Shown one piece after another: positions 1-64,000 of a stretch of 64,000 nucleotides of DNA. The notes beneath the pieces were generated by a model that saw only the letters and a list, made by a program, of their open reading frames with translations, was not told where the DNA came from and did not search any database. The translations under genes and the position numbers were made by a program. This stretch comes from Desulfonauticus sp. (GTDB taxonomy: Bacteria; Desulfobacterota; Desulfovibrionia; Desulfovibrionales; Desulfonatronovibrionaceae): the NCBI GenBank assembly GCA_030950395.1, contig JAUZRP010000038.1, positions 1 through 64,000 of the forward strand. The letters are read 5' to 3'. Numbering within the stretch: the stretch's first letter is position 1; the number at the start of each line of letters is the position of its first letter.

Positions 1-302
1 TTGTACCAAAGAACCTCTCAAGTATAGGAAAAATATTTATGTTATACAGATATGTCACAAAAAAAGCTACTTATGCTCTTCCAGTAAGAGCTTAATCAGT
101 TTTTTCTACTCCGGAAATTTTCAGTTTCTTTTTTCTATAATTTTTGTTATACATCTTTTTAAATCTTCCACCTGCCTCAGTATTTTTTGTCTTTTCAAGA
201 CTTTTGTTAGTTATATCAAAAAGTTACCCATAGGTGAAGAGCTTTTTTATATCAAAATCGCTCAAATTAGGAAGATATAATTAAGTAAGATATAACTAAG
301 AT
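1..302. other. gene-free start of window
   Basis: No intact gene is visible. The minus strand from about 200 down to 60 reads as short lysine/leucine-rich peptide stretches in changing frames, which could be the remnant of a small coiled-coil or antitoxin gene, but no family can be named. A short hairpin (GCTCTT and AAGAGC arms) lies at about 74-91. One arm of a dispersed 18-bp repeat lies at 254-271. Confidence 0.4.
254..271 (+). repeat. 18-bp dispersed repeat arm, copy 1
   Basis: The 18 bases beginning AAAATCGCTCAAATTAGG recur with one or two changes at 1939-1956 (inverted) and 2314-2331 (direct), and with one change as the left arm of the hairpin at 2289-2307 (inverted). Copy 1 and the inverted copy at 1939-1956 bracket the decayed toxin-antitoxin and cassette genes. 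Confidence 0.6.
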
Positions 303-638
303 ATGATAAAAAATAATATGAAAATTTATATGGATTGTTGTTTTTATCAACCTTTTGATGAACAAAGTGATCTTCTTGCCCATCTTTTAGATGAGGCTGT
401 TAAAATTATATTATTTTTATATGAGAAAGGACGTTTTAATCTAATTAATTTAATATCCACTGAGGTTTTAAGGTTTGAGATAGAAAAATTCTTGACGTCT
501 TAAAAAGAGAAAAGTTAAAAATTTTAGAGCAAATAGCAAATCAATGTGTTAAAGAGATAATACAATAGAAAATAGAGCTAAATACTTTGAGATAAAAAGA
601 TCGCGAGCATCTGACGCTCTTCATTTAGCCTGTAATGA
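303..638 (+). pseudogene. PIN-domain toxin, frameshifted remnant
   Basis: The first reading frame (start 303, or ATG at 318) begins KIYMDCCFYQPFDEQ, the N-terminus of PIN-domain ribonuclease toxins of the type that starts KIYLDVCCLNRPFDDQ. It stops at 503. The continuation is found in another frame (LKREKLKILEQIANQ, 491-568), and a third stretch ends ASDALHLAC (about 569-638), which is the conserved C-terminal PIN motif. At least one frameshift and one stop therefore interrupt it, and the last C-terminal residues are missing where the next gene begins. The family's acidic active-site residues are partly retained, but the gene cannot give a full product. No intact antitoxin lies directly upstream. 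Confidence 0.75.
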
Positions 639-641
639 AGT

Positions 642-908
642 ATGCCTACAATTTCGATGTTTTTTGGAATTATCATCCGGATGTACTGTGCTCCGGCGGA
701 ACATGAACCAGCCCATATTCACGCTTATTATCAAAATTATAAGGCAGCTATTGATATAGAAAGTGGAGAGGTAATGGCGGGAGAACTACCCAAAAAACAA
801 CTTCGCCTAGTTCAAGCCTGGATCGAAATTCATAAAGAAGAATTGTTGGCAAACTGGAGATTAGCTCAAAAAGGAGAAACACCTTTTAAAATTGAACCTC
901 TAAAGTAA
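642..908 (+). CDS. DUF4160 domain protein
   Basis: An 88-residue protein starting MPTISMFFGIIIRMY and containing the EHEPAHIHAYY and AWIEIHKEELLANW blocks that mark DUF4160. The length is full for the family. DUF4160 genes often sit next to DUF2442 genes, as here, and the pair is usually listed as toxin-antitoxin-like, although biochemical function is not established. The start ATG has no clear Shine-Dalgarno and lies directly at the broken end of the PIN pseudogene, so the junction looks like a recombination boundary. The downstream partner follows after 18 bp and ends in an attC-like site, so both genes may be one integron cassette. Confidence 0.8.
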   Translation: MPTISMFFGIIIRMYCAPAEHEPAHIHAYYQNYKAAIDIESGEVMAGELPKKQLRLVQAWIEIHKEELLANWRLAQKGETPFKIEPLK

Positions 909-926
909 TTTTGAGGAGTGGAAATC

Positions 927-1166
927 ATGTATTTAGGAGTTAAAGAGGTGCAGGCTTTAGATGATTATAAATTAAAACTAAAATTTGAAAATAATGAGGA
1001 AAGAATTTTTGATTTGAAACCTTACCTTAATTTAGGAAAGTTTTCCGAACTTCAGGATCAGGAGTTGTTAAAAAAAGTAAGGGTTAGTTTTGATACTATT
1101 GAATGGCCAAATGGCATAGATTTAGATCCAGAATTTCTATACAAACACTCAAAAAATGAAACCTAA
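927..1166 (+). CDS. DUF2442 domain protein
   Basis: A 79-residue protein of the DUF2442 family, recognised from the opening GVKEVQALDDYKLKLKFENN, the block FDLKPYL, and the end WPNGIDLDPEFLY. The ATG at 927 is preferred because GAGGAG lies 8 nt upstream; a GTG in frame at 918 overlaps that ribosome site. It is co-directional with the DUF4160 gene and probably cotranscribed. DUF2442 proteins are small and often predicted as the antitoxin or DNA-binding partner of DUF4160, which I cannot verify. Its stop codon TAA lies inside the R'' box of the attC-like site, the usual arrangement in integron cassettes. Confidence 0.8.
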   Translation: MYLGVKEVQALDDYKLKLKFENNEERIFDLKPYLNLGKFSELQDQELLKKVRVSFDTIEWPNGIDLDPEFLYKHSKNET

Positions 1167-1245
1167 CAAGTCGCTCCACCTGACCACCATTCCGCTGCGT
1201 CCTTTGGGCTTGCGTCTTGTCGGCTGGTGACCGTGGGCGTTAGCG
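1161..1245 (+). other. attC-like integron recombination site
   Basis: An 85-bp GC-rich island starts ACCTAACAAG and ends GGGCGTTAGCG, matching attC R'' (RYYYAAC) and, less exactly, R' (GTTRRRY) core boxes. The internal arms CCACCTGACCACC and GGCTGGTGACCGTGG pair imperfectly with bulges, as the L boxes do in folded attC bottom strands. The stop codon of the preceding gene is embedded in the first box. No integrase gene and no second attC are seen, so this would be a solitary site. Confidence 0.6.
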
Positions 1246-1290
1246 TTTAAATACAAACTCGGTGTCTAAAACATATAAAGGAATATGGAA

Positions 1291-1470
1291 ATGGAACTAA
1301 AAGAAAAAATTAAGAAAGAGATCGATTTGATACCAGAGGAATATCTACCTCAGCTTGAACAATATCTTAATGCAATAAAATGCAGAAAAAGAAGACGGCT
1401 ATGTATCAAAAAAATACATTTAAAAGGTAAATATGATAATCTAAAAATAAGAAAATTAGCATATGAGTAG
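1291..1470 (+). CDS. antitoxin-like protein of a PIN module
   Basis: A protein of about 59 residues (ATG at 1291 placed 8 nt after AAAGGA; an ATG at 1285 is also in frame). It has an N-terminal amphipathic helix (KEKIKKEIDLIPEEYL), a basic patch KCRKRRR and the C-terminal motif LKGKYDNLKIRKLAYE, which is typical of VapB-like antitoxins encoded directly before PIN toxins. The stop at 1470 is 2 nt before the start of a broken PIN gene. The antitoxin frame looks intact while the toxin is destroyed, a common decay state. Function as an antitoxin is inferred from motif and position only. Confidence 0.7.
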   Translation: MELKEKIKKEIDLIPEEYLPQLEQYLNAIKCRKRRRLCIKKIHLKGKYDNLKIRKLAYE

Positions 1471-1472
1471 CT

Positions 1473-1885
1473 ATGAACAGCTCAATATTAGTTGACACAA
1501 ATATACTGATCTATGCTATTGATGCTGACTCTCAAACGAACGGGCATTGACGTTTTTGTCAGATTCCTCATTGAAACTTTTCACCACTTCTAAAAATATT
1601 TCTGAATTTTTGGTTGTATTGACCAGGGATCCGGAAATAAATCTATCTTCCATTTAATGTTTAGAGATCTTAAATGGCCTTCTGAATGATATCGTCATTT
1701 TCTATCCTACACCCATGTCAATGAATGTCTTTCAGGAATTAGTTCGTAAATACAACCCTCGTGGTTTATGGATTCACGATGTAGAAATAGCCAGTATTGG
1801 TATCGCGCATGGCATATCCACGATTGCCACTAATAATGTTGCTGATTTCAAGCGTATTACTGAATTGGAAATTATAGCAATATGA
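1473..1885 (+). pseudogene. PIN-domain toxin, frameshifted remnant
   Basis: The frame opens at ATG 1473 with SSILVDTNILIYAIDAD, the canonical first acidic motif of PIN toxins (DTNILIYA), then breaks after about 22 codons. Later frames give KLFTTSKNISEFLVVLTR and, from about 1718 to 1885, NVFQELVRKYNPRGLWIHDV followed by IATNNVADFKRI. The last two match the second half of the PIN fold, with the HDV and NNVADF acidic motifs. Several frameshifts are needed to join them. It pairs with the antitoxin-like gene just upstream, so this is a dead VapBC-type module. Confidence 0.75.
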
Positions 1886-1938
1886 ACTGCGCTCCATAGC
1901 GGCACCTAAGCTTGATCATTAGATAAAACAAAATACTA

Positions 1939-1956
1939 CCTAATCTGAGCGATTTT
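1939..1956 (-). repeat. 18-bp dispersed repeat arm, copy 2
   Basis: On the plus strand this reads CCTAATCTGAGCGATTTT, the reverse complement of copy 1 at 254-271 with one mismatch. The two copies are in opposite orientation about 1.7 kb apart and enclose the decayed accessory genes. Confidence 0.55.
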
Positions 1957-2087
1957 CACGTACCCATTTCAATTCTAACTAACTTATTTAATTAACTAAA
2001 AAATAGTGCTTCGTAGAGCAAGAAAACAAATTTTAAATCATTCTAACAGGTTATACTTAAGATTTGCTAATTAAATTTAACATTTAG

Positions 2088-2174
2088 CAATTAGCTGTAT
2101 TTATCATAGGCTATAGGCAATGGGCTAAGGGCTATAGGCAAATTGAATTAATATTTACCAATTAGCTGTATTTA
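2088..2174 (+). repeat. nested short direct repeats
   Basis: CAATTAGCTGTATTTA occurs at 2088-2103 and 2159-2174. Between them GGCTATAGGCAA occurs at 2109-2120 and 2130-2141, on either side of TGGGCTAAG. A related GGCTATAGGC block is present in inverted sense at about 18376-18387. Confidence 0.7.
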
Positions 2175-2288
2175 AATCAGTTAATTTAAGAAGCAAAACC
2201 CTTAAGGTATATAAAGAGTTATATGAAAATTTTGGTAAATTTTTGTTATAATCATAGCATTATCAATACGTTAGAACTATTTCCAGAC

Positions 2289-2331
2289 CCTAACTTGAGC
2301 AATTTTGCAGTCCAAAATCGCTCAAGTTAGG
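2289..2331. repeat. 19-bp inverted repeat hairpin
   Basis: The left arm 2289-2307 (CCTAACTTGAGCAATTTTG) and right arm 2313-2331 pair at 18 of 19 positions around a 5-nt loop. The right arm is a copy of the dispersed 18-bp repeat. No T-tract follows, so it is not a standard terminator; a palindromic mobile-repeat remnant is more likely. Confidence 0.7.
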
Positions 2332-2404
2332 TATAGAAAACAAATAATTACAGGCAAGTGAAAAATTATGCTTACAATAGAGACCATTAATTTGGTTATT
2401 GATG

Positions 2405-2429
2405 CTTGGGCAATGCCCCATTGCCCAAG
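2405..2429. repeat. perfect 11-bp-arm hairpin downstream of ppiD
   Basis: CTTGGGCAATG (2405-2415) and CATTGCCCAAG (2419-2429) form a perfect stem with a 3-nt loop. It lies about 45 bp beyond the ppiD stop on the minus strand. It could stall or end ppiD transcription, although no U-run follows on that strand. Confidence 0.6.
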
Positions 2430-2473
2430 GTCTCTTGGCCATAAAAACGTATTTTAAAACCATCACCAGATTT

Positions 2474-4357
2474 TTAGTATTGTAAATAACGTGGATTTAT
2501 AATCTTAATCTCTGCCTTTTCCCGTAAAGCAGAGATAAAATCAGAAAAGATTTGTTTGGCTTTGAAATTTTCATAAATTTTTAGCCACTTCTGTTTTTCC
2601 TGATCAAATCCCTTTTTGTCAGGAAAAATACGTTTAATTGGTCTAACTAACACATAGCCTGGTGTTGTCTGATAAGGTACGTCAAGCCAAGTATTGGGTT
2701 TGGTTTGAAAAGATGCCTGCACCAAATCTTTATTAAAGCCTAATTCAGGAATAAAGCCTTGTCTGCCAAAAGGCTTTGTAATCTTTAAAGGCACTTTCAG
2801 CATAGGATCTTTTTGAAGTTTGGCCAACAAGCTAGTAGCATCTTTTAAGGCCATTTCTTTGGCCTTTTGATTAAGTAAAATATTTTTTATTTTGGTTTTA
2901 ACTTGAGCCAAAGGCAATACCTTGGCAGGAACGTCTTGAATTTTTTCCACAAACAAATAACCATTGGGCAAAGTTAAAGGAGTTTTGGTGACCTCATGCA
3001 GAGGCAGTGCGAACACTGTTTGCACATCTTTGGGTTTGAGCAAGGACAGAGGTTCTGGCAAATTATTTCTAGAAAAAAGATCTGTTTGCTCCAGTTTCAA
3101 ACCAAGACTTCTACTGACCTTGTCCAGTTTTTCTCCAGCTGCCAATCTGGTGAGAACTGTATCTAATAAGTCTTGCATTTTGTTATAAGCCTTAGACTGC
3201 GCAATTGTAGTCTTTATTTTATCTTTTACTTCTGCCAGCGGAGCAATGCCGGCTGGTTTTTTATCTTCTACTAAAATCAAGTGCAAACCAAAAGGAGTGC
3301 GCACAGGTTTGCTAACTTCTCCTACCTTTAAAGCAAAAGCAGCTTTTGCAAAAGAGGGGACCACGTCTTTTTTGCTAAACCAACCTAACTCACCCCCATT
3401 TAATTTACTTGGACCTTCTGAGTATTTTTTGGCTAGTTCACTAAATTTGACACCTTTTTTTAACTCTTTTTGTATTTTGGCAATAATTTTTTCGGCTTTT
3501 TGAACCTCTTCTTGGGTAGCATTCTGAGGCAAACGAATAAGAATGTGCCTTGCTTTTACCCTTTCTGGTTGAAAAAAATTGTTTTTATGGCTTGTGTAAT
3601 ATTCCTCTATCTCTTTGGGGGAAACCGTTTCTAAATAAGCTAACTTTTGAGGAGTAAGTTCAAGATAAGCGATCTTTATCTTCTCTGGAGACATAAATTG
3701 ATTTTTATTTTGATTATAATAGGCCTGGATCTCTTTGTCAGAAATCTCAATTCTTGGAAAATAGTCTTTAAAGGCAAACAAAACATATTCTACCTGTACT
3801 TTTTCTCTGGCAAATTTATACAAATCATAGACCTCTATCCAATTGGCCTTAGCTGGCAGGGTAATAAATGAACGTATTTTTTCTATAAGTAAATTATGAG
3901 CGTAATCGTGTTCAAAATCAGCAGGAGTTAAACCATTTAATTTGAGTAACTGTTGATAGAGATTAGGATCAAATTGTTTGTTTTTGTTTTGAAAAAAAGG
4001 AAGAGAGGTAATGGCCTTGCGCAGCTCTACTGGCGTAACATCTATACCTAATTGCTCGGCTTTTTGTTTCAAAAGCTCTGCATTGATGAGCTGATTTAAA
4101 ACCTGCTCTTTAACCTGCATAGCCTTCAATTGTTCGGAGCTCAAATTAGGATTTTGTTGACGAAGTTTTTGAATAGTCCGCTCATAAGCAGCACTAAATT
4201 CCTGAACAGGGATAGGACGACCATTGACTTCCGCCACAATAGCAGCTTTGTTACTCCTGTAACTGCCAATCCCCCAAAAGATAAAAACTACAATAATTAA
4301 ACCAAATACAATTTTTATTCCCCAGGACCTAGCATTCCTACGCATAAAATCTAACAT
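2474..4357 (-). CDS. ppiD: PpiD/SurA-like periplasmic peptidyl-prolyl isomerase
   Basis: A 627-residue folding factor of the PpiD type, anchored in the inner membrane and facing the periplasm, where it would assist folding of exported proteins. A single N-terminal membrane helix lies at about residues 13-32 after the basic start RRNARSWGIK. A SurA-like chaperone domain (about 35-190) contains NGRPIPVQEF. A parvulin (PpiC) domain at about 268-366 starts ARHILIRL and includes GGELGWF and FGLHLILV. A second helical region fills the C-terminus. The length fits PpiD. It is the last gene of a minus-strand group after the PAS/DHp gene, with a 188-bp gap, and hairpins follow it. The main alternative name is a SurA N-terminal domain protein. 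Confidence 0.88.
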   Translation of the reverse strand: MLDFMRRNARSWGIKIVFGLIIVVFIFWGIGSYRSNKAAIVAEVNGRPIPVQEFSAAYERTIQKLRQQNPNLSSEQLKAMQVKEQVLNQLINAELLKQKAEQLGIDVTPVELRKAITSLPFFQNKNKQFDPNLYQQLLKLNGLTPADFEHDYAHNLLIEKIRSFITLPAKANWIEVYDLYKFAREKVQVEYVLFAFKDYFPRIEISDKEIQAYYNQNKNQFMSPEKIKIAYLELTPQKLAYLETVSPKEIEEYYTSHKNNFFQPERVKARHILIRLPQNATQEEVQKAEKIIAKIQKELKKGVKFSELAKKYSEGPSKLNGGELGWFSKKDVVPSFAKAAFALKVGEVSKPVRTPFGLHLILVEDKKPAGIAPLAEVKDKIKTTIAQSKAYNKMQDLLDTVLTRLAAGEKLDKVSRSLGLKLEQTDLFSRNNLPEPLSLLKPKDVQTVFALPLHEVTKTPLTLPNGYLFVEKIQDVPAKVLPLAQVKTKIKNILLNQKAKEMALKDATSLLAKLQKDPMLKVPLKITKPFGRQGFIPELGFNKDLVQASFQTKPNTWLDVPYQTTPGYVLVRPIKRIFPDKKGFDQEKQKWLKIYENFKAKQIFSDFISALREKAEIKIINPRYLQY

Positions 4358-4545
4358 AAATATTACTCCATTTTTATTATTTCTCTTCCAAGCCTTAACG
4401 CTTAATCCTTACTCCTTAATTAAACTCCGACTTACAAAATAAGCCTTTCTACTTACCCATTTTAGTTTCTAGTAAAGATAAAAAAATGTTTATCCTAACA
4501 TTCTAAAAAAATCAAATCATAGAATAAGGATTGCCCAGACAAGAC

Positions 4546-5946
4546 TCAAAAGCTTTCACCAGTCTCATCTTCTAAAGATTGTACGCTCCTCTCAAGTTTA
4601 TCCTCATCGTTCAAATCTAATATTTTCGTACCTCCAAGATAAGGAATAAACTTCAACTGTTCTATGTTTCTTAGTTTGTTGTAAACTTTAAACAATTTTT
4701 TACCCTCTTCTAAAATAATCTTTTGATATCTTTGCAAGCGCTTAATGTCTCTAAGTGAAGTTTTAGCCAACACTTCTGTAGCATTGACTACTGTAGTTAA
4801 AGGTTGGGATAATTCGTGACTAATAGCTCCGGCTAAAGATAAGACCAGATCAAGCTGTTGTTTGCTCTTTATCTCTGTTAGGTTTTTAAAAAGCCACAAC
4901 ACTCCCTTATCTATTATGGGCATTACAGTAACTTCTAGCTCATTGTCATTTAACGAAGTGTTAAAAGTCTTTGTTTTGTCTCTATCCAGACTCTGGAGAA
5001 TAGATTGTTTTTGTTTTTCCGTTAAATCTATCACATCAAAAATGTTGTTTTTCTTGACCTTACCCAAAAGAATCCTGGCAGGTCGGTTAAAATAAATAAT
5101 ACGCCCATATTGAAAAGTATAAACTAAAGGATAAGGCAATTTACTAAGCAAAAGCTCAAATGCTTTAGCATATTCCCTAACCTGAGATTTTAGATTTTCG
5201 GTTGAACTTATATTTCGAATAATTTCTACAGCACAAACAGGGATACTATTGTGCAAAATTTTTGCAGCCATCACCTGATAAGTGCCTCTCATTTTGCCCG
5301 AACTTAAATTCAATACACCTGAAACTATGGATCCATGTTTGTCTGTAGTACAGCTCAACGATATATCTGGTGAATATATTTTTTTTAGTTCTTCACAATC
5401 GTACTTTAATATATTTTGCCCCAATAATGGTTGCTCCTTGTTATATAACATAAAGCCAACCTTTGTCCTCCCTAAAACTCGTTCTCTATTTACCCCTGTT
5501 AATTCTTCACAGGTCTTATTCCAATAAATCACCTCTCCCTTTGAATTAAAGACAATAATACCCCAAGGAACGTTTTCCAAAACATAGGTTAAGAGTCTAT
5601 AGTTATCTGCTTTTTGCTTATACAATGTTTTTAATAAAAAGAGGCTAAAAAACATATAAGTGGGAACATACTCACTTAACTGGACATTTACAGGTAAATT
5701 CTGACGTAAATTGAGGATAAAATCAGGATCTGTTTCCAAATTTAGCACAGTATCTATCATGTGCTTACTTAACATTTCTTCCCAAGAACTATAACAGGGA
5801 TAGTTGGTTGAGATATTTTTATGATCCGTAATAGTAATAGCAATTAAATCTCCAATAAGAGAAAACCGTTCCTTAATTTTTAAATATGTTTTTATAAAAG
5901 AAGATACTTTGTTTTTGGGACCGATTAAAGCAAAATTTTTTAGCAT
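4546..5946 (-). CDS. PAS/DHp sensor protein lacking a kinase ATPase domain
   Basis: A 466-residue cytoplasmic protein. An N-terminal region of about 110 residues is followed by a PAS domain (about 115-245, with NVPWGIIVFN and YWNKTCEELTGVNRERVLG), a second PAS-like domain (about 258-360), and a DHp helix pair carrying the phospho-acceptor motif AISHELSQPLTT (His377). After DHp a short tail (IEQLKFIPYLGGTKILDLND) ends the protein: there is no HATPase_c domain with N, G1 or G2 boxes. It may be phosphorylated in trans, act as a dimerising or phosphotransfer platform, or be a degenerate kinase. The tail is not random, because it resembles a folded closing motif. No response regulator is adjacent. 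Confidence 0.75.
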   Translation of the reverse strand: MLKNFALIGPKNKVSSFIKTYLKIKERFSLIGDLIAITITDHKNISTNYPCYSSWEEMLSKHMIDTVLNLETDPDFILNLRQNLPVNVQLSEYVPTYMFFSLFLLKTLYKQKADNYRLLTYVLENVPWGIIVFNSKGEVIYWNKTCEELTGVNRERVLGRTKVGFMLYNKEQPLLGQNILKYDCEELKKIYSPDISLSCTTDKHGSIVSGVLNLSSGKMRGTYQVMAAKILHNSIPVCAVEIIRNISSTENLKSQVREYAKAFELLLSKLPYPLVYTFQYGRIIYFNRPARILLGKVKKNNIFDVIDLTEKQKQSILQSLDRDKTKTFNTSLNDNELEVTVMPIIDKGVLWLFKNLTEIKSKQQLDLVLSLAGAISHELSQPLTTVVNATEVLAKTSLRDIKRLQRYQKIILEEGKKLFKVYNKLRNIEQLKFIPYLGGTKILDLNDEDKLERSVQSLEDETGESF

Positions 5947-6040
5947 ATTTTTTTAAACCCAATTTATCTGATTTATGAAATTAACTATGTTTTATTTTCT
6001 AGTTTATAATATCTGACTCTAAATCTTTCAACTAAAACCA

Positions 6041-6289
6041 TTAGGAGTGTTCAAATAAAAGTCTATTAATTTTATTTTTACGCATAGTTATTTCTGTTTG
6101 CAACACCAGTTTTTGTTGTTGTAATTGAAAAATCTCTTGGGCAAAAAAAATTTGTTGTTCATAATTTTCCTTTTCTCTATAGTCTCTTATCTGTTGTTCA
6201 CATTCTTTTACCTGGGCTTGTAATTTTTGGATTTCCTGCTCAAGTTTCTTTATCTCCGAGGATACGGATGCGTCGTTTGCCTGGCTCAT
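6041..6289 (-). CDS. small coiled-coil protein
   Basis: An 82-residue, highly charged, glutamine-rich helix with heptad spacing (KLEQEIQKLQAQVKECEQ) over nearly its whole length. The ATG at 6289 lies a few nt after AAGGAG; a TTG one codon earlier is also possible. The first 50 bp overlap the 3' end of the preceding EPSP-synthase-like gene in another frame, which suggests translational coupling. No family is recognised. The coil may mediate oligomerisation or bind the product of the upstream gene. It should be treated as a lineage-specific hypothetical. Confidence 0.6.
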   Translation of the reverse strand: MSQANDASVSSEIKKLEQEIQKLQAQVKECEQQIRDYREKENYEQQIFFAQEIFQLQQQKLVLQTEITMRKNKINRLLFEHS

Positions 6290-7847
6290 CAATGCTCTCC
6301 TTAGGTTTTGTTTCTAATTTTCCCTGAGGAAGACTTTGAAAAATTTTCCAAAACGTTGGCCAAATCTGGGTAATGCTAGCTGGGTTGTCGAGACCAATGC
6401 CTTTAAAGGCAAAAGAAATAAGACCATAACTTAAGGTCCATAAGGGGGAAGGGCTACTCCAAATCTTTTGGTCTTTTCTATCTTCACCTTGATATTCTAT
6501 TTCTAGATATTCTGGATGCAGAGTATAGTTAAAATTTAAAAATTTTAGGAGCTCTATGCCTATTTCTAAGTCAGTTCCTTCTTCTAATTGGTGATAAATA
6601 ATAGCTTTGCTTTTTTTGGCAATAGCCAGAGCCAAAACTAAAGGGAAAAAATCTTTGGAGGATCCAACATCAAAATGAGGCTCTGAAATATTTTGAGAGG
6701 TTAAAGAAGTTTCCATACTATTTTCTGTATAATGAAAATTTAGACCCAATTCTTTAAAAAGCTTTTGGGCAAATTGAGCTTTTAAGGAGTGTTTGGACCA
6801 ACGTCCCAAAAGTTTTACCCTACCAGTAGTAATATAAGGAAGCACCAAAAGATAACTGCTCAATAGAGGATCTGCTTCTAAGAAAAGAGGCAACGGGGAT
6901 TTTATTTGCTGAGCAGGGATGTGGACAGTATTTTTACTAAAAACCACAGATATCTTCCATTGTTTTAAAATACATTCCAATTCTTGTATTTCTGGCGGCA
7001 AATCAGAAAAAATTAAAGTTATATCCTTTTTATATCCTATGCCAGCCAAAATCAAACAAATCCCAAACAGAGGATCTAAGTTTTGGGGCAAGACAATTTC
7101 CTTGGGCAACTGCCCACTGCTTTCTAATCTGGCAGGTAAATTATAAGTCTGTGGTTCAATAAAAGACAACCTTGCTCCTAATTTTGGTAACAAGTCTTGA
7201 ACATCTTTTAAATTCAAAATCTTTAAAGCTGGAGCAGCATTGAGCCTACAACTCCCTGCCTGTGTTAAAGCCAAACTCAAAATAGAATAAAGAGTTGTCT
7301 TGTATTCTCCTAAAAAAATAGACCTGCCTTCAAAAAGCAGATCTGAAGGCCCTGCATGTAAGGAGTTGTGTTGCCAGGAAATTTTTGCATTGACTTGATT
7401 CAAAGCTTTTATGAGCTCTACCAAAGGATCGTTTAGAGGAAAGGGCTCTATGTGAGTTTCTGTTGAAGATAAGGCAGCTAAGATGATAGAAACTCTAGCC
7501 TGAAATAAAGATAAAGGCGCATTGGTCTGAAAATCAAGTGGCTCCTTTCGGGGATACAAACAAAAAGGTCTGTCCACCTGTTTTTTACTCTCTGCTCGGG
7601 CATAACTGATATTATTTAAAGTTGAAAATAACTGTCTAAAAAAACGTTGATTTTCGCCTTTAATTTTTTGTTTCCAGATGTTCCAAAGATTTTTTTCTAA
7701 AACAGTATCTACAGGTGGTTTTGTTTGTTCCAAACGTTTACTAGCTATTTTAGCCAAAAGCTTAGTTCGCCTTTGAATAAATTTAAGTAACTGATTTTCT
7801 ACTTGTTCAAGTTCTTGATTTAAAGTGTAATTTTTTTTCTCTTTCAT
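6240..7847 (-). CDS. EPSP-synthase-like protein with chorismate-mutase-like N-terminus
   Basis: A 535-residue protein. Residues about 1-100 form helices with the look of an AroQ chorismate mutase (QLLKFIQRRTKLLAKIASKR, then a helix with FRQLFSTLNNISYARAES). Residues about 105-510 resemble the two-lobed EPSP synthase fold, with recognisable spacing around FLEADPLLSSYLLVLPY, FDVGSSKDFFPLVLALAIA and LEEGTDLEIGIELLKFL. Key EPSPS motifs are absent: I find no PGSKS lysine loop, no NAGTA block and no C-terminal DHR. It may be a strongly diverged shikimate-pathway enzyme or a pseudoenzyme. It is first in a minus-strand group with a coiled-coil gene overlapping its 3' end. It should not be assigned AroA activity without a test. 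Confidence 0.6.
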   Translation of the reverse strand: MKEKKNYTLNQELEQVENQLLKFIQRRTKLLAKIASKRLEQTKPPVDTVLEKNLWNIWKQKIKGENQRFFRQLFSTLNNISYARAESKKQVDRPFCLYPRKEPLDFQTNAPLSLFQARVSIILAALSSTETHIEPFPLNDPLVELIKALNQVNAKISWQHNSLHAGPSDLLFEGRSIFLGEYKTTLYSILSLALTQAGSCRLNAAPALKILNLKDVQDLLPKLGARLSFIEPQTYNLPARLESSGQLPKEIVLPQNLDPLFGICLILAGIGYKKDITLIFSDLPPEIQELECILKQWKISVVFSKNTVHIPAQQIKSPLPLFLEADPLLSSYLLVLPYITTGRVKLLGRWSKHSLKAQFAQKLFKELGLNFHYTENSMETSLTSQNISEPHFDVGSSKDFFPLVLALAIAKKSKAIIYHQLEEGTDLEIGIELLKFLNFNYTLHPEYLEIEYQGEDRKDQKIWSSPSPLWTLSYGLISFAFKGIGLDNPASITQIWPTFWKIFQSLPQGKLETKPKESIDEPGKRRIRILGDKET

Positions 7848-8033
7848 AAAATACCCTAGACAAACAAAGTAAAAATAGATTATCCTTAAAAGCTTTGTTG
7901 AGCAAGCAGAAGTCTTTGCGGTTAAGAGGACATCTTAAAGGTTTAGATGGTTTTTAGTCAACTAGTTTATTAGCCAAATCGAGAAATTTTAACTTTCTTC
8001 CTAACTAAAACCAATTAAGGAGACATATCTGGT

Positions 8034-8546
8034 ATGGAGGACTTGGAATTAAAGAAAAAAGGCGTACTGCTGACCATTGATTTATCTTTTTACCTCAAAT
8101 TAAGTGGAAAATCCAATCTAGACCCAGGAGAAATAGCTAAAATCACACGCTACTGGCAAAATTGGTTTAAACACTTTAATGCTTACACCTTAGGAGAACC
8201 TAAGGGATACTTAGTACTGTTTTTAAACAAAGAAGTTGAACGAGAAATAGAGGCTGCCTGGGCAAGTAGTCCCACAGGAGGATATGAACTGGAGCTAATG
8301 GCCAGAACAATGCTTATGGCAGCAGTAAAAGAATTTATCCCTGAGCTAGAACAATTGGGCTGCGCTCCAGTACCCAAAGTTAATAAAAACATTAGACGTA
8401 AAATAGCCCTTACGGGTCTAGAAGTAAAAAAAAATGGCACGTTGAGCCACAAATACGCAGTGTTTACCTACTACCCTTATAAAGGAGGCTGCAACTTGTG
8501 TCTATTAAAAACATCCTGCCCTACTTATCAAAAACTAAATATATAG
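8034..8546 (+). CDS. conserved-looking hypothetical with C-terminal Cys cluster
   Basis: A 170-residue soluble protein of no family that I recognise. The body is mixed alpha/beta with a long helix (YELELMARTMLMAAVKEFI). Near the end GGCNLCLLKTSCP forms a CX2CX5C cluster that could bind zinc or an iron-sulfur cluster. ATG 8034 follows AAGGAG by about 12 nt. It is divergent from the EPSPS-like gene and is followed after 150 bp by an HDOD gene with its own -10 element. The CDS call rests on codon use, ribosome site and the Cys motif. Confidence 0.65.
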   Translation: MEDLELKKKGVLLTIDLSFYLKLSGKSNLDPGEIAKITRYWQNWFKHFNAYTLGEPKGYLVLFLNKEVEREIEAAWASSPTGGYELELMARTMLMAAVKEFIPELEQLGCAPVPKVNKNIRRKIALTGLEVKKNGTLSHKYAVFTYYPYKGGCNLCLLKTSCPTYQKLNI

Positions 8547-8634
8547 AAACAAACTATAGCCTTGAAAAACTCTATTAAAAAATAGATTGACCAAATAAAA
8601 AATACACTCTATTCTTAAATTTGATAATTTGATG

Positions 8635-8640
8635 TATAAT
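8635..8640 (+). promoter_or_regulatory. -10 element upstream of the HDOD gene
   Basis: A perfect TATAAT at 8635-8640 lies 56 nt before the ATG at 8696. A good -35 at 17 nt is not apparent, so this is a partial promoter call. Confidence 0.45.
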
Positions 8641-8695
8641 ATTACCTCCCCCGCAAAAAACTAATATTAGGTTAATCTAAAAAAACATACTGCCC

Positions 8696-9919
8696 ATGGA
8701 TAAAATTGCGCTAAAAGACTTAAAGCCAGGCATGCAATTAGCTACCGACGTTAAAGCAGAAGACGGTCAAATTATTTTACCCAAAGGTTTAACTCTAACA
8801 GAAAACCACATCCAAGAATTAAAAAAAATAGGTATTGCCTCCGTTTATATCGATAAAGGAAAACAAAACACAAAAATAAAAATCTCGGCAACAGATCTAG
8901 ACAAATTAAAGCAATATTTATCGCCCTTATTTGCTTCCAATGACTTTGGAGAGCCCCTCGTTCGAAATATCTTTTACTTATCTCTTGCCCATCTAGCCCA
9001 AAAATACCTAAACGGATGGAAAATCCCAGATAAAAGACAGCATCTGCCAGTTGAAGACGGTTCTTTTAAAGATGCCTTTTATAAAGACGAGATAAACTTT
9101 TCCTTGCTGGTCCAAAAAGAAGTAGAATTGGTTTCTTTTCCTGATATTTACTTTAAAATTGTAGAAGCCATAAAAGATCCCAATAAGTCTGCTGCAGACA
9201 TAGCCAAAATCGTCAGCAAAGATCCCAGTTTGTCCGCCAAACTTTTAAAATTGGTCAACAGTCCCTTTTATGGACTAAGCCAAAAAGTAGAAACTATTTC
9301 TAGAGCCATAACTATCATTGGAGCCAACGAATTATCCACTTTAGCTTTAGGAATTGCAGCTGTAAATGTATTCAAAGACATACCTGAACAACTCATTGAT
9401 ATGAAATCTTTTTGGTTGCATTCTATTGCAGTAGGAGTATTTGCCAAACTTTTGGCCCAACGTAGTCATCTTGAGCAAGAAAAATACTTTGTAGCAGGTT
9501 TACTTCACGATATTGGACGCTTGGTACTCTTTAAACACATTCCAAGACTGGCTACAGAAGCCCTGCTTTTTTCTTATGCCAATCTCATTCCTCTTGTGGA
9601 AGCTGAAAGAGAAGTGATTGGCTTTGATCATGCCTTAGTGGGAAATTCGCTCATCCAGGCCTGGAACCTGCCAGAAAGCCTGGGACAGACTATAAAACTC
9701 CACCATTTTCCGGGAAAATTTGTCCAACTTTCTGATGCTATTGTCCATCTGGCCGATTTTTTAGCTATAGCCATGCACATCTCCCCAAAAGGCTCTATCG
9801 TGGTCCCTCAACTCAACAAATCTATCCCAAAACTAATAAATTTAAGCAAAGAAGAATTAAAAGTCTTGGTAAACAAAGCCCTCTTAGAAATAGAAGACAC
9901 CATTCGTGTTTTTGTATAG
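8696..9919 (+). CDS. HDOD-domain signalling protein
   Basis: A 407-residue cytoplasmic protein. The N-terminal 55 residues (LKDLKPGMQLATDV through KIGIASVYID) resemble the small domain that precedes HD-GYP and HDOD domains. The HDOD domain lies at about residues 140-340, with FPDIYFKIVEAIKDPN, SAKLLKLVNSPFYG and GLLHDIGRLVLFKH. HDOD proteins lack phosphodiesterase activity in most cases and act as signalling or scaffold factors in motility, biofilm or cell-cycle control. The ribosome site is weak. A mobile inverted-repeat element lies just downstream (9986-10112). The precise role is unknown. Confidence 0.85.
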   Translation: MDKIALKDLKPGMQLATDVKAEDGQIILPKGLTLTENHIQELKKIGIASVYIDKGKQNTKIKISATDLDKLKQYLSPLFASNDFGEPLVRNIFYLSLAHLAQKYLNGWKIPDKRQHLPVEDGSFKDAFYKDEINFSLLVQKEVELVSFPDIYFKIVEAIKDPNKSAADIAKIVSKDPSLSAKLLKLVNSPFYGLSQKVETISRAITIIGANELSTLALGIAAVNVFKDIPEQLIDMKSFWLHSIAVGVFAKLLAQRSHLEQEKYFVAGLLHDIGRLVLFKHIPRLATEALLFSYANLIPLVEAEREVIGFDHALVGNSLIQAWNLPESLGQTIKLHHFPGKFVQLSDAIVHLADFLAIAMHISPKGSIVVPQLNKSIPKLINLSKEELKVLVNKALLEIEDTIRVFV

Positions 9920-9985
9920 GATTTTTCAACGGTTATAAAAAAAATCCTCTTTTATAATTCAATGTGTGACATAACAATACTAAAA

Positions 9986-10112
9986 GACGTGACTGCAAAA
10001 AACAAAATTGGCGTTTTTGATTGAACTCTCAAATTGTAACTATTTTAAATTATTGAAAAAAATTTTCTTATAGATTTTTTTTGTTTAGCTATAAACTAAT
10101 CTTGGCAGTTAG
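9986..10112. mobile_element. 127-bp MITE-like element, copy A
   Basis: It is flanked by a perfect 9-bp direct repeat ATACTAAAA (9977-9985 and 10113-10121). The ends read GACGTGACTGCAAAA and, inverted and partly decayed, CTAACTGCC. The interior matches copies at 21158-21287 and 43609-43735 in reverse orientation, including GGCGTTTTTGATTGAA and AATTATTGAAAAAAATTTT. It has no coding capacity, so it is a non-autonomous element. Confidence 0.75.
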
Positions 10113-10144
10113 ATACTAAAAAACACCTGACCCTTTCCTGAAAA

Positions 10145-10180
10145 CCAAAAAAGCCCTACCTCCAATGGAAGTAGGGCTTT
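10145..10180 (-). terminator. nrdD terminator
   Basis: AAGCCCTAC and GTAGGGCTT form a strong stem; on the minus strand it is followed by a T-run. It lies 25 bp beyond the nrdD stop codon and fits a Rho-independent terminator for the nrdG-nrdD unit. Confidence 0.85.
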
Positions 10181-10203
10181 AAGAAATCATTACCAAAGCA
10201 TCC

Positions 10204-12249
10204 TTACCCAATCCGAAACAATTTCCTACTATTGTATTCTGCTTGTTTACCTTTATTCCATTGTTTTACTGGTCTGTAATATCCAACCACTCTAGTATAG
10301 ACTTCTGCTTCTTGGCCGCATTTAGGACAAATAAAATGTTCTCCTTCTAGATAACCATCCTGCTTACAAACCGAAAAAGTGGGTGTAATGGACAAGTAAG
10401 GCAATCTGGTATTGGACAATGCCTTTACGATAAAGTTACACAAGGCATCTTTATCGTAAACTGCCTCACCCAAATAAGAGTGAAAAACCGTACCACCTGT
10501 ATATAGTGGTTGTAATTTGTCTTGATGCTCTAAGGCTTCGAATATATCATGGGTAAAATCTACTGGTAAATTGGTAGAATTGGTATAATAAGGTACTCCA
10601 TTACCTGAAGTATAAATATTGGCGTATAACGATTTATCTATTTTAGCCAATCTATAACTAGTACCTTCTGCAGGAGTAGCTTCTAAATTATACAAATTGC
10701 CGGTTTCTTCCTGAAATTTACGGGTTAATTCTCTTAAGTGGTCTAAAACTCGGATCATCAACCGAGTACCTTCTTCAGTTTCAATACCTTTACCCAACAA
10801 ATTCATACAGGCTTCGTGCCCGCCTACCAATCCGATAGTGCTAAAATGATTTTTATAACCCACTTTTAAATATCTTTTAGTAAAAGGAAACATATTTTTT
10901 TCTAAATTGTCTGCGATTAATTTTCTTTTAAATTCTAAAGAATCTTTGGCCAGTTCGGCGTATTCTGTGATGAGATTTAAAAAGTCTTCTTCATTTTGGG
11001 ATAAATAAGCTAATTTGGGGAGATTTAGAGTAACTACTCCAATAGAACCGGTTAAATCGCCTGCTCCAAAAAGCCCACCCGTTCTTTTTTTGAGCTCTCG
11101 CAAATCCATTTGCAATCTACAACACATTGAACGCACGTCTTCTGGTTTTAGGTCAGAATTAATAAAATTTTGAAAATAAGGCACTCCATACTTACCAGTA
11201 AGCTTTAAAAGCAATTCACCCACTTCGCTATCCCAGGGAAAATCAGAACTTACATTATAGGTAGGGATAGGGAAACTAAAAATACGGCCGTGATAATCGC
11301 CAGCCAACATTACTTCTAAAAAGGCCTTATTGATCCATTCCATTTCTTTTACAAATTCACCATAAGTGCTGTCTTGAAATTCTCCACCAATAATTACTGG
11401 TTCTTTGGCAATGTGTTGTGGAGGAACTAAATCAAAAGTAATATTAGTAAAAGGAGATTGTCCGCCCCATCTGGATGTAGTGTTGAGATTAAAAACAAAT
11501 TTTTGAATCGCCTGTTTAACTTCGTCATAGGTTAATTTATCGTAAGCAATAAAAGGCGCTAAATAGGTATCAACATTATTAAAAGCTTGGGCGCCCGCCC
11601 ATTCATTTTGTAGTGTGCCAAGGAAATTTACCATCTGTCCCAAGGCAGAATCAAAGTGCCTAGCAGGCCCAGCAGAGCAGCGTCCTTCTAAATTAAAACC
11701 TTCCAATAATAAATCTCTAAGACTCCAACCTGCACAATAACCCGCCAATCCAAAAGATAAATCGTGAATATGAAAATAGCCTAAGTTGTGGGCTTCTCTG
11801 ATCTCTGCTGGATATTTTTCTAAAGCATACCTAGCTTGCACAGACCCAGAAAGATGGAGCATAAGCCCCTGAAAGGAATGGGCCAAATTGGCATTTTCGT
11901 GCACTCTCCAGTCAGTTTTATCCATGTATTCATCAATGATTTTACACACGTCTAAATAACTTTTCTTTTGTTCCCTGATTTCTCTTCTTTTTTCACGGTA
12001 AAGAATGTATTTTCTGGCTACATCATACAACCTATTTTCCATTAAAACCAGTTCGACCATATCTTGTACTTGTTCCTGATCTGGAATTTCCACATCTTTT
12101 AATTTGTCTTCCACTCGAAGAGCCAAACGTTTAGCCAGTAAAGGATCTTTAATTTTACAGGCTTTAAGCGCCTTTAAAATGGCCTCGGCAATCCTATCTA
12201 CGGCCCAGGTCTCTAAACGACCATCTCGTTTCCTAATTTGTTTAGGCAT
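10204..12249 (-). CDS. nrdD: anaerobic (class III) ribonucleoside-triphosphate reductase
   Basis: A 681-residue enzyme that reduces ribonucleoside triphosphates to deoxy forms without oxygen, using a glycyl radical. An ATP-cone regulatory domain fills about residues 1-95 (IRKRDGRLETWAVDRI). The catalytic barrel follows. The C-terminus has the zinc site cysteines (FSVCKQDG, FICPKCG) and the radical loop RVVGYYRPVKQWNKGK with the glycine near residue 656. Length is normal. It lies 91 bp downstream of its activase gene nrdG, with a terminator after it. It is the only ribonucleotide reductase in the window, consistent with anaerobic life. The ribosome site AAGGAGG precedes the ATG. Confidence 0.97.
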   Translation of the reverse strand: MPKQIRKRDGRLETWAVDRIAEAILKALKACKIKDPLLAKRLALRVEDKLKDVEIPDQEQVQDMVELVLMENRLYDVARKYILYREKRREIREQKKSYLDVCKIIDEYMDKTDWRVHENANLAHSFQGLMLHLSGSVQARYALEKYPAEIREAHNLGYFHIHDLSFGLAGYCAGWSLRDLLLEGFNLEGRCSAGPARHFDSALGQMVNFLGTLQNEWAGAQAFNNVDTYLAPFIAYDKLTYDEVKQAIQKFVFNLNTTSRWGGQSPFTNITFDLVPPQHIAKEPVIIGGEFQDSTYGEFVKEMEWINKAFLEVMLAGDYHGRIFSFPIPTYNVSSDFPWDSEVGELLLKLTGKYGVPYFQNFINSDLKPEDVRSMCCRLQMDLRELKKRTGGLFGAGDLTGSIGVVTLNLPKLAYLSQNEEDFLNLITEYAELAKDSLEFKRKLIADNLEKNMFPFTKRYLKVGYKNHFSTIGLVGGHEACMNLLGKGIETEEGTRLMIRVLDHLRELTRKFQEETGNLYNLEATPAEGTSYRLAKIDKSLYANIYTSGNGVPYYTNSTNLPVDFTHDIFEALEHQDKLQPLYTGGTVFHSYLGEAVYDKDALCNFIVKALSNTRLPYLSITPTFSVCKQDGYLEGEHFICPKCGQEAEVYTRVVGYYRPVKQWNKGKQAEYNSRKLFRIG

Positions 12250-12340
12250 TTATTAACCTCCTTGTTATTTTCTTTTATAAAAAACCTAGTTTGAACGAAT
12301 TTAACCCAATTTTTACTTAATTTTCCCCATTCACTAATTC

Positions 12341-12958
12341 CTAAGCCTTTAGCTGAGGTTCTTTGTATTCCTGAAGCACAAGCGCAAACCCCTTGGGTAA
12401 ATAAGATTTTGTCACTTCAATATCCTCAGGGGTTAAAAAAGGAACTTTGGTTAAACGAAATAAAAACTTATTGGGATATTTTTGAGCTAAAGAAAAAATC
12501 TTTTTCATTTTAGTGGCTATATCTTTTGGCTCAATATTTTTCCCTGTTAAAAGCGCATACTTATCCCACGGACCCTTTACATCTATAGCAAACAAATCAA
12601 CTCTATCTCTTTGCACCAAATCCTCTATCACCTCTGGCAAAAAACCATTACTGTCTATCTTGACCTGATAACCAAGCTGCTTTAATTCTCCGCACATTTC
12701 ACTCAAATAAGATAATAACGTTACCTCACCACCAGTTAACACCACTCCGTCTAACCATTTTTTCTTGTCCTTTAATTTTTTATAAACATCTATCCAAGAA
12801 AGAGAAGGTAGATTATGTCCACCTTTGGCTAATTCAAAATTGTGACATGTAGGACAGGCAAAATTACAACCAGCAAAAAATAACACCGCACTTACTTTGC
12901 CTGGCCAATCAATCAAACTAAACGGTAAAAAACCTTTTAATTCTGGACGAAAATGCAT
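12341..12958 (-). CDS. nrdG: anaerobic ribonucleotide reductase activating protein (radical SAM)
   Basis: A 205-residue radical SAM enzyme that generates the glycyl radical on NrdD. The cluster motif CNFACPTC (CX3CX2C) lies near residue 31, and the glycine-rich SAM motif GGEVTLL near residue 77. The opening LKGFLPFSLIDWPGKVS is typical of this activase family. It is upstream of and co-directional with nrdD, with which it should form an operon. The upstream 269-bp region is shared with the divergent trmI gene and is very AT-rich; I saw no convincing NrdR box there. Confidence 0.92.
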   Translation of the reverse strand: MHFRPELKGFLPFSLIDWPGKVSAVLFFAGCNFACPTCHNFELAKGGHNLPSLSWIDVYKKLKDKKKWLDGVVLTGGEVTLLSYLSEMCGELKQLGYQVKIDSNGFLPEVIEDLVQRDRVDLFAIDVKGPWDKYALLTGKNIEPKDIATKMKKIFSLAQKYPNKFLFRLTKVPFLTPEDIEVTKSYLPKGFALVLQEYKEPQLKA

Positions 12959-13138
12959 GCAATCCTCTTTAGCAACTCCCTTTTCTAATTATTAACCAAA
13001 ATTTTTAAAATTAAGCAAGTTAAATAAAGCTAACCATTTAAATAGGTTAAAACTAATATGTTGAAATTATTAAAAATTTTTTTAATAATAATTACTATTT
13101 TTTTTTAATCTATTTGCCTACAAGTAAAATTGACTTGT

Positions 13139-13166
13139 TTGACAAAGTTGGACTAAGTGTTATCTG
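13139..13166 (+). promoter_or_regulatory. possible trmI promoter
   Basis: TTGACA (13139-13144) and TATCTG (13161-13166) are 16 nt apart, about 60 nt before the trmI start. The -35 is consensus but the -10 is weak. Confidence 0.35.
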
Positions 13167-13227
13167 AATCCCAATTGGTTAACTCTTAAGTCAGAACTAA
13201 ACTAGATATTAAATTAAGGATGGGAAA

Positions 13228-13995
13228 ATGATTCAACCCGGAACTCTAGTAATGTTGGTCAATAAAAAGGGAAAAACTTATTTTCGCACTGTTCAAGAAA
13301 CAGGAGACATACATACAAACGAAGGCGTAATCAGTTTTGAACAAATTTTAGAAAAGGATTTTGGTCAAACTATTTCAACTCATCTGGGCAAGACATTTTA
13401 TTTGCTGCGTCCTACCCTTTATGATTTGATAAAATCTGTCAAAAGGAAAACCCAAATTATATATCCCAAAGATATTGGCTATATCCTCTTAAAATTAAAC
13501 TTAGGTCCAGGACAAACAATTATAGAAGCCGGCACTGGTTCTGGAGCGCTCACCACTGCTTTAGCTTTTGTGGTGGGGCAAGAAGGCAAGGTCTTTAGTT
13601 ATGAACAAAGGGAAGAATTTTCTTTGTTAGCTAAAGAAAACCTCAAAAGAATTTCCTTAGATACCAGAGTAGAGTTTATCCACCAGGACATAAAAGAAGG
13701 ATTTCAACAACAAGGCGTTGATGCTATTTTTCTAGATGTTCGCACTCCTTGGGAATATTTACAGCAAGCTTACGTTGCTCTAAAACCAGGAGCACCTATT
13801 GGATTTTTACTCCCTACCACAAATCAAGTAAGTACTTTGCTTGCACATCTAGAACAAAACTCTTTTTTCGGGCCACAGGTAACAGAAATCCTCATTCGTC
13901 ACTACAAACCAGTCCCAGAAAGATTAAGGCCGACAGATCAAATGGTAGCTCATACTGGATTTTTAATTTTTGCCAGAAAAATAGAAACCCAATAA
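13228..13995 (+). CDS. trmI: tRNA (adenine-N1)-methyltransferase TrmI
   Basis: A 255-residue SAM-dependent methyltransferase expected to make m1A58 in the tRNA T-loop. The small N-terminal beta domain is followed by the Rossmann fold with motif I EAGTGSGALT (about residues 100-109) and an acidic motif DAIFLDV. The sequence YPKDIGYILLKLNLGPG before motif I is characteristic of TrmI. The C-terminus ends HTGFLIFARK as in homologues. ATG 13228 follows AAGGATGGG. It is alone or first in a loose plus-strand series. The modification is commonly important for tRNA stability in thermophiles, but that cannot be judged here. Confidence 0.9.
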   Translation: MIQPGTLVMLVNKKGKTYFRTVQETGDIHTNEGVISFEQILEKDFGQTISTHLGKTFYLLRPTLYDLIKSVKRKTQIIYPKDIGYILLKLNLGPGQTIIEAGTGSGALTTALAFVVGQEGKVFSYEQREEFSLLAKENLKRISLDTRVEFIHQDIKEGFQQQGVDAIFLDVRTPWEYLQQAYVALKPGAPIGFLLPTTNQVSTLLAHLEQNSFFGPQVTEILIRHYKPVPERLRPTDQMVAHTGFLIFARKIETQ

Positions 13996-14127
13996 AAACA
14001 AATAAAAACAATATGTTATTTTAAAAATCTTGATTTTTTTCTAACTTTCATTATTAAAATACTTTTTAGTTCAATTCTCCCAAAGAGAAGAGCATAGGAC
14101 TAAAAATATTGTGGAGGGTGTTCTAAA

Positions 14128-15393
14128 ATGACCAGAAAAGACAGGACAGAAGGCATATTAAGCCGCAAAGAGGTATTAACTTCTACGGAAAGAGAAAAAT
14201 ATTATGTTTTAAAACTAAAGGAACTTTTAAGTTATGCTTATCGCTATTCTGAAGACGTAAAAAAAAGATTTGACCGGGCTCAATTTTGCGTGGACAAGTT
14301 TAAGACCTTAGCAGACCTAAAGTACATTCCTATTCTAAAGAAAAAGGAGCTTATCTTTTTACAATCTATGGGACCACGCTTAGGTGGCTTATTAACCAAA
14401 GATCTTGGCGAGTTAAAAAGAATTTTTATGTCCCCAGGTCCTATTTTTGACCCAGAAGATAGAGATCCAGATTATTGGGGCTGGACAGAAGCCTTTTATG
14501 CTGCTGGATTTAGAAGGGGAGACATCGTTCAAATCACCTTAAATTATCATCTCTCTCCTGCAGGTTTAATGTTTGAAGAACCTTTAAATAATCTTGGCTG
14601 CGCGGCCATTCCTGCAGGTCCTGGCAATACCTCGCTCCAATTAGAAATTATGCAAAAATTAAGAGTCACAGGCTATGTTGGAACTCCCAGTTACCTTTTA
14701 CACTTAGCTCAAAAAGGTGAAGAAAAAGGGCTCAATTTAAGAAAAGATTTATTCTTAGAAGTAGCTTTTGTTACTGGAGAAAAATTTTCCGAGAAAATGC
14801 GTTCAACCATTGAAAAAAAATTCAATCTCATTATGCGCCAGGGATATGGCACAGCAGACGTAGGTTGTATTGGTTATGAATGTTTTCAGAAAAAAGGGTT
14901 GCATATCTCCAACAGAGCCTTTGTGGAAATTTGCCATCCTGACACAGGAATTCCTCTAAAAGAAGGAGAAGTAGGCGAAGTAGTTGTAACAGTATTTAAC
15001 AAAACCTACCCGCTGATCAGACTGGCCACAGGAGATTTGGCTTATATTGATCCTACTCCTTGCTCTTGTGGACGCACATCTCCTCGTCTGGGCAAAATCG
15101 TAGGCAGAGTTGATACCACGGCTCGCATCAAAGGCATGTTTGTCTATCCTCATCAAGTGGAGCAGGTTATGTCTTCATTTGAAGAAGTAAAACGCTGGCA
15201 AATAGAAGTAACCAATCCAGGCGGCATTGATGAAATGGTGCTGTACATAGAAGCCAGTCAATTCACTAGAGAAGCAGACTTACTGCATGCCTTTAGAGAA
15301 AAAATAAAAATTAAACCTATTCTAAAAATCGTTCCTCCAGGAACATTGCCGCCTCAGATAAAACCCATTGAGGATAAAAGAAAATGGGAGTAA
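14128..15393 (+). CDS. phenylacetate-CoA ligase-like AMP-forming ligase
   Basis: A 421-residue adenylate-forming enzyme of the PaaK type. Visible blocks are YGTADVGCIGYEC (adenine-binding region), YPLIRLATGDLAYI (ATP-binding aspartate) and GRTSPRLGKIVGRVD leading to the C-terminal domain. A small Cys pair (PCSCG) precedes the hinge. The usual Ser/Gly-rich ATP loop near residue 95-110 reads FMSPGPIFDP, so it is diverged. It would activate an aryl or other carboxylic acid to its CoA thioester. In anaerobes such genes often serve indole/aryl acid or amino-acid degradation, but no partner oxidoreductase is adjacent here. GGAGGG precedes the ATG. The last 10 bp overlap the ChaN-like gene. Confidence 0.8.
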   Translation: MTRKDRTEGILSRKEVLTSTEREKYYVLKLKELLSYAYRYSEDVKKRFDRAQFCVDKFKTLADLKYIPILKKKELIFLQSMGPRLGGLLTKDLGELKRIFMSPGPIFDPEDRDPDYWGWTEAFYAAGFRRGDIVQITLNYHLSPAGLMFEEPLNNLGCAAIPAGPGNTSLQLEIMQKLRVTGYVGTPSYLLHLAQKGEEKGLNLRKDLFLEVAFVTGEKFSEKMRSTIEKKFNLIMRQGYGTADVGCIGYECFQKKGLHISNRAFVEICHPDTGIPLKEGEVGEVVVTVFNKTYPLIRLATGDLAYIDPTPCSCGRTSPRLGKIVGRVDTTARIKGMFVYPHQVEQVMSSFEEVKRWQIEVTNPGGIDEMVLYIEASQFTREADLLHAFREKIKIKPILKIVPPGTLPPQIKPIEDKRKWE

Positions 15394-16451
15394 AAAAACT
15401 CATTCCTCTTGGTGCACTTTTTTTCTTGGTTGGGTGTGCCCTGTCCCACCCAACCCTATCCAATCCCAAACTTAAGCCACAATTATTAACTGCAGATTAT
15501 ATCCTTGTTGGAGAAAGGCATCTCAACCCTTGCGATCACAAATTTGAAGAACTAGTGCTAAAACAATTATTACACCTGGGACTAAAGCCTGTAGTAGGCC
15601 TTGAAATGGTTCCAGAGCCATATCAAGGAGTGCTAAATCGCTTTAGCCAGCACAAAATTACTCTGGCTCAACTTCCCAAACAACTCCAATGGAATAAAAA
15701 CTGGGGCTATCCCTTTAAATTTTACCAACCTATCTTCAGATTAGCCCGACAACATCAATTGCCTTTAGTGGCCTTAAATATACCATCTAAAATCGTGAAA
15801 AAATGGGCTGCCCAAAAAGCACTAACTCCTTCTGAACAAAAATTGCTGCCCTCTCGTATCATCTTGCCTCCACAACAACAAAAAAATTTTTTGCAATCTT
15901 TATTTAAACGCCATCTCTTCTTTTTGTCCAACATCTCGATCAAACTAAACACGTTTCTAAGGGCCCAATCTTTGTGGGAAAGTAAAATGGCCGAGCGAGC
16001 AGTGTGGGCATACCATCACTTTACCCAAAAGCCAGTGCTTATTTTTATTGGCGCAGGCCATATCGAAGATGATTTTGGACTTATTACCAGATTAAAAACA
16101 TTTCAGCCAGAAGCCAAAATATTCAGCTTTATCCCGGGTCCAAAAGAAGCCATACAAGCCAATATCTGTAGTTATAAATGTCCTGATATAAGCATGCCGC
16201 CTCGATTTCATCTCGGATTAAAACTCATTCCTGTAAAAAATGGCTTAAAGATAGATAAAATTTTGCCAGAGAGCAAAGCTGCCAAAGCGGGCCTAAAACC
16301 AGGAGACCTGATCCTAAAAATTAACCAAACAAAGCTCTCCTCTCTCATGGATGCCCATAAATTAGCTATCCAAAGCCTAAAACACAAAAAGCCTCTGACT
16401 TTTTTAATAAAACGTCACAACAAACTGCTTTCTATTCGTATTTATTTCTAA
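15384..16451 (+). CDS. ChaN-like lipoprotein with C-terminal PDZ domain
   Basis: A 355-residue lipoprotein: basic start, hydrophobic stretch and lipobox LVGC at Cys18. Residues about 30-235 match the ChaN/DUF399 haem-binding family (ILVGERHLNPCDHKFEEL, VVGLEMVPEPYQGVLNRF, FIGAGHIEDDFGL). Residues about 270-355 form a PDZ domain (LIPVKNGLKIDKILP, AKAGLKPGDLILKIN). ChaN proteins are implicated in iron or haem acquisition at the outer membrane. The start overlaps the upstream ligase gene by 10 bp and mutM follows one base after the stop, so the genes are probably cotranscribed. The substrate is unknown. Confidence 0.82.
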   Translation: MGVKKLIPLGALFFLVGCALSHPTLSNPKLKPQLLTADYILVGERHLNPCDHKFEELVLKQLLHLGLKPVVGLEMVPEPYQGVLNRFSQHKITLAQLPKQLQWNKNWGYPFKFYQPIFRLARQHQLPLVALNIPSKIVKKWAAQKALTPSEQKLLPSRIILPPQQQKNFLQSLFKRHLFFLSNISIKLNTFLRAQSLWESKMAERAVWAYHHFTQKPVLIFIGAGHIEDDFGLITRLKTFQPEAKIFSFIPGPKEAIQANICSYKCPDISMPPRFHLGLKLIPVKNGLKIDKILPESKAAKAGLKPGDLILKINQTKLSSLMDAHKLAIQSLKHKKPLTFLIKRHNKLLSIRIYF

Positions 16452-16452
16452 A

Positions 16453-17274
16453 ATGCCTGAACTACCAGAAGTAGAAATTATAAAAAAAGGCCTTAGCTCA
16501 AAGTTGCAGGATACCCCTCTTGTCCAGATAAAAATTATTCACTCCCATTGTATATACCCCCATAAAACCTCTCTAAACCAACTCCTGCAACAAAAAATAC
16601 GAAATATCTCTAGAAGAGGAAAATTACTGATTTTCCACTTTTCAGAGGATAAGCTCCTCGTATTTCATCTAAAAATGACAGGCAAACTGATCCTAACCCA
16701 AAACCTAAAAAAAGAACTAGATAAGCACACCCACGTTATTTTTCAGTTCCCTAAACATCACCTTTTATTTAAAGATATTAGAAAATTTGGATTTATCCGC
16801 TTGTTCACCTATAAAGAGCTTGCCCAGTGGTCTTTTTGGCAAAACCTAGGACCAGAACCTTTTGCCATCTCTTCTCTGGATTTTGCTCAAAAAATAAAAA
16901 AATCAAAAGCCACCATAAAATCCTTACTCTTAAACCAAGGCATTATCGCTGGGCTGGGCAATATCTATACAGACGAAAGTCTGTTTGCAGCTAACATTCA
17001 TCCTTTAAGTAAAGGCTATAAAATTCCATTGACCCAACTAAAAAATTTGCATAAAAAGATAATTTACGTTTTAAATAAAGCCATTAACCTGGGCGGAAGT
17101 TCCTTTAAAGATTATGTAAACACTCTTGGGGAAAAAGGTGCTTTCCAGGAGCACTTTGCTGTGTATTCAAGGGCTGGGAAAAATTGTGTAAATTGTAATC
17201 AAAAATTGATAAAGCTAAAAGTGGCGGGCAGGACCACAGTTTTGTGTTCTCAATGTCAAAAAAAATATGAGTAA
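16453..17274 (+). CDS. mutM: formamidopyrimidine-DNA glycosylase
   Basis: A 273-residue base-excision repair enzyme that removes oxidised purines such as 8-oxoguanine and nicks the strand. The catalytic N-terminus PELPEVE (Pro after Met removal) is exact. The lysine in FHLKMTGKL and the helix-two-turn-helix block GLGNIYTDESLF are present. The C-terminal zinc finger has NCVNC and CSQC. Length is normal. Only one base separates it from the ChaN-like gene, and its 3' end overlaps the GGDEF gene by 8 bp, indicating an operon. Confidence 0.96.
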   Translation: MPELPEVEIIKKGLSSKLQDTPLVQIKIIHSHCIYPHKTSLNQLLQQKIRNISRRGKLLIFHFSEDKLLVFHLKMTGKLILTQNLKKELDKHTHVIFQFPKHHLLFKDIRKFGFIRLFTYKELAQWSFWQNLGPEPFAISSLDFAQKIKKSKATIKSLLLNQGIIAGLGNIYTDESLFAANIHPLSKGYKIPLTQLKNLHKKIIYVLNKAINLGGSSFKDYVNTLGEKGAFQEHFAVYSRAGKNCVNCNQKLIKLKVAGRTTVLCSQCQKKYE

Positions 17275-18334
17275 AGATAACCAAAAACCACTAAACGCTT
17301 CTGATTTTAATCATATTATCAATTCTCTCCACTTGTCAAAAAATCCAGACTGGATGGGGCTACTCCTTTTTGTTAGAAACATCATCTATTACTTTTCATC
17401 TCTGAGCAAAATCCAAAAAGCCCACATCCAAAATCGTATCCTTCATTACTTTAAAGAAAAAAATTTCTCCCATAAAACCTTATTAGAAGCTATTGCTATT
17501 TTGGAATCTGCTCTTACAGAAACTTATCAAAAAGAACAAAAACTTTTAAAAAACAAATTAGAAGAAGAAATAAACTATAAAACCAAACTAATAGAAGAAA
17601 TCGCCAAAATAGCCAACCTCTTATTAACAGGTGCAACGAAGCACAAAAAAGAACTGCAAACCTTTGCTGGCGATGCTATCCAACACCTAAAACAAAACCA
17701 AGAACCACAACAATTAATCCTTTTTATAAAAGAGAGAGTCCAGCAACTTATCGACCAACACACATCTCATACCCAGAAATTAACTCAACAAATCAAAGTA
17801 CTAGAGCAAAAAGCCTGTTACGACTATCTGCTAAAAAATATCTTCAATAGAAGCATGTTTGATACCTATATACAACATAAAGCCCCAAAAATTGTCGCTC
17901 AAGGACGAAAATTATCTCTTTTAATGATAGACATTGACGATTTTAAACAAATAAACGACAGGTGGGGACATCTCGTTGGAGACGAAATCCTCAAAGCTCT
18001 GGCCAGGATCATCCGCTCTCATACCAACGTCTCAGGGGGCAAACCCTATCGCTATGGTGGAGAAGAGCTGTGTGTTGTGTATGAAGATCTGGGAGAGGAT
18101 AAAGCAAGTTTACGCGCAGAAGCTATCAGGTTGGACGTGCAAACTCATAGCTTTCGTCCCCCAGAACATTCAGATCCTCCCATTAAATTTACGGTTAGTA
18201 TGGGGGTAGCAGAGATGAATAGCAAAGACATGCCTACCCAACTCGTGGGCAAGGCAGATAAAGCCCTCTATGCAGCCAAACTGAGCGGTAAAAATCAAGT
18301 TAAAAAATATTCTGAAATAGCCTGTGATCTATGA
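17267..18334 (+). CDS. GGDEF-domain diguanylate cyclase-like protein
   Basis: A 355-residue cytoplasmic protein. The first 185 residues are helical with a long coiled segment (about 85-190) and no membrane helix. The GGDEF domain (about 185-350) has LLMIDIDDFKQIND and the signature GGEEL at about 264-268, so the last position is Leu instead of Phe. Metal-binding aspartates in the IDIDDF block are kept, so activity is plausible. No RxxD inhibitory site precedes the signature. It overlaps mutM by 8 bp. It would make cyclic di-GMP if active; the input signal for the N-terminal half is unknown. Confidence 0.85.
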   Translation: MSKDNQKPLNASDFNHIINSLHLSKNPDWMGLLLFVRNIIYYFSSLSKIQKAHIQNRILHYFKEKNFSHKTLLEAIAILESALTETYQKEQKLLKNKLEEEINYKTKLIEEIAKIANLLLTGATKHKKELQTFAGDAIQHLKQNQEPQQLILFIKERVQQLIDQHTSHTQKLTQQIKVLEQKACYDYLLKNIFNRSMFDTYIQHKAPKIVAQGRKLSLLMIDIDDFKQINDRWGHLVGDEILKALARIIRSHTNVSGGKPYRYGGEELCVVYEDLGEDKASLRAEAIRLDVQTHSFRPPEHSDPPIKFTVSMGVAEMNSKDMPTQLVGKADKALYAAKLSGKNQVKKYSEIACDL

Positions 18335-18341
18335 CCTACAG

Positions 18342-18379
18342 GCGAAAGGTAATGGGCTATCCCCAACGACCCTTCGCCT
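18342..18379. terminator. possible bidirectional stem between convergent genes
   Basis: GGCGAAAGGT (18342-18351) and ACCCTTCGCC (18370-18379) pair at 9 of 10 positions, between the convergent GGDEF gene and the small gene on the minus strand. T-tracts are lacking, so termination would be inefficient. It contains the GGCTATAGGC-type repeat also seen near 2109-2141. Confidence 0.4.
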
Positions 18380-18403
18380 ATAGCCTACCATCCAATCACC
18401 AAC

Positions 18404-18667
18404 TTATTTCTTTTGCTTCCAATCTTTTAACACGGCTCTTGCCACTACTATGTCGTATAGCTTTAGGGGATTGTCTTTGCCTGCATAAAGCTTAGCTGCC
18501 TTTTTTATGATCTCCAAATCTAGCCAACCGTGTTGTTCCCAGATTTCGGGATGATCACGATGCCAGAGTCTAAATTCTATTTGACCATCTTCGTTTTCCC
18601 GCACATACATTCTTTCTCGTTTATCCAAAGGATTGGGGTAGTAAAAAGGTCCTGTTGCCTTGTCCAT
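18404..18667 (-). CDS. small hypothetical protein
   Basis: An 87-residue soluble protein rich in charged and aromatic residues (RMYVRENEDGQIEFRLWHRD, then WEQHGWLDLEIIKKAAKLY). I do not recognise a named family, although the compact composition and lack of repeats look like a conserved protein. The ATG at 18667 is favoured because TAGGAG, overlapping the thrC stop, lies 8 nt upstream; a TTG two codons earlier is possible. The gene follows thrC directly and is probably translated from the same mRNA. Confidence 0.7.
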   Translation of the reverse strand: MDKATGPFYYPNPLDKRERMYVRENEDGQIEFRLWHRDHPEIWEQHGWLDLEIIKKAAKLYAGKDNPLKLYDIVVARAVLKDWKQKK

Positions 18668-18676
18668 AATCAACTC

Positions 18677-20110
18677 CTAGCGTTTACTTATGCCTAAAAG
18701 AGATACAATTTCATTACCTGCTCTTTGAACAAATTCAGCAAAATCTAACCTGTCTTTAGTTGTCTGATCCAGTACCTGAACGGGTTTGTTAATCAACTCT
18801 GGCTTTGGCACTATCTCATAAGATGGAGGAATATTTTCTTCAAAATACATTTGTTGAAAACCAATAAATTTCAACATATGTGCTGTAGCGTCCAAAATAG
18901 CTTCTTCGTCTTTAACAATAAGCTGTTTTTCCTTAGCTCTCAATAATCCGGCCAAACATTCTCCTCCTTGGGTACAGGCAATGTGACCTCCTCTGTTGGC
19001 AATAAGCATACAGTCTAAAATCTCCTGCTCTTCCACCTGAACCACGTGAAAAGTTCCACCACTTTTCTCATACCGCTCCACCAAATTTTTCACTCGCGGA
19101 AAAGACACTGGGTTACCAATCATAGCGGCCTGAGCCACACTTGGCTCTACCTGCACAGGAGAATATGTTCTAGATGCTTTAGGTTGAGAATAAAACCGAA
19201 ACACAGGATCTGCATGCCTGGACTGAACTCCAATAATTTTGGGTAAACTGTCTATAATCTGTAATTGATAGAGTTTTAAAAAACCATTTATAATCGCGGT
19301 AATGTTGCCTGCATTTCCAATGGGCACAAAAATTACTTTATTGGCCACATCCCAGTCAAACCACTGAGCTATTTCATAGGCATAACTCTCCTGACCCAAG
19401 ATCCTCCAGGCATTTTTGGAATTCAACAAAGCCACTCTATAATTATCAGCCAAAAATTCCACCACTTTCATACAATCGTCAAAAACTCCAGGAAGCTCTA
19501 TGACCAGGGCACCACTACCTAGAGGCTGAGCCAACTGTTGGGGAGTTACTTTCCCTTGAGGTAGCAAAACAACAGACTTAATGGCTTTATTCACATAAGC
19601 TGCATACATGGCTGCAGCTGCTGAGGTATCCCCAGTAGAAGCGCAAATCGTTAAAATCTCTGACCACTCAAACTTTCGCACCAAATAATTTAAAAAACTA
19701 AACGCACAGGCCATGCCCCTATCTTTAAAAGAAGCACTGGGATTTTGACCGTCATTTTTGTAAAAAAATTTTAACCCCACTAACTTTTTTAAATTATGAT
19801 TGGCCTCAATAATAGGAGTATTGCCTTCTCCCAAATAAACTATGTCTTCTGGTTCAAAAATAGGTGCAATCAACTCATAATAACGAAAAATACCTCTAAG
19901 GACATTGAGTTTTGTTCCTAATCTGGCATCAAAAATTTCTCGCCATTTTTGCCCTGAAACTTCTTTAAGTTTAGAAAATTCTTTGTTTTCCAGAAGAAAT
20001 ACACCCTTACACCTGGGACAGGTATAGTAGAGCTCATCACCTTCAAACTCGGCTCCACATTCCTGACACTTATAAAACAAATCGCCACGATAGTTAGGAA
20101 AATTATTCAT
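18677..20110 (-). CDS. thrC: threonine synthase
   Basis: A 477-residue PLP enzyme converting O-phosphohomoserine to threonine. An N-terminal zinc ribbon (YKCQECGAE, YYTCPRCKG) is followed by the PLP domain with the Schiff-base lysine in NPSASFKDRG and the phosphate-binding run PIGNAGNI. The start at 20110 is chosen because AGGAG lies about 8 nt upstream and the protein then begins NNFPNYRGDLFYKC; a longer frame from 20167 would overlap ubiA and adds an unlikely leader. It lies 16 bp after ubiA. Length and motifs are normal. Confidence 0.93.
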   Translation of the reverse strand: MNNFPNYRGDLFYKCQECGAEFEGDELYYTCPRCKGVFLLENKEFSKLKEVSGQKWREIFDARLGTKLNVLRGIFRYYELIAPIFEPEDIVYLGEGNTPIIEANHNLKKLVGLKFFYKNDGQNPSASFKDRGMACAFSFLNYLVRKFEWSEILTICASTGDTSAAAAMYAAYVNKAIKSVVLLPQGKVTPQQLAQPLGSGALVIELPGVFDDCMKVVEFLADNYRVALLNSKNAWRILGQESYAYEIAQWFDWDVANKVIFVPIGNAGNITAIINGFLKLYQLQIIDSLPKIIGVQSRHADPVFRFYSQPKASRTYSPVQVEPSVAQAAMIGNPVSFPRVKNLVERYEKSGGTFHVVQVEEQEILDCMLIANRGGHIACTQGGECLAGLLRAKEKQLIVKDEEAILDATAHMLKFIGFQQMYFEENIPPSYEIVPKPELINKPVQVLDQTTKDRLDFAEFVQRAGNEIVSLLGISKR

Positions 20111-20126
20111 TTTTGCCACTCCTGAA

Positions 20127-20987
20127 CTAAAAAAATACATCCGCCAGCACACCCAAAAACAATACAATAGCTATAACGCCATTTAACGTAAAAAAGGCCA
20201 GGTTGACCTTGTCTAGATTATTTGGGGAAAGCAGTTTATGCTCTACAAACAAAATCAAAGCTACCAGACCCAAAGCAAGATAATACCAAAAACTAGCTTC
20301 TTTGCTATACCCAGCCAACCCAAAAAATAATGTGCAGGTAAAATGACACAAACTGGCAAAGCCAAAACCAGCCTCCTGGCCAAATATAGCAGGCACAGAA
20401 AATAAATGCTCCTTTTGATCAAATTCCACATCTTGTAAGGCATAAAGGATGTCAAAACCAGCCACCCAGAACATAACTCCACAGGCCAACAAAAGACAAA
20501 CCACGCTAAACTCTGGTGCATAAGCAATCCAGCCAGCAATTGGAGCCAGCCCTAAAACAGATCCCAATACAAAATGACAGGCCCAAGAAAAACGCTTGGT
20601 ATAACTATAAAAACTTGACCAAAGCAAAGCAAAAGGAGCTAAAAACAAACACAATTTATTTAATCCAGCACAGGCCAATACAAACACCACTGCACAAGCC
20701 AACAAAAACAATACACTTTCTTTTACTGAAATCTCTCCTGTAACTAAAGGCCTGCTTGCTGTTCTGGGATTTTTCTCATCCAAGGGCAAGTCCACTATTC
20801 TATTGACTGTCATAGCAAAGGAGCGCACGCTGACCATGGCTATAGTAAGCAAGATAAACTTATCCCAACCTGGCCAGCCCCTGGCAGACCAAAAAAGGCC
20901 CATGTAAGCAAAAGGCAACGCAAATACGGAGTGCTCTATCTTTATCATTCGACAAATAATTTTTATTTTTTGAATCAAATTTACCAT
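20127..20987 (-). CDS. UbiA-family prenyltransferase, probably for menaquinone (MqnP type)
   Basis: A 286-residue integral membrane protein with about eight hydrophobic helices. The first aspartate-rich motif is NRIVDLPLDEKNPRT and the second is DILYALQDVEFDQ, as in UbiA-family 4-hydroxybenzoate or futalosine-pathway prenyltransferases. It would attach a polyprenyl chain to an aromatic quinone precursor in the inner membrane. In anaerobes with menaquinone the MqnP assignment is more likely than ubiquinone synthesis, but no other quinone gene is present here to confirm it. The ATG at 20987 follows AGGAG; a TTG one codon before is possible. Confidence 0.85.
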   Translation of the reverse strand: MVNLIQKIKIICRMIKIEHSVFALPFAYMGLFWSARGWPGWDKFILLTIAMVSVRSFAMTVNRIVDLPLDEKNPRTASRPLVTGEISVKESVLFLLACAVVFVLACAGLNKLCLFLAPFALLWSSFYSYTKRFSWACHFVLGSVLGLAPIAGWIAYAPEFSVVCLLLACGVMFWVAGFDILYALQDVEFDQKEHLFSVPAIFGQEAGFGFASLCHFTCTLFFGLAGYSKEASFWYYLALGLVALILFVEHKLLSPNNLDKVNLAFFTLNGVIAIVLFLGVLADVFF

Positions 20988-21435
20988 CAAAACTCTCCTA
21001 TACCTCCATTTTGCTCCACAGCAAAAAAACTCTCATGCCACTGTGAAGCCTCAACATTTTGTTAGGCGATTTTTTCTGTCTGCCTTAGTATCTCCTTCTC
21101 AAACTCAAAGAGGTAAGATAACATAAAATTATATCTAACTTTTTAGAAGTATTTAAAGATCCCACTGCAAAAACTAATTTAATATTAGTTCAACAAAAAT
21201 TTAATAATAAAATTTTTTCAATAATTTAAACAAGTTACAACTTGAGAATTTAATCAAAAACGCCAATTTTGGGCTTTTGCAGTTACGTCTTTAAAATTTC
21301 GATCCCTGTTATTTTGTTTAAAGATAGTAAAAACCTTCAACTTTTCCTCCAATTTCATTGATACCTGGATATAGATTCCTGTATCCTAAAATTAAGGATT
21401 AAATAAAAAATTTATCCCCTAGTACGGATACAAGC
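20988..21435. other. intergenic region tyrS-ubiA with mobile element
   Basis: This 448-bp gap has no coding frame of note. Its centre is occupied by copy B of the inverted-repeat element (21158-21287). No clear terminator for tyrS was found, and the promoter for ubiA-thrC must lie in the first 170 bp but shows no strong consensus. Confidence 0.6.
21158..21287. mobile_element. 130-bp MITE-like element, copy B
   Basis: The ends are GATCCCACTGCAAAA and, inverted, GACGTAACTGCAAAA. It is flanked by TATTTAAA (21150-21157) and TCTTTAAA (21288-21295), a near-perfect 8-bp target duplication. Its right half (TTACAACTTGAGAATTTAAT and CAAAAACGCCAATTTT) is nearly identical to the inverted copy A. It is non-coding. 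Confidence 0.75.
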
Positions 21436-22629
21436 CTAACTTACCTGCAATTTTAAAAATCTTTTTTTACCTATTTTTAACACGTACTCTCCTGGTTCAA
21501 AGGTAAAAAAAGGATCTCTTAACTTATCCTGACCATAAATAGAAATAGCGTTTTGATTACACAGACGCTTGGCCTCACCTTTTGATTTACACATGCCACT
21601 CAAAAATAAAATCTCTGCCAAGTTGGCCTTAGTATCAATTTTAAAAGAAGGCATGTCTTCGGGCAAACCTTTTTGAGCAAAAACTTTATTAAAATGCTCT
21701 AAAGCACTTTTGGCTGCTTGCGTGCCGTGGTAACGAGCTGTTATTTCAAACGCCAACTCTTCTTTACACTTTTTTGGATGCAAACAACCATTTTGAACCT
21801 GTTTTTTCATTTGCTCAATGTCTTCCAGGGTTCTAGAGGATAACAACTCATAATAACGCCACATTAATTCGTCTGATATAGACATTAATTTGCCAAACAT
21901 GTCCTGAGGTGGCTCTTCTATGCCAATATAATTGCCCAGGGACTTGCTCATTTTTTGCACCCCATCCAGACCTTCTAAAATCGGCATGGTCATAATCACC
22001 TGAGGCTGCTGTCCATACTCGCGCTGAAGCATCCTACCCATCAAAAGATTAAATTTTTGATCTGTCCCCCCAAGCTCCACGTCGGCTTTTAAGGCAACAG
22101 AATCATACCCCTGCACCAAAGGATAGAGAAATTCGTGTATGGATATAGGCTTGTTTTCCTTCCACCTTTTGGCAAAATCGTCTCGTTCCATCATCCTGGC
22201 CACAGTGTATTTGGAACACAATTCCACAAAATCACTGGCTCTGAACTTATCCATCCAGGTAGAATTAAAGGCTATTTCGGTTTTAGCAGGATCTAAAATT
22301 TTAAAGATCTGACGTTTATACGTTTCGGCATTTTCCAAGACCTGCTCTCTAGAAAGTTTTTTTCTGGTCTCAGACTTGCCCGTAGGATCTCCAATCATAC
22401 CTGTAAAATCACCTATTAAAAAAATTACCTGATGGCCTAATTCCTGAAAATGCCTGAGTTTGTGAATTAATACTGTATGTCCAAGATGAAGATCAGGCGC
22501 AGTAGGGTCAAAACCTGCTTTGACCCTGAGAACCTTTTTTTCTTCTATCTTTTTTTGCAATTCATCTTCTTCTATAATCTCAACACAACCTCTTCTAATT
22601 AAAGACATCTGCTCTTCAATAGAACACAT
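21436..22629 (-). CDS. tyrS: tyrosyl-tRNA synthetase
   Basis: A 397-residue class I aminoacyl-tRNA synthetase. The HIGH-type motif appears as [14 protein letters not shown] and the KMSKS motif is exact (QKMSKSLGN). A C-terminal S4 RNA-binding domain (about 335-395) ends [12 protein letters not shown]. Length fits the TyrZ-like long form that lacks an insertion. GGAGG lies just before the ATG. It follows rny by 29 bp and is probably cotranscribed with it. Confidence 0.96.
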
Positions 22630-22658
22630 GCTGCCTCCTTCATCGCGTTATCAACTTT

Positions 22659-24218
22659 TTATTTGGCAAAGTCTATAGCTCTTCTTTCTCTAATTACCGT
22701 GATTTTAATTTGTCCAGGATAAGTCATTTCCTCTTCTATTTTTTTGGCAATATCTTTACAAATTAAATACGCGTCATCGTCACTTACTTTATCACAATCC
22801 ACCATTACTCTAAGTTCACGTCCTGCTTGAATGGCATAAGCCTTTTCCACTCCATCAAAACTGGTGGCAATATTTTCCAGCTCTTCTAATCTCTTTACAT
22901 AATTTTCCAATAATTCTTTTCTAGCTCCAGGCCTTGCTCCAGACAAACTATCTGCAGCCTGAACCAATACGGCCAACACACTGGAAGGAGATACATCTTC
23001 GTGATGGGCGGCAATAGCATGCACTACTTCTTCACTTTCTCCGTATTTTTTAGCCAATTCAGCTCCAATCAAAGCATGGGGGCCTTCCACTTCGTGATCC
23101 ACAGCTTTACCAATATCGTGCAACAAACCAGCTCTTTTGGCTATCTTTTCATCCAGACCAAGTTCTGCAGCCATAATCCCACATAAAAAGGCCACTTCCA
23201 GAGAATGCTGCAGTACGTTTTGAGAAAAAGATGTCCTATAGTACAGACGACCTAACAAACGGATCAATTCTGGATGAATACCGTGTACCCCCACGTCAAA
23301 AGTCGCCTGTTCACCTAGTTCTTTGAGTTGATCTTCTATTTCTTTTTGAACTTTATCCACTACTTCTTCAATCCTGGCCGGGTGGATCCTACCATCCGTA
23401 ATCAATCTCTCTAAGGCCCTACGAGCCACTTCTCTACGCAAAGGGTTAAAGGCAGATAAGACCACTACCTCTGGCGTATCGTCAATAATCAAATCAACAC
23501 CAGTAGCAGCCTCTAAGGCCCGTATGTTGCGTCCTTCTCGGCCAATGATACGCCCCTTCATCTCTTCGTTTGGCAATTCTACCACAGTTACAGTGCTATC
23601 TACGACATATTCTCCTGAATAACGCTGAACTGCCGTAGCCAAGATCTCTTTGGCCTTTTTCGAGGCCTGCTCTTTGGCTTCTGATTCTATTTGCCGCATT
23701 CTTTTTGCAGCCTCGTGTCTAACTCTACTTTCCATCTCTTCCAAAAGAATTTTCCTGGCTTCTTCTCTAGTCAAACCAGAAACATCTTCTAACTTTTTAG
23801 TTTGCTCACTAATAAGAGTATCTAATTTAAGGTGTTTTTCTTCTAATTTTCTCTCTTCCCTGCTTAATTTACTCTCCCAGGACAAAAGTTCCCGTTCTTT
23901 GAGAGAAACGTCTTCTAATTTTTTCTCTAGACGTTCTTCTTTTTCCTGTAACCTTTGTTCCTGTTTTTTTAGTTCTCGCTCTTTTTCCCTACACTCTTTT
24001 TCCCATTCTCTTTTCTGTCTAAAAATTTCATCCTTGGCCTGTAAAAGAAGCTCTTTTTTTTGAGCAGCAGCCTCTTTTCTGGCCTCTTCTAAAATTTTAT
24101 CAGCTAGTTTCCTACTTTCAGCCAATTCCTTGGCCAAAAAATGCTTGTAAACAAAAAACCCAAGAACAGCTCCAACACCAAAAGCAATAAAAGCCGTAAT
24201 AACAATACTACTAAACAT
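22659..24218 (-). CDS. rny: ribonuclease Y
   Basis: A 519-residue membrane-anchored endoribonuclease that starts decay of many mRNAs. The N-terminal helix is [18 protein letters not shown], followed by a long charged coiled coil (about 25-190), a KH domain ([15 protein letters not shown]) and an HD domain ([14 protein letters not shown]) with the metal-binding His-Asp. The ATG at 24218 is preferred because AAGGAG lies in the codons of a possible earlier ATG at 24233. It lies between the 6S RNA and tyrS. Confidence 0.95.
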
Positions 24219-24316
24219 ATACCACTCCTTCATCTATAAATTAAAATGCCACGGCTACAAATTTTGGATATATCTTTAAGAAGAGCTAAAGAAGGAAAAA
24301 GGAAGGTGTTTAAAAA

Positions 24317-24487
24317 CCCGGAGGGCCGTACAGTAAGATATTTTGAACCCCTTTTGTATAGGTGGGCGCCAAAGTATCTCCTTTAGGCTTCCTCTTGTAT
24401 AAGAGGCCTGCACACCAGAGATACACAGCGGCTCCCAAGAGGTAAATGTTGGCTCAAAATAATACTTACTTGCACAAACCCTCCAGG
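24317..24487 (-). ncRNA. ssrS: 6S RNA
   Basis: On the minus strand, directly after zapA, the 171-nt region starts CCTGGAGGG and ends CCCTCCGGG, giving a closing stem. Inside, TTTTGAGCC pairs with GGGGTTCAAAA, a large central region stays open, and GCCTCTTATACAAGAGGAAGC forms an apical hairpin. This is the closing stem, central bubble and terminal stem layout of 6S RNA, which binds sigma-70 RNA polymerase. The position next to zapA is conserved in many proteobacteria. Exact ends are estimated. Confidence 0.85.
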
Positions 24488-24493
24488 TTAAGT

Positions 24494-24760
24494 TTATATA
24501 TTTTCTGAATCTAATCTATCTAAAAGTTCAGCTATTTTTTTATCTACTTCCAGCGCTTGATCCTTAAGAAGTAAATAATCGTCGGCTAAACCAAGACTTA
24601 AATATATCAATAACTTTTCCCTACTCAGCTTCCTTCCACGCTCTTCTAAAACTTTAAACCTTTCTTCCAAAAGCACCTTAGCTCGGTTCACGCGTTCAGC
24701 AGGGGCATCGGTCTTAAAGGATATCTCCACCCCTAAAATATTTAATGTGTAGCCAGGCAT
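24494..24760 (-). CDS. zapA: cell division protein ZapA
   Basis: An 88-residue Z-ring-associated protein that crosslinks FtsZ filaments. The start YTLNILGVEISFKTDAPAER matches the beta-hairpin domain of ZapA, and the rest is a helix for tetramer formation (LLIYLSLGLADDYLLLKDQ). Length is typical. The upstream coiled-coil gene ends 2 bp before its start, and 6S RNA follows directly, as in many proteobacteria. Confidence 0.88.
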   Translation of the reverse strand: MPGYTLNILGVEISFKTDAPAERVNRAKVLLEERFKVLEERGRKLSREKLLIYLSLGLADDYLLLKDQALEVDKKIAELLDRLDSENI

Positions 24761-24762
24761 TT

Positions 24763-24951
24763 TTAAATATCTATATTAAGTTCCTCAATTTTTTGCAACA
24801 ATTTCTCTACCTTTTTTTTAACTATTTGATTTTTCTGTCTTTCTTGTTCTAAACCTCTCTTCAATATCTCATAATCTTTCTTTAGTTGCTTATATTTATT
24901 TAATAATTGAACAATTTTTTGTTCTAACTTTATCAGTTGTTCAAGCCTCAA
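24763..24951 (-). CDS. small coiled-coil division protein, ZapB-like
   Basis: A 62-residue protein that is one continuous coiled coil (LEQKIVQLLNKYKQLKKDYE). Its length and position just upstream of zapA fit the ZapB-like or DUF904 proteins that act in Z-ring assembly with ZapA. Sequence alone cannot prove homology because coiled coils converge. The two genes are 2 bp apart and must be cotranscribed. Confidence 0.7.
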   Translation of the reverse strand: MRLEQLIKLEQKIVQLLNKYKQLKKDYEILKRGLEQERQKNQIVKKKVEKLLQKIEELNIDI

Positions 24952-25128
24952 TTTAGTAACCTTTTTGCTCCCTAATAATTTTTTACCTACGAAACCCTAA
25001 CACAGGGCTAAAGTCCCAGAAACATAACCGGTAACTAAAATTGATAAAATGGCGAAAACGATTTTTTTCGCTTTTTTAAGCAGACAGATAAAAACAAAGT
25101 CCAACCTACCCACTGCCTAACAATTTCA

Positions 25129-26481
25129 CTATTTTTTTAAACCTCTTTTGGTCACAAACTGCTTAGCTCTAGCAATAGCCAAATGCCCCTCTGGCACGTC
25201 TTTGGTAATAGTAGAACCTGCCCCTATCAAAGCCCTCTTACCAATGCTTACAGGGGCCACAAGAGCAGTATTGCTCCCAATAAAGGCCATATCCTCTATA
25301 GTTGTTTTATACTTTTTCTTGCCATCGTAATTACAGGTAATGGTCCCAGCTCCTATGTTTACCCCTTCTCCAATCTCACTATCTCCCAAATAAGTCAAAT
25401 GATTGGCTTTACTGTTCTTACCTAAAACAGTCTTTTTTACTTCTACAAAATTACCAACCCTAGCCTTGTGTTCAATCACTGTTCCTGGTCTTAGACGAGC
25501 ATACGGCCCAACTTGAGCACCGGTTTTAATAACGCTGCCTACTATATGAGAAAATTCATGCACTCTCCCCCAAATTTGAGCATCTGAAATGTAAGTATAA
25601 CTTCCTATTTCTGCTCCTCTATAAAGACTACTCTGGCCATATATCTTGGTTGGGCCTTGAATTTTTACCCCAGGTTCAATCTCAACTTCTGGACCAATAG
25701 CTACACTTTGGGGAAAACGAATTAACACGCCCTGGGTCAAAAACCTATCCACTATCTGCTTACGCACCAGCTCCTCTTGCCTGACCAATTCTTTTACAGT
25801 GTTAATGCCCAGTAATTCTTCAGCATATCCTTTATTTATTGCCCGAACTTTCAAACCATTGTTTATAGCTAATTCTATTAAATCAGTTATGTAATACTCC
25901 TGTTGTCTGTTGCTATCCTTTAATTCGAACAAATATTTCTTAAAAAAAACAGTTCTAAAACAATAAACTCCAGCATTGACTTCTTTGCTCTCCACGCCTT
26001 CATTCAAATCTTTGGCTTCTACTATCCTACATACATTACCAGATTTATCCCTAATAACTCGGCCATAATTTCCCGGGTCTGGCAATTCTATGCTAAGAAA
26101 AGCTACGTCTAAATTATTCTTTTGAACTTCCTGCAATAAATCTTGAAAATATGAAGATGGCACCAAAGGAGTATCTCCATTACAAACTACAACAAATTCT
26201 GCCCCAGAACTTTCAATTTGCTCCCAGGCACATTGCACTGCGTGTCCTGTCCCTCTTTGTTCTTGTTGATAAACAAAATTATAAAAATCAGTAAAATAAG
26301 TCTCTACTTCTTCCCGTCCATACCCAACTACACAAAAAATATTATCCCCAAAAACAGGTCGTAAGGACCGAAAAACATACCATAACAAAGGCCTGTCCAA
26401 AAGCAATTGCATAACCTTTGGACCATCCAATTGAAGTCTAGTGCCTTTACCTGCAGCCAAAATCAAAGCCAAACTATCCAT
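25129..26481 (-). CDS. glmU: bifunctional GlmU (UDP-GlcNAc pyrophosphorylase / acetyltransferase)
   Basis: A 450-residue enzyme for the last two steps to UDP-N-acetylglucosamine, precursor of peptidoglycan and lipopolysaccharide. The uridylyltransferase domain begins LILAAGKGTRLQ and contains NGDTPLV; the C-terminal left-handed beta-helix (about 250-440) has hexapeptide repeats and the block GNFVEVKKTVLG with NYDGKKKYKTTIED. Length is normal. AGGAG precedes the ATG. It lies after the terminator of the ATP synthase operon on the same strand. Confidence 0.96.
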   Translation of the reverse strand: MDSLALILAAGKGTRLQLDGPKVMQLLLDRPLLWYVFRSLRPVFGDNIFCVVGYGREEVETYFTDFYNFVYQQEQRGTGHAVQCAWEQIESSGAEFVVVCNGDTPLVPSSYFQDLLQEVQKNNLDVAFLSIELPDPGNYGRVIRDKSGNVCRIVEAKDLNEGVESKEVNAGVYCFRTVFFKKYLFELKDSNRQQEYYITDLIELAINNGLKVRAINKGYAEELLGINTVKELVRQEELVRKQIVDRFLTQGVLIRFPQSVAIGPEVEIEPGVKIQGPTKIYGQSSLYRGAEIGSYTYISDAQIWGRVHEFSHIVGSVIKTGAQVGPYARLRPGTVIEHKARVGNFVEVKKTVLGKNSKANHLTYLGDSEIGEGVNIGAGTITCNYDGKKKYKTTIEDMAFIGSNTALVAPVSIGKRALIGAGSTITKDVPEGHLAIARAKQFVTKRGLKK

Positions 26482-26505
26482 AAATTTTACTCCTGTTCTA
26501 AAATA

Positions 26506-26538
26506 AAATACCCCAGCTATTCTATAACTGGGGTATTT
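26506..26538 (-). terminator. terminator of the F1 ATP synthase operon
   Basis: AATACCCCAGCTAT and ATAACTGGGGTATT form a near-perfect stem about 40 bp beyond the atpC stop; on the minus strand it is followed by TTTTATTTT. This should end the atp transcript before glmU. Confidence 0.88.
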
Positions 26539-26579
26539 AAGAGATCAAGAAAAGTTTAACTTGAAAAAAGAATAAGTTA

Positions 26580-26993
26580 CTATCTTAATTGAGCTGCAGT
26601 TTTACAACGCATTCTGTGCATAGCTTTGGCCAACGAAGCCTTTGCTCGAGCATAAGCCTCCTTATCTGCTTGCTCCTGCAAACGGCGTTTGGCCCTTTCC
26701 ATAGCCTGCTTGGCTCTTTCTAAGTCAATTTCTTCAGCTCTCTCTGCTATCTCAGCTAACACAGAAACTTTATCTTTACTTACCTCTACAAATCCGCCAG
26801 CCACAAACACGTAATAGGTTTTGTTGTTTTGTTTATAATAAAGACTGCCAATGCCAAGAGCAGATAAAAAGGGAATATGATTGGGGAGTACGCCAAATTC
26901 ACCTTCTATGCCTGGCGCACCCACATATTCCACTTCTTCAGACAAAAGCATCCTATCAGGAGTAACTATTTCTAATTTTAATTTGCCTGCCAT
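26580..26993 (-). CDS. atpC: ATP synthase epsilon subunit
   Basis: A 137-residue F1 subunit of the rotor stalk. The N-terminal beta sandwich has [20 protein letters not shown] and [16 protein letters not shown]; the C-terminal helical hairpin ([14 protein letters not shown]) can act as an inhibitory arm. Last gene of the F1 operon, 15 bp after atpD, with a terminator downstream. Confidence 0.96.
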
Positions 26994-27008
26994 AATGCCA
27001 CCTTTTTG

Positions 27009-28433
<1,425 letters not shown>

Positions 28434-29306
28434 CTAAGCATTTTTTAAGGCTTCAGCACCACCAACAATATCCATCAATTCGGCAGTGATGCTAGCCTGT
28501 CTGGCCTTGTTGTACACAAGAGTTAAAGAATTTACCAATTCGTTACAGTTCTTTGTAGCATTATCCATTGCCGTCATTCTAGCAGCATGTTCACTAGCCG
28601 AAGTATCCAGAAGTGCTCTATAGATTTGAACCTTCACATACCTGGGCAACAGTTCTGTAAGTAAACCCTCCACCGAAGGCTCAAACACATATTCACTACT
28701 GCTGTCTCCACTTTTCGCTCCAGACTCCACAGGCAAAACTTTCGCAATGGTTGGCTCCTGCTTTATGATAGTAACAAACTTACCAAAAACCACATAAACC
28801 TCATCCACATGCCTGGCTAAAAACTTATCAATGACAGTTTCTCCCACTTCATTGGCCAGTTGAAAATCAAAATGATTCAACACTTCTATTTTTTCTTCTA
28901 AAATTTCAAACTCGGTCTTCCTAAAAAAATCACGGGCTCTTTTCCCTATACAGATAAATTTTACTTCCTTGCCTTCAGATTGTTTACTCTGGGCTAGCTT
29001 AAGAGCTGCAGTGCATAAATTGGCATTAAACGCTCCACACAATCCCTTATCAGAAGTAATTAAGACAATACCCACTGTCTTTATCTCTTCCCGTTTTTCT
29101 AATAGAGGATAACTGCTTGCATCAACTCTACCTGCCAGATCTGATATGACTTCAAAATACTTATCAGCATAGGGACGAAAGCGCTCTATCCTAAGTTGCG
29201 CATTGCGCAACTTAGCTGAAGCCACCATGTTCATGGCCTTCGTGATTTGTTTAGTCTTTTTAACCGCCTGAATTTTGCGCTGAATATCCCTTAAAGATTC
29301 ACCCAT
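28434..29306 (-). CDS. atpG: ATP synthase gamma subunit
   Basis: A 290-residue central-stalk subunit that rotates inside the F1 hexamer. The N-terminal helix QRKIQAVKKTKQITKAMNMV and the C-terminal helix ARMTAMDNATKNCNEL form the coiled shaft; GLCGAFNANL is the conserved middle motif. AAGGGAG precedes the ATG. Canonical position between atpA and atpD. Confidence 0.97.
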   Translation of the reverse strand: MGESLRDIQRKIQAVKKTKQITKAMNMVASAKLRNAQLRIERFRPYADKYFEVISDLAGRVDASSYPLLEKREEIKTVGIVLITSDKGLCGAFNANLCTAALKLAQSKQSEGKEVKFICIGKRARDFFRKTEFEILEEKIEVLNHFDFQLANEVGETVIDKFLARHVDEVYVVFGKFVTIIKQEPTIAKVLPVESGAKSGDSSSEYVFEPSVEGLLTELLPRYVKVQIYRALLDTSASEHAARMTAMDNATKNCNELVNSLTLVYNKARQASITAELMDIVGGAEALKNA

Positions 29307-29320
29307 TACTATTTCTCCCT

Positions 29321-30829
29321 TTAGGCCTTAAAGGTCTTTTTAAATTCTGAAATTGCCTCTGCAAGTTTCTTATCCAGTTCTTCACTTAAATTCTGGGTTT
29401 CTTTTATCTCATTTAAAATATCAGCCCGCTGATTACGCATATAATCCAACAAACCCTCTTCAAATTTGTGAACAGCCTCTACAGGCAAATCATCCATAAA
29501 ACCACGTGTTCCCGCATACAAAGAAACCACCTGCTCCTGCACGGGCATTGGCTGATATTGAGGTTGCTTTAACAACTCAACCAATCTTTCACCACGAATA
29601 AGTTTTTGTTTGGTAGCCTTATCTAAATCTGAACCAAACTGAGCAAAAGCAGCTAATTCACGATACTGAGCCAAATCCAAACGCAAAGTTCCTGCTACTT
29701 TTTTCATGGCCTTTACCTGAGCAGCACCACCAACCCTGGATACAGACAAACCAACGTTAATAGCAGGACGAATACCAGCATAAAAAAGATTCGGCTCTAA
29801 ATATACCTGACCATCCGTAATAGAAATAACGTTCGTAGGAATATACGCAGAAACATCACCAGCCTGAGTTTCGATAATAGGCAAAGCAGTAAGAGAACCC
29901 GCTCCTAACTTATCGTGCATTTTAGCAGCACGCTCAAGCAAACGAGAGTGCAAGTAAAAAACATCTCCAGGGAAAGCTTCACGTCCTGGAGGACGTCTCA
30001 ACAACAAAGACATCTCACGATAAGCTACTGCTTGTTTAGAAAGGTCATCGTAAATAATTAAGGCATGCTTACCATTATCCCTATAATATTCTCCCATAGT
30101 ACAACCAGAATAAGCAGCAATAAACTGCAAAGCAGCAGGCTCTGAAGCCGTAGCTGCAATTACTGTAGTATATTTCATAGCTCCATGCTTTTCTAAGGTA
30201 TCTACCACTTGAGCTACTGTAGATTTCTTTTGACCAATAGCGACATAAAAACAATAAATATCACTATCTTTTTGAGCCAAAATAGCATCAATACAAATGG
30301 CAGTCTTACCTACCTGACGGTCACCAATAATTAACTCACGCTGCCCCCTTCCAATAGGAGTCATAGCATCAATAGCTTTTAGACCGGTGTACATAGGCTC
30401 GTGCACAGGTTGACGAGCCATAATACCTGGAGCCTTAATCTCTACAAACCTAAAATTCTTGGCCTGAATGGGACCTTTGCCATCAATAGGATTGCCCAAA
30501 GGATCAAGCACACGACCTATAACCTCGTCTCCTACAGGCACCTGAACAATCTTACCCGTTCTCTTTACTAAATCGCCTTCCTTAATGTGAGTATCTTCTC
30601 CTAATAAAGCAACACCCACACAATCCTCTTCCAGGTTTAAAACCATCCCCATAACACCACCAGGGAACTCCAACAACTCCATTGCCATGGCGTTTTCCAC
30701 GCCATAAACACGAGCAATACCATCACCCACAGACAGGACTACACCTGTCTCACTCATCTCTACTCTTTGCTCGTAATTTTTAATTTGCTCTTCAATAATT
30801 TGACTGATTTCTTCTGCTCTAATTTGCAT
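29321..30829 (-). CDS. atpA: ATP synthase alpha subunit
   Basis: A 502-residue non-catalytic nucleotide-binding F1 subunit. The P-loop is [13 protein letters not shown] and the membrane-proximal N-terminus is [15 protein letters not shown]. The ATG at 30829 is chosen because GGGGTGAG lies 8 nt upstream; a GTG two codons earlier overlaps the atpH stop. Order and length are canonical. Confidence 0.97.
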
Positions 30830-30834
30830 GGCCA

Positions 30835-31386
30835 CTACTCACCCCTTTTTATGTTTTCTTTCAAAATTTGCAATTGAGCCTTTATACTGGCATCCAAAAC
30901 CTTATCCCCTACCTTTAAAACCAGTCCACCCAGAATCTCTGGATCAACTTTATAGTCCAGAACAACCCTGGATTTGGACTGCTCTTCAAGTTTTTTCGCT
31001 ATGTCTGTTTTTAAAGCTTCTTCGAGCTCAATAGCAGTAAATAGCTCCCCTCTTACAATGCCCTGAGCTACATCCAACAATTCTACATAACAATCTTTTA
31101 TTTCTAACAAAAACTTAAGCCTGTTCTTATCAGCCAATAAAAAACAAAAATTTTTCACTACGGGATCCAGACTTAATTTATCCAAAATCTTACTTAAAAC
31201 AGCTTTTTTCTCTTCAGAACTAAAAATAGGATTAGCAAAAATCCTCTGTAGCTCAGGAGCAGCTTCTAACACTGCACATACCTCAGACAGCCCCTGCCCA
31301 TAACTTTTTAGGGCTCCTTCTCCCTCCTTTTGCCCTAAGGCAAACAAAGCCCTTGCATACCTTCTAGCTACTATGTTCTCTCTCAA
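30835..31386 (-). CDS. atpH: ATP synthase delta subunit
   Basis: A 183-residue F1 subunit that joins the peripheral stalk to the alpha/beta crown. The start [15 protein letters not shown] is diagnostic. It begins with TTG overlapping the atpF stop (TTGA), with AAGGTGG upstream; no better start is in frame. The C-terminal [14 protein letters not shown] is typical. Probably translationally coupled to atpF. Confidence 0.93.
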
Positions 31387-31955
31387 TTTACCACCACCTT
31401 TGTTAGATATTCATTAATAAGTTTACGATGAATATCCTCACTCAACCTTTCTTTGATCAGACCTTCAGCAGCCTGAACAATCTTTTCAGCAATTTCTGCC
31501 TTTACCTGCTCAAAAACAGCCTTTGCCTCTTGCTCTGCAGTAATTTTAGCTTGAGCCTTAATTTGCTCTGCAGAACGCTTGGCATCTTCAATAATCTGGG
31601 CTTTTATTGCCTCTCCCTGCTCCCTAGCCACACGCAAAATCTGCTCCCGCTCCGTCTCTAAGTTAGCAATTTTTTGCTCAACTTCTTGCAATTTAGCTTC
31701 AGCTTGAACCCGCCTCTGTTCCAAACCTTTTAATTCTTCCTCAATCTGACGAGAACGACCAGAAAAGAAATCAGCAGCTTTCTTGCCTGCCAGTTTATAA
31801 AGAATCGCGGCCACCAAGATGAAGTTGATCACCCGATAGACAAGATTCATAACCTTATCCCCATGAGCTGCTCCACCTTCTCCAGAAGCCCAGGCCACTC
31901 CTACCCACATAACCAAAACCAATCCCAACCAAGTTACTTTTTGCCACCTCTTCAA
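31383..31955 (-). CDS. atpF: ATP synthase b subunit with N-terminal signal-like segment
   Basis: A 190-residue peripheral-stalk subunit. An extra hydrophobic N-terminal segment (about 8-23, WLGLVLVMWVGVAWASG) precedes the usual membrane helix (about 36-55, LVYRVINFILVAAILYKLAG) and looks like a cleavable signal peptide. A long charged coiled coil follows. A second b-type gene (b') lies just upstream, so the stalk is a b/b' heterodimer. The stop overlaps the TTG start of atpH. Confidence 0.93.
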   Translation of the reverse strand: MKRWQKVTWLGLVLVMWVGVAWASGEGGAAHGDKVMNLVYRVINFILVAAILYKLAGKKAADFFSGRSRQIEEELKGLEQRRVQAEAKLQEVEQKIANLETEREQILRVAREQGEAIKAQIIEDAKRSAEQIKAQAKITAEQEAKAVFEQVKAEIAEKIVQAAEGLIKERLSEDIHRKLINEYLTKVVVN

Positions 31956-31981
31956 GGTCCTACCTCCTCTTGCCTTATTTT

Positions 31982-32404
31982 TTAGGCCTCTCCCAAAACC
32001 TTTGAGGCCACTTTTCCAGCATAATCTGCAACTTTGGCTTCCAAAGCTTTCAAAGCTACCTGCTTTTCCTGTTCAAATTTAGCTCTGGCTTCTTTAATAA
32101 GAGCAGCAGCTTCACTCATGGCTTTTTCTAATAAACTTTTTTCCTCTAAATAACCCTGTTCTTTAAGTTCCAACCTGATAGACTGAGCCTGTTTTCTGGC
32201 TTCCTCCAGAGCACTGTTGTAAGATTCTAATTTTTCTTCTGCTGCACTGGTGAACTTCTCAATCTCCTCCAACCTTGAACTCATAAATTCCGCTCGCTTA
32301 CTGATGATACCACGAATAGGTCGATATAAAATCAAATTTAAGACCATCAGAGCAATCAGAAAATTAACCAGTTGAATAAAAAAGGTAAAATTTAAGTCTA
32401 TCAT
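31982..32404 (-). CDS. atpF2: ATP synthase b' subunit
   Basis: A 140-residue second b-type stalk subunit: one membrane helix at about 5-25 (FTFFIQLVNFLIALMVLNLI) without a signal peptide, then a coiled coil. It is the first gene of the F1 operon, with b' followed by b as in many photosynthetic and delta-proteobacterial operons. AAGGAGGG precedes the ATG. A promoter-like pair and a Rex-like palindrome lie 20-80 nt upstream. Confidence 0.9.
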   Translation of the reverse strand: MIDLNFTFFIQLVNFLIALMVLNLILYRPIRGIISKRAEFMSSRLEEIEKFTSAAEEKLESYNSALEEARKQAQSIRLELKEQGYLEEKSLLEKAMSEAAALIKEARAKFEQEKQVALKALEAKVADYAGKVASKVLGEA

Positions 32405-32424
32405 AAAAGCCCTCCTTACAAAGT

Positions 32425-32442
32425 ATGTGAATTTTTGTTCAA
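32425..32442. promoter_or_regulatory. candidate Rex operator at the F1 operon
   Basis: Reading the minus strand, TTGAACA-AAAA-TTCACAT fits the 7-4-7 layout of the Rex site TTGTGAA-WWWW-TTCACAA with 10 of 14 arm positions. It lies 21 bp before the atpF2 start and just downstream of a possible promoter. One half-site is good and the other weak; the F0 operon site shows the same pattern. Confidence 0.4.
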
Positions 32443-32452
32443 AGTCATTCGG

Positions 32453-32481
32453 GACTTAGCTAATTTAAGCCTTTGTGTCAA
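32453..32481 (-). promoter_or_regulatory. possible promoter of the F1 operon
   Basis: On the minus strand TTGACA (32481-32476) is followed after 17 nt by TAAGTC (32458-32453). The -35 is consensus, the -10 is poor. The spacing to the gene start (about 50 nt) is suitable. Confidence 0.4.
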
Positions 32482-32561
32482 AGAGTTTTTCATAAAAAAT
32501 TGCTAGAACCATAAACTTTTTTCAAAACCAACCCAACATCAAGCATATTTTGTTAGGAATT

Positions 32562-32933
32562 TCACATAGCTTCCTCACCAATCTTTTCTTCTTGATTTTC
32601 TTTTTTTAAATCTCCCATGTTCACCCTGCCTTGGACCCTGGCTCCTTCTTCTACCACCAAAATATTTGTGTCTAAATCTCCTATAAAAACTGCTCCCTTG
32701 TAAAACACTGCCTTGGTTTGCACTTTTACCTTTCCTTCAATCTTGCCGCTAACTATCAATTGATCCACGTGAATAGTTCCTTGAACATCTGCTTCTTGTC
32801 CTACGACCAATGTCCCTCCAGAATCAATTTGTCCTAAAAAATTGCCATCCAACCTGACCGTGCCTTCAAAAATTAATTTTCCTTCATAATGAGTACCTTT
32901 GCCCAAAAAGGCGTTAAATTCATTTTTAGCCAT
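32562..32933 (-). CDS. bactofilin
   Basis: A 123-residue polymer-forming cytoskeletal protein. The beta-helix core (about 8-105) has the repeated pattern of bactofilins: FLGKGTHYEGKLIFEGTVRL, LVVGQEADVQGTI, GKIEGKV. The tail after 108 is charged. Bactofilins organise cell shape and wall enzymes. The gene lies 12 bp after rodA and before the ATP synthase genes, in line with mreBCD-mrdAB. No membrane segment is seen. Confidence 0.9.
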   Translation of the reverse strand: MAKNEFNAFLGKGTHYEGKLIFEGTVRLDGNFLGQIDSGGTLVVGQEADVQGTIHVDQLIVSGKIEGKVKVQTKAVFYKGAVFIGDLDTNILVVEEGARVQGRVNMGDLKKENQEEKIGEEAM

Positions 32934-32944
32934 ACTGTTTTCTC

Positions 32945-34054
32945 CTAGGTATTCTTAAAAATAAATCTACGCATGCTAACGTTTGTCACCAAGCCAATTA
33001 AAATAAAATTCATAACTAGAGATGTCCCGCCATAACTAATAAAAGGAAGAGGGATGCCAACTACAGGCATAAGTCCTAAAACCATACCCATATTAACGAC
33101 AATTTGAATAAAAAAATAAAAAAATATGCCTATGACTAAATAACGCCCAAAATCATCTTTGGCTTTAAAAGCAATTTGTAAAATCTGATACAAAAAAAAA
33201 CAAAACAAAAAAAGCAACACCACAGAGCCAACAAAACCCCATTCTTCAGAAAACACAGCAAAAGCAAAGTCCGTATGTTTTTCAGGCAAAAATCTGAGCT
33301 GACTTTGACTTCCTTCTAAAAAACCTTTACCCCAAAGTTTGCCCGAACCAATAGCTATCTGAGATTGAATAATATGGTAACCAGCCCCTAAAGGGTCTCT
33401 AGAAGGATTCAAAAAATTCAAAATCCTCTCCTTTTGATAATCATGCAAACAAAACCAAAAAAGAGGCAAAGTCATAGGAAAAATTATTAGCAACACTTTG
33501 GCAATATTTTTTTTCACCCCTTTATAAAAAATCATACCAGCAATAGTAAATATGATCAACAAAGCAGTGCCAAGATCAGGTTGTTTGACAATAAAAATAA
33601 CAGGTATCAAAACCACCAAGGCTATCTTTGACAAGACCTTAACGTCTAAGACCTCTTGATGTTCACTTAATAAAGAAGCTACAAGAATAATTGTGCTGAT
33701 TTTAGTAAGTTCGCTGGGTTGAAAATGGAAAAAACCAAGGTCAATCCACCGTCTGGCCCCATAAACCACCTTGCCAAACCCAAAAACCAAGGCCAAAGAA
33801 ATAACAGCCAGTACGTATAAGTACCAGGCAAAATGTTTAAAATGGCTATAATCTATAAAAAGAATCACAAAAAAACAACCAAAAGCAATGCCTCCCCAAA
33901 TTAGCTGCTTCAGAAAAAAAGGAGTAAACCCTATACCCTGCTCCAAACGATAAGCACTGGCAGAATATAAATTGAGTACCCCGATAAAAAACAAAATAAA
34001 AACTATAAATAACAACTGAAAATTTATATTCTCAACTAATCTTCTATCTATCAC
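32945..34054 (-). CDS. rodA: peptidoglycan glycosyltransferase RodA
   Basis: A 369-residue SEDS-family membrane glycosyltransferase that polymerises glycan strands during elongation, with PBP2. About ten hydrophobic helices are visible; conserved SEDS blocks are QPDLGTALLI (with the catalytic aspartate region), EKHTDFAFAV and SYGGTSLVMNF. The start is GTG overlapping the mrdA stop (GTGA), so translation is coupled to mrdA. Confidence 0.96.
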   Translation of the reverse strand: MIDRRLVENINFQLLFIVFILFFIGVLNLYSASAYRLEQGIGFTPFFLKQLIWGGIAFGCFFVILFIDYSHFKHFAWYLYVLAVISLALVFGFGKVVYGARRWIDLGFFHFQPSELTKISTIILVASLLSEHQEVLDVKVLSKIALVVLIPVIFIVKQPDLGTALLIIFTIAGMIFYKGVKKNIAKVLLIIFPMTLPLFWFCLHDYQKERILNFLNPSRDPLGAGYHIIQSQIAIGSGKLWGKGFLEGSQSQLRFLPEKHTDFAFAVFSEEWGFVGSVVLLFLFCFFLYQILQIAFKAKDDFGRYLVIGIFFYFFIQIVVNMGMVLGLMPVVGIPLPFISYGGTSLVMNFILIGLVTNVSMRRFIFKNT

Positions 34055-35859
34055 TTGTTAGTTCCTTTGGTCCTATGAGAAAGATATTCATAAATAGATC
34101 TAACCACTGGTCCAGCCCCAGAGGCACCATGCCCACCATGCACCATAAGACAGACCACTACGTATTTACGACCATGGATAATACCAAAACTGGCCATCCA
34201 GGCATGATCCCGAAAGCGATAAGGTATTTCGTGAATCTTTTTGCCTCTATCTTCTTGTTTTAGCTTCACTACCTGGGCGGTCCCGGTCTTGGCACCAATA
34301 GTAAGTCCTTTTATTTTTAAACGTCTGGCTGTGCCATGGGGAGATTCCACTGTGGCAATCATAGCTTCAACAATTTGTTGTCTATGGATCTGGTTAATAG
34401 GTATAGACTTAGGAGCTATCTGTTTTTTATTCAAAAACAAGGACGGAGTATATAAAAAACCACCATTTATCAAGGCCGAAATAAATCTTGCCACCTGAAT
34501 AGGAGTAACTAAAACATACCCTTGACCAATAGCCACGTTTAAATTTTCTCCTCTCTGCCAAGGTGCTTTAAAACGTTTTAATTTCCACTGCCGCGAAGGT
34601 ATAAGCCCTCTTTTTTCAAAGGGTAGGGAAATGCCCGTCAATACGCCAAAACCATTTGCTAAAGCAAAATCATGGAGCTCGTCGATATCCATATCCTGAC
34701 TTTCCTTATAAAAATACACATCACAAGATTGAATAATGGCTCTTTTTAGATCTACCCAACCATGTCCCCCCTTCTTCCAGCAATGAAAAACTCTACGGCC
34801 AAGTTTAAAATAGCCAGGGCAAAAAACCACATCCTTACTAGAAAATTTTGCTTTTTTCTCTAAAAAAAAGCCTGCCATAAGAAGTTTAAACACAGATCCA
34901 GGTGGATACGTGCCCTGGACAACTTTATTTTGTAAAATACCTAAAGGATCTTTAAGCAATTTTTTCCATTCCTTAGCATCCACCCCCAACACTAACTTAT
35001 TGCTATCATATCCAGGAGAACTTACCAAAGCCAACACTTGCCCGGTATCTGGATCCATTACCACCACCGCTCCAGCTCTTCCTTTTAAAATATCATAAAT
35101 TTTACACTGCAAATGCCAATCCAAACTCAAAACCAAATCTTGCCCCGGCACGGGTGGACTTAACACTTGCTCGCTAAAAACCCTACCCAAAGCATTAACT
35201 TCTAACTTCTTCAGGCCTTTTTTGCCCCGTAAAACTTTATCAAAAACTTTTTCTAAACCAGTTTTTCCAACATAATCTCCACCACTTAAACTATCATCTT
35301 CTTTTAACTCCTGTTCATTTACCGGACCTACGTATCCCAAAACATGGGAAAAAGGCTTGCTATAGGAATATTTACGCCTAGGCCTTACTATAATCTTTAT
35401 TCCAGGCCATTGCTCTGACCGAGCCTCCACCCTGGCCAAATCTCTAAAAGACAAATTAGGAACCAAAACCAAAGGTTCAAAAGACTTAACTCGAAATTTA
35501 TTTTTTTTTATTATTTCTAATAATTCCTTGACCTTTAAACCAAATAAACGGGAGATATACTGCAAATAAACATTAAGTCCTTTTTGCTTACAATCTTCTC
35601 TCACTATCGCTAAATCATAAGCTGGTTCGTTATAAGCCAGTAATTTACCGTTACGATCAAAAATAAGTCCCCTGGGGGCATAAATTTTTACTAACCTGGT
35701 CCTATTATCCCGGGCTTTCTTGGCAAAATAATCTCCTTTTAAAATTTGCAAAAACCACAACCTTAAACTAAAAATAAGAAAAATAAAAATTATCCCTCCT
35801 ATTAAAAACTTAGGAGAATAATCTTGTTCCCAATGGATCTTTGGTTTAAGAAGACTCAT
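34051..35859 (-). CDS. mrdA: penicillin-binding protein 2
   Basis: A 602-residue class B transpeptidase for cell elongation. One N-terminal membrane helix (about 20-36, LIGGIIFIFLIFSLRLWFL), the PBP dimerisation domain with FDRNGKLLAYNEPAYDL, and the transpeptidase domain with SXXK (PPGSVFKLL), SXN-type SCD and KTGTAQ motifs. The protein acts with RodA, whose gene overlaps by 4 bp. It is preceded by mreD with a 145-bp gap. Confidence 0.96.
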   Translation of the reverse strand: MSLLKPKIHWEQDYSPKFLIGGIIFIFLIFSLRLWFLQILKGDYFAKKARDNRTRLVKIYAPRGLIFDRNGKLLAYNEPAYDLAIVREDCKQKGLNVYLQYISRLFGLKVKELLEIIKKNKFRVKSFEPLVLVPNLSFRDLARVEARSEQWPGIKIIVRPRRKYSYSKPFSHVLGYVGPVNEQELKEDDSLSGGDYVGKTGLEKVFDKVLRGKKGLKKLEVNALGRVFSEQVLSPPVPGQDLVLSLDWHLQCKIYDILKGRAGAVVVMDPDTGQVLALVSSPGYDSNKLVLGVDAKEWKKLLKDPLGILQNKVVQGTYPPGSVFKLLMAGFFLEKKAKFSSKDVVFCPGYFKLGRRVFHCWKKGGHGWVDLKRAIIQSCDVYFYKESQDMDIDELHDFALANGFGVLTGISLPFEKRGLIPSRQWKLKRFKAPWQRGENLNVAIGQGYVLVTPIQVARFISALINGGFLYTPSLFLNKKQIAPKSIPINQIHRQQIVEAMIATVESPHGTARRLKIKGLTIGAKTGTAQVVKLKQEDRGKKIHEIPYRFRDHAWMASFGIIHGRKYVVVCLMVHGGHGASGAGPVVRSIYEYLSHRTKGTNK

Positions 35860-36004
35860 AAATAATATGTAATGACCTTATTATAAAAAACTTAAATTCT
35901 ATTTTATTAGCGACAAACACAAAAATTAGTATTTTTAATTAAAAGATCAAAAAAACTGACATCAGATTAAATAATCTCAATTTATCCGTCCAAATAAAAA
36001 AATT

Positions 36005-36451
36005 TTAATTTTTTGCTGCAATGTCGTAAAATTCTTCTAAAAAATAAAAAGACAGATTATAGTAAATAAAACTTAAAAATAACGTAAAAAAATTAATTTG
36101 TACATATAAATTTTGCATACATGCTAACTGTATTATGATATAATACAAAAAAATAGATAAAATAAAAAAATATATTTCATAAAAAGCTATACTCGTTAAT
36201 AAAATATATTTCTTTAAAATATGAAACAAAATAAATTGACCAAAAATAAATAGAAGATAAACTCCAAAACTTAATGGGAAAAGGCTTTCTTCTAAAACTA
36301 AAGCTACAAAACCTAAAGACCAAAATCTAATATAATCTCTTTCTTTTAAATAAATAAGAAAAATAGGGGCAAATATGTCTACAATATGAAAAAACTTCAT
36401 GGCAAAAATGCCCACAATGCTATATAAAACAAAATAAATATTTTTTTTCAT
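36005..36451 (-). CDS. mreD: rod shape-determining protein MreD
   Basis: A 148-residue, very hydrophobic, phenylalanine-rich protein with about four or five membrane helices. Sequence motifs are weak, as usual for MreD; the call rests on length, topology and position between mreC and mrdA. The ATG at 36451 gives KKNIYFVLYSIVGIFAMKF; a TTG two codons earlier is possible. No good Shine-Dalgarno is visible for either. Confidence 0.8.
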   Translation of the reverse strand: MKKNIYFVLYSIVGIFAMKFFHIVDIFAPIFLIYLKERDYIRFWSLGFVALVLEESLFPLSFGVYLLFIFGQFILFHILKKYILLTSIAFYEIYFFILSIFLYYIIIQLACMQNLYVQINFFTLFLSFIYYNLSFYFLEEFYDIAAKN

Positions 36452-36563
36452 AATCAAGAGGTAATTAAAGCTCTTTTTTTTAAGCCTTACTTGAGCAAAA
36501 AACGCATTTTTTTAATGTTTGGATTAACTCTGTTTTGTAATATGAGCTTAGATATGCGTTTTC

Positions 36564-38418
<1,855 letters not shown>

Positions 38419-38467
38419 TTATTTACTCCAATTTTTAAATTTAACATTTCAAAAAACTTCATTTACA

Positions 38468-38473
38468 ATTATA
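38468..38473 (-). promoter_or_regulatory. extended -10 of the mreB promoter
   Basis: On the minus strand TGGTATAAT is an extended -10 (TGnTATAAT), 50 nt before the mreB ATG. No good -35 is present at 17 nt, which is usual for extended -10 promoters. Confidence 0.6.
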
Positions 38474-38549
38474 CCAAAATGACCTAATTCTTTAGACGTT
38501 ATCCTTATTTTCGTCAGACTAAAATTTTTCTTAAACTTCCCAAAAAAAC

Positions 38550-39464
38550 GTGAATACAAGAATCTTTACTCTAAATAATTATCTCAGACAAAAATTCAAA
38601 CAAAGGGTGCAAAAAATCCCTCTTGACGCCAAATTTTCCTGTCCCAACAGAGATGGGACTATCTCTACACAAGGCTGTATTTTTTGCAACCCTAAAGGAT
38701 CTGGCACAAATCTGGCCAAGCAGGGATTTACTCTAACCCAACAATACCTACTCTTTCAAGAAAAATTCCAACATAAATATAAAGCCAAGCTATTTTTGGC
38801 CTATTTACAATCTTATTCTAATACTTATGGTCCCTTAGAAAAATTGGCCAACGTCTTGAAAGAAATAAAAAATCTCCCTCAATTAGCAGGGATTGCTCTG
38901 GGCACAAGACCTGACTGTCTAGATAAAGAAAAATGTGATCTGATAAATTCTTTTAATTTTAAAGAAATCTGGCTGGAAATAGGTCTGCAAAGTGCCAAAG
39001 ATAAAACTTTACGACTAATTAACAGGGGGCACACTTACCAATGTTTTGTGAACGCTATTTCTTTATTGTCTAGCTACAACTTTAAAATCTGTGTTCACGT
39101 CATTGCTGGTCTGCCAGAAGAAAACAAACAAGATTTTTTACACACTATCCATTGCCTAAACCAATTACCCATCCACGGCATAAAATTTCATAACATTTAC
39201 GTTTGTAAACAAACCACTCTGGCCAAATGGTGGGAACAAGGAAATTTTACTCCTTTGGGCCTCCAAGAATATCTAGAATGGCTTGGTGAAGCTATTGCTA
39301 TCCTGCGCAAAGATATAATCATCCACAGGCTAAATGGAGATCCAGCTCCTAATGAACTTTTGGCCCCCTTGTGGGCCAAAAACAAATCTTTTATCTTACA
39401 ACAAATAAATACTTACTTAACAGAAAAAAATATCGTCCAGGGACAAAACAGCTCTATTTGCTAA
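38550..39464 (+). CDS. radical SAM protein, YhcC family
   Basis: A 304-residue radical SAM protein of the YhcC (TIGR01212) type. The cluster cysteines occur in CPNRDGT and GCIFCN. FKEIWLEIGLQSAKDKTL and KICVHVIAGLPEE are the SAM-binding and barrel blocks of this family. The reaction is not established for the family. The start is a GTG without a clear ribosome site, 131 bp from the divergent mreB. The ogt gene follows after 8 bp, so the two probably share a transcript. Confidence 0.85.
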   Translation: MNTRIFTLNNYLRQKFKQRVQKIPLDAKFSCPNRDGTISTQGCIFCNPKGSGTNLAKQGFTLTQQYLLFQEKFQHKYKAKLFLAYLQSYSNTYGPLEKLANVLKEIKNLPQLAGIALGTRPDCLDKEKCDLINSFNFKEIWLEIGLQSAKDKTLRLINRGHTYQCFVNAISLLSSYNFKICVHVIAGLPEENKQDFLHTIHCLNQLPIHGIKFHNIYVCKQTTLAKWWEQGNFTPLGLQEYLEWLGEAIAILRKDIIIHRLNGDPAPNELLAPLWAKNKSFILQQINTYLTEKNIVQGQNSSIC

Positions 39465-39472
39465 CCTAAAAA

Positions 39473-39991
39473 ATGCAACAAAGCACTATTACAGAAATAT
39501 TCTCTAATGCTTATTTTAGCTTATCTGTAGTTTGGGCCAGCGAGCTTATCTTATCTACAGCCCTCCACTTCCCCCAACCAGAAAAAATATTCAATTATTC
39601 TCACTATTCCCTGATTATCAAAACAAATCTAAAAAACTATGCCCAAAAAAAAACTGTTTACTGGCCAACTCCACCTCTAAAATGGGACCAACTATCAGCC
39701 TTTGCCCAACATACCTTAAAAACTCTATTTCAAACCGTTCCCTTTGGCCAAACTATATCCTACACTGATTTAGCCCAAAAAATCGGCAAACCAAAAGCAG
39801 CAAGAGCTATAGGACAAGTAATGGCCAAAAATCCCTTTCCCTTAATAATACCATGCCATAGAGTGGTGGCCAAACACCATCTAGGAGGATTTACCCCCCA
39901 TCCAAAATTAAAAAAAATTCTCCTCCAATTAGAAGGCATCAAACTCTACCAGCACCAACTCCCCCACACTATTATCCAAACTTCCCAATAA
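39473..39991 (+). CDS. ogt: methylated-DNA-protein-cysteine methyltransferase
   Basis: A 172-residue suicide repair protein that takes alkyl groups from O6-alkylguanine onto a cysteine. The active site is IPCHRVV, preceded by the helix-turn-helix arginine region KPKAARAIGQVMAKNP and followed by LGGFTPHPKLK. The N-terminal domain (about 1-80) is short and divergent, fitting Ogt. It follows the radical SAM gene by 8 bp. Confidence 0.92.
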   Translation: MQQSTITEIFSNAYFSLSVVWASELILSTALHFPQPEKIFNYSHYSLIIKTNLKNYAQKKTVYWPTPPLKWDQLSAFAQHTLKTLFQTVPFGQTISYTDLAQKIGKPKAARAIGQVMAKNPFPLIIPCHRVVAKHHLGGFTPHPKLKKILLQLEGIKLYQHQLPHTIIQTSQ

Positions 39992-40156
39992 CCCAACTAA
40001 ACCAAATAACACGTTACAACCTTTTTAGAATCCAAGGCCAGAAAAAATCTTTAGTTTAAACAAAACAAAATACTTTTGGCCTACAACCAAAACAACGGCC
40101 TTAAAGCCCAACACCATGGACTTACAAAATCCCCCAAAATTTCAAGAAAAAATTTA

Positions 40157-40191
40157 TTGACAAAACATCTTGTAGTGAGTAAATACTCACT
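40157..40191 (+). promoter_or_regulatory. tetR-emrAB promoter with palindromic operator
   Basis: TTGACA (40157-40162) and TAAATA (40180-40185) are 17 nt apart. The palindrome AGTGAGTA-AA-TACTCACT (40174-40191) covers the -10 and probable start site. It is the natural operator for the TetR repressor whose ATG lies at 40196, so the message would have almost no leader. Confidence 0.75.
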
Positions 40192-40195
40192 CACT

Positions 40196-40792
40196 ATGAC
40201 CCCAACAAGAACAAACCGTAAACAACAAATAATCAGAGCAGCCAAAGAATTATTTGCCAAGCATGGCTTTAAAGGCACTACGACCAAAATGTTGGCTGCC
40301 AAAGTGGGGGTTAGCGAAGCCACTTTGTACAAATATTTTACAAGCAAAGAAGACATTTATTATGCTTTGTTGGAAGAAAAATTACAAAATATAGAAAGCT
40401 ACCTGCCCACCAGCCAAAAAACTTCTATACGAAAAACTTTAGAGGAAATTGTTGTCAATTTTTTAGAGAAAAATACTGATGACGTTAGCTTTACCAAAAT
40501 ATGTTTATTTGCTGCTTTAGAGCAAAATGCTTATTCAAAAAATTTTGTTCAAAAATTACGAAAAAAACTATTTACTCACTTGGATAAACTATTTGAAAAC
40601 TGGATAAGTGAAAAAAAAATTAAAGAATTGGAACCAGACTTGCTGGCCAAATTATTTTTTGGCCTTTTATTTTATACCTTATTATTAAGAACCATCTTTC
40701 ACGATGAAAAATTTTCTCAATATAACTTACAATACCTTGCCCAACACATTGCTGACATCTTTTTAACAGGAGTTTTAAATGAAACAACATAA
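40196..40792 (+). CDS. TetR-family repressor of the efflux operon
   Basis: A 198-residue regulator. The N-terminal helix-turn-helix domain has RKQQIIRAAKELFAKHGF, GTTTKMLAAKVGVSEATLYK and YFTSKEDIYY; the C-terminal ligand domain is helical. A longer frame from 40076 would run through the promoter and operator, so ATG 40196 is chosen. It overlaps emrA by 14 bp and should autoregulate the whole tetR-emrA-emrB-tolC unit through the palindrome at 40174-40191. The inducer is unknown. Confidence 0.9.
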   Translation: MTPTRTNRKQQIIRAAKELFAKHGFKGTTTKMLAAKVGVSEATLYKYFTSKEDIYYALLEEKLQNIESYLPTSQKTSIRKTLEEIVVNFLEKNTDDVSFTKICLFAALEQNAYSKNFVQKLRKKLFTHLDKLFENWISEKKIKELEPDLLAKLFFGLLFYTLLLRTIFHDEKFSQYNLQYLAQHIADIFLTGVLNETT

Positions 40793-41996
40793 GAGACAAA
40801 TAGCCCTAGCTTTATCTTTGATTGTTGTTTTAATTGTGCTTGGAGCAGGATATTGGTATTTTTTTCTCTATGGGCAGGAATCTACAGAAGATGCTTATGT
40901 CCATGCGGATATAGCCAGAGTATCCAGTCGTATTCCTGGAAATATTCAAAAAATTTATATAGACAATAACGATTACGTAAAAAAAGGTGAACTTTTACTA
41001 ACTCTCGATCCCTCAGACTTGCTAGCTCAGAAAAAAATTCTGCTAGCCTCTAAAAAACAAATTTTAGCTCAATTAGAAGGGGAAAAGACCAGACTACGAT
41101 TTACTGACGAAAGGACCTTAGCCGCGATAGAAGCTGCAGAAGCAAACCTTAAAACCGCCCAATTGGTTAAGGAGCAAACCTTAAAACAAATTGCTAGTTT
41201 AAAAGACAAAAGGGAAGAATTAATCATAACCTTTCAACAAGCCCAAAAAGATCTAAAGCGCTATAAACAACTTTGGCTAAAAAAACTTATTGCTCTAAGG
41301 ACGCTAGAAAATGTCCAAAATCAGGTAAAAGTTTTGGCCAGCAAACTGAAATCCATTGATAATCAAATTAAAGCCGATTACAAAATAAAAGATCAGGCAG
41401 AGAGCAAGATTCAAGCAGCGCAGGCTATTTTGCGCCAAAACAAAGCTCTTAGAAAAGAAGTAGCCATGGTCAAAAGCAAAATAAAGGCCCTACACGCAGC
41501 TTTAGAAGAAGTTAAGGCTCGCCTGGATCAAATCGACCTCAATTTATCTTATACTCAAATAAAAGCTCCCATGTCTGGTTATATTGCCCAAAAAAACATT
41601 CAGGTGGGAGAAAGAGTAATGCCAGGAGCATCTCTTTTGGCCATAGTTCCTCTACATAAAGTTTACGTAGTAGCCAATTTCAAAGAAACTCAACTGACCC
41701 ATATGTACCTTGGTCAACCTGCTATTATTGTTCCAGACATTTATCCTAACCTAAAATTAAAAGGGAAAGTGGTAGGTATAGGAGCCGGCACAGGCAGTGT
41801 CTTTTCCTTACTTCCCCCAGAAAACGCTGTGGGTAACTGGATTAAAGTTGTGCAAAGGGTGCCGGTTAAGATCCAATTTACCCAACCTTTGCCCCAGAAA
41901 TATCCTCTTTTGGTGGGACTTTCTGTGGAAGTAACGGTTAACACGAAAACTAAAACAGAGAACAATTTATTTAAGTTAAAACCAGCATATCACTAA
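40779..41996 (+). CDS. emrA: HlyD/EmrA-family membrane fusion protein
   Basis: A 405-residue periplasmic adaptor of a tripartite pump. The membrane helix lies at about 8-30 (LALSLIVVLIVLGAGYWYFF), followed by the biotinyl-lipoyl half motif (STEDAYVHADIARVSSRI), a long alpha-hairpin (about 75-235), the second lipoyl half (IKAPMSGYIAQKNIQVGE) and a beta barrel. It links EmrB to TolC. An AGGAG-type site lies in the end of tetR, which it overlaps. Confidence 0.92.
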   Translation: MKQHKRQIALALSLIVVLIVLGAGYWYFFLYGQESTEDAYVHADIARVSSRIPGNIQKIYIDNNDYVKKGELLLTLDPSDLLAQKKILLASKKQILAQLEGEKTRLRFTDERTLAAIEAAEANLKTAQLVKEQTLKQIASLKDKREELIITFQQAQKDLKRYKQLWLKKLIALRTLENVQNQVKVLASKLKSIDNQIKADYKIKDQAESKIQAAQAILRQNKALRKEVAMVKSKIKALHAALEEVKARLDQIDLNLSYTQIKAPMSGYIAQKNIQVGERVMPGASLLAIVPLHKVYVVANFKETQLTHMYLGQPAIIVPDIYPNLKLKGKVVGIGAGTGSVFSLLPPENAVGNWIKVVQRVPVKIQFTQPLPQKYPLLVGLSVEVTVNTKTKTENNLFKLKPAYH

Positions 41997-42027
41997 ACTT
42001 ACCACCATTTACGTGAGTATCTGAGCT

Positions 42028-43575
42028 ATGGAAAACCTTCACGTCAATAAATGGATAGTTGCTTTTACTGTTATTTTGCCCACCTTTATAGAGGTAATGG
42101 ATACTAGTGTGGTCAATGTATCCTTACCTCATATTCAAGGGAGTTTAAGTGCAAGCCTTGATGAATCCACCTGGGTGCTCACCAGTTATCTGGTTTCTAA
42201 TGCTATCATTATTCCCATTACTGGCTGGCTCTCTAACGTATTTGGCAGAAAAAGATATCTTTTATTTTCTATTATATTATTTACTTTTAGCTCTCTTTTA
42301 TGCGGACTAGCTCCCAATATCAAAATCCTGGTTTTGGCCAGGATCCTCCAAGGTATAGGTGGAGGAGGTCTTCAGCCCCTATCTCAAGCAATCTTGTTAG
42401 AGACATTCCCCCCACAAGAACACGGTGTGGCCATGGCTATTTTTGGGATGGGAGTAGTTTTGGCTCCTACGGTGGGGCCTGTGCTGGGGGGGTGGCTAAC
42501 AGACACACTTTCTTGGAGATGGGTTTTTTATATCAACTTACCTATAGGAATTTTGGCCATCATCTGTACCCTGCTTTTTATTTTTGATCCCGAATACATA
42601 AAAGGACAACTGGCTTCTTACATTGACTATATTGGTTTGGCTTTACTTACTCTAGGTTTAGGTTCTCTGCAGATAGTTCTGGACAAGGGAGAAATGGAAG
42701 ATTGGTTTAATTCAGATTTTATTCTCACTCTAAGTATAATAGCTGTTGTTTCTTTGACTGCCTTTACAATCTGGGAACTAAAAAACAAAAATCCTGTAGT
42801 AAACTTGCGCGTCTTTAAAGACAAGACATTTACTCTAGGAAATATCATTATGTTTTTAGGCTTTTTTGCTTTTTTTGGGGGCATTGTGCTTTTGCCTCTC
42901 TATCTCCAACAACTTATGGGCTATACAGCGCTGTGGGCAGGATTGATCCTTGGTCCTGGCGGAATTGCCACTTTGTTTATTATGCCAATTATAGGAGCAC
43001 TGATGAAAAAGGGCATGCAAGCCAAATACCTCCTGACTTTAGGTATATTAATTTTGGGCTATTCTCTTATATTAATGTCAGATTTTAATTTGCAAGCTGA
43101 CTTTTTCTCTATAGCCTATCCCAGGATCATTCAGGGAATAGGACTAGGACTCTTTTTTGTCCCTCTGGCCGCAGCTACTTATATAAACATACCTAAACAA
43201 GAAATGGGTAATGCCACAGGCATTTTTAATCTGTTAAGAAATTTAGGTGGCAGTTTTGGCACTGCAGCATCCACTACTTTACTTTCTCAACGTTCTCAAT
43301 TTCATCAACACCGCTTAGTTGACTACGTTACTCCTTTTAATCCTCTATTTAAAGAAAAATTAATAAAATTAAATCTATTTTTAGAACACAAATTGAGTTT
43401 ACTGCCTTCCCCAAAAACTCTGGCTCTTATCTATAGAGATATTTTAGTACAAGCTAAAATGCTTGCTTTTAACGATGCATTTTATATCTTTGGTACTATG
43501 ATTTTCTTTTTAGTACCTCTGTCCTTAACTATGAGTTCTGGGAAAATAAAACAACAACATCTGGTAATAGAATAA
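42028..43575 (+). CDS. emrB: EmrB/QacA-family multidrug exporter
   Basis: A 515-residue major-facilitator proton antiporter of the 14-helix DHA2 type. It begins VAFTVILPTFIEVMDTSVVN with the acidic residue of helix 1 (motif D1), then GWLSNVFGRKRYLL (motif A) and LAPTVGPVLGGWL (motif C). The hydrophobicity pattern fits 14 helices. With EmrA and TolC it would expel hydrophobic toxic compounds across both membranes. The substrate cannot be told from sequence. Confidence 0.93.
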   Translation: MENLHVNKWIVAFTVILPTFIEVMDTSVVNVSLPHIQGSLSASLDESTWVLTSYLVSNAIIIPITGWLSNVFGRKRYLLFSIILFTFSSLLCGLAPNIKILVLARILQGIGGGGLQPLSQAILLETFPPQEHGVAMAIFGMGVVLAPTVGPVLGGWLTDTLSWRWVFYINLPIGILAIICTLLFIFDPEYIKGQLASYIDYIGLALLTLGLGSLQIVLDKGEMEDWFNSDFILTLSIIAVVSLTAFTIWELKNKNPVVNLRVFKDKTFTLGNIIMFLGFFAFFGGIVLLPLYLQQLMGYTALWAGLILGPGGIATLFIMPIIGALMKKGMQAKYLLTLGILILGYSLILMSDFNLQADFFSIAYPRIIQGIGLGLFFVPLAAATYINIPKQEMGNATGIFNLLRNLGGSFGTAASTTLLSQRSQFHQHRLVDYVTPFNPLFKEKLIKLNLFLEHKLSLLPSPKTLALIYRDILVQAKMLAFNDAFYIFGTMIFFLVPLSLTMSSGKIKQQHLVIE

Positions 43576-43587
43576 ATGGAGTCAAAA

Positions 43588-45015
43588 ATGAAAACATACA
43601 TTCTTAAAGCCAACTGCAAAAATCATTGCAAACAGTTAAATACAAATCTAGCAAAAATTTTTTTAAATAATTTACGTTGGTTACAACTTGACAATTTAAT
43701 GAACAACACAAATTTTAAGCTTTTGCAGTTACATCTTCTTAAATTTCTTAAATCCTTGATAAGCATTCTAATTATAGCTCCAAGCACTCTGGTCTGGGCC
43801 AAAAATTACACTTTGGATCAGATTATACAACTTGGACTCTCTCAAAACCCCACAATTACAGCTACCCAACAGGGCATTGCTGCAAGCAGGGAAGCAACCA
43901 AAGCAGCCAAACGAGCAATGGGGCCAAGTCTTAGCACTGAATTTGGCTTTTTACAAAAGAATAAAGCGCCCTCTCTCAATGGAATGCCCATAGGCGACGA
44001 GCATCTTTGGAGCGGGAAACTAAACCTTCATCAACCTATTTTTACTGGCGGATATTTGTTTACAAACTATGAACTCAACCAATTAAAAGAACAGCAAGCC
44101 AAAGAACAACTAAAACAATTAAAAATAGAACTTAAGTTCAACCTTAAAAAAACTTTTTATGAGATCTTAAAGGCGAAAGCCATAGTGACAACTTACCAAA
44201 AAAACATAGCCCGCTTGCAAGAACACTTAAAAGTAATCCAAAATTTCTATCAACAAGGGCTAAAGCCTCAAGTGGAAGTGCTGCAAGCCAAAACAGCCCT
44301 GGCCAACGCCAAAACTAATTTAATAACAGCCAAAAACCTAGTTCAAACCCAAAAATCCTTTTTAAAGACACTGTTAAATCTACCGCAAAACTCTACTCTA
44401 AACTGCGAGGGACAACTAGAGTACAAGCCTTTTTTCTTATCTTTAACAGAATGTCAAAAAATTGCCTTAAAAAACAGACCAGAACTAGCAATAGCTAAAA
44501 AGAATATCGAGTTGGCTAAAAAAACCGAAACCATTGTAAAAAGTTCTTTTTATCCCCAAATCGCTGCTGATGCTACTTACTATAAATATGGAGAAGACCC
44601 AGATCTCCAGGGAACACCCTATTTACCATCAGATAGCTGGCAAGTGGCTATAGGTCTGCGCTGGAATATTTTTGAGTCAGGCTCTACTCTAGCCAAATTA
44701 CAACAGGCCAAATATAACCTAGCTCGCGTCAAAGCAGTATATCAAGATTTAAAAAACCGGATAGCCTATGAAGTCAAGTCTGCTTATCTCAGTCTAAACA
44801 GTGCCAAACAGGCTATTTTGGCTGCAAGACAAACCCTAATAGAAGCCAGAGAAACCTTTAAATTAGCTACAGCCAGGTATAAATCTCAACTGGGGACCAA
44901 CATAGACGTGCTAGATGCTACCACCAAACTAAGTCAGGCCGAAAGCACTTATGTAGGATCTCTGGCTAATTATGCCATTGCCTTAAGCAACCTAGAAAGA
45001 AGTATGGGCAGATAG
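43588..45015 (+). CDS. tolC: TolC-family outer membrane efflux protein with MITE-altered signal peptide
   Basis: A 475-residue outer membrane channel. The mature part starts near KNYTLDQIIQLGL and has two OEP repeats with long helices (about 110-260 and 330-470) and beta strands such as LNLHQPIFTGGYLF. The ATG at 43588 follows TGGAG. Codons 8-52 come from an inserted inverted-repeat element plus its target duplication (135 nt). Removing them restores a normal signal peptide of about 26 residues, MKTYILKFLKSLISILI followed by IAPSTLVWA. As it stands, a long N-region precedes the hydrophobic core; an ATG at 43699 could give a shorter signal peptide, but has no clear ribosome site. Cotranscribed with emrAB. 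Confidence 0.92.
   Translation: MKTYILKANCKNHCKQLNTNLAKIFLNNLRWLQLDNLMNNTNFKLLQLHLLKFLKSLISILIIAPSTLVWAKNYTLDQIIQLGLSQNPTITATQQGIAASREATKAAKRAMGPSLSTEFGFLQKNKAPSLNGMPIGDEHLWSGKLNLHQPIFTGGYLFTNYELNQLKEQQAKEQLKQLKIELKFNLKKTFYEILKAKAIVTTYQKNIARLQEHLKVIQNFYQQGLKPQVEVLQAKTALANAKTNLITAKNLVQTQKSFLKTLLNLPQNSTLNCEGQLEYKPFFLSLTECQKIALKNRPELAIAKKNIELAKKTETIVKSSFYPQIAADATYYKYGEDPDLQGTPYLPSDSWQVAIGLRWNIFESGSTLAKLQQAKYNLARVKAVYQDLKNRIAYEVKSAYLSLNSAKQAILAARQTLIEARETFKLATARYKSQLGTNIDVLDATTKLSQAESTYVGSLANYAIALSNLERSMGR
43609..43735. mobile_element. 127-bp MITE-like element, copy C, inside tolC
   Basis: It is flanked by a perfect 8-bp direct repeat TTCTTAAA (43601-43608 and 43736-43743). The terminal inverted repeats are AACTGCAAAA (43612-43621) and TTTTGCAGTT (43721-43730). 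The interior (GGTTACAACTTGACAATTTA) matches copies A and B. It has an open frame along the tolC sense, so it adds 45 codons with its duplication and does not break the gene. Confidence 0.85.
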
Positions 45016-45042
45016 ACAAAGGGCAATTGGCCATTCATGGTC

Positions 45043-47472
45043 TTACTTTCTTTTTCTCACCACTTTTTTATCTGCTAAGTAGGCCAATTCTCTAAGTTTT
45101 TTATCTACTGCTGCGTATATGGATCCTGGACTAAAACCTCCTTTACTCAACCTTTGCCCAGGTTTTCGTCCTGTTAAAATCTCTAAAGCCTCTTCTATAT
45201 TACTCACAGCATACACATGAAACAGGCCAGATTTCACTGCTTCTATAACATCTTCTCTTAACATTAAGTGAACGACATTGTCTCTTGGAATAATTACTCC
45301 TTGTTCGCCTGTAAGTCCCCGTCTTTGACACACATCAAAAAAACCCTCAATTTTGCGAGAAACTGCTCCTACAGCCATAATCTGACCAGACTGACTAATT
45401 GCCCCGGTAAAAGCAAGAGAGAGTTTAACGGGTATGCCGGATAAAGCAGACAATAAAGCCACCAATTCTGCTCCAGAGGCAGAATCTCCGTCAATGTGAG
45501 CATAGCTTTGTTCAAAACATAAACTACCAGACAACACCAGGGGTTTATCTTGGGCAAATAAATTTTGCAAATAACTTTTTAAAATCATCATTCCTTTGGT
45601 ATGAATAGGACCACCCAACTCTGCTTCTCTTTCCAAATCAATAATACCACCATGCCCAACGCCAATGGTACAGGATATCTGATGAGGCAAAGCCATAATA
45701 TAATCACCCAATTCTACCACAGAAAGGCCATTAGCCCTACCTACTGCAGTGCCCGAAGTTTGCACTTTTATTAGTTCTCGGTCATAATCTTCCATAAATT
45801 CTTGTTCGTAAAGATTGAGTCTATATTCCCGATTTTTTAGGGCCCTTTTGACGTTAATTAAATCCACTCTTTTTTTTCCTTCTCCCTGGGCAAGTGTACT
45901 GGCCTCTATCATTAACTCGCTAATAGTGGCAAAATTTAAAGACATTTTTTGTTGGTCATCGCTTAATCTACTGGAGAAATCCACCAATTCGGCCAGGGCT
46001 TCTTTGGAAAAAGATAAGAGCTGATTTTCCCTGCCAATATTGGCCAAGGTATAAAGATAGTTGGCAATATTTTCTTCTGTCCTAGCTACTGTGTCCTGCA
46101 TATGTGCTTTTAGTTTAAACAACTTGGGAAACCTGTCATCCTGAATATATAAAAGTTCATAAAAATCATCTGAACCAATTAAAATAACCTTCACGTCCAA
46201 AGGAATAGGCTCTGGTTCAATAGTTTTCGTTCTAATCAAATCATACTGGTCACCTGGATCTTCCAGAGTTAAAAAACCTGTTTTTAAAGCTCGCAACAAG
46301 CCTTCCCAGGCTAGAGGATGACTTAAAATATCTTCTACTTTTAAAATTAAAAATCCGCCATTGGCCCGGTGTAAGCTTCCACTTTTCAGTAAAGTAAAAT
46401 CTGTGTAGTAAGTCCCTAGTTCTGTTTCCCTTTCTATACATCCCAATAGATTAAAATAATTGGGATTATCTTCTACAATTATAGGCCTAGTTTTTTGCTC
46501 TGCATTATCTACAAATAAATTCACTCGATAACGTTCAAAAAAATCTTCCTCACTATTGCCCAATAATTCTTGAGTTAAAGAAACAGAACCAGCTTCTTTA
46601 TTTTTAAAGTGTTCCAAATTTTCTAAAATGTCCTTTTTTAGACTCTCTAAGTAAGTTCTTAGAGCAGAAAAACCAGAAAACTCTTTTTCTACTTCACTTA
46701 AAGCAGCATTTATCTTTTTTAAAGCCACTTTTCGCTCCAAGGCCTGCTCATTTTTTCTAAAGTCTTCTTCTTTCTTTCCCATTTTTCGAGTATAATTAAT
46801 TAATACTTCCATAACTTTATTGCTTTTAAGGCGTAATTTTTTTCGTAATTCTGGTTCTAATTGCTCAAACTCCTCAGGAGTTAACACCTTTCCTTCCCAC
46901 AAAGGATACAAAGTCAAACTATCCTCTTCCATATTTAAACTAAATCCATCTTTTTGCGCTTCTTCTTCCATTTTATCAATAATAGTATCTCTTATATTTT
47001 GATATGTTTGCACCAAATTATCGTGCTGCTTAATAAAGTTTTCTTGTTCAAAAGCTAAAGGTATGGACTCTCTTAAAGTATTTATAGCCTGTTGTAATTT
47101 CCGTTTAAACACTCTACCCTTGCCAGCAGGTAAACTAATGGCTCTTGGCCTATCAGGATTGTCAAAGTTATATACATAAATCCAATCTTTTGGTGGACTA
47201 GTCTCTGCCAACTTGCCCTTTAAAAATCTGGTAACAAAATAAGTCCTGCCAATACCCTGCTCCCCGGCTAAATACACATTGTAGCCTTTATGTTTTATCT
47301 TTAACGCTAATTCCAAAGTCTCATAAGCTCTTTTTTGAAAAAGAGCCGTATCAGGTAAGGCAGCTTTTTTACTATCTCTAAAAGGAACTTTCTGTGGAGA
47401 TAGCTTGACTCTCAACTTAGAGGGGGATAATCTGTATTTGTAGGCTAAGTTGGTCCTTTTCTCTTGTTTCAA
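45043..47472 (-). CDS. Lon-like ATP-dependent protease
   Basis: An 809-residue Lon-related protease with an AAA-type domain interrupted by a helical insert. The P-loop is YLAGEQGIGRTYF, with Arg in place of the usual Lys, a form I associate with this family. The C-terminal S16 protease domain has the catalytic Ser in DGDSASGAELVALLSAL and Lys in GAVSRKIEGFFDVCQ. It would degrade misfolded or regulatory proteins in the cytoplasm. It is transcribed alone, convergent with tolC, from a leader of about 100 nt. Confidence 0.9.
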   Translation of the reverse strand: MKQEKRTNLAYKYRLSPSKLRVKLSPQKVPFRDSKKAALPDTALFQKRAYETLELALKIKHKGYNVYLAGEQGIGRTYFVTRFLKGKLAETSPPKDWIYVYNFDNPDRPRAISLPAGKGRVFKRKLQQAINTLRESIPLAFEQENFIKQHDNLVQTYQNIRDTIIDKMEEEAQKDGFSLNMEEDSLTLYPLWEGKVLTPEEFEQLEPELRKKLRLKSNKVMEVLINYTRKMGKKEEDFRKNEQALERKVALKKINAALSEVEKEFSGFSALRTYLESLKKDILENLEHFKNKEAGSVSLTQELLGNSEEDFFERYRVNLFVDNAEQKTRPIIVEDNPNYFNLLGCIERETELGTYYTDFTLLKSGSLHRANGGFLILKVEDILSHPLAWEGLLRALKTGFLTLEDPGDQYDLIRTKTIEPEPIPLDVKVILIGSDDFYELLYIQDDRFPKLFKLKAHMQDTVARTEENIANYLYTLANIGRENQLLSFSKEALAELVDFSSRLSDDQQKMSLNFATISELMIEASTLAQGEGKKRVDLINVKRALKNREYRLNLYEQEFMEDYDRELIKVQTSGTAVGRANGLSVVELGDYIMALPHQISCTIGVGHGGIIDLEREAELGGPIHTKGMMILKSYLQNLFAQDKPLVLSGSLCFEQSYAHIDGDSASGAELVALLSALSGIPVKLSLAFTGAISQSGQIMAVGAVSRKIEGFFDVCQRRGLTGEQGVIIPRDNVVHLMLREDVIEAVKSGLFHVYAVSNIEEALEILTGRKPGQRLSKGGFSPGSIYAAVDKKLRELAYLADKKVVRKRK

Positions 47473-47784
47473 GGTTTGCCCTCCTTTTCATAAACAAAAT
47501 CTTGACGCAAAAGGCCCACGTCCAGAGAAAATGCTAATTTTTAACTGTAAAACCTATCCCCTCACTTGGCAATAAAAAATTATAAGACGTTCAAGGACAA
47601 CGCTTAAAAATTTGTAATAGTTGGTAGAAATAGTAAAATAGCGCCGTCCATACGGCAGGCTGCAAAAAAATAAGACACAGCCTTGGAGAGCCTCACCAAA
47701 AATTTTTCTTCCTAATCTGTAAAACTATTTTGAGACCAAGGCCAAAATACGATAAAAAAACTGCTAAAAAAATAAAAAGACTCA

Positions 47785-47814
47785 TTGACTAATGCTTGGA
47801 GCTTGTGCTAGAAG
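47785..47814 (+). promoter_or_regulatory. possible promoter of the F0 operon
   Basis: TTGACT (47785-47790) and TAGAAG (47809-47814) are 18 nt apart, which would place the transcript start near 47821, directly before the Rex-like palindrome. The -10 is weak. Confidence 0.4.
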
Positions 47815-47821
47815 GCAGGCA

Positions 47822-47839
47822 TTGTGAATGTTTGAACAA
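47822..47839. promoter_or_regulatory. candidate Rex operator at the F0 operon
   Basis: TTGTGAA-TGTT-TGAACAA fits the Rex consensus TTGTGAA-WWWW-TTCACAA at 12 of 14 arm positions, with exact 7-4-7 spacing. It lies 29 bp before the atpZ start and is enclosed in a longer palindrome (GGCATTGT and ACAATGAGCC). The rex gene is 2 kb downstream. Confidence 0.6.
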
Positions 47840-47868
47840 TGAGCCTATTTTAAAAGGAGCTTATTTTT

Positions 47869-48120
47869 GTGTTCTTTCGCAAAAAAGACAGTGAAACCTG
47901 GCAAAATCTAAGCAAAGCCAGCCTTATCGGCATACATTTAGTATCTTGCACTTTTGTAGGCTTGCTGTTGGGATATTATTTAGACAAATGGCTAAATACC
48001 AGGCCATGGTTTCTGATTATTTTTCTTTTATTTGGCATTGCGGCGGGATTTAAAAATATGTATCTAGAAACAAAAAAAATTCAAAAAACAGATAAAGATG
48101 AAAGTAATCAAAACAATTAA
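47869..48120 (+). CDS. atpZ: AtpZ/AtpI-type ATP synthase accessory protein
   Basis: An 83-residue membrane protein with two helices (about 20-42, GIHLVSCTFVGLLLGYYLD, and 47-66, RPWFLIIFLLFGIAAGF), the AtpZ pattern. AtpZ and AtpI assist c-ring assembly or ion supply in many bacteria. The start is GTG, 8 nt after AAAAGGAGC. Its 3' end overlaps atpI by 23 bp. First gene of the F0 operon. Confidence 0.85.
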   Translation: MFFRKKDSETWQNLSKASLIGIHLVSCTFVGLLLGYYLDKWLNTRPWFLIIFLLFGIAAGFKNMYLETKKIQKTDKDESNQNN

Positions 48121-48523
48121 CCGAAAAATAGAAAAATTTTTATATATTAAGGGATTTACAATAGAAGGTTCACGCCTTTTAATGCGCAATCAAATTTATT
48201 TGGCTCTAGTTGGTTGTATAATATCTAGTTTTTTAGGGTATAGTTGGGGGTGTAGTTTTATTATAGGGGCTATACTTGGTACCCTTAATTTCTATTTTTT
48301 AGCTAAATTAGTGCAAGAAATTATTTTTATAAAAAAAGGAGCTTTATCTGTTCTGCTTTTTCAGTTTTATTTAAGGTTGGGGCTAACAGGTGTGGTATTG
48401 TTTTACGTCATAGTCTATTTGAAGGCTAATATAGTTGCCTTGTTAGGTGGCTTAAGTATAGTTGTTGTAAACGTTTTACTTTACGGATTAACTTTAATGG
48501 GGGAAAAATTTAAGGAGGCATAG
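48098..48523 (+). CDS. atpI: ATP synthase subunit I
   Basis: A 141-residue membrane protein with four hydrophobic helices (about 30-50, 53-72, 85-105, 110-130), the AtpI topology; IIGAILGTLNFYFLAKLVQE is a recognisable block. It overlaps atpZ by 23 bp and ends 3 bp before atpB, so it is part of the F0 operon. AtpI is thought to be a c-ring assembly chaperone. Confidence 0.8.
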   Translation: MKVIKTINRKIEKFLYIKGFTIEGSRLLMRNQIYLALVGCIISSFLGYSWGCSFIIGAILGTLNFYFLAKLVQEIIFIKKGALSVLLFQFYLRLGLTGVVLFYVIVYLKANIVALLGGLSIVVVNVLLYGLTLMGEKFKEA

Positions 48524-48526
48524 TCT

Positions 48527-49231
48527 ATGGCAGAAGGATTACATCCTATTTTCTTATTAGAAGAAGCAGTGAAAATGATCGGTTTGGTGGATGCCCATGG
48601 TCACAGCTTAATTCCCAACAACGTGCTTTATGCCTGGGCAATAATGGGATTTTTATTTTTCCTGGGGTGGTTAGCCACCAAAAACATTTCCATGGTGCCG
48701 CGAGGGTTGCAAAACTTTTTCGAGTTTCTTATAGGCTCTCTGGAAGATTTTGTGGTCACCAACATGGGAGAAGAAGGCAGGAAGGTCTTTCCGGTATTGG
48801 CCACATTATTTATCTTTATTTTCTGTTGCAACGTGGCAGGTTTAATCCCAGGTGGAGATTCTCCAACTGCTAACGTCAATACTAACGCGGCAATGGCTAT
48901 TTTTGTTTTCTTATATTACAATTATTGGGGTATAAGAAAACACGGGATAAAATACATCAAACATTTTATGGGTCCGTACTGGTGGTTAGCTCCCATTATG
49001 TTTCCTATCGAGCTTGTCAGCCACTTAGCTAGACCTCTCTCTTTAACTTTGCGACTTTTTGGAAACATCATGGGTGAGGACATAGTTTTGGCCTTACTCT
49101 TTATTTTAGCGCCAATAGTATCTACTTTACCCATGTACTTTTTATTTTTATTAGCTGATTTTATTCAGGCGTTTGTATTCTTTATGCTCTCTATGTTATA
49201 CTTAAAAGGTGCATTTGAAGAAGCTCATTAA
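48527..49231 (+). CDS. atpB: ATP synthase a subunit
   Basis: A 234-residue F0 subunit forming the ion half-channels against the c ring. The essential arginine lies in LARPLSLTLRLFGNIMGED. Five or six hydrophobic helices are visible. AAGGAGG precedes the ATG. Between atpI and atpE, as expected. Confidence 0.96.
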   Translation: MAEGLHPIFLLEEAVKMIGLVDAHGHSLIPNNVLYAWAIMGFLFFLGWLATKNISMVPRGLQNFFEFLIGSLEDFVVTNMGEEGRKVFPVLATLFIFIFCCNVAGLIPGGDSPTANVNTNAAMAIFVFLYYNYWGIRKHGIKYIKHFMGPYWWLAPIMFPIELVSHLARPLSLTLRLFGNIMGEDIVLALLFILAPIVSTLPMYFLFLLADFIQAFVFFMLSMLYLKGAFEEAH

Positions 49232-49262
49232 TCTTGGGGGAAATTGGTCTTTGACCAAATAA

Positions 49263-49604
<342 letters not shown>

Positions 49605-49618
49605 TTGGTTAGTTCAAA

Positions 49619-49658
49619 ACACAAGCAAGGGGGAACTTCCCTTGCTTGTGTTTTTTTT
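49619..49658 (+). terminator. terminator of the F0 operon
   Basis: ACACAAGCAAGGG and CCCTTGCTTGTG form a long stem followed by eight T's, 15 bp beyond the atpE stop. A classical strong Rho-independent terminator that separates atpE from rex. Confidence 0.93.
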
Positions 49659-49795
49659 ATCTTTTAAACAACTATTCTAATCCATTTTAATTTACGTGCT
49701 TATCCTGATAAGCTCCCAAAATGTAGGGGAGAGGAATTAATTTATTGCTCCTTGTTCTGCACCTAACAAAAAAATCCTAAAAATTAATCTAAATT

Positions 49796-50452
49796 ATGTT
49801 AAACTTAAAAAACGAAAAAATCCCTCGGGCTACCATTGGCAGATTATCTTTATACGTTCAACAATTGGAAATTTTAGAGCAACAGGGGGAAAAGGTTATT
49901 TCGTCTGAAAAGTTGGCCAAGATTTGCGGAGTTAATCCTTCCCAAATCAGGAAAGATCTGGCTTACTTTGGAGAATTTGGGGTTAGAGGGGTAGGATATT
50001 ACATTTACGAGTTAAAGCAAGCCATAAAAAAAAGTTTGGGGCTAGATAGAATCTGGAAAGTAGTGTTAGTAGGAGTAGGAAATCTTGGCCGTGCTTTGCT
50101 TCGTCACAATGTATTGATAAAACGCGGCTTTATTGTCGTGGGCGCTTTTGATTGCGATCCTTTTAAAATAGGAGAAGAAATAGCAGGATTAGAAGTAATG
50201 TGCTCCAGCAACTTACCTCAGAAAATAAAAGAACTGGATGCCGAAATAGGTATAATTACCACTCCCCAAGAACGAGCCCAAAGAGCTGCCAATTATTTAA
50301 TAAAAGGGGGTATTAAAGGCATCGTAAATTTTGCTCCTGCCCGGATAACCGTTCCCTCCCATATCGTGGTGGAATACGTTGATTTTATAAATCATTTATT
50401 TTCTACTGCCTTTCAAATCTCTCTTAACCAAGCCAAAGGAATGTATTCTTAA
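49796..50452 (+). CDS. rex: redox-sensing transcriptional repressor Rex
   Basis: A 218-residue dimeric repressor that reads the NADH/NAD+ ratio. The winged-helix domain (about 1-85) has ATIGRLSLYVQQLEIL, VNPSQIRKDLAYFGEFG and GVGYYI; the Rossmann domain (about 86-210) starts VVLVGVGNLGRALLRH. Length is normal. No strong ribosome site is visible before the ATG. It lies behind the F0 ATP synthase terminator. Rex is known in sulfate reducers to control energy genes; two Rex-like sites lie at both atp operons here. Confidence 0.95.
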   Translation: MLNLKNEKIPRATIGRLSLYVQQLEILEQQGEKVISSEKLAKICGVNPSQIRKDLAYFGEFGVRGVGYYIYELKQAIKKSLGLDRIWKVVLVGVGNLGRALLRHNVLIKRGFIVVGAFDCDPFKIGEEIAGLEVMCSSNLPQKIKELDAEIGIITTPQERAQRAANYLIKGGIKGIVNFAPARITVPSHIVVEYVDFINHLFSTAFQISLNQAKGMYS

Positions 50453-50483
50453 ACTAATGTGCATTTAAAGTTGCAACCTATAG

Positions 50484-51371
50484 TTACCATAAGGCATAGT
50501 TTTGCTCTTCTGCTAAAATATTTCTTAAATATACTCCGTATTCATTTTTTTTGTATTTCTCTACCCAAAAAGATAGGGTTTTCCTATCTATAAAACCTTT
50601 TCTAAAGGCAATTTCTTCTATACAACCTATTTTAAATCCCTGTCGTTCCTGAATTGCCTGAATAAAACTAGAAGCCTGATGCAAAGAAGCGTGGGTGCCT
50701 GCATCTAACCAGGCATAACCTCTTCCTAAGATTTTTACCTGTAATTTGCCTTTTTTTAAGTAAGCATTATTCACATCGGTAATTTCTAATTCTCCCCTAG
50801 CTGAAGGTTTAATAGACTTAGCTATTTTTATGACCTCATTATCATAAAAATATATTCCAGGTACAGCATATTTGCTTTTAGGCTTTTGGGGCTTTTCTTC
50901 TATACTAAGGACTTTGCCTGTGTTATCAAAATGCACTACTCCATAGCGTTCTGGATCCTGAACAGGATAGCCAAACACTATCCCGCCTTCTTTTAGGGCT
51001 GTACACTCCTGTAATAAATTAGAAAGTCCCCCACCATAAATAATATTGTCTCCCAAAACCAAACAAACACTATCCGAACCTATAAACTCTTCTCCCAAAA
51101 TAAAAGCTTGAGCTAAACCTTCTGGCCTTGGTTGTACTATGTAAGAAAACTTTACCCCAAGTTTATCTCCATCCCCTAACAAATCTTTAAAACGAGGAAG
51201 ATCCCTGGGAGTAGAAATAATTAAAATCTCTCTTATCTCTGCTAAAAGCAAAACTGAAAGGGGATAATAAATCATGGGTTTATCATACACAGGCAAAAGT
51301 TGTTTACTAATACTTAAAGTCAACGGATAAAGCCTTGTGCCCTCTCCTCCAGCTAAAATAATACCTTTCAT
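50484..51371 (-). CDS. rfbA: glucose-1-phosphate thymidylyltransferase
   Basis: A 295-residue nucleotidyltransferase that makes dTDP-glucose for rhamnose or other deoxysugars of the cell surface. The N-terminal signature [19 protein letters not shown] and the block [15 protein letters not shown] are diagnostic of RmlA. Length is normal. No other rml genes are adjacent. It is convergent with rex with a 31-bp gap and no evident terminator. Confidence 0.94.
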
Positions 51372-51773
51372 AATCGTCCTCCTTCAAATATTTAGCCTCC
51401 AAATATTTAGTCACGGGCAAACTCTACGGCATCCCCCACCAGCCATTGGGCTCATAGTTCATAGATCACAGAATTCTCCTTCCCCATATCCAATCTCTAC
51501 TGTCGCCCAGCACCAATCACTATTTACTAATTACGCTCATACGATAATCATTTTTCTCAAAAACAGCAAAAAATATTTTGGCTTTAATTTTTGAACAAGA
51601 TGATCAATTTGGGAATAGGGAAAAACAACACCATTTTCAAACTTTGACAATTAGATTGGTTTGAACTAACAGATTTTAGTTTTGAGTAAAGGCAAATTGT
51701 TAGTATAGCAGTTAAAAAATAGAATTTTTGTCTAAAAAGGTGTAGTAAAAAATAAAGCGGGCAGGTGTAATAT
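51372..51773. other. intergenic region rfbA / hisS
   Basis: No coding frame stands out in this 402-bp divergent gap. CAAATATTTAG is repeated in tandem near 51385-51411. Fragments resembling CCATTGGGC and ATTTACTAATTACG occur at 51440-51540, similar in style to repeats elsewhere in the window. A TTGACA at about 51646 may be a -35 for hisS, but the -10 is unclear. Confidence 0.5.
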
Positions 51774-53045
51774 ATGAGTAAAATTACAAAGGTCAAAGGA
51801 TTTCCAGATTTGTTCCCTCCTCAGAGCAACTTGTATGTTTTTATGGAGAATACAGCCAGGAAAATTTTTTCTTACTATGGTTGCGAGGAAATTAGAACCC
51901 CTATTTTAGAAAAAACAGAGCTATTTGCAAGGTCTATTGGCAATGAGACAGACATCGTACAAAAAGAAATGTACACTTTTTTGGATAAAAAAAATCGCAG
52001 CCTTACTTTACGTCCTGAAGCAACGGCTGGAGTTGTAAGGGCTTTTATTGAAAACGTGCAGGCGAAATCTGACGAAGTTTTTAAATTTTTTACTATAGGC
52101 CCTATGTTTAGGTACGAACGACCTCAAAAAGGGCGTTTACGTCAATTTCATCAAATTAACGTAGAGTACTTTGGTCCTCAGTCTCCCCAAGCCGATGGAG
52201 AATTAATTTTAATGCTCTGGCATTATCTCCACGCTCTCCAGCTAAACAACTTAAGTTTGCAAATTAATTCTCTTGGTTGTCCTCAGTGTAGGCCTATATT
52301 TGAACAAAAGTTAATTGCTTTTTTACAAACAGTAGACGAAGCTGCCTTATGTCCTGATTGCCAACGCCGCAAAACGACCAATCCTTTGCGGGTCTTAGAT
52401 TGTAAAGAGCAAAGCTGTAAACAAATTTTAATCAAGGCCCCTACTATTATCGATAATTTGTGCTCTACCTGCAGATCGCATTTTCAGGCTGTATTAGATA
52501 TTCTGGACAACACAAAAATTCCATACCAATTAAATCATAAATTGGTTAGAGGTCTGGATTATTATCAAAGGACAACCTTTGAGGTTATTGCTACAAGTAA
52601 TAACATCGGTGCCCAGAGTGCTATTGCTGGCGGTGGGCGCTATGATGGACTGGTGAAAAATCTTGGCGGGCCAGATGTGCCTGGGCTTGGTTTTGCCTGT
52701 GGTATGGAAAGGATTGCTTTGCTTTTGGAGGTTCAAAACAATTTACAAAAAGATTTTTTTATAGCAGTATTGTCGGAAAAGTGTTTACTTCCTGCAATGT
52801 CTTTAGCCAATAAATTGCGTCACCAGGGATTGAGCGGTGAGGTGAGTTTTGAGGTCAAAAGTCTTAAAAGTCAACTTCGTTATGCCAATAAACATAATAT
52901 CAAAATATGTCTATTTTTTGGAGAAGATGAATTACATTCTGGTAAAATCCCAGTAAAAGATCTGGAAACAGGCACCCAACACGAGGTGTTTTTTGAAGAC
53001 ATTATAACCACTCTCAAGCGTTTTTTAAAGACAGAAATAGGATAA
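51774..53045 (+). CDS. hisS: histidyl-tRNA synthetase
   Basis: A 423-residue class II aminoacyl-tRNA synthetase. Motif 2 reads [16 protein letters not shown], the histidine-binding loops are [14 protein letters not shown] and [11 protein letters not shown], and the C-terminal anticodon domain is present. Cys pairs (CPQC, CPDC, CSTC) in the insertion suggest a zinc site, as in some bacterial HisRS. First gene of a translation cluster with aspS 34 bp downstream. Confidence 0.97.
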
Positions 53046-53079
53046 TTCTAATTTAATAAATTTAATTAAAGGAGTCTAT

Positions 53080-54870
53080 ATGGAAATGGAAATACAAAGA
53101 ACGGTGCAGTTAGCCAATTTAGAGGGATGGAAACGTACTCATAGCTGTGCTGAGCTTACGTTAAATCACCAGGGACAAGAAGTTTGTCTTATGGGTTGGG
53201 TACAATTCAGGCGAGATCACGGAGGACTGATTTTTATTGATTTACGAGATAGAGAAGGTCTCACCCAAATAGTCTTTGCCCCAGAGGTAAATGCCAAAGC
53301 TTTGGAATCAGCTCACAATTTACGGAGCGAAGACGTGATTGCCGTTAAGGGTACTGTTCGGCCTAGACCTAAAGATATGATAAATCCCAAGTTAGTTACA
53401 GGTGAGGTTGAAGTTGCAGTAACAGAATTAAAGATTTTAAACGTTTCTAAGACTCCTCCTTTTTTAATAGAAGATCGCATTGAGGTTTCAGAAAATCTTC
53501 GTTTAAAATATCGTTATTTAGACTTAAGACGCCCCTTTATGACCAAAAACATTATTTTGCGCAGTAAAGCGGCTCATTCTATTCGTAGCTATCTCAATTC
53601 TCAGGGCTTTTTAGAAATTGAAACTCCTGTGCTTACCCGCTCTACTCCAGAGGGGGCCAGGGATTTTTTAGTGCCAAGCAGATTAAATCATGGCGAATTT
53701 TATGCTCTACCTCAATCTCCACAATTATTTAAACAATTGTTAATGTGTGCTGGGTTTGATAGGTACTATCAAATCGTAAAGTGTTTTCGAGACGAAGATC
53801 TTAGAGCAGATAGGCAGCCAGAATTTACCCAAATAGACATCGAGATGTCTTTTGTGGAAGAAGAAGATGTCTTAAATTTGGCCGAGGGGCTTATGGCCAA
53901 GCTCTTTAACGATGTTTTGGGTATAAAACTAAAAACTCCTTTTCCGCGCTTGAGTTATGCTCAAGCCATAGAAGATTATGGACTGGACAAACCTGATATT
54001 AGGTTTGATTTAAAGTTAAAAGACATCACTTCTATTGTAAAAAATTCTAACTTCAGGTTGTTTCAGCAGGCAAGTTTGGTCAAGGCTCTCAACCTGCCGG
54101 GGGGAGCTACTTTGTCGCGCAAAGAAATTGACGATCTCACAGAATTCGTTAAAATATACGGAGCAGGGGGCCTGGCCTGGATTAAAATTAAAGAAACAGA
54201 GTGGCAGTCTCCTATTGCCAAATTTTTAAGTGAAGAAGAAAAAGCAGGCATTGCCAAGACTTTGGACTTAAAGCCAGGAGATATCGTATTTTTTCAAGCT
54301 GGCAAACCAGAAATAGTTAATACTGCTCTTGGTTATTTACGAGTAAAACTGGCAGAGATGTTTAACCTCATTTCCCAGGATACCCTTGCCTTTACCTGGG
54401 TGGTGGACTTCCCCCTTTTAGAATGGGATGAAGAAGAAAAACGTTGGGTGGCAAGGCATCATCCTTTTACGGCCCCCAAGCCAGAACACCTAAACCTTTT
54501 GGACACAAATCCAGAGCAAGTCCTGGCCAGAGCCTATGATTTGGTGCTAAACGGCAATGAAATTGGTGGCGGCTCTATTCGTATTCATACCAAAAACGTG
54601 CAAGAAAAGATGTTTTCGGTGTTAGGTATTAACCAGGAAGAAGCAGAAGAAAAATTTGGCTTTCTCCTAGAAGCTCTGCTTTACGGCGCCCCACCTCATG
54701 GGGGTATTGCCTTTGGTTTGGATAGAATTATAATGCTTATGGCAAAATCCGCATCCATAAGAGATGTAATTGCTTTTCCCAAAACTCAAAAAGCAACCTG
54801 TTTGCTTACTCAGGCCCCAGCTCCAGTTAGTACTAAACAACTACGAGAATTAGGATTAAAATTGAAATAG
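53080..54870 (+). CDS. aspS: aspartyl-tRNA synthetase
   Basis: A 596-residue class II synthetase of the bacterial type: an OB anticodon domain ([18 protein letters not shown]), catalytic motif 2 ([19 protein letters not shown]), a GAD insertion (about 300-420) and motif 3 ([10 protein letters not shown]). AAAGGAG lies just before the ATG. Whether it is strict for tRNA-Asp or also charges tRNA-Asn cannot be decided here. Cotranscribed with hisS and def. Confidence 0.97.
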
Positions 54871-54901
54871 TAAAATAAAAATCTTTAAAAAGGTAAAAAA
54901 T

Positions 54902-55423
54902 ATGTCTAAAGAAAACACATTAAAAATCCTTACGTATCCCCATCCAATTTTAAAAAAAAAATCTATTCCTATAGCTCAGATTGACGAAAACATAAAGTCT
55001 TTGGTCAAGCAGATGGCCACTACCATGTACGAGAACAAAGGCATTGGGCTGGCTGCGCCTCAGATAGGTCAAAACATTAGATTAATAACTGTAGATATAA
55101 GTGGACCTGAAAAAAGAGAAAATCTTCTTACTTTGATCAATCCCCAAATCATAGAAAAGAGCGGAGAAACTGAAAGTGAAGAAGGATGTCTCAGTGTAAT
55201 CGGATATAGAGCAAAAGTAAAAAGAGCAGCCAAAGTAAAGGTAGTGGCTCAAAATTTGGAAGCAGATAGAATAGAGATAGAAGCGGACGATCTTTTGGCC
55301 ATTTGTCTTCAACACGAAATAGATCATCTGGAAGGCATTTTGTTTATTGATCGTATCAGTAGGTTAAAACGCAATTTATACGAAAGAAGATTAAAAAAAT
55401 GGTTAAAACAAAGCAAAAAATAG
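54902..55423 (+). CDS. def: peptide deformylase
   Basis: A 173-residue metalloenzyme that removes the formyl group from new proteins. The three motifs are present: GIGLAAPQIGQ, EEGCLSV and QHEIDHLEG, the last with the HExxH metal ligands. The 3' end overlaps fmt by 25 bp, pairing the two formyl-methionine genes as usual. Confidence 0.97.
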   Translation: MSKENTLKILTYPHPILKKKSIPIAQIDENIKSLVKQMATTMYENKGIGLAAPQIGQNIRLITVDISGPEKRENLLTLINPQIIEKSGETESEEGCLSVIGYRAKVKRAAKVKVVAQNLEADRIEIEADDLLAICLQHEIDHLEGILFIDRISRLKRNLYERRLKKWLKQSKK

Positions 55424-56364
55424 TTTTTATGGGCACGCCTGAGTTTGCGGCTACTATTTTACGTACTCTTTTAGACTGGGATAAAGGGGAAGTAGTGGCC
55501 GTTTATACGCAACCTGACAGGCCTTGTGGTAGAGGGCAGCAGATAAAATGCTCTGCTGTAAAAGAATTGGCTTTAAAGCACAATTTAGCCGTGTTCCAAC
55601 CCGTTAACTTTACAAATCCTCAAGACATAAAGCAATTGGCCAGCCTTACTCCTGACTTTCTCGTGGTGGCAGCCTATGGATTGATTTTGCCCAAACAGGT
55701 TTTAGATATCCCCAAAACAGCACCTATTAACGTGCATGCTTCTCTTTTGCCCAAGTATAGAGGTGCTGCGCCCATTCAACGAGCTATTTTAAATGGTGAA
55801 AAAGTAACAGGCATTACCATCATGCTTATGGATGAAGGACTGGATACAGGCCCTATTTTATTACAACAAGCTTTGGCCATAGGTATCCAGGACACTGCTA
55901 AGACCTTGCATGACGAATTAGCTCTTATGGGCGGAGAACTTCTGGTTCAGGCTTTGGAAAAATTTTCGCAGATTACTCCTTTGCCCCAACCAGAAGACCG
56001 AGCAAGCTATGCCCCTAAATTGAGCAAAGAAGAAGGCCTAATAGATTTTAATCAACCAGCTTTAACAGTGCATAATAAAGTTAGAGCTCTTTTCCCTTGG
56101 CCTCAGGCCTTTTTTTATTTTAAAAAAAATAATGGTTCCCAAATAAAAGTCACCATCTATCCAGGTAAAGTAGGAGATCAATTGCCCCAGGGACAGCTCT
56201 TTAAACCAGGAGAAATCGTCAAACTGGATAATAACCATATATATTTTGTCTGTCAGGACAGGTTTTATCTAGTATCTAAATTAAAGCCAGAAAACAGTAA
56301 ATTGATGAGTGCTACAGAATTCTACTGTGGCTTTTTAAGAAAATGTCAACAACACGATTCTTGA
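55399..56364 (+). CDS. fmt: methionyl-tRNA formyltransferase
   Basis: A 321-residue enzyme that formylates initiator Met-tRNA with 10-formyl-THF. The N-terminus is KIVFMGTPEFAATIL; the catalytic block is INVHASLLPKYRGAAPIQ, with MLMDEGLDTGP following. A C-terminal OB domain completes normal length. The start lies inside def (25-bp overlap). Confidence 0.97.
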   Translation: MVKTKQKIVFMGTPEFAATILRTLLDWDKGEVVAVYTQPDRPCGRGQQIKCSAVKELALKHNLAVFQPVNFTNPQDIKQLASLTPDFLVVAAYGLILPKQVLDIPKTAPINVHASLLPKYRGAAPIQRAILNGEKVTGITIMLMDEGLDTGPILLQQALAIGIQDTAKTLHDELALMGGELLVQALEKFSQITPLPQPEDRASYAPKLSKEEGLIDFNQPALTVHNKVRALFPWPQAFFYFKKNNGSQIKVTIYPGKVGDQLPQGQLFKPGEIVKLDNNHIYFVCQDRFYLVSKLKPENSKLMSATEFYCGFLRKCQQHDS

Positions 56365-56449
56365 TTTTGACCTATTAAGTTAAGATGATAATTCAAGATA
56401 ACTGGACGTAAATTTAGGCCGGGAGAGGAAAAGATTTGGGGATAGATTA

Positions 56450-57268
56450 GTGAATGACGATTATTTAAAACTGCACCAAGAAATACAAGACGACGTTCCT
56501 GCCAAGAAACGGCTTTTTATTGGGCTTATTACTCTTACCTCTTTTTTAGTCTGTATTTTTTTATTTTTACTCTGGCTAATTCCTTATGTAGGCTTAAAAA
56601 ATATTCATCCTGTTGCTCCTTATGTCTTGGGGGCAATTGTTTTTTTACTTATTGGGCTTACCATTTGGGCTTCTTTGGAGTTAGTTTTTAATATCGTCTG
56701 GAAACGGAATCTTCTTTTTACTCAAAACATAAGAGGTCTAACTATCAAATTCTTTTTGCCTTTAATGGTTGCTGTAGGGAAAATATTTGGCATCTCTCAG
56801 CAAAAAGTTAAAACGTCTTTTATAAAAGTAAATAATGAATTGGTCTTAAACCAACATCCCCAGTATCCTGCCCAGGAAATTTTATTATTACTTCCTCATT
56901 GTTTACAAAATAGCACCTGTTCCAAAAGATTAACATACAATATTTATAATTGCCAATTGTGTGGGAGATGTCCTATTGCAGACTTAATCAAACTACACCA
57001 ACAATTTAAAGTCAAACTGGCTATTGCCACAGGAGGCACCATCGCCAGGCGTATAGTGGTGCAAACCAAACCCAAATTGATCGTGGCTGTGGCCTGCGAA
57101 AGGGATCTGGTAAGTGGCATCCAGGATACCTATCCTATCCCTGTCTATGGAATCTTAAACCAGAGACCCAAAGGGCCATGTCTGGACACTCTGGTCCCAA
57201 TAGACCAAGTGAAAAAAGTTCTGGAAATATTTGTAGCTAAACATCGAATTAAGACCACATCTAACTAA
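56450..57268 (+). CDS. DUF116 membrane protein
   Basis: A 272-residue protein starting at GTG. Two hydrophobic helices (about 22-46 and 58-82) are followed by the DUF116 domain: LPHCLQNSTCSKRL, CQLCGRCPIADL, then ATGGTIARRIVV and VACERDLVSGI. The clustered cysteines suggest a metal or iron-sulfur site, and the later half looks like a small Rossmann-type fold. DUF116 has no established function. It lies between fmt and rsmB in the translation cluster. A GGGAGAGG-type site precedes the start. Confidence 0.82.
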   Translation: MNDDYLKLHQEIQDDVPAKKRLFIGLITLTSFLVCIFLFLLWLIPYVGLKNIHPVAPYVLGAIVFLLIGLTIWASLELVFNIVWKRNLLFTQNIRGLTIKFFLPLMVAVGKIFGISQQKVKTSFIKVNNELVLNQHPQYPAQEILLLLPHCLQNSTCSKRLTYNIYNCQLCGRCPIADLIKLHQQFKVKLAIATGGTIARRIVVQTKPKLIVAVACERDLVSGIQDTYPIPVYGILNQRPKGPCLDTLVPIDQVKKVLEIFVAKHRIKTTSN

Positions 57269-57323
57269 CCGGCGCGCATAAGCCTCAAAATAAGCAACCT
57301 CTACCAATTACTACAATAATATC

Positions 57324-58574
57324 ATGTCCTTAAAAAAAAATTACCACATTAGGGCCCAAGCAGTTCGTCTAGTTAAACAAACTTTAAAAGGTCAAGATTT
57401 GCAGGCCAGTTTGGATGCTGCTCTGCAGAAAATTTACAATCCCAAAGATAAGAAGTTGCTTACAGAGCTTAGCTATGGTTATTTTCGTTATAAGGGCCAA
57501 TTAGAATACCTTTTAACTTTATATTTATCCAAATGGGATAAATTGCCTCTGGAAGTAAAGATTCTTCTTGCTCTGGCCTGCTACGAACTTTTTTATTTGG
57601 ACAAAATACCTGACTATGCCTCTGTGTCCTGGGGGGTAGAGTTAGGAAAACAAATGTATGGAGCTAAAATAGGAGCATTAATAAATGCAGTACTTAGAAA
57701 ATGTTCAAAATTAAAAATAAAAGATGATCTTTTTAAACAGGATAATCCTGGTTTAGAGATTTATTTAAGCCGCAAATACTCCTGTCCTCTATGGTTAACT
57801 ACTTATTTATTGTCTAAATTTTCTTTAACGAGCGTTACTTCTTTTTTAGAGTATAGCCTGCTAAAGCCCAAAACAGGTGTCTTATTATTAGATGCTATTG
57901 ACTTGCCTGCAGACATAATGTCTTGTGTAGCTGAAACAACAGAAGTTGGTTTTTCTATTCAATCTGGCTTAGAAGAAAAGGTGTTAAATTATTTACAGCA
58001 ACACAATATCTCTTATTACCGCCAGAGTGTGGTCAGTCAAAAGGTGCTTTTAAACTTACTAAAGGGAGTATCAGGTCCTATTTGGGATGCTTGTGCTGGT
58101 AGCGGAGGAAAAAGTTTTATTCTTTGTAGAAGAGGATTTTTGCCTTTGGCCAGCGATCTAAATAAAAAACGCCTGAAACTGTTAAAGAAACAGACCACAT
58201 CCTGGGATCTAGAAATAAACTTTTTTTTAGCAGATGCCACCAAACCACCACTAAAAAAAATAAAAAACATTCTCTTGGATGTGCCTTGCTCAGGACTGGG
58301 AGTAATTTCTAGAAGGCCAGATTTAAAGTGGAAAAAAACTTTTCAGGACGTAAAAAATCTTTCCCAAATTCAAACCAAAATGCTTTTACAAACACTTTCT
58401 CTCGTGCCCAAAGGCGGGAGTCTGCTTTACATTACCTGTACCTTGACAGAAGAAGAAAACGTTTTCCCCCTTCAACAGGTCCAAAAAGAATTTCCCTATC
58501 TAAAGGTAGAACAAAAATCTTTTAACCTCTGTGCAGAGGAAGTGCTTTTTGGAGCAAGATTGGTGCTTGGTTAA
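57324..58574 (+). CDS. rsmB: 16S rRNA (cytosine-C5)-methyltransferase RsmB-like
   Basis: A 416-residue RNA methyltransferase. An NusB-like N-terminal RNA-binding domain (about 8-135) precedes the SAM domain, with motif I WDACAGSGGKSF, motif IV DVPCSGLGVISRRPDLKW and the catalytic Cys motif YITCTLTEEEN. It would modify C967 of 16S rRNA. It follows the DUF116 gene by 55 bp and ends the cluster. The protein is short of the usual extended C-terminus by a few residues only. Confidence 0.92.
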   Translation: MSLKKNYHIRAQAVRLVKQTLKGQDLQASLDAALQKIYNPKDKKLLTELSYGYFRYKGQLEYLLTLYLSKWDKLPLEVKILLALACYELFYLDKIPDYASVSWGVELGKQMYGAKIGALINAVLRKCSKLKIKDDLFKQDNPGLEIYLSRKYSCPLWLTTYLLSKFSLTSVTSFLEYSLLKPKTGVLLLDAIDLPADIMSCVAETTEVGFSIQSGLEEKVLNYLQQHNISYYRQSVVSQKVLLNLLKGVSGPIWDACAGSGGKSFILCRRGFLPLASDLNKKRLKLLKKQTTSWDLEINFFLADATKPPLKKIKNILLDVPCSGLGVISRRPDLKWKKTFQDVKNLSQIQTKMLLQTLSLVPKGGSLLYITCTLTEEENVFPLQQVQKEFPYLKVEQKSFNLCAEEVLFGARLVLG

Positions 58575-58609
58575 TTCCTGTTTCCAAGTCTTTTACGAAA
58601 TCAGACCAT

Positions 58610-59614
58610 TTAAACTTTATAGTAATCTTTATACCAAGCAATAAAATTGTTAATGCCTGTTTTAAGAGGAGTTTTAGGGGCAAAACCCACGTCTGCTATA
58701 AGATCGTCTATATCTGCATAGGTTTTGGGTACATCTCCTGGTTGAAGAGGTAAAAATTCTTTTTTAGCCTCTTTGCCCAGTGCCTGCTCTATGGTTTCAA
58801 TAAAGGTAAGCAATTGAACAGGATTATTGTTGCCTATGTTGTAAATTTTATAAGGAGCTACACTTGTCCCTGGGTCAGGATTTGCTCCATTCCAGTCTGG
58901 ATTGGGCCTGGGCACATGATGGGTTAGTCTATAAACGCCTTCTACAATATCATCTATGTAAGTAAAGTCTCTTTCCATTTTACCGTGATTAAAAACTTTA
59001 ATAGGTTTGCCTTCTAAGATAGCTTTGGTAAATAAAAATAAGGCCATGTCTGGTCTTCCCCACGGACCATACACAGTAAAAAAACGAAGACCTGTACAGG
59101 GAAGATTGTATAAATAGGCATACGTATGGGCCATAAGCTCATTGGCTTTTTTAGATGCAGCATATAAACTAATAGGATGATCCACATTGTGATGGATAGA
59201 AAACGGCATTTTAGTATTGAGACCGTAAACAGAGCTAGACGAGGCAAAGATAAGATGTTTTATGTGATAATGTCTGCAGCACTCCAGGAGATTAGCAAAA
59301 CCGACTAGATTACTCTGGACGTAACTTTTAGGGTTTTCTATACTATACCTAACGCCTGCCTGAGCAGCCATATTGATAACGTGAGTTATATCTTCTTTTT
59401 TAAATAATTCTTCTAACTCCCGGTCATTGGCCAGATCTATTTTATAAAAGGTAAAATTTTGATTTGGCAATTGTTGCAAACGATCTTTTTTGAGTTCAAC
59501 GGAATAATAATCATTGAGATTGTCTAAACCTACTACTGCAATACCTTCTTTTAAAAAACGTTTAGCCAAATGAAAACCAATAAAACCTGCAACGCCTGTA
59601 ATTAATACCTTCAT
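58610..59614 (-). CDS. NAD-dependent UDP-sugar epimerase (UDP-glucuronate 4-epimerase type)
   Basis: A 334-residue short-chain dehydrogenase-type epimerase. The NAD motif is [14 protein letters not shown], the catalytic tyrosine-lysine pair is [11 protein letters not shown], and [18 protein letters not shown] is the signature of UDP-glucuronate 4-epimerases. The ATG at 59614 follows AGGAG; an upstream ATG at 59641 has no ribosome site. It would supply UDP-galacturonate for surface polysaccharide. Transcribed alone, convergent with rsmB. Confidence 0.9.
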
Positions 59615-59844
59615 AAAAACTCCTATTTTGTGGATATGCACAATAATTTTTTTAGGATGTTCATTGCCTAGCTGAAAAAACTTTTGAGTAGAGCTTATTA
59701 ACTAAGAAAAAATATTTAGCATTTGCTTCAGTTAATGGCAACTTGAAAAATAGCCATTTTGGGACTGGTCTATTGGCTTTAAATAGGTTATCAAAGCCTC
59801 GAGGCTTGGCGTATAAAATAGACAAAAATCTTCTCCAAATTCCC

Positions 59845-61254
59845 ATGAAGTTTATGAAACAAAAAGCTCTTGTTTTTTTAGTCGTATTGCAAGGTGTTTT
59901 GGTGGGTTTTTGGTTGTATCTGAAGCTTTACTATTGGCCAGGTAAAGAAGTTCGCTTTACTGCTGTGAAAACAAGTCCTTTAAGTTTATTTACTCCTTAT
60001 GGTCCAGGTCTAGATTACGATATTGCCCTTTTATTCGCCCGTACTCATAACCTAAAACTTATCTGGCACGAGGTAAAAACCTTTGATCAGGCTTTTGCTT
60101 TATTGCGAAAAAATAAAATAGACGTAGTAGTCGGTGTGCCCAATAATATTGTTTGGGAAGATAAGTCCACAAGAAAAGGACCTTTATATTTAAAAGATAA
60201 TTTTATTTTAATCCACAACATGTATCGTTATCCTTTGCGAGAGTTTGCAGAATTGTGCAGGGCCAAAGTTATGGTTCCTGATTTTATTTTTTTTAAAAAC
60301 AAAATTCAAGAATATGACAATGAAATAGTTTGCTCAATTAATTACAAAATTATTAAGCAAAGTACCATCATTTTGTACACTTGGTTAGCTGAGAATAAAG
60401 CCAGATTTATGTTAACGGACAAAATTAGCTTTCAAAGTCTAACCCCATATTTTTCTAATCTCAGAAAAACTTACGAATTTCAAAGGCCTTTTCAGTTTCG
60501 ATGGATTTGGAACAAACGCTATACTAAATTGGACAATTTACTTAGTGCTTTTTGGGACAATCCCCAAACAAAGGAAAAGTTTCAGGAATTAAAAGAAATT
60601 TACTTTGGTTTTTTTAAAGATAAAATTGACTACTATCAGTTGGCCCATCTTAAAATAACCATAAAGAAAAAATTGCCTTTGCACGCTAAGACTATTTTAC
60701 GGGTCAGTAAACAGTATAAAATAGATCCCTTGTTGTTAATAGCTCAGATCTATCAAGAATCACGATTTGATCCAAAGGCCAGAAGCAAAACAGGAGTAAG
60801 GGGGTTATTGCAACTAAGTCAGGACACGGCATCCTGGATTGGAATTAAAAACAGATTAGATGCCCGTCAAAGTATATTAGGTGGAGCCAAATATTTATTT
60901 TTTTTGGCCAATAAAATACAAAACAGGGGAGTTGTGGGCTGGGACAAATGGTGTATGGCTTTAGCTGCTTATAATCAGGGGCTTGGACATCTTTACGATG
61001 CTATGGAGTTGGTAAAACAAAAAGGTAAAAATTATCTGGCCTGGAAAAACATAAAAAAAATCTATCCTCTTTTGAGTTACAAAAAATATTATCAACATAC
61101 TCAATATGGCTACTGTAGAGGTTACGAAGCCATTAGTTATGTGGAGAATATTCGCTATTATTACTATACCCTGCGCTTATTAGCTTTTTTTGGGGGAAGG
61201 GAAGGAAATTATCTTCGCTACTTTCTTGGTAGATTTTCTTTTCCTTGGCCCTGA
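59845..61254 (+). CDS. mltF: membrane-bound lytic transglycosylase F-like protein
   Basis: A 469-residue cell-wall lytic enzyme. A signal anchor (about 5-24, FLVVLQGVLVGFWLYLKL) precedes a solute-binding-like domain (about 30-280) and a C-terminal SLT domain with the catalytic Glu in QIYQESRFDPKAR, then GVRGLLQLSQDTA and AAYNQGLGH. This order matches MltF. A longer frame from 59743 exists; the ATG at 59845 directly precedes the anchor and is preferred. The 3' end overlaps a minus-strand gene by 75 bp. Confidence 0.88.
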   Translation: MKFMKQKALVFLVVLQGVLVGFWLYLKLYYWPGKEVRFTAVKTSPLSLFTPYGPGLDYDIALLFARTHNLKLIWHEVKTFDQAFALLRKNKIDVVVGVPNNIVWEDKSTRKGPLYLKDNFILIHNMYRYPLREFAELCRAKVMVPDFIFFKNKIQEYDNEIVCSINYKIIKQSTIILYTWLAENKARFMLTDKISFQSLTPYFSNLRKTYEFQRPFQFRWIWNKRYTKLDNLLSAFWDNPQTKEKFQELKEIYFGFFKDKIDYYQLAHLKITIKKKLPLHAKTILRVSKQYKIDPLLLIAQIYQESRFDPKARSKTGVRGLLQLSQDTASWIGIKNRLDARQSILGGAKYLFFLANKIQNRGVVGWDKWCMALAAYNQGLGHLYDAMELVKQKGKNYLAWKNIKKIYPLLSYKKYYQHTQYGYCRGYEAISYVENIRYYYYTLRLLAFFGGREGNYLRYFLGRFSFPWP

Positions 61255-61512
61255 AGCAGATTTTTGTTTTTTTGGGGGGGATGTGAGAGACGGTGTTTGG
61301 TCGGCCGTAGGTTCTTGCAGCATAAAAAAATTAAATATGTTATTTTTAAACTTTACGCTTTGAATAAAAGACAAAATTAAAAAGTCTTCTTCCCATTTTT
61401 GGGTAGGCAGGAAATATATGGTGTTTTCATAATATTTGGTCCAGAGTTCAAGCAAAGATGCTTCATCCATAGCAAGTAATTGTTTGGCTAGTTTGCGCAA
61501 TAAGTTTTCCAT
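61180..61512 (-). CDS. small hypothetical protein, convergent overlap with mltF
   Basis: A 110-residue protein. The first 65 residues (LLRKLAKQLLAMDEASLLEL, WEEDFLILSFIQSVKFKNN) look like a compact helical domain; the rest is a Lys/Ser/Pro-rich tail with KKQKSASGPRKRKSTKK that could bind nucleic acid. The 3' 75 bp lie opposite the end of mltF. No clear ribosome site is seen. It resembles small conserved proteins of Desulfovibrio-type genomes as I remember them, but no family name can be given. Confidence 0.6.
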   Translation of the reverse strand: MENLLRKLAKQLLAMDEASLLELWTKYYENTIYFLPTQKWEEDFLILSFIQSVKFKNNIFNFFMLQEPTADQTPSLTSPPKKQKSASGPRKRKSTKKVAKIISFPSPKKS

Positions 61513-61618
61513 AATTGATAAATGTTTTACAGGATTTTCTTTAAACTTAAATTTGCTCCTTGAAAAGAAATATGATACAAGGGAATTGTTTTGAAAGTCA
61601 AGAAAAAAGGAGTAATCC

Positions 61619-62890
61619 GTGGATTTAAAGCAAATGTATAAAACGATTGTTGACGATCCTTTCCCTGAAGAAATGACTATTACTCTTGGGGATTGTAAAT
61701 TGGTTTATCGAAAAAGAACTTGGGAGATTGGAGGAGAAAAAAAAGGCCTCCGTTATGGAGAAAATCCAGACCAACCTGCAGCTTTGTATGAATTGGTGGA
61801 TGGCAGTTTGGAATTAGGAGGAGTAGTTTTTAGAGGTCCAGGCCAGAGATTAGTTTCCTCTCTAAAAGAAGAACATATGTTGCAAGTAGGCAAGCATCCT
61901 GGCAAAATCAACCTCACTGACGTTGATAATGGGATAAATATCCTGCAATATTTGACTAGCAGACCAGCTGCAGTGATTTTAAAACACAATAATCCCTGTG
62001 GAGCAGCCTGGTCTAGGGAAGGTCTGGAAGACGCTCTACAAAAGGCCTATTTTGCCGATAGGATTGCTGCTTTTGGCGGCGCAGTCGTGGTCAATCGTCC
62101 CATCACTAAAGATTGTGCCGAATTTTTAACCTCTTTTTATTTTGAAGTTCTTGCTGCGCCTGGTTATGAAGAAGGGACTTTAAATATCTTAAAACAAAAA
62201 AAGAACCTTAGAATTTTGGAAATTCCTGGTTTGAGCTCGCTGGACAAGTTAGTTGGCATACCCTTTTTGGATGTAAAATCTCTAGTGGATGGTGGGCTGG
62301 TGACCCAGTTTTCCTTTAGAAATAAAATACTTCATCCTGATAATTTTTTACCCGCCAAAGCTGAAAAAGATGGACAAATTATATATGCCAGAAAGCCAAC
62401 ACCTCAAGAGTTGGAAGATCTTTATTTTGCCTGGGCAGTGGAATCTGGAGTTACTTCCAATTCTGTTTTGTTTGCCAAGCAGGGACATACCATTGCCATT
62501 GGTACGGGAGAGCAAGATCGCGTAGGTTGTGTGGAGCTTACGGTCCATAAGGCCTATACTAAGTATGCTGATAGTTTAGTCTTTGCAGAAAAAAATATCT
62601 CTTTATATGAATTAAAGTTAAAGGCTAAAACAGACAAAAAAGCTAGAGAATTTCTTGAAGAAGTCTGGCAACAAACAAAAGTAGCTAAAGGAGGTCTATT
62701 AGGTTCTGTAATGGTTTCAGATGGTTTTTTCCCGTTTCGAGATGGCGTAGATGTGGCTATTGCAGAAGGTGTTACAGCTATTGCTCAACCTGGAGGATCA
62801 ATCAGAGACTTTGAGGTAATCACGGCTGTGAATGAGGCTAAACCCCAGGTGGCAATGGTGTTTACGGCTCAACGTTCTTTTAAGCATTAG
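61619..62890 (+). CDS. stand-alone AICAR transformylase (PurH C-terminal type)
   Basis: A 423-residue enzyme matching the AICAR formyltransferase half of PurH: LRYGENPDQPAALYEL, KHNNPCGAAW, FGGAVVVNRP, AWAVESGVTSNSVLFAK and QPGGSIRD. The N-terminal IMP cyclohydrolase domain of bifunctional PurH is missing, so the last step of purine synthesis must be done by another protein outside this window. The start is GTG after AAAGGAG. Located between mltF and the RNB gene, all plus or convergent. Confidence 0.9.
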   Translation: MDLKQMYKTIVDDPFPEEMTITLGDCKLVYRKRTWEIGGEKKGLRYGENPDQPAALYELVDGSLELGGVVFRGPGQRLVSSLKEEHMLQVGKHPGKINLTDVDNGINILQYLTSRPAAVILKHNNPCGAAWSREGLEDALQKAYFADRIAAFGGAVVVNRPITKDCAEFLTSFYFEVLAAPGYEEGTLNILKQKKNLRILEIPGLSSLDKLVGIPFLDVKSLVDGGLVTQFSFRNKILHPDNFLPAKAEKDGQIIYARKPTPQELEDLYFAWAVESGVTSNSVLFAKQGHTIAIGTGEQDRVGCVELTVHKAYTKYADSLVFAEKNISLYELKLKAKTDKKAREFLEEVWQQTKVAKGGLLGSVMVSDGFFPFRDGVDVAIAEGVTAIAQPGGSIRDFEVITAVNEAKPQVAMVFTAQRSFKH

Positions 62891-62975
62891 CAATTAGTGC
62901 TTAGCGAATGGCGGATAAAAAAAGTATAATATAATTACTTAGTTAACTAACTTAAAAAACATAAAATTAATCCAA

Positions 62976-64000
62976 GTGTCAAAATCAAAAGATAGTTATG
63001 CCCATTTAACTCCTGGTCAGGTAATAGAATTTTTAGAAGATTCTCTTCCCCGTATTGCTTTTGTGTTGGCAAACAAAGACCCCAGGGTAAAGGTTTTGAC
63101 TTTACAGGGCAAGGAAAAATCCCTGTCTAAAAATAGGCTGCTGCCCTGGGTTGGTCCTTGCTTAGATCCATCCCTAACCAGAGAAAAGGCTGGACTTTTT
63201 TTACAAGAATTTAATCAAAAACGAGAAGAAATTGCCAAAGAAGTTAATGTGGAAGAAATTTGGGAACTAGTTTGGCCAGAGTTAAAGCGCGCCACAGCTT
63301 CCTGGCTAGCAGAAATCTGGTTTGCTCAAAAGCCAGACAGTCATCAGATAGCTGGTCTTGGACGAGCTTTATTAAAAAACAAAATCTATTTTAAATATCG
63401 TCCTCCAGAATTTGAGATCAATTCGCAGGAGCAAGTAGAGCATTTAAAAATAGAGCAACAAAAAAAAGCCCTTCAACTTCGTTTACTGAAGGAAGGCAGA
63501 TTGTTATTGCAAGAAGCTATTAAAGGTGAAAACCGCATTGACCTACAAACCCTAGATAAAAATCTCTTGCAAGAACTAAAAACTGTATTACTAGCCAATT
63601 TAGCCAAAAGAGCAGATGCCAAACAGGAAAAATTGTTTCGTAATCTAACACAAGGTCTTGGACAGGATGATTTTTTAGCTTATACCCTGGCTTTTAATTT
63701 GGGAATAATTCCTGAACATTTTAATTATTATCTGCTTCAGGCAGATTATGAATTTTGCCCTAAGTGGACAGAGGAAAAAGAAGAAATTGAAATCATAAAG
63801 TCAAAGTTTAGGTCTAGTAAACCAGATAGACCTGTTCTAAAAGGTTTTATTAGTATAGATTCCAAAGAAACTAGGGATATAGACGATGCGTTTTTATTTC
63901 AAAGACAAGACGATGGATTTATATTAAAGATAGCTATTGCCTGTCCTGCTTTACACTGGACTTTTAATTCTGCTTTGGATCTAAAAGTCAGAGAGCGTTT
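62976..64000 (+). CDS. RNB-family exoribonuclease, 5' part (runs off the window)
   Basis: The frame is open from GTG 62976 to the window end, giving about 341 residues. The first 300 are helical and charged with an N-terminal small domain (LTPGQVIEFLEDSLPRIAFV). Near the end DSKETRDIDDAFLF matches the start of the RNB catalytic domain, whose aspartates bind the metal in RNase II/R. The gene is cut before most of the catalytic domain. The start lacks a strong ribosome site; a later start cannot be excluded. RNase II-like 3'-5' mRNA decay is the likely role. Confidence 0.82.
   Translation, partial: MSKSKDSYAHLTPGQVIEFLEDSLPRIAFVLANKDPRVKVLTLQGKEKSLSKNRLLPWVGPCLDPSLTREKAGLFLQEFNQKREEIAKEVNVEEIWELVWPELKRATASWLAEIWFAQKPDSHQIAGLGRALLKNKIYFKYRPPEFEINSQEQVEHLKIEQQKKALQLRLLKEGRLLLQEAIKGENRIDLQTLDKNLLQELKTVLLANLAKRADAKQEKLFRNLTQGLGQDDFLAYTLAFNLGIIPEHFNYYLLQADYEFCPKWTEEKEEIEIIKSKFRSSKPDRPVLKGFISIDSKETRDIDDAFLFQRQDDGFILKIAIACPALHWTFNSALDLKVRER

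Follow-up and report, generated by a model that had tools for sequence, protein, structure and literature searches.

A single attC-like site stands behind a DUF4160/DUF2442 gene pair near the start of the window (the whole stretch of DNA that was analysed, 64,000 nucleotides from contig C105 of a Desulfonauticus genome), which raises the question of whether this is a true integron recombination site, how it came to stand there and from where its sequence was obtained. The reading favoured here, with a probability of about 0.8, is that the site is a true attC, that it sits in one remaining piece of a chromosomal integron that has decayed, and that the cassette it closes is a hybrid carrying an attC body of its own genome's type. 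The features of the cassette are as follows, where L090 and L091 are related cassettes from other families and C109 is a second contig of the same genome.

642 to 908, plus strand: DUF4160 protein of 88 aa (PF13711, E 9.6e-26), homologous to the DhiTA toxin
927 to 1166, plus strand: DUF2442 protein of 79 aa counted from ATG (PF10387, E 4e-17), homologous to the DhiTA antitoxin
1160 to 1245, plus strand: attC site, matched by model R3 (64.4 bits, E 7e-13) and also by models R1 and R2
1161 to 1167, plus strand: R'' box ACCTAAC; DNA identity with the L090 and L091 cassettes stops at 1169, directly past R'' (CCTAACAA)
1170 to 1238, plus strand: attC body of own-genome type (z 9.1–10.0 against the three C109 sites, z 0.6 against the L090 and L091 attCs)
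1173 to 1183, plus strand: L'' arm; alignments and pairing place two bulged (extrahelical) columns near 1176 and 1183
1224 to 1232, plus strand: L' arm, pairing with 1173–1182
1239 to 1245, plus strand: R' box GTTAGCG, beginning with GTT and lying inside GGGCGTTAG

The Pfam matches agree with the domain pair named in the initial annotation. The two genes recall the DhiTA toxin-antitoxin system, which consists of the domain pair DUF4160/DUF2442 and is reportedly functional in both Dickeya and E. coli (PMC8198452). In Thermus, plasmid persistence has been linked to a related pair (PMC12724237). As in DhiTA of Dickeya dadantii, the genes are adjacent with DUF4160 first and DUF2442 second (PMC8198452), whereas the pair here rides on an integron cassette and may be called toxin-antitoxin-like by homology. 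PADLOC returned no match for the pair, and the search of plasmids and viral contigs gave distant DUF4160 relatives only.

The stop codon TAA of DUF2442 (1164–1166) lies inside the R'' box, and R'' and R' are complementary (CTAAC pairing with GTTAG) in keeping with RYYYAAC/GTTRRRY, with R' GTTAGCG fitting GTTRRRY only in part, its final two bases being off consensus. The two bulged columns and an unpaired central spacer correspond to attC anatomy and are kept across related sites, and the minus strand would be the recombining one. The site has 60% GC and its surroundings about 23–43%. The initial annotation had pointed out the stop codon within an R''-like box, an R'-like box in the sequence given above, internal arms that pair with bulges and a GC-rich island, and every one of these traits was recovered, the two extrahelical columns appearing in the aligned related sites.

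Covariance modelling pointed in the same direction. Model R3 was built from 14 attCs of the congener G015 and of G017, a genome of another genus of the family, and includes no sequence of the present genome, which avoids circularity; in a search of 111 kb it matched window positions 1160–1245 at the score listed. The R3 structure carries changes on both sides in 9 of its 18 pairs, and its covariation score was reached by none of 500 shuffles. In an 11-site model that includes the window site, 87.4% of the cells were paired, compared with 17–53% when the structure was slid along the alignment, and a family-wide search found further related sites in G015 and G017. Folded thermodynamically by itself, the window strand did no better than shuffles (z 0.48), so the support for an attC is comparative. 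The initial annotation had read the site as the usual end of an integron cassette and had named the lack of a covariance-model match and of GTT at R' in homologous cassettes as grounds against it; the R3 match was obtained, and homologous cassettes have GTT. On this comparative evidence the site is a genuine attC that closes the DUF4160/DUF2442 cassette. An Rfam scan of the window gave nothing at the attC site, its sole match being a 6S RNA (RF00013) at 24311–24492 on the minus strand with 108 bits.

Searching the genome with the DNA of the window site identified three attCs on contig C109 that are 78–80% identical to it and span approximately 1.5 kb. On the minus strand of C109, a HicBA-like pair, a HigBA pair and a pair ending in DUF2283 are each followed by one of these attCs, and two models gave four attC matches in the whole genome. 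The relic of an intI gene was observed beside this array, about 300 bp beyond the HicBA-like cassette and divergently oriented to it, the arrangement of a canonical integron. Its two frames (L016:10405-10494 and 10496-10675), separated by a frameshift, match residues 4–33 (50%) and 35–94 (52% over 60 aa) of the intact IntI L189 from genome G019 with E 3e-21, and thus the relic comprises the first ~90 codons, the remainder of intI being missing. Other matches to the IntI profile in the genome were read as XerC, XerD and other tyrosine recombinases. The site is therefore not solitary as had been proposed, and the statement that no intI and no second attC are visible holds within the window and fails for the genome. 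These genome-wide statements rest on sequence and profile searches of a draft assembly of 172 contigs, in which an intact intI could sit unassembled. A functional intI adjoining its array is the mark of a complete chromosomal integron, and none adjoins the array in this draft. The C109 array, with three attCs in about 1.5 kb and no working intI, is like a CALIN (at least two close attCs without intI), and differs from it in keeping an intI relic; the lone window attC would not qualify. Toxin-antitoxin cassettes in chromosomal integrons help to keep idle arrays, and the toxin-antitoxin-like nature of the other cassettes in this genome's array fits such a role. A further candidate place for an intI was the glnD locus, since glnD neighbours it in G015; the corresponding locus on C13, where TPR and lpxB genes stand beside apparent yidC and jag, carries neither intI nor glnD, and glnD queries found no match in this assembly.

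Relatives retain integrons in various states. The congener G015 encodes an intact IntI of 408 aa (400 bits, over the family cut-off) and has 15 attC matches, its attCs and cassettes being divergent from the IntI, and the congener G014 has an IntI fragment only. In G019, an intact IntI and three attCs are spread over four separate contigs, one to each. The IntIs of G015, G019 and G020 (L029, L189 and L190) have an extra N-terminal stretch, the TIGR02249 match starting well inside the frame, and this stretch is the part that survives in the relic; the relic is closer to the Desulfofervidaceae IntI than to that of the congener. Identical attC/cassette pieces recur at contig ends of G015 (end of C1, C7 and start of C11; L034, L035 and L037), with 600 bp identical between L035 and L037, and the G015 array is probably longer than seen and partly duplicated.

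The origin of the window attC was approached through the closest relatives of its cassette. When bacterial genomes were scanned, the gene pair turned up again in L090 from Thermodesulfobacteriaceae (DUF4160 protein 93% identical) and in L091 from Desulfofervidaceae (90%), both with an attC after the genes and an R'' on the same stop codon. The window DNA is 87.1% identical to L090 and 83.0% to L091, in each case over 536 bp and ending at attC position +10, sharply past CCTAACAA, whereas the alignment between L090 and L091 (80.5%) continues through the attC. Correspondingly, the attC bodies of L090 and L091 resemble each other (z 6.4–7.1), and the body in the window resembles those of its own genome and not theirs, as the z values listed above indicate. 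The local divergence is small where homology abruptly ends, because only 3 of 84 positions differ from L090 in the last 28 codons of DUF2442; at four-fold sites of DUF4160, 10 of 30 differ. In the protein tree, the window, L090 and L091 form a group (100/97) within which L090 and L091 pair (98/52), and the tree does not point to which lineage changed its attC. The window cassette would accordingly be a hybrid in which the genes and R'' are common to cassettes of other families and the attC body is that of its own genome, the swap at R'' having occurred in either lineage. Between window positions 1092–1169 and L090, the 3' end of the cassette genes (86/89) is much closer than the remainder (~85%), as would be seen after a more recent exchange of this segment.

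Two accounts would dispense with an exchange, namely that the attC body outpaced the genes in divergence, or that the gene pair became a cassette twice. The sequence of an attC is weakly constrained, but L090 and L091 are more distant from each other than either is from the window and have nevertheless kept related attCs, while the window attC is unlike theirs and like its own genome's. Moreover, identity to L090 is about 97% (86/89) across the final 89 bases before the break, and a score as low as the observed one arose in 1 of 500 runs at a simulated divergence of 0.3 and in 37 of 500 at 0.4. In favour of these accounts, TAAC supplies a stop codon, so that R'' often coincides with one, and the distant relatives L142 and L168 also end in R''; against them, most non-cassette relatives have other stop contexts. 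Taken together, these accounts without exchange are unlikely.

Further swaps were sought by comparing the cassettes of eleven genomes by their proteins, and two further cassette families had genes in common and attC bodies that were not. G015_2316 and G020_6215 are 74.7% identical over 470 bp with the alignment ending at +10, and G015_5786 and G019_5102 are 77.9% identical over 569 bp with the alignment ending at +11. For G017_1797 the alignment ends at +19 with the G020 member of the first pair and at +40 with its G015 member, the attC being partly related. At about 75–78% DNA identity, plain divergence of the attC is possible in these two families, and the window cassette is the clearest case of the three.

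These comparisons suggest that cassettes can exchange the very site that makes them mobile. It is rather more probable than otherwise that attC bodies are swapped at R'', a cassette that arrives in a new host keeping its genes and R'' and being able to gain a resident body, perhaps by way of a rare IntI cut in the top strand (TAA/C). In attC recombination the cut normally falls in R' on the bottom strand, and the body stays with its gene; recombination of the top strand is rare and then takes place in R'' (PMC2727003; PMC4792948). From this we infer a tentative mechanism, with perhaps one chance in three, in which IntI on rare occasions recombines the folded top strands of two attCs by cutting R''. 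Such an event would leave the genes of one cassette attached to the attC body of its partner, and the predicted junction, TAA/C, falls within the motif where identity ends.

Exchange by homologous recombination between group IIC-attC introns residing in two attCs, followed by loss of the introns, is an alternative route that would place the junction in the same motif. According to PMC7923331, these introns insert at TTGT/T of the attC bottom strand, corresponding to that TAACAA motif; the proposal of Leon and Roy (2009) that such introns join genes to attCs is mentioned there as well. No match to a group II intron family was found in 127 kb of these arrays, and this route is considered improbable. 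A passage of PMC1382264 suggests gene conversion among the attC (59-be) sites of Vibrio, which would likewise yield attCs of the host type on shared cassettes; the idea is put there in general terms, whereas the present case consists of explicit pairs with one breakpoint just past R''.

How the cassette came to its present position was judged from its flanks, in which the following features were recognized.

1 to 272, plus strand: end of an IS-like repeat; contig C105 starts here, and C109, with its three-attC array, ends in the same 271 bases at 99% identity
253 to 271, minus strand: terminal repeat CCTAATTTGAGCGATTTTG, with 11 copies at two or fewer mismatches in this genome
303 to 640, plus strand: broken PIN-like toxin frame (IYMDCCFYQPFDEQSD ... 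SDALHLACNE), running directly into the DUF4160 start
1285 to 1470, plus strand: 61-aa ORF that looks like a VapBC-type antitoxin; Pfam gave no family above cut-off and the label is our own reading
1473 to 1885, plus strand: broken PIN-like (VapC-like) frame, labelled from its translation and without Pfam support
1939 to 1957: weaker copy of the terminal repeat
2289 to 2331, no strand assigned: inverted pair of the same terminal repeat facing over 43 bases, MITE-like

The piece at 303–500 gave no Pfam match, and the PIN label is a reading of the translation. Copies of the terminal repeat were found neither in two congeners nor with the reversed control, and a second 43-base MITE-like palindrome of it lies at G000:C111:47295-47337. 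No transposase was seen in the IS-like element, which is cut off at the contig ends. Since the ends of C105 and C109 share this IS-like repeat, both cassette regions start behind a copy of it, and it probably caused the assembly to break at these two contigs.

The initial annotation had proposed that the cassette may have been inserted at a secondary site, and in this account an integrase from elsewhere put a single cassette at an attG site. The window indeed holds one attC only, and lone cassettes away from intI occur, for instance in G019, where the L091 cassette is one of them; off-target insertion is also an accepted origin of attC clusters without intI (PMC8618304). The flanks do not bear the account out. 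A secondary-site insertion would be clean, with both boundaries in intact non-integron DNA, and the clean 5' boundary is absent here because the PIN-like frame runs straight into the DUF4160 start; no attC lies between that frame (303–640) and DUF4160, no other 5' boundary is left, and attC model searches found none behind the frame at 1473–1885. The missing boundary could reflect decay after insertion, but the flanking genes are broken and toxin-antitoxin-like, and the same IS-like repeat precedes both the window cassette and the C109 array. A decayed integron thus explains the site better, and the window site most likely belongs to the remains of one, secondary-site insertion being left with a small share. 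In G019 itself, the DUF4160-DUF2442 cassette (L091:3522-3581, G019:C3) stands alone with IntI elsewhere and has GAT, not GTT, at R'; it may be a true secondary-site insertion.

Under the decayed-integron reading, a sequence of events may be proposed. When IntI was active, the bottom strand of 1160–1245 would have folded into a hairpin with R''/R' and L''/L' paired and two bases bulged, and IntI would have cut this hairpin in R', moving the DUF4160-DUF2442 cassette. The intI gene would then have been lost in the lineage save for its frameshifted first ~90 codons. Copies of the IS-like repeat now stand before both the C109 array and the window cassette, and we infer that IS activity probably scattered the pieces of the integron. 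The window cassette would now be fixed, with its neighbours broken and its 5' boundary gone. The sedentary chromosomal integrons of Xanthomonas with inactivated intI offer a parallel: their intI is truncated or frameshifted, leftover cassettes are conserved, each attC array is of a single type, and insertion sequences lie around them (PMC12444791). In contrast to these, the present relic belongs to a small-genome, anaerobe-like lineage and lies on two contigs behind a shared IS-like repeat, and the attC body of one of its cassettes differs from those found in the closest relatives of that cassette. The last alternative, that the site is no attC and its inverted repeat belongs, for example, to a terminator or a repetitive element, would suit the unremarkable single-strand folding energy but has practically no chance, being refuted by the independent R3 match, the covariation, the sister sites in arrays and the intact IntI of a congener with the same attC family.

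The point of specialist interest is the exchange of attC bodies at R'', which touches two open questions, namely how cassettes arise and what keeps the attCs of a taxon nearly uniform. On the former, the authors of PMC4792948 were aware of no reliable model of cassette genesis. If true, such exchange would help to explain uniform, taxon-specific attCs even on cassettes that are shared across taxa, and matching genes with differing, host-type attCs and a break just past R'' would provide a countable signature of it. The attC type has been used to infer the origin of resistance cassettes (PMC8352920); if attC bodies are exchangeable, it may reflect the host array in which a cassette last resided and not where its gene originated.
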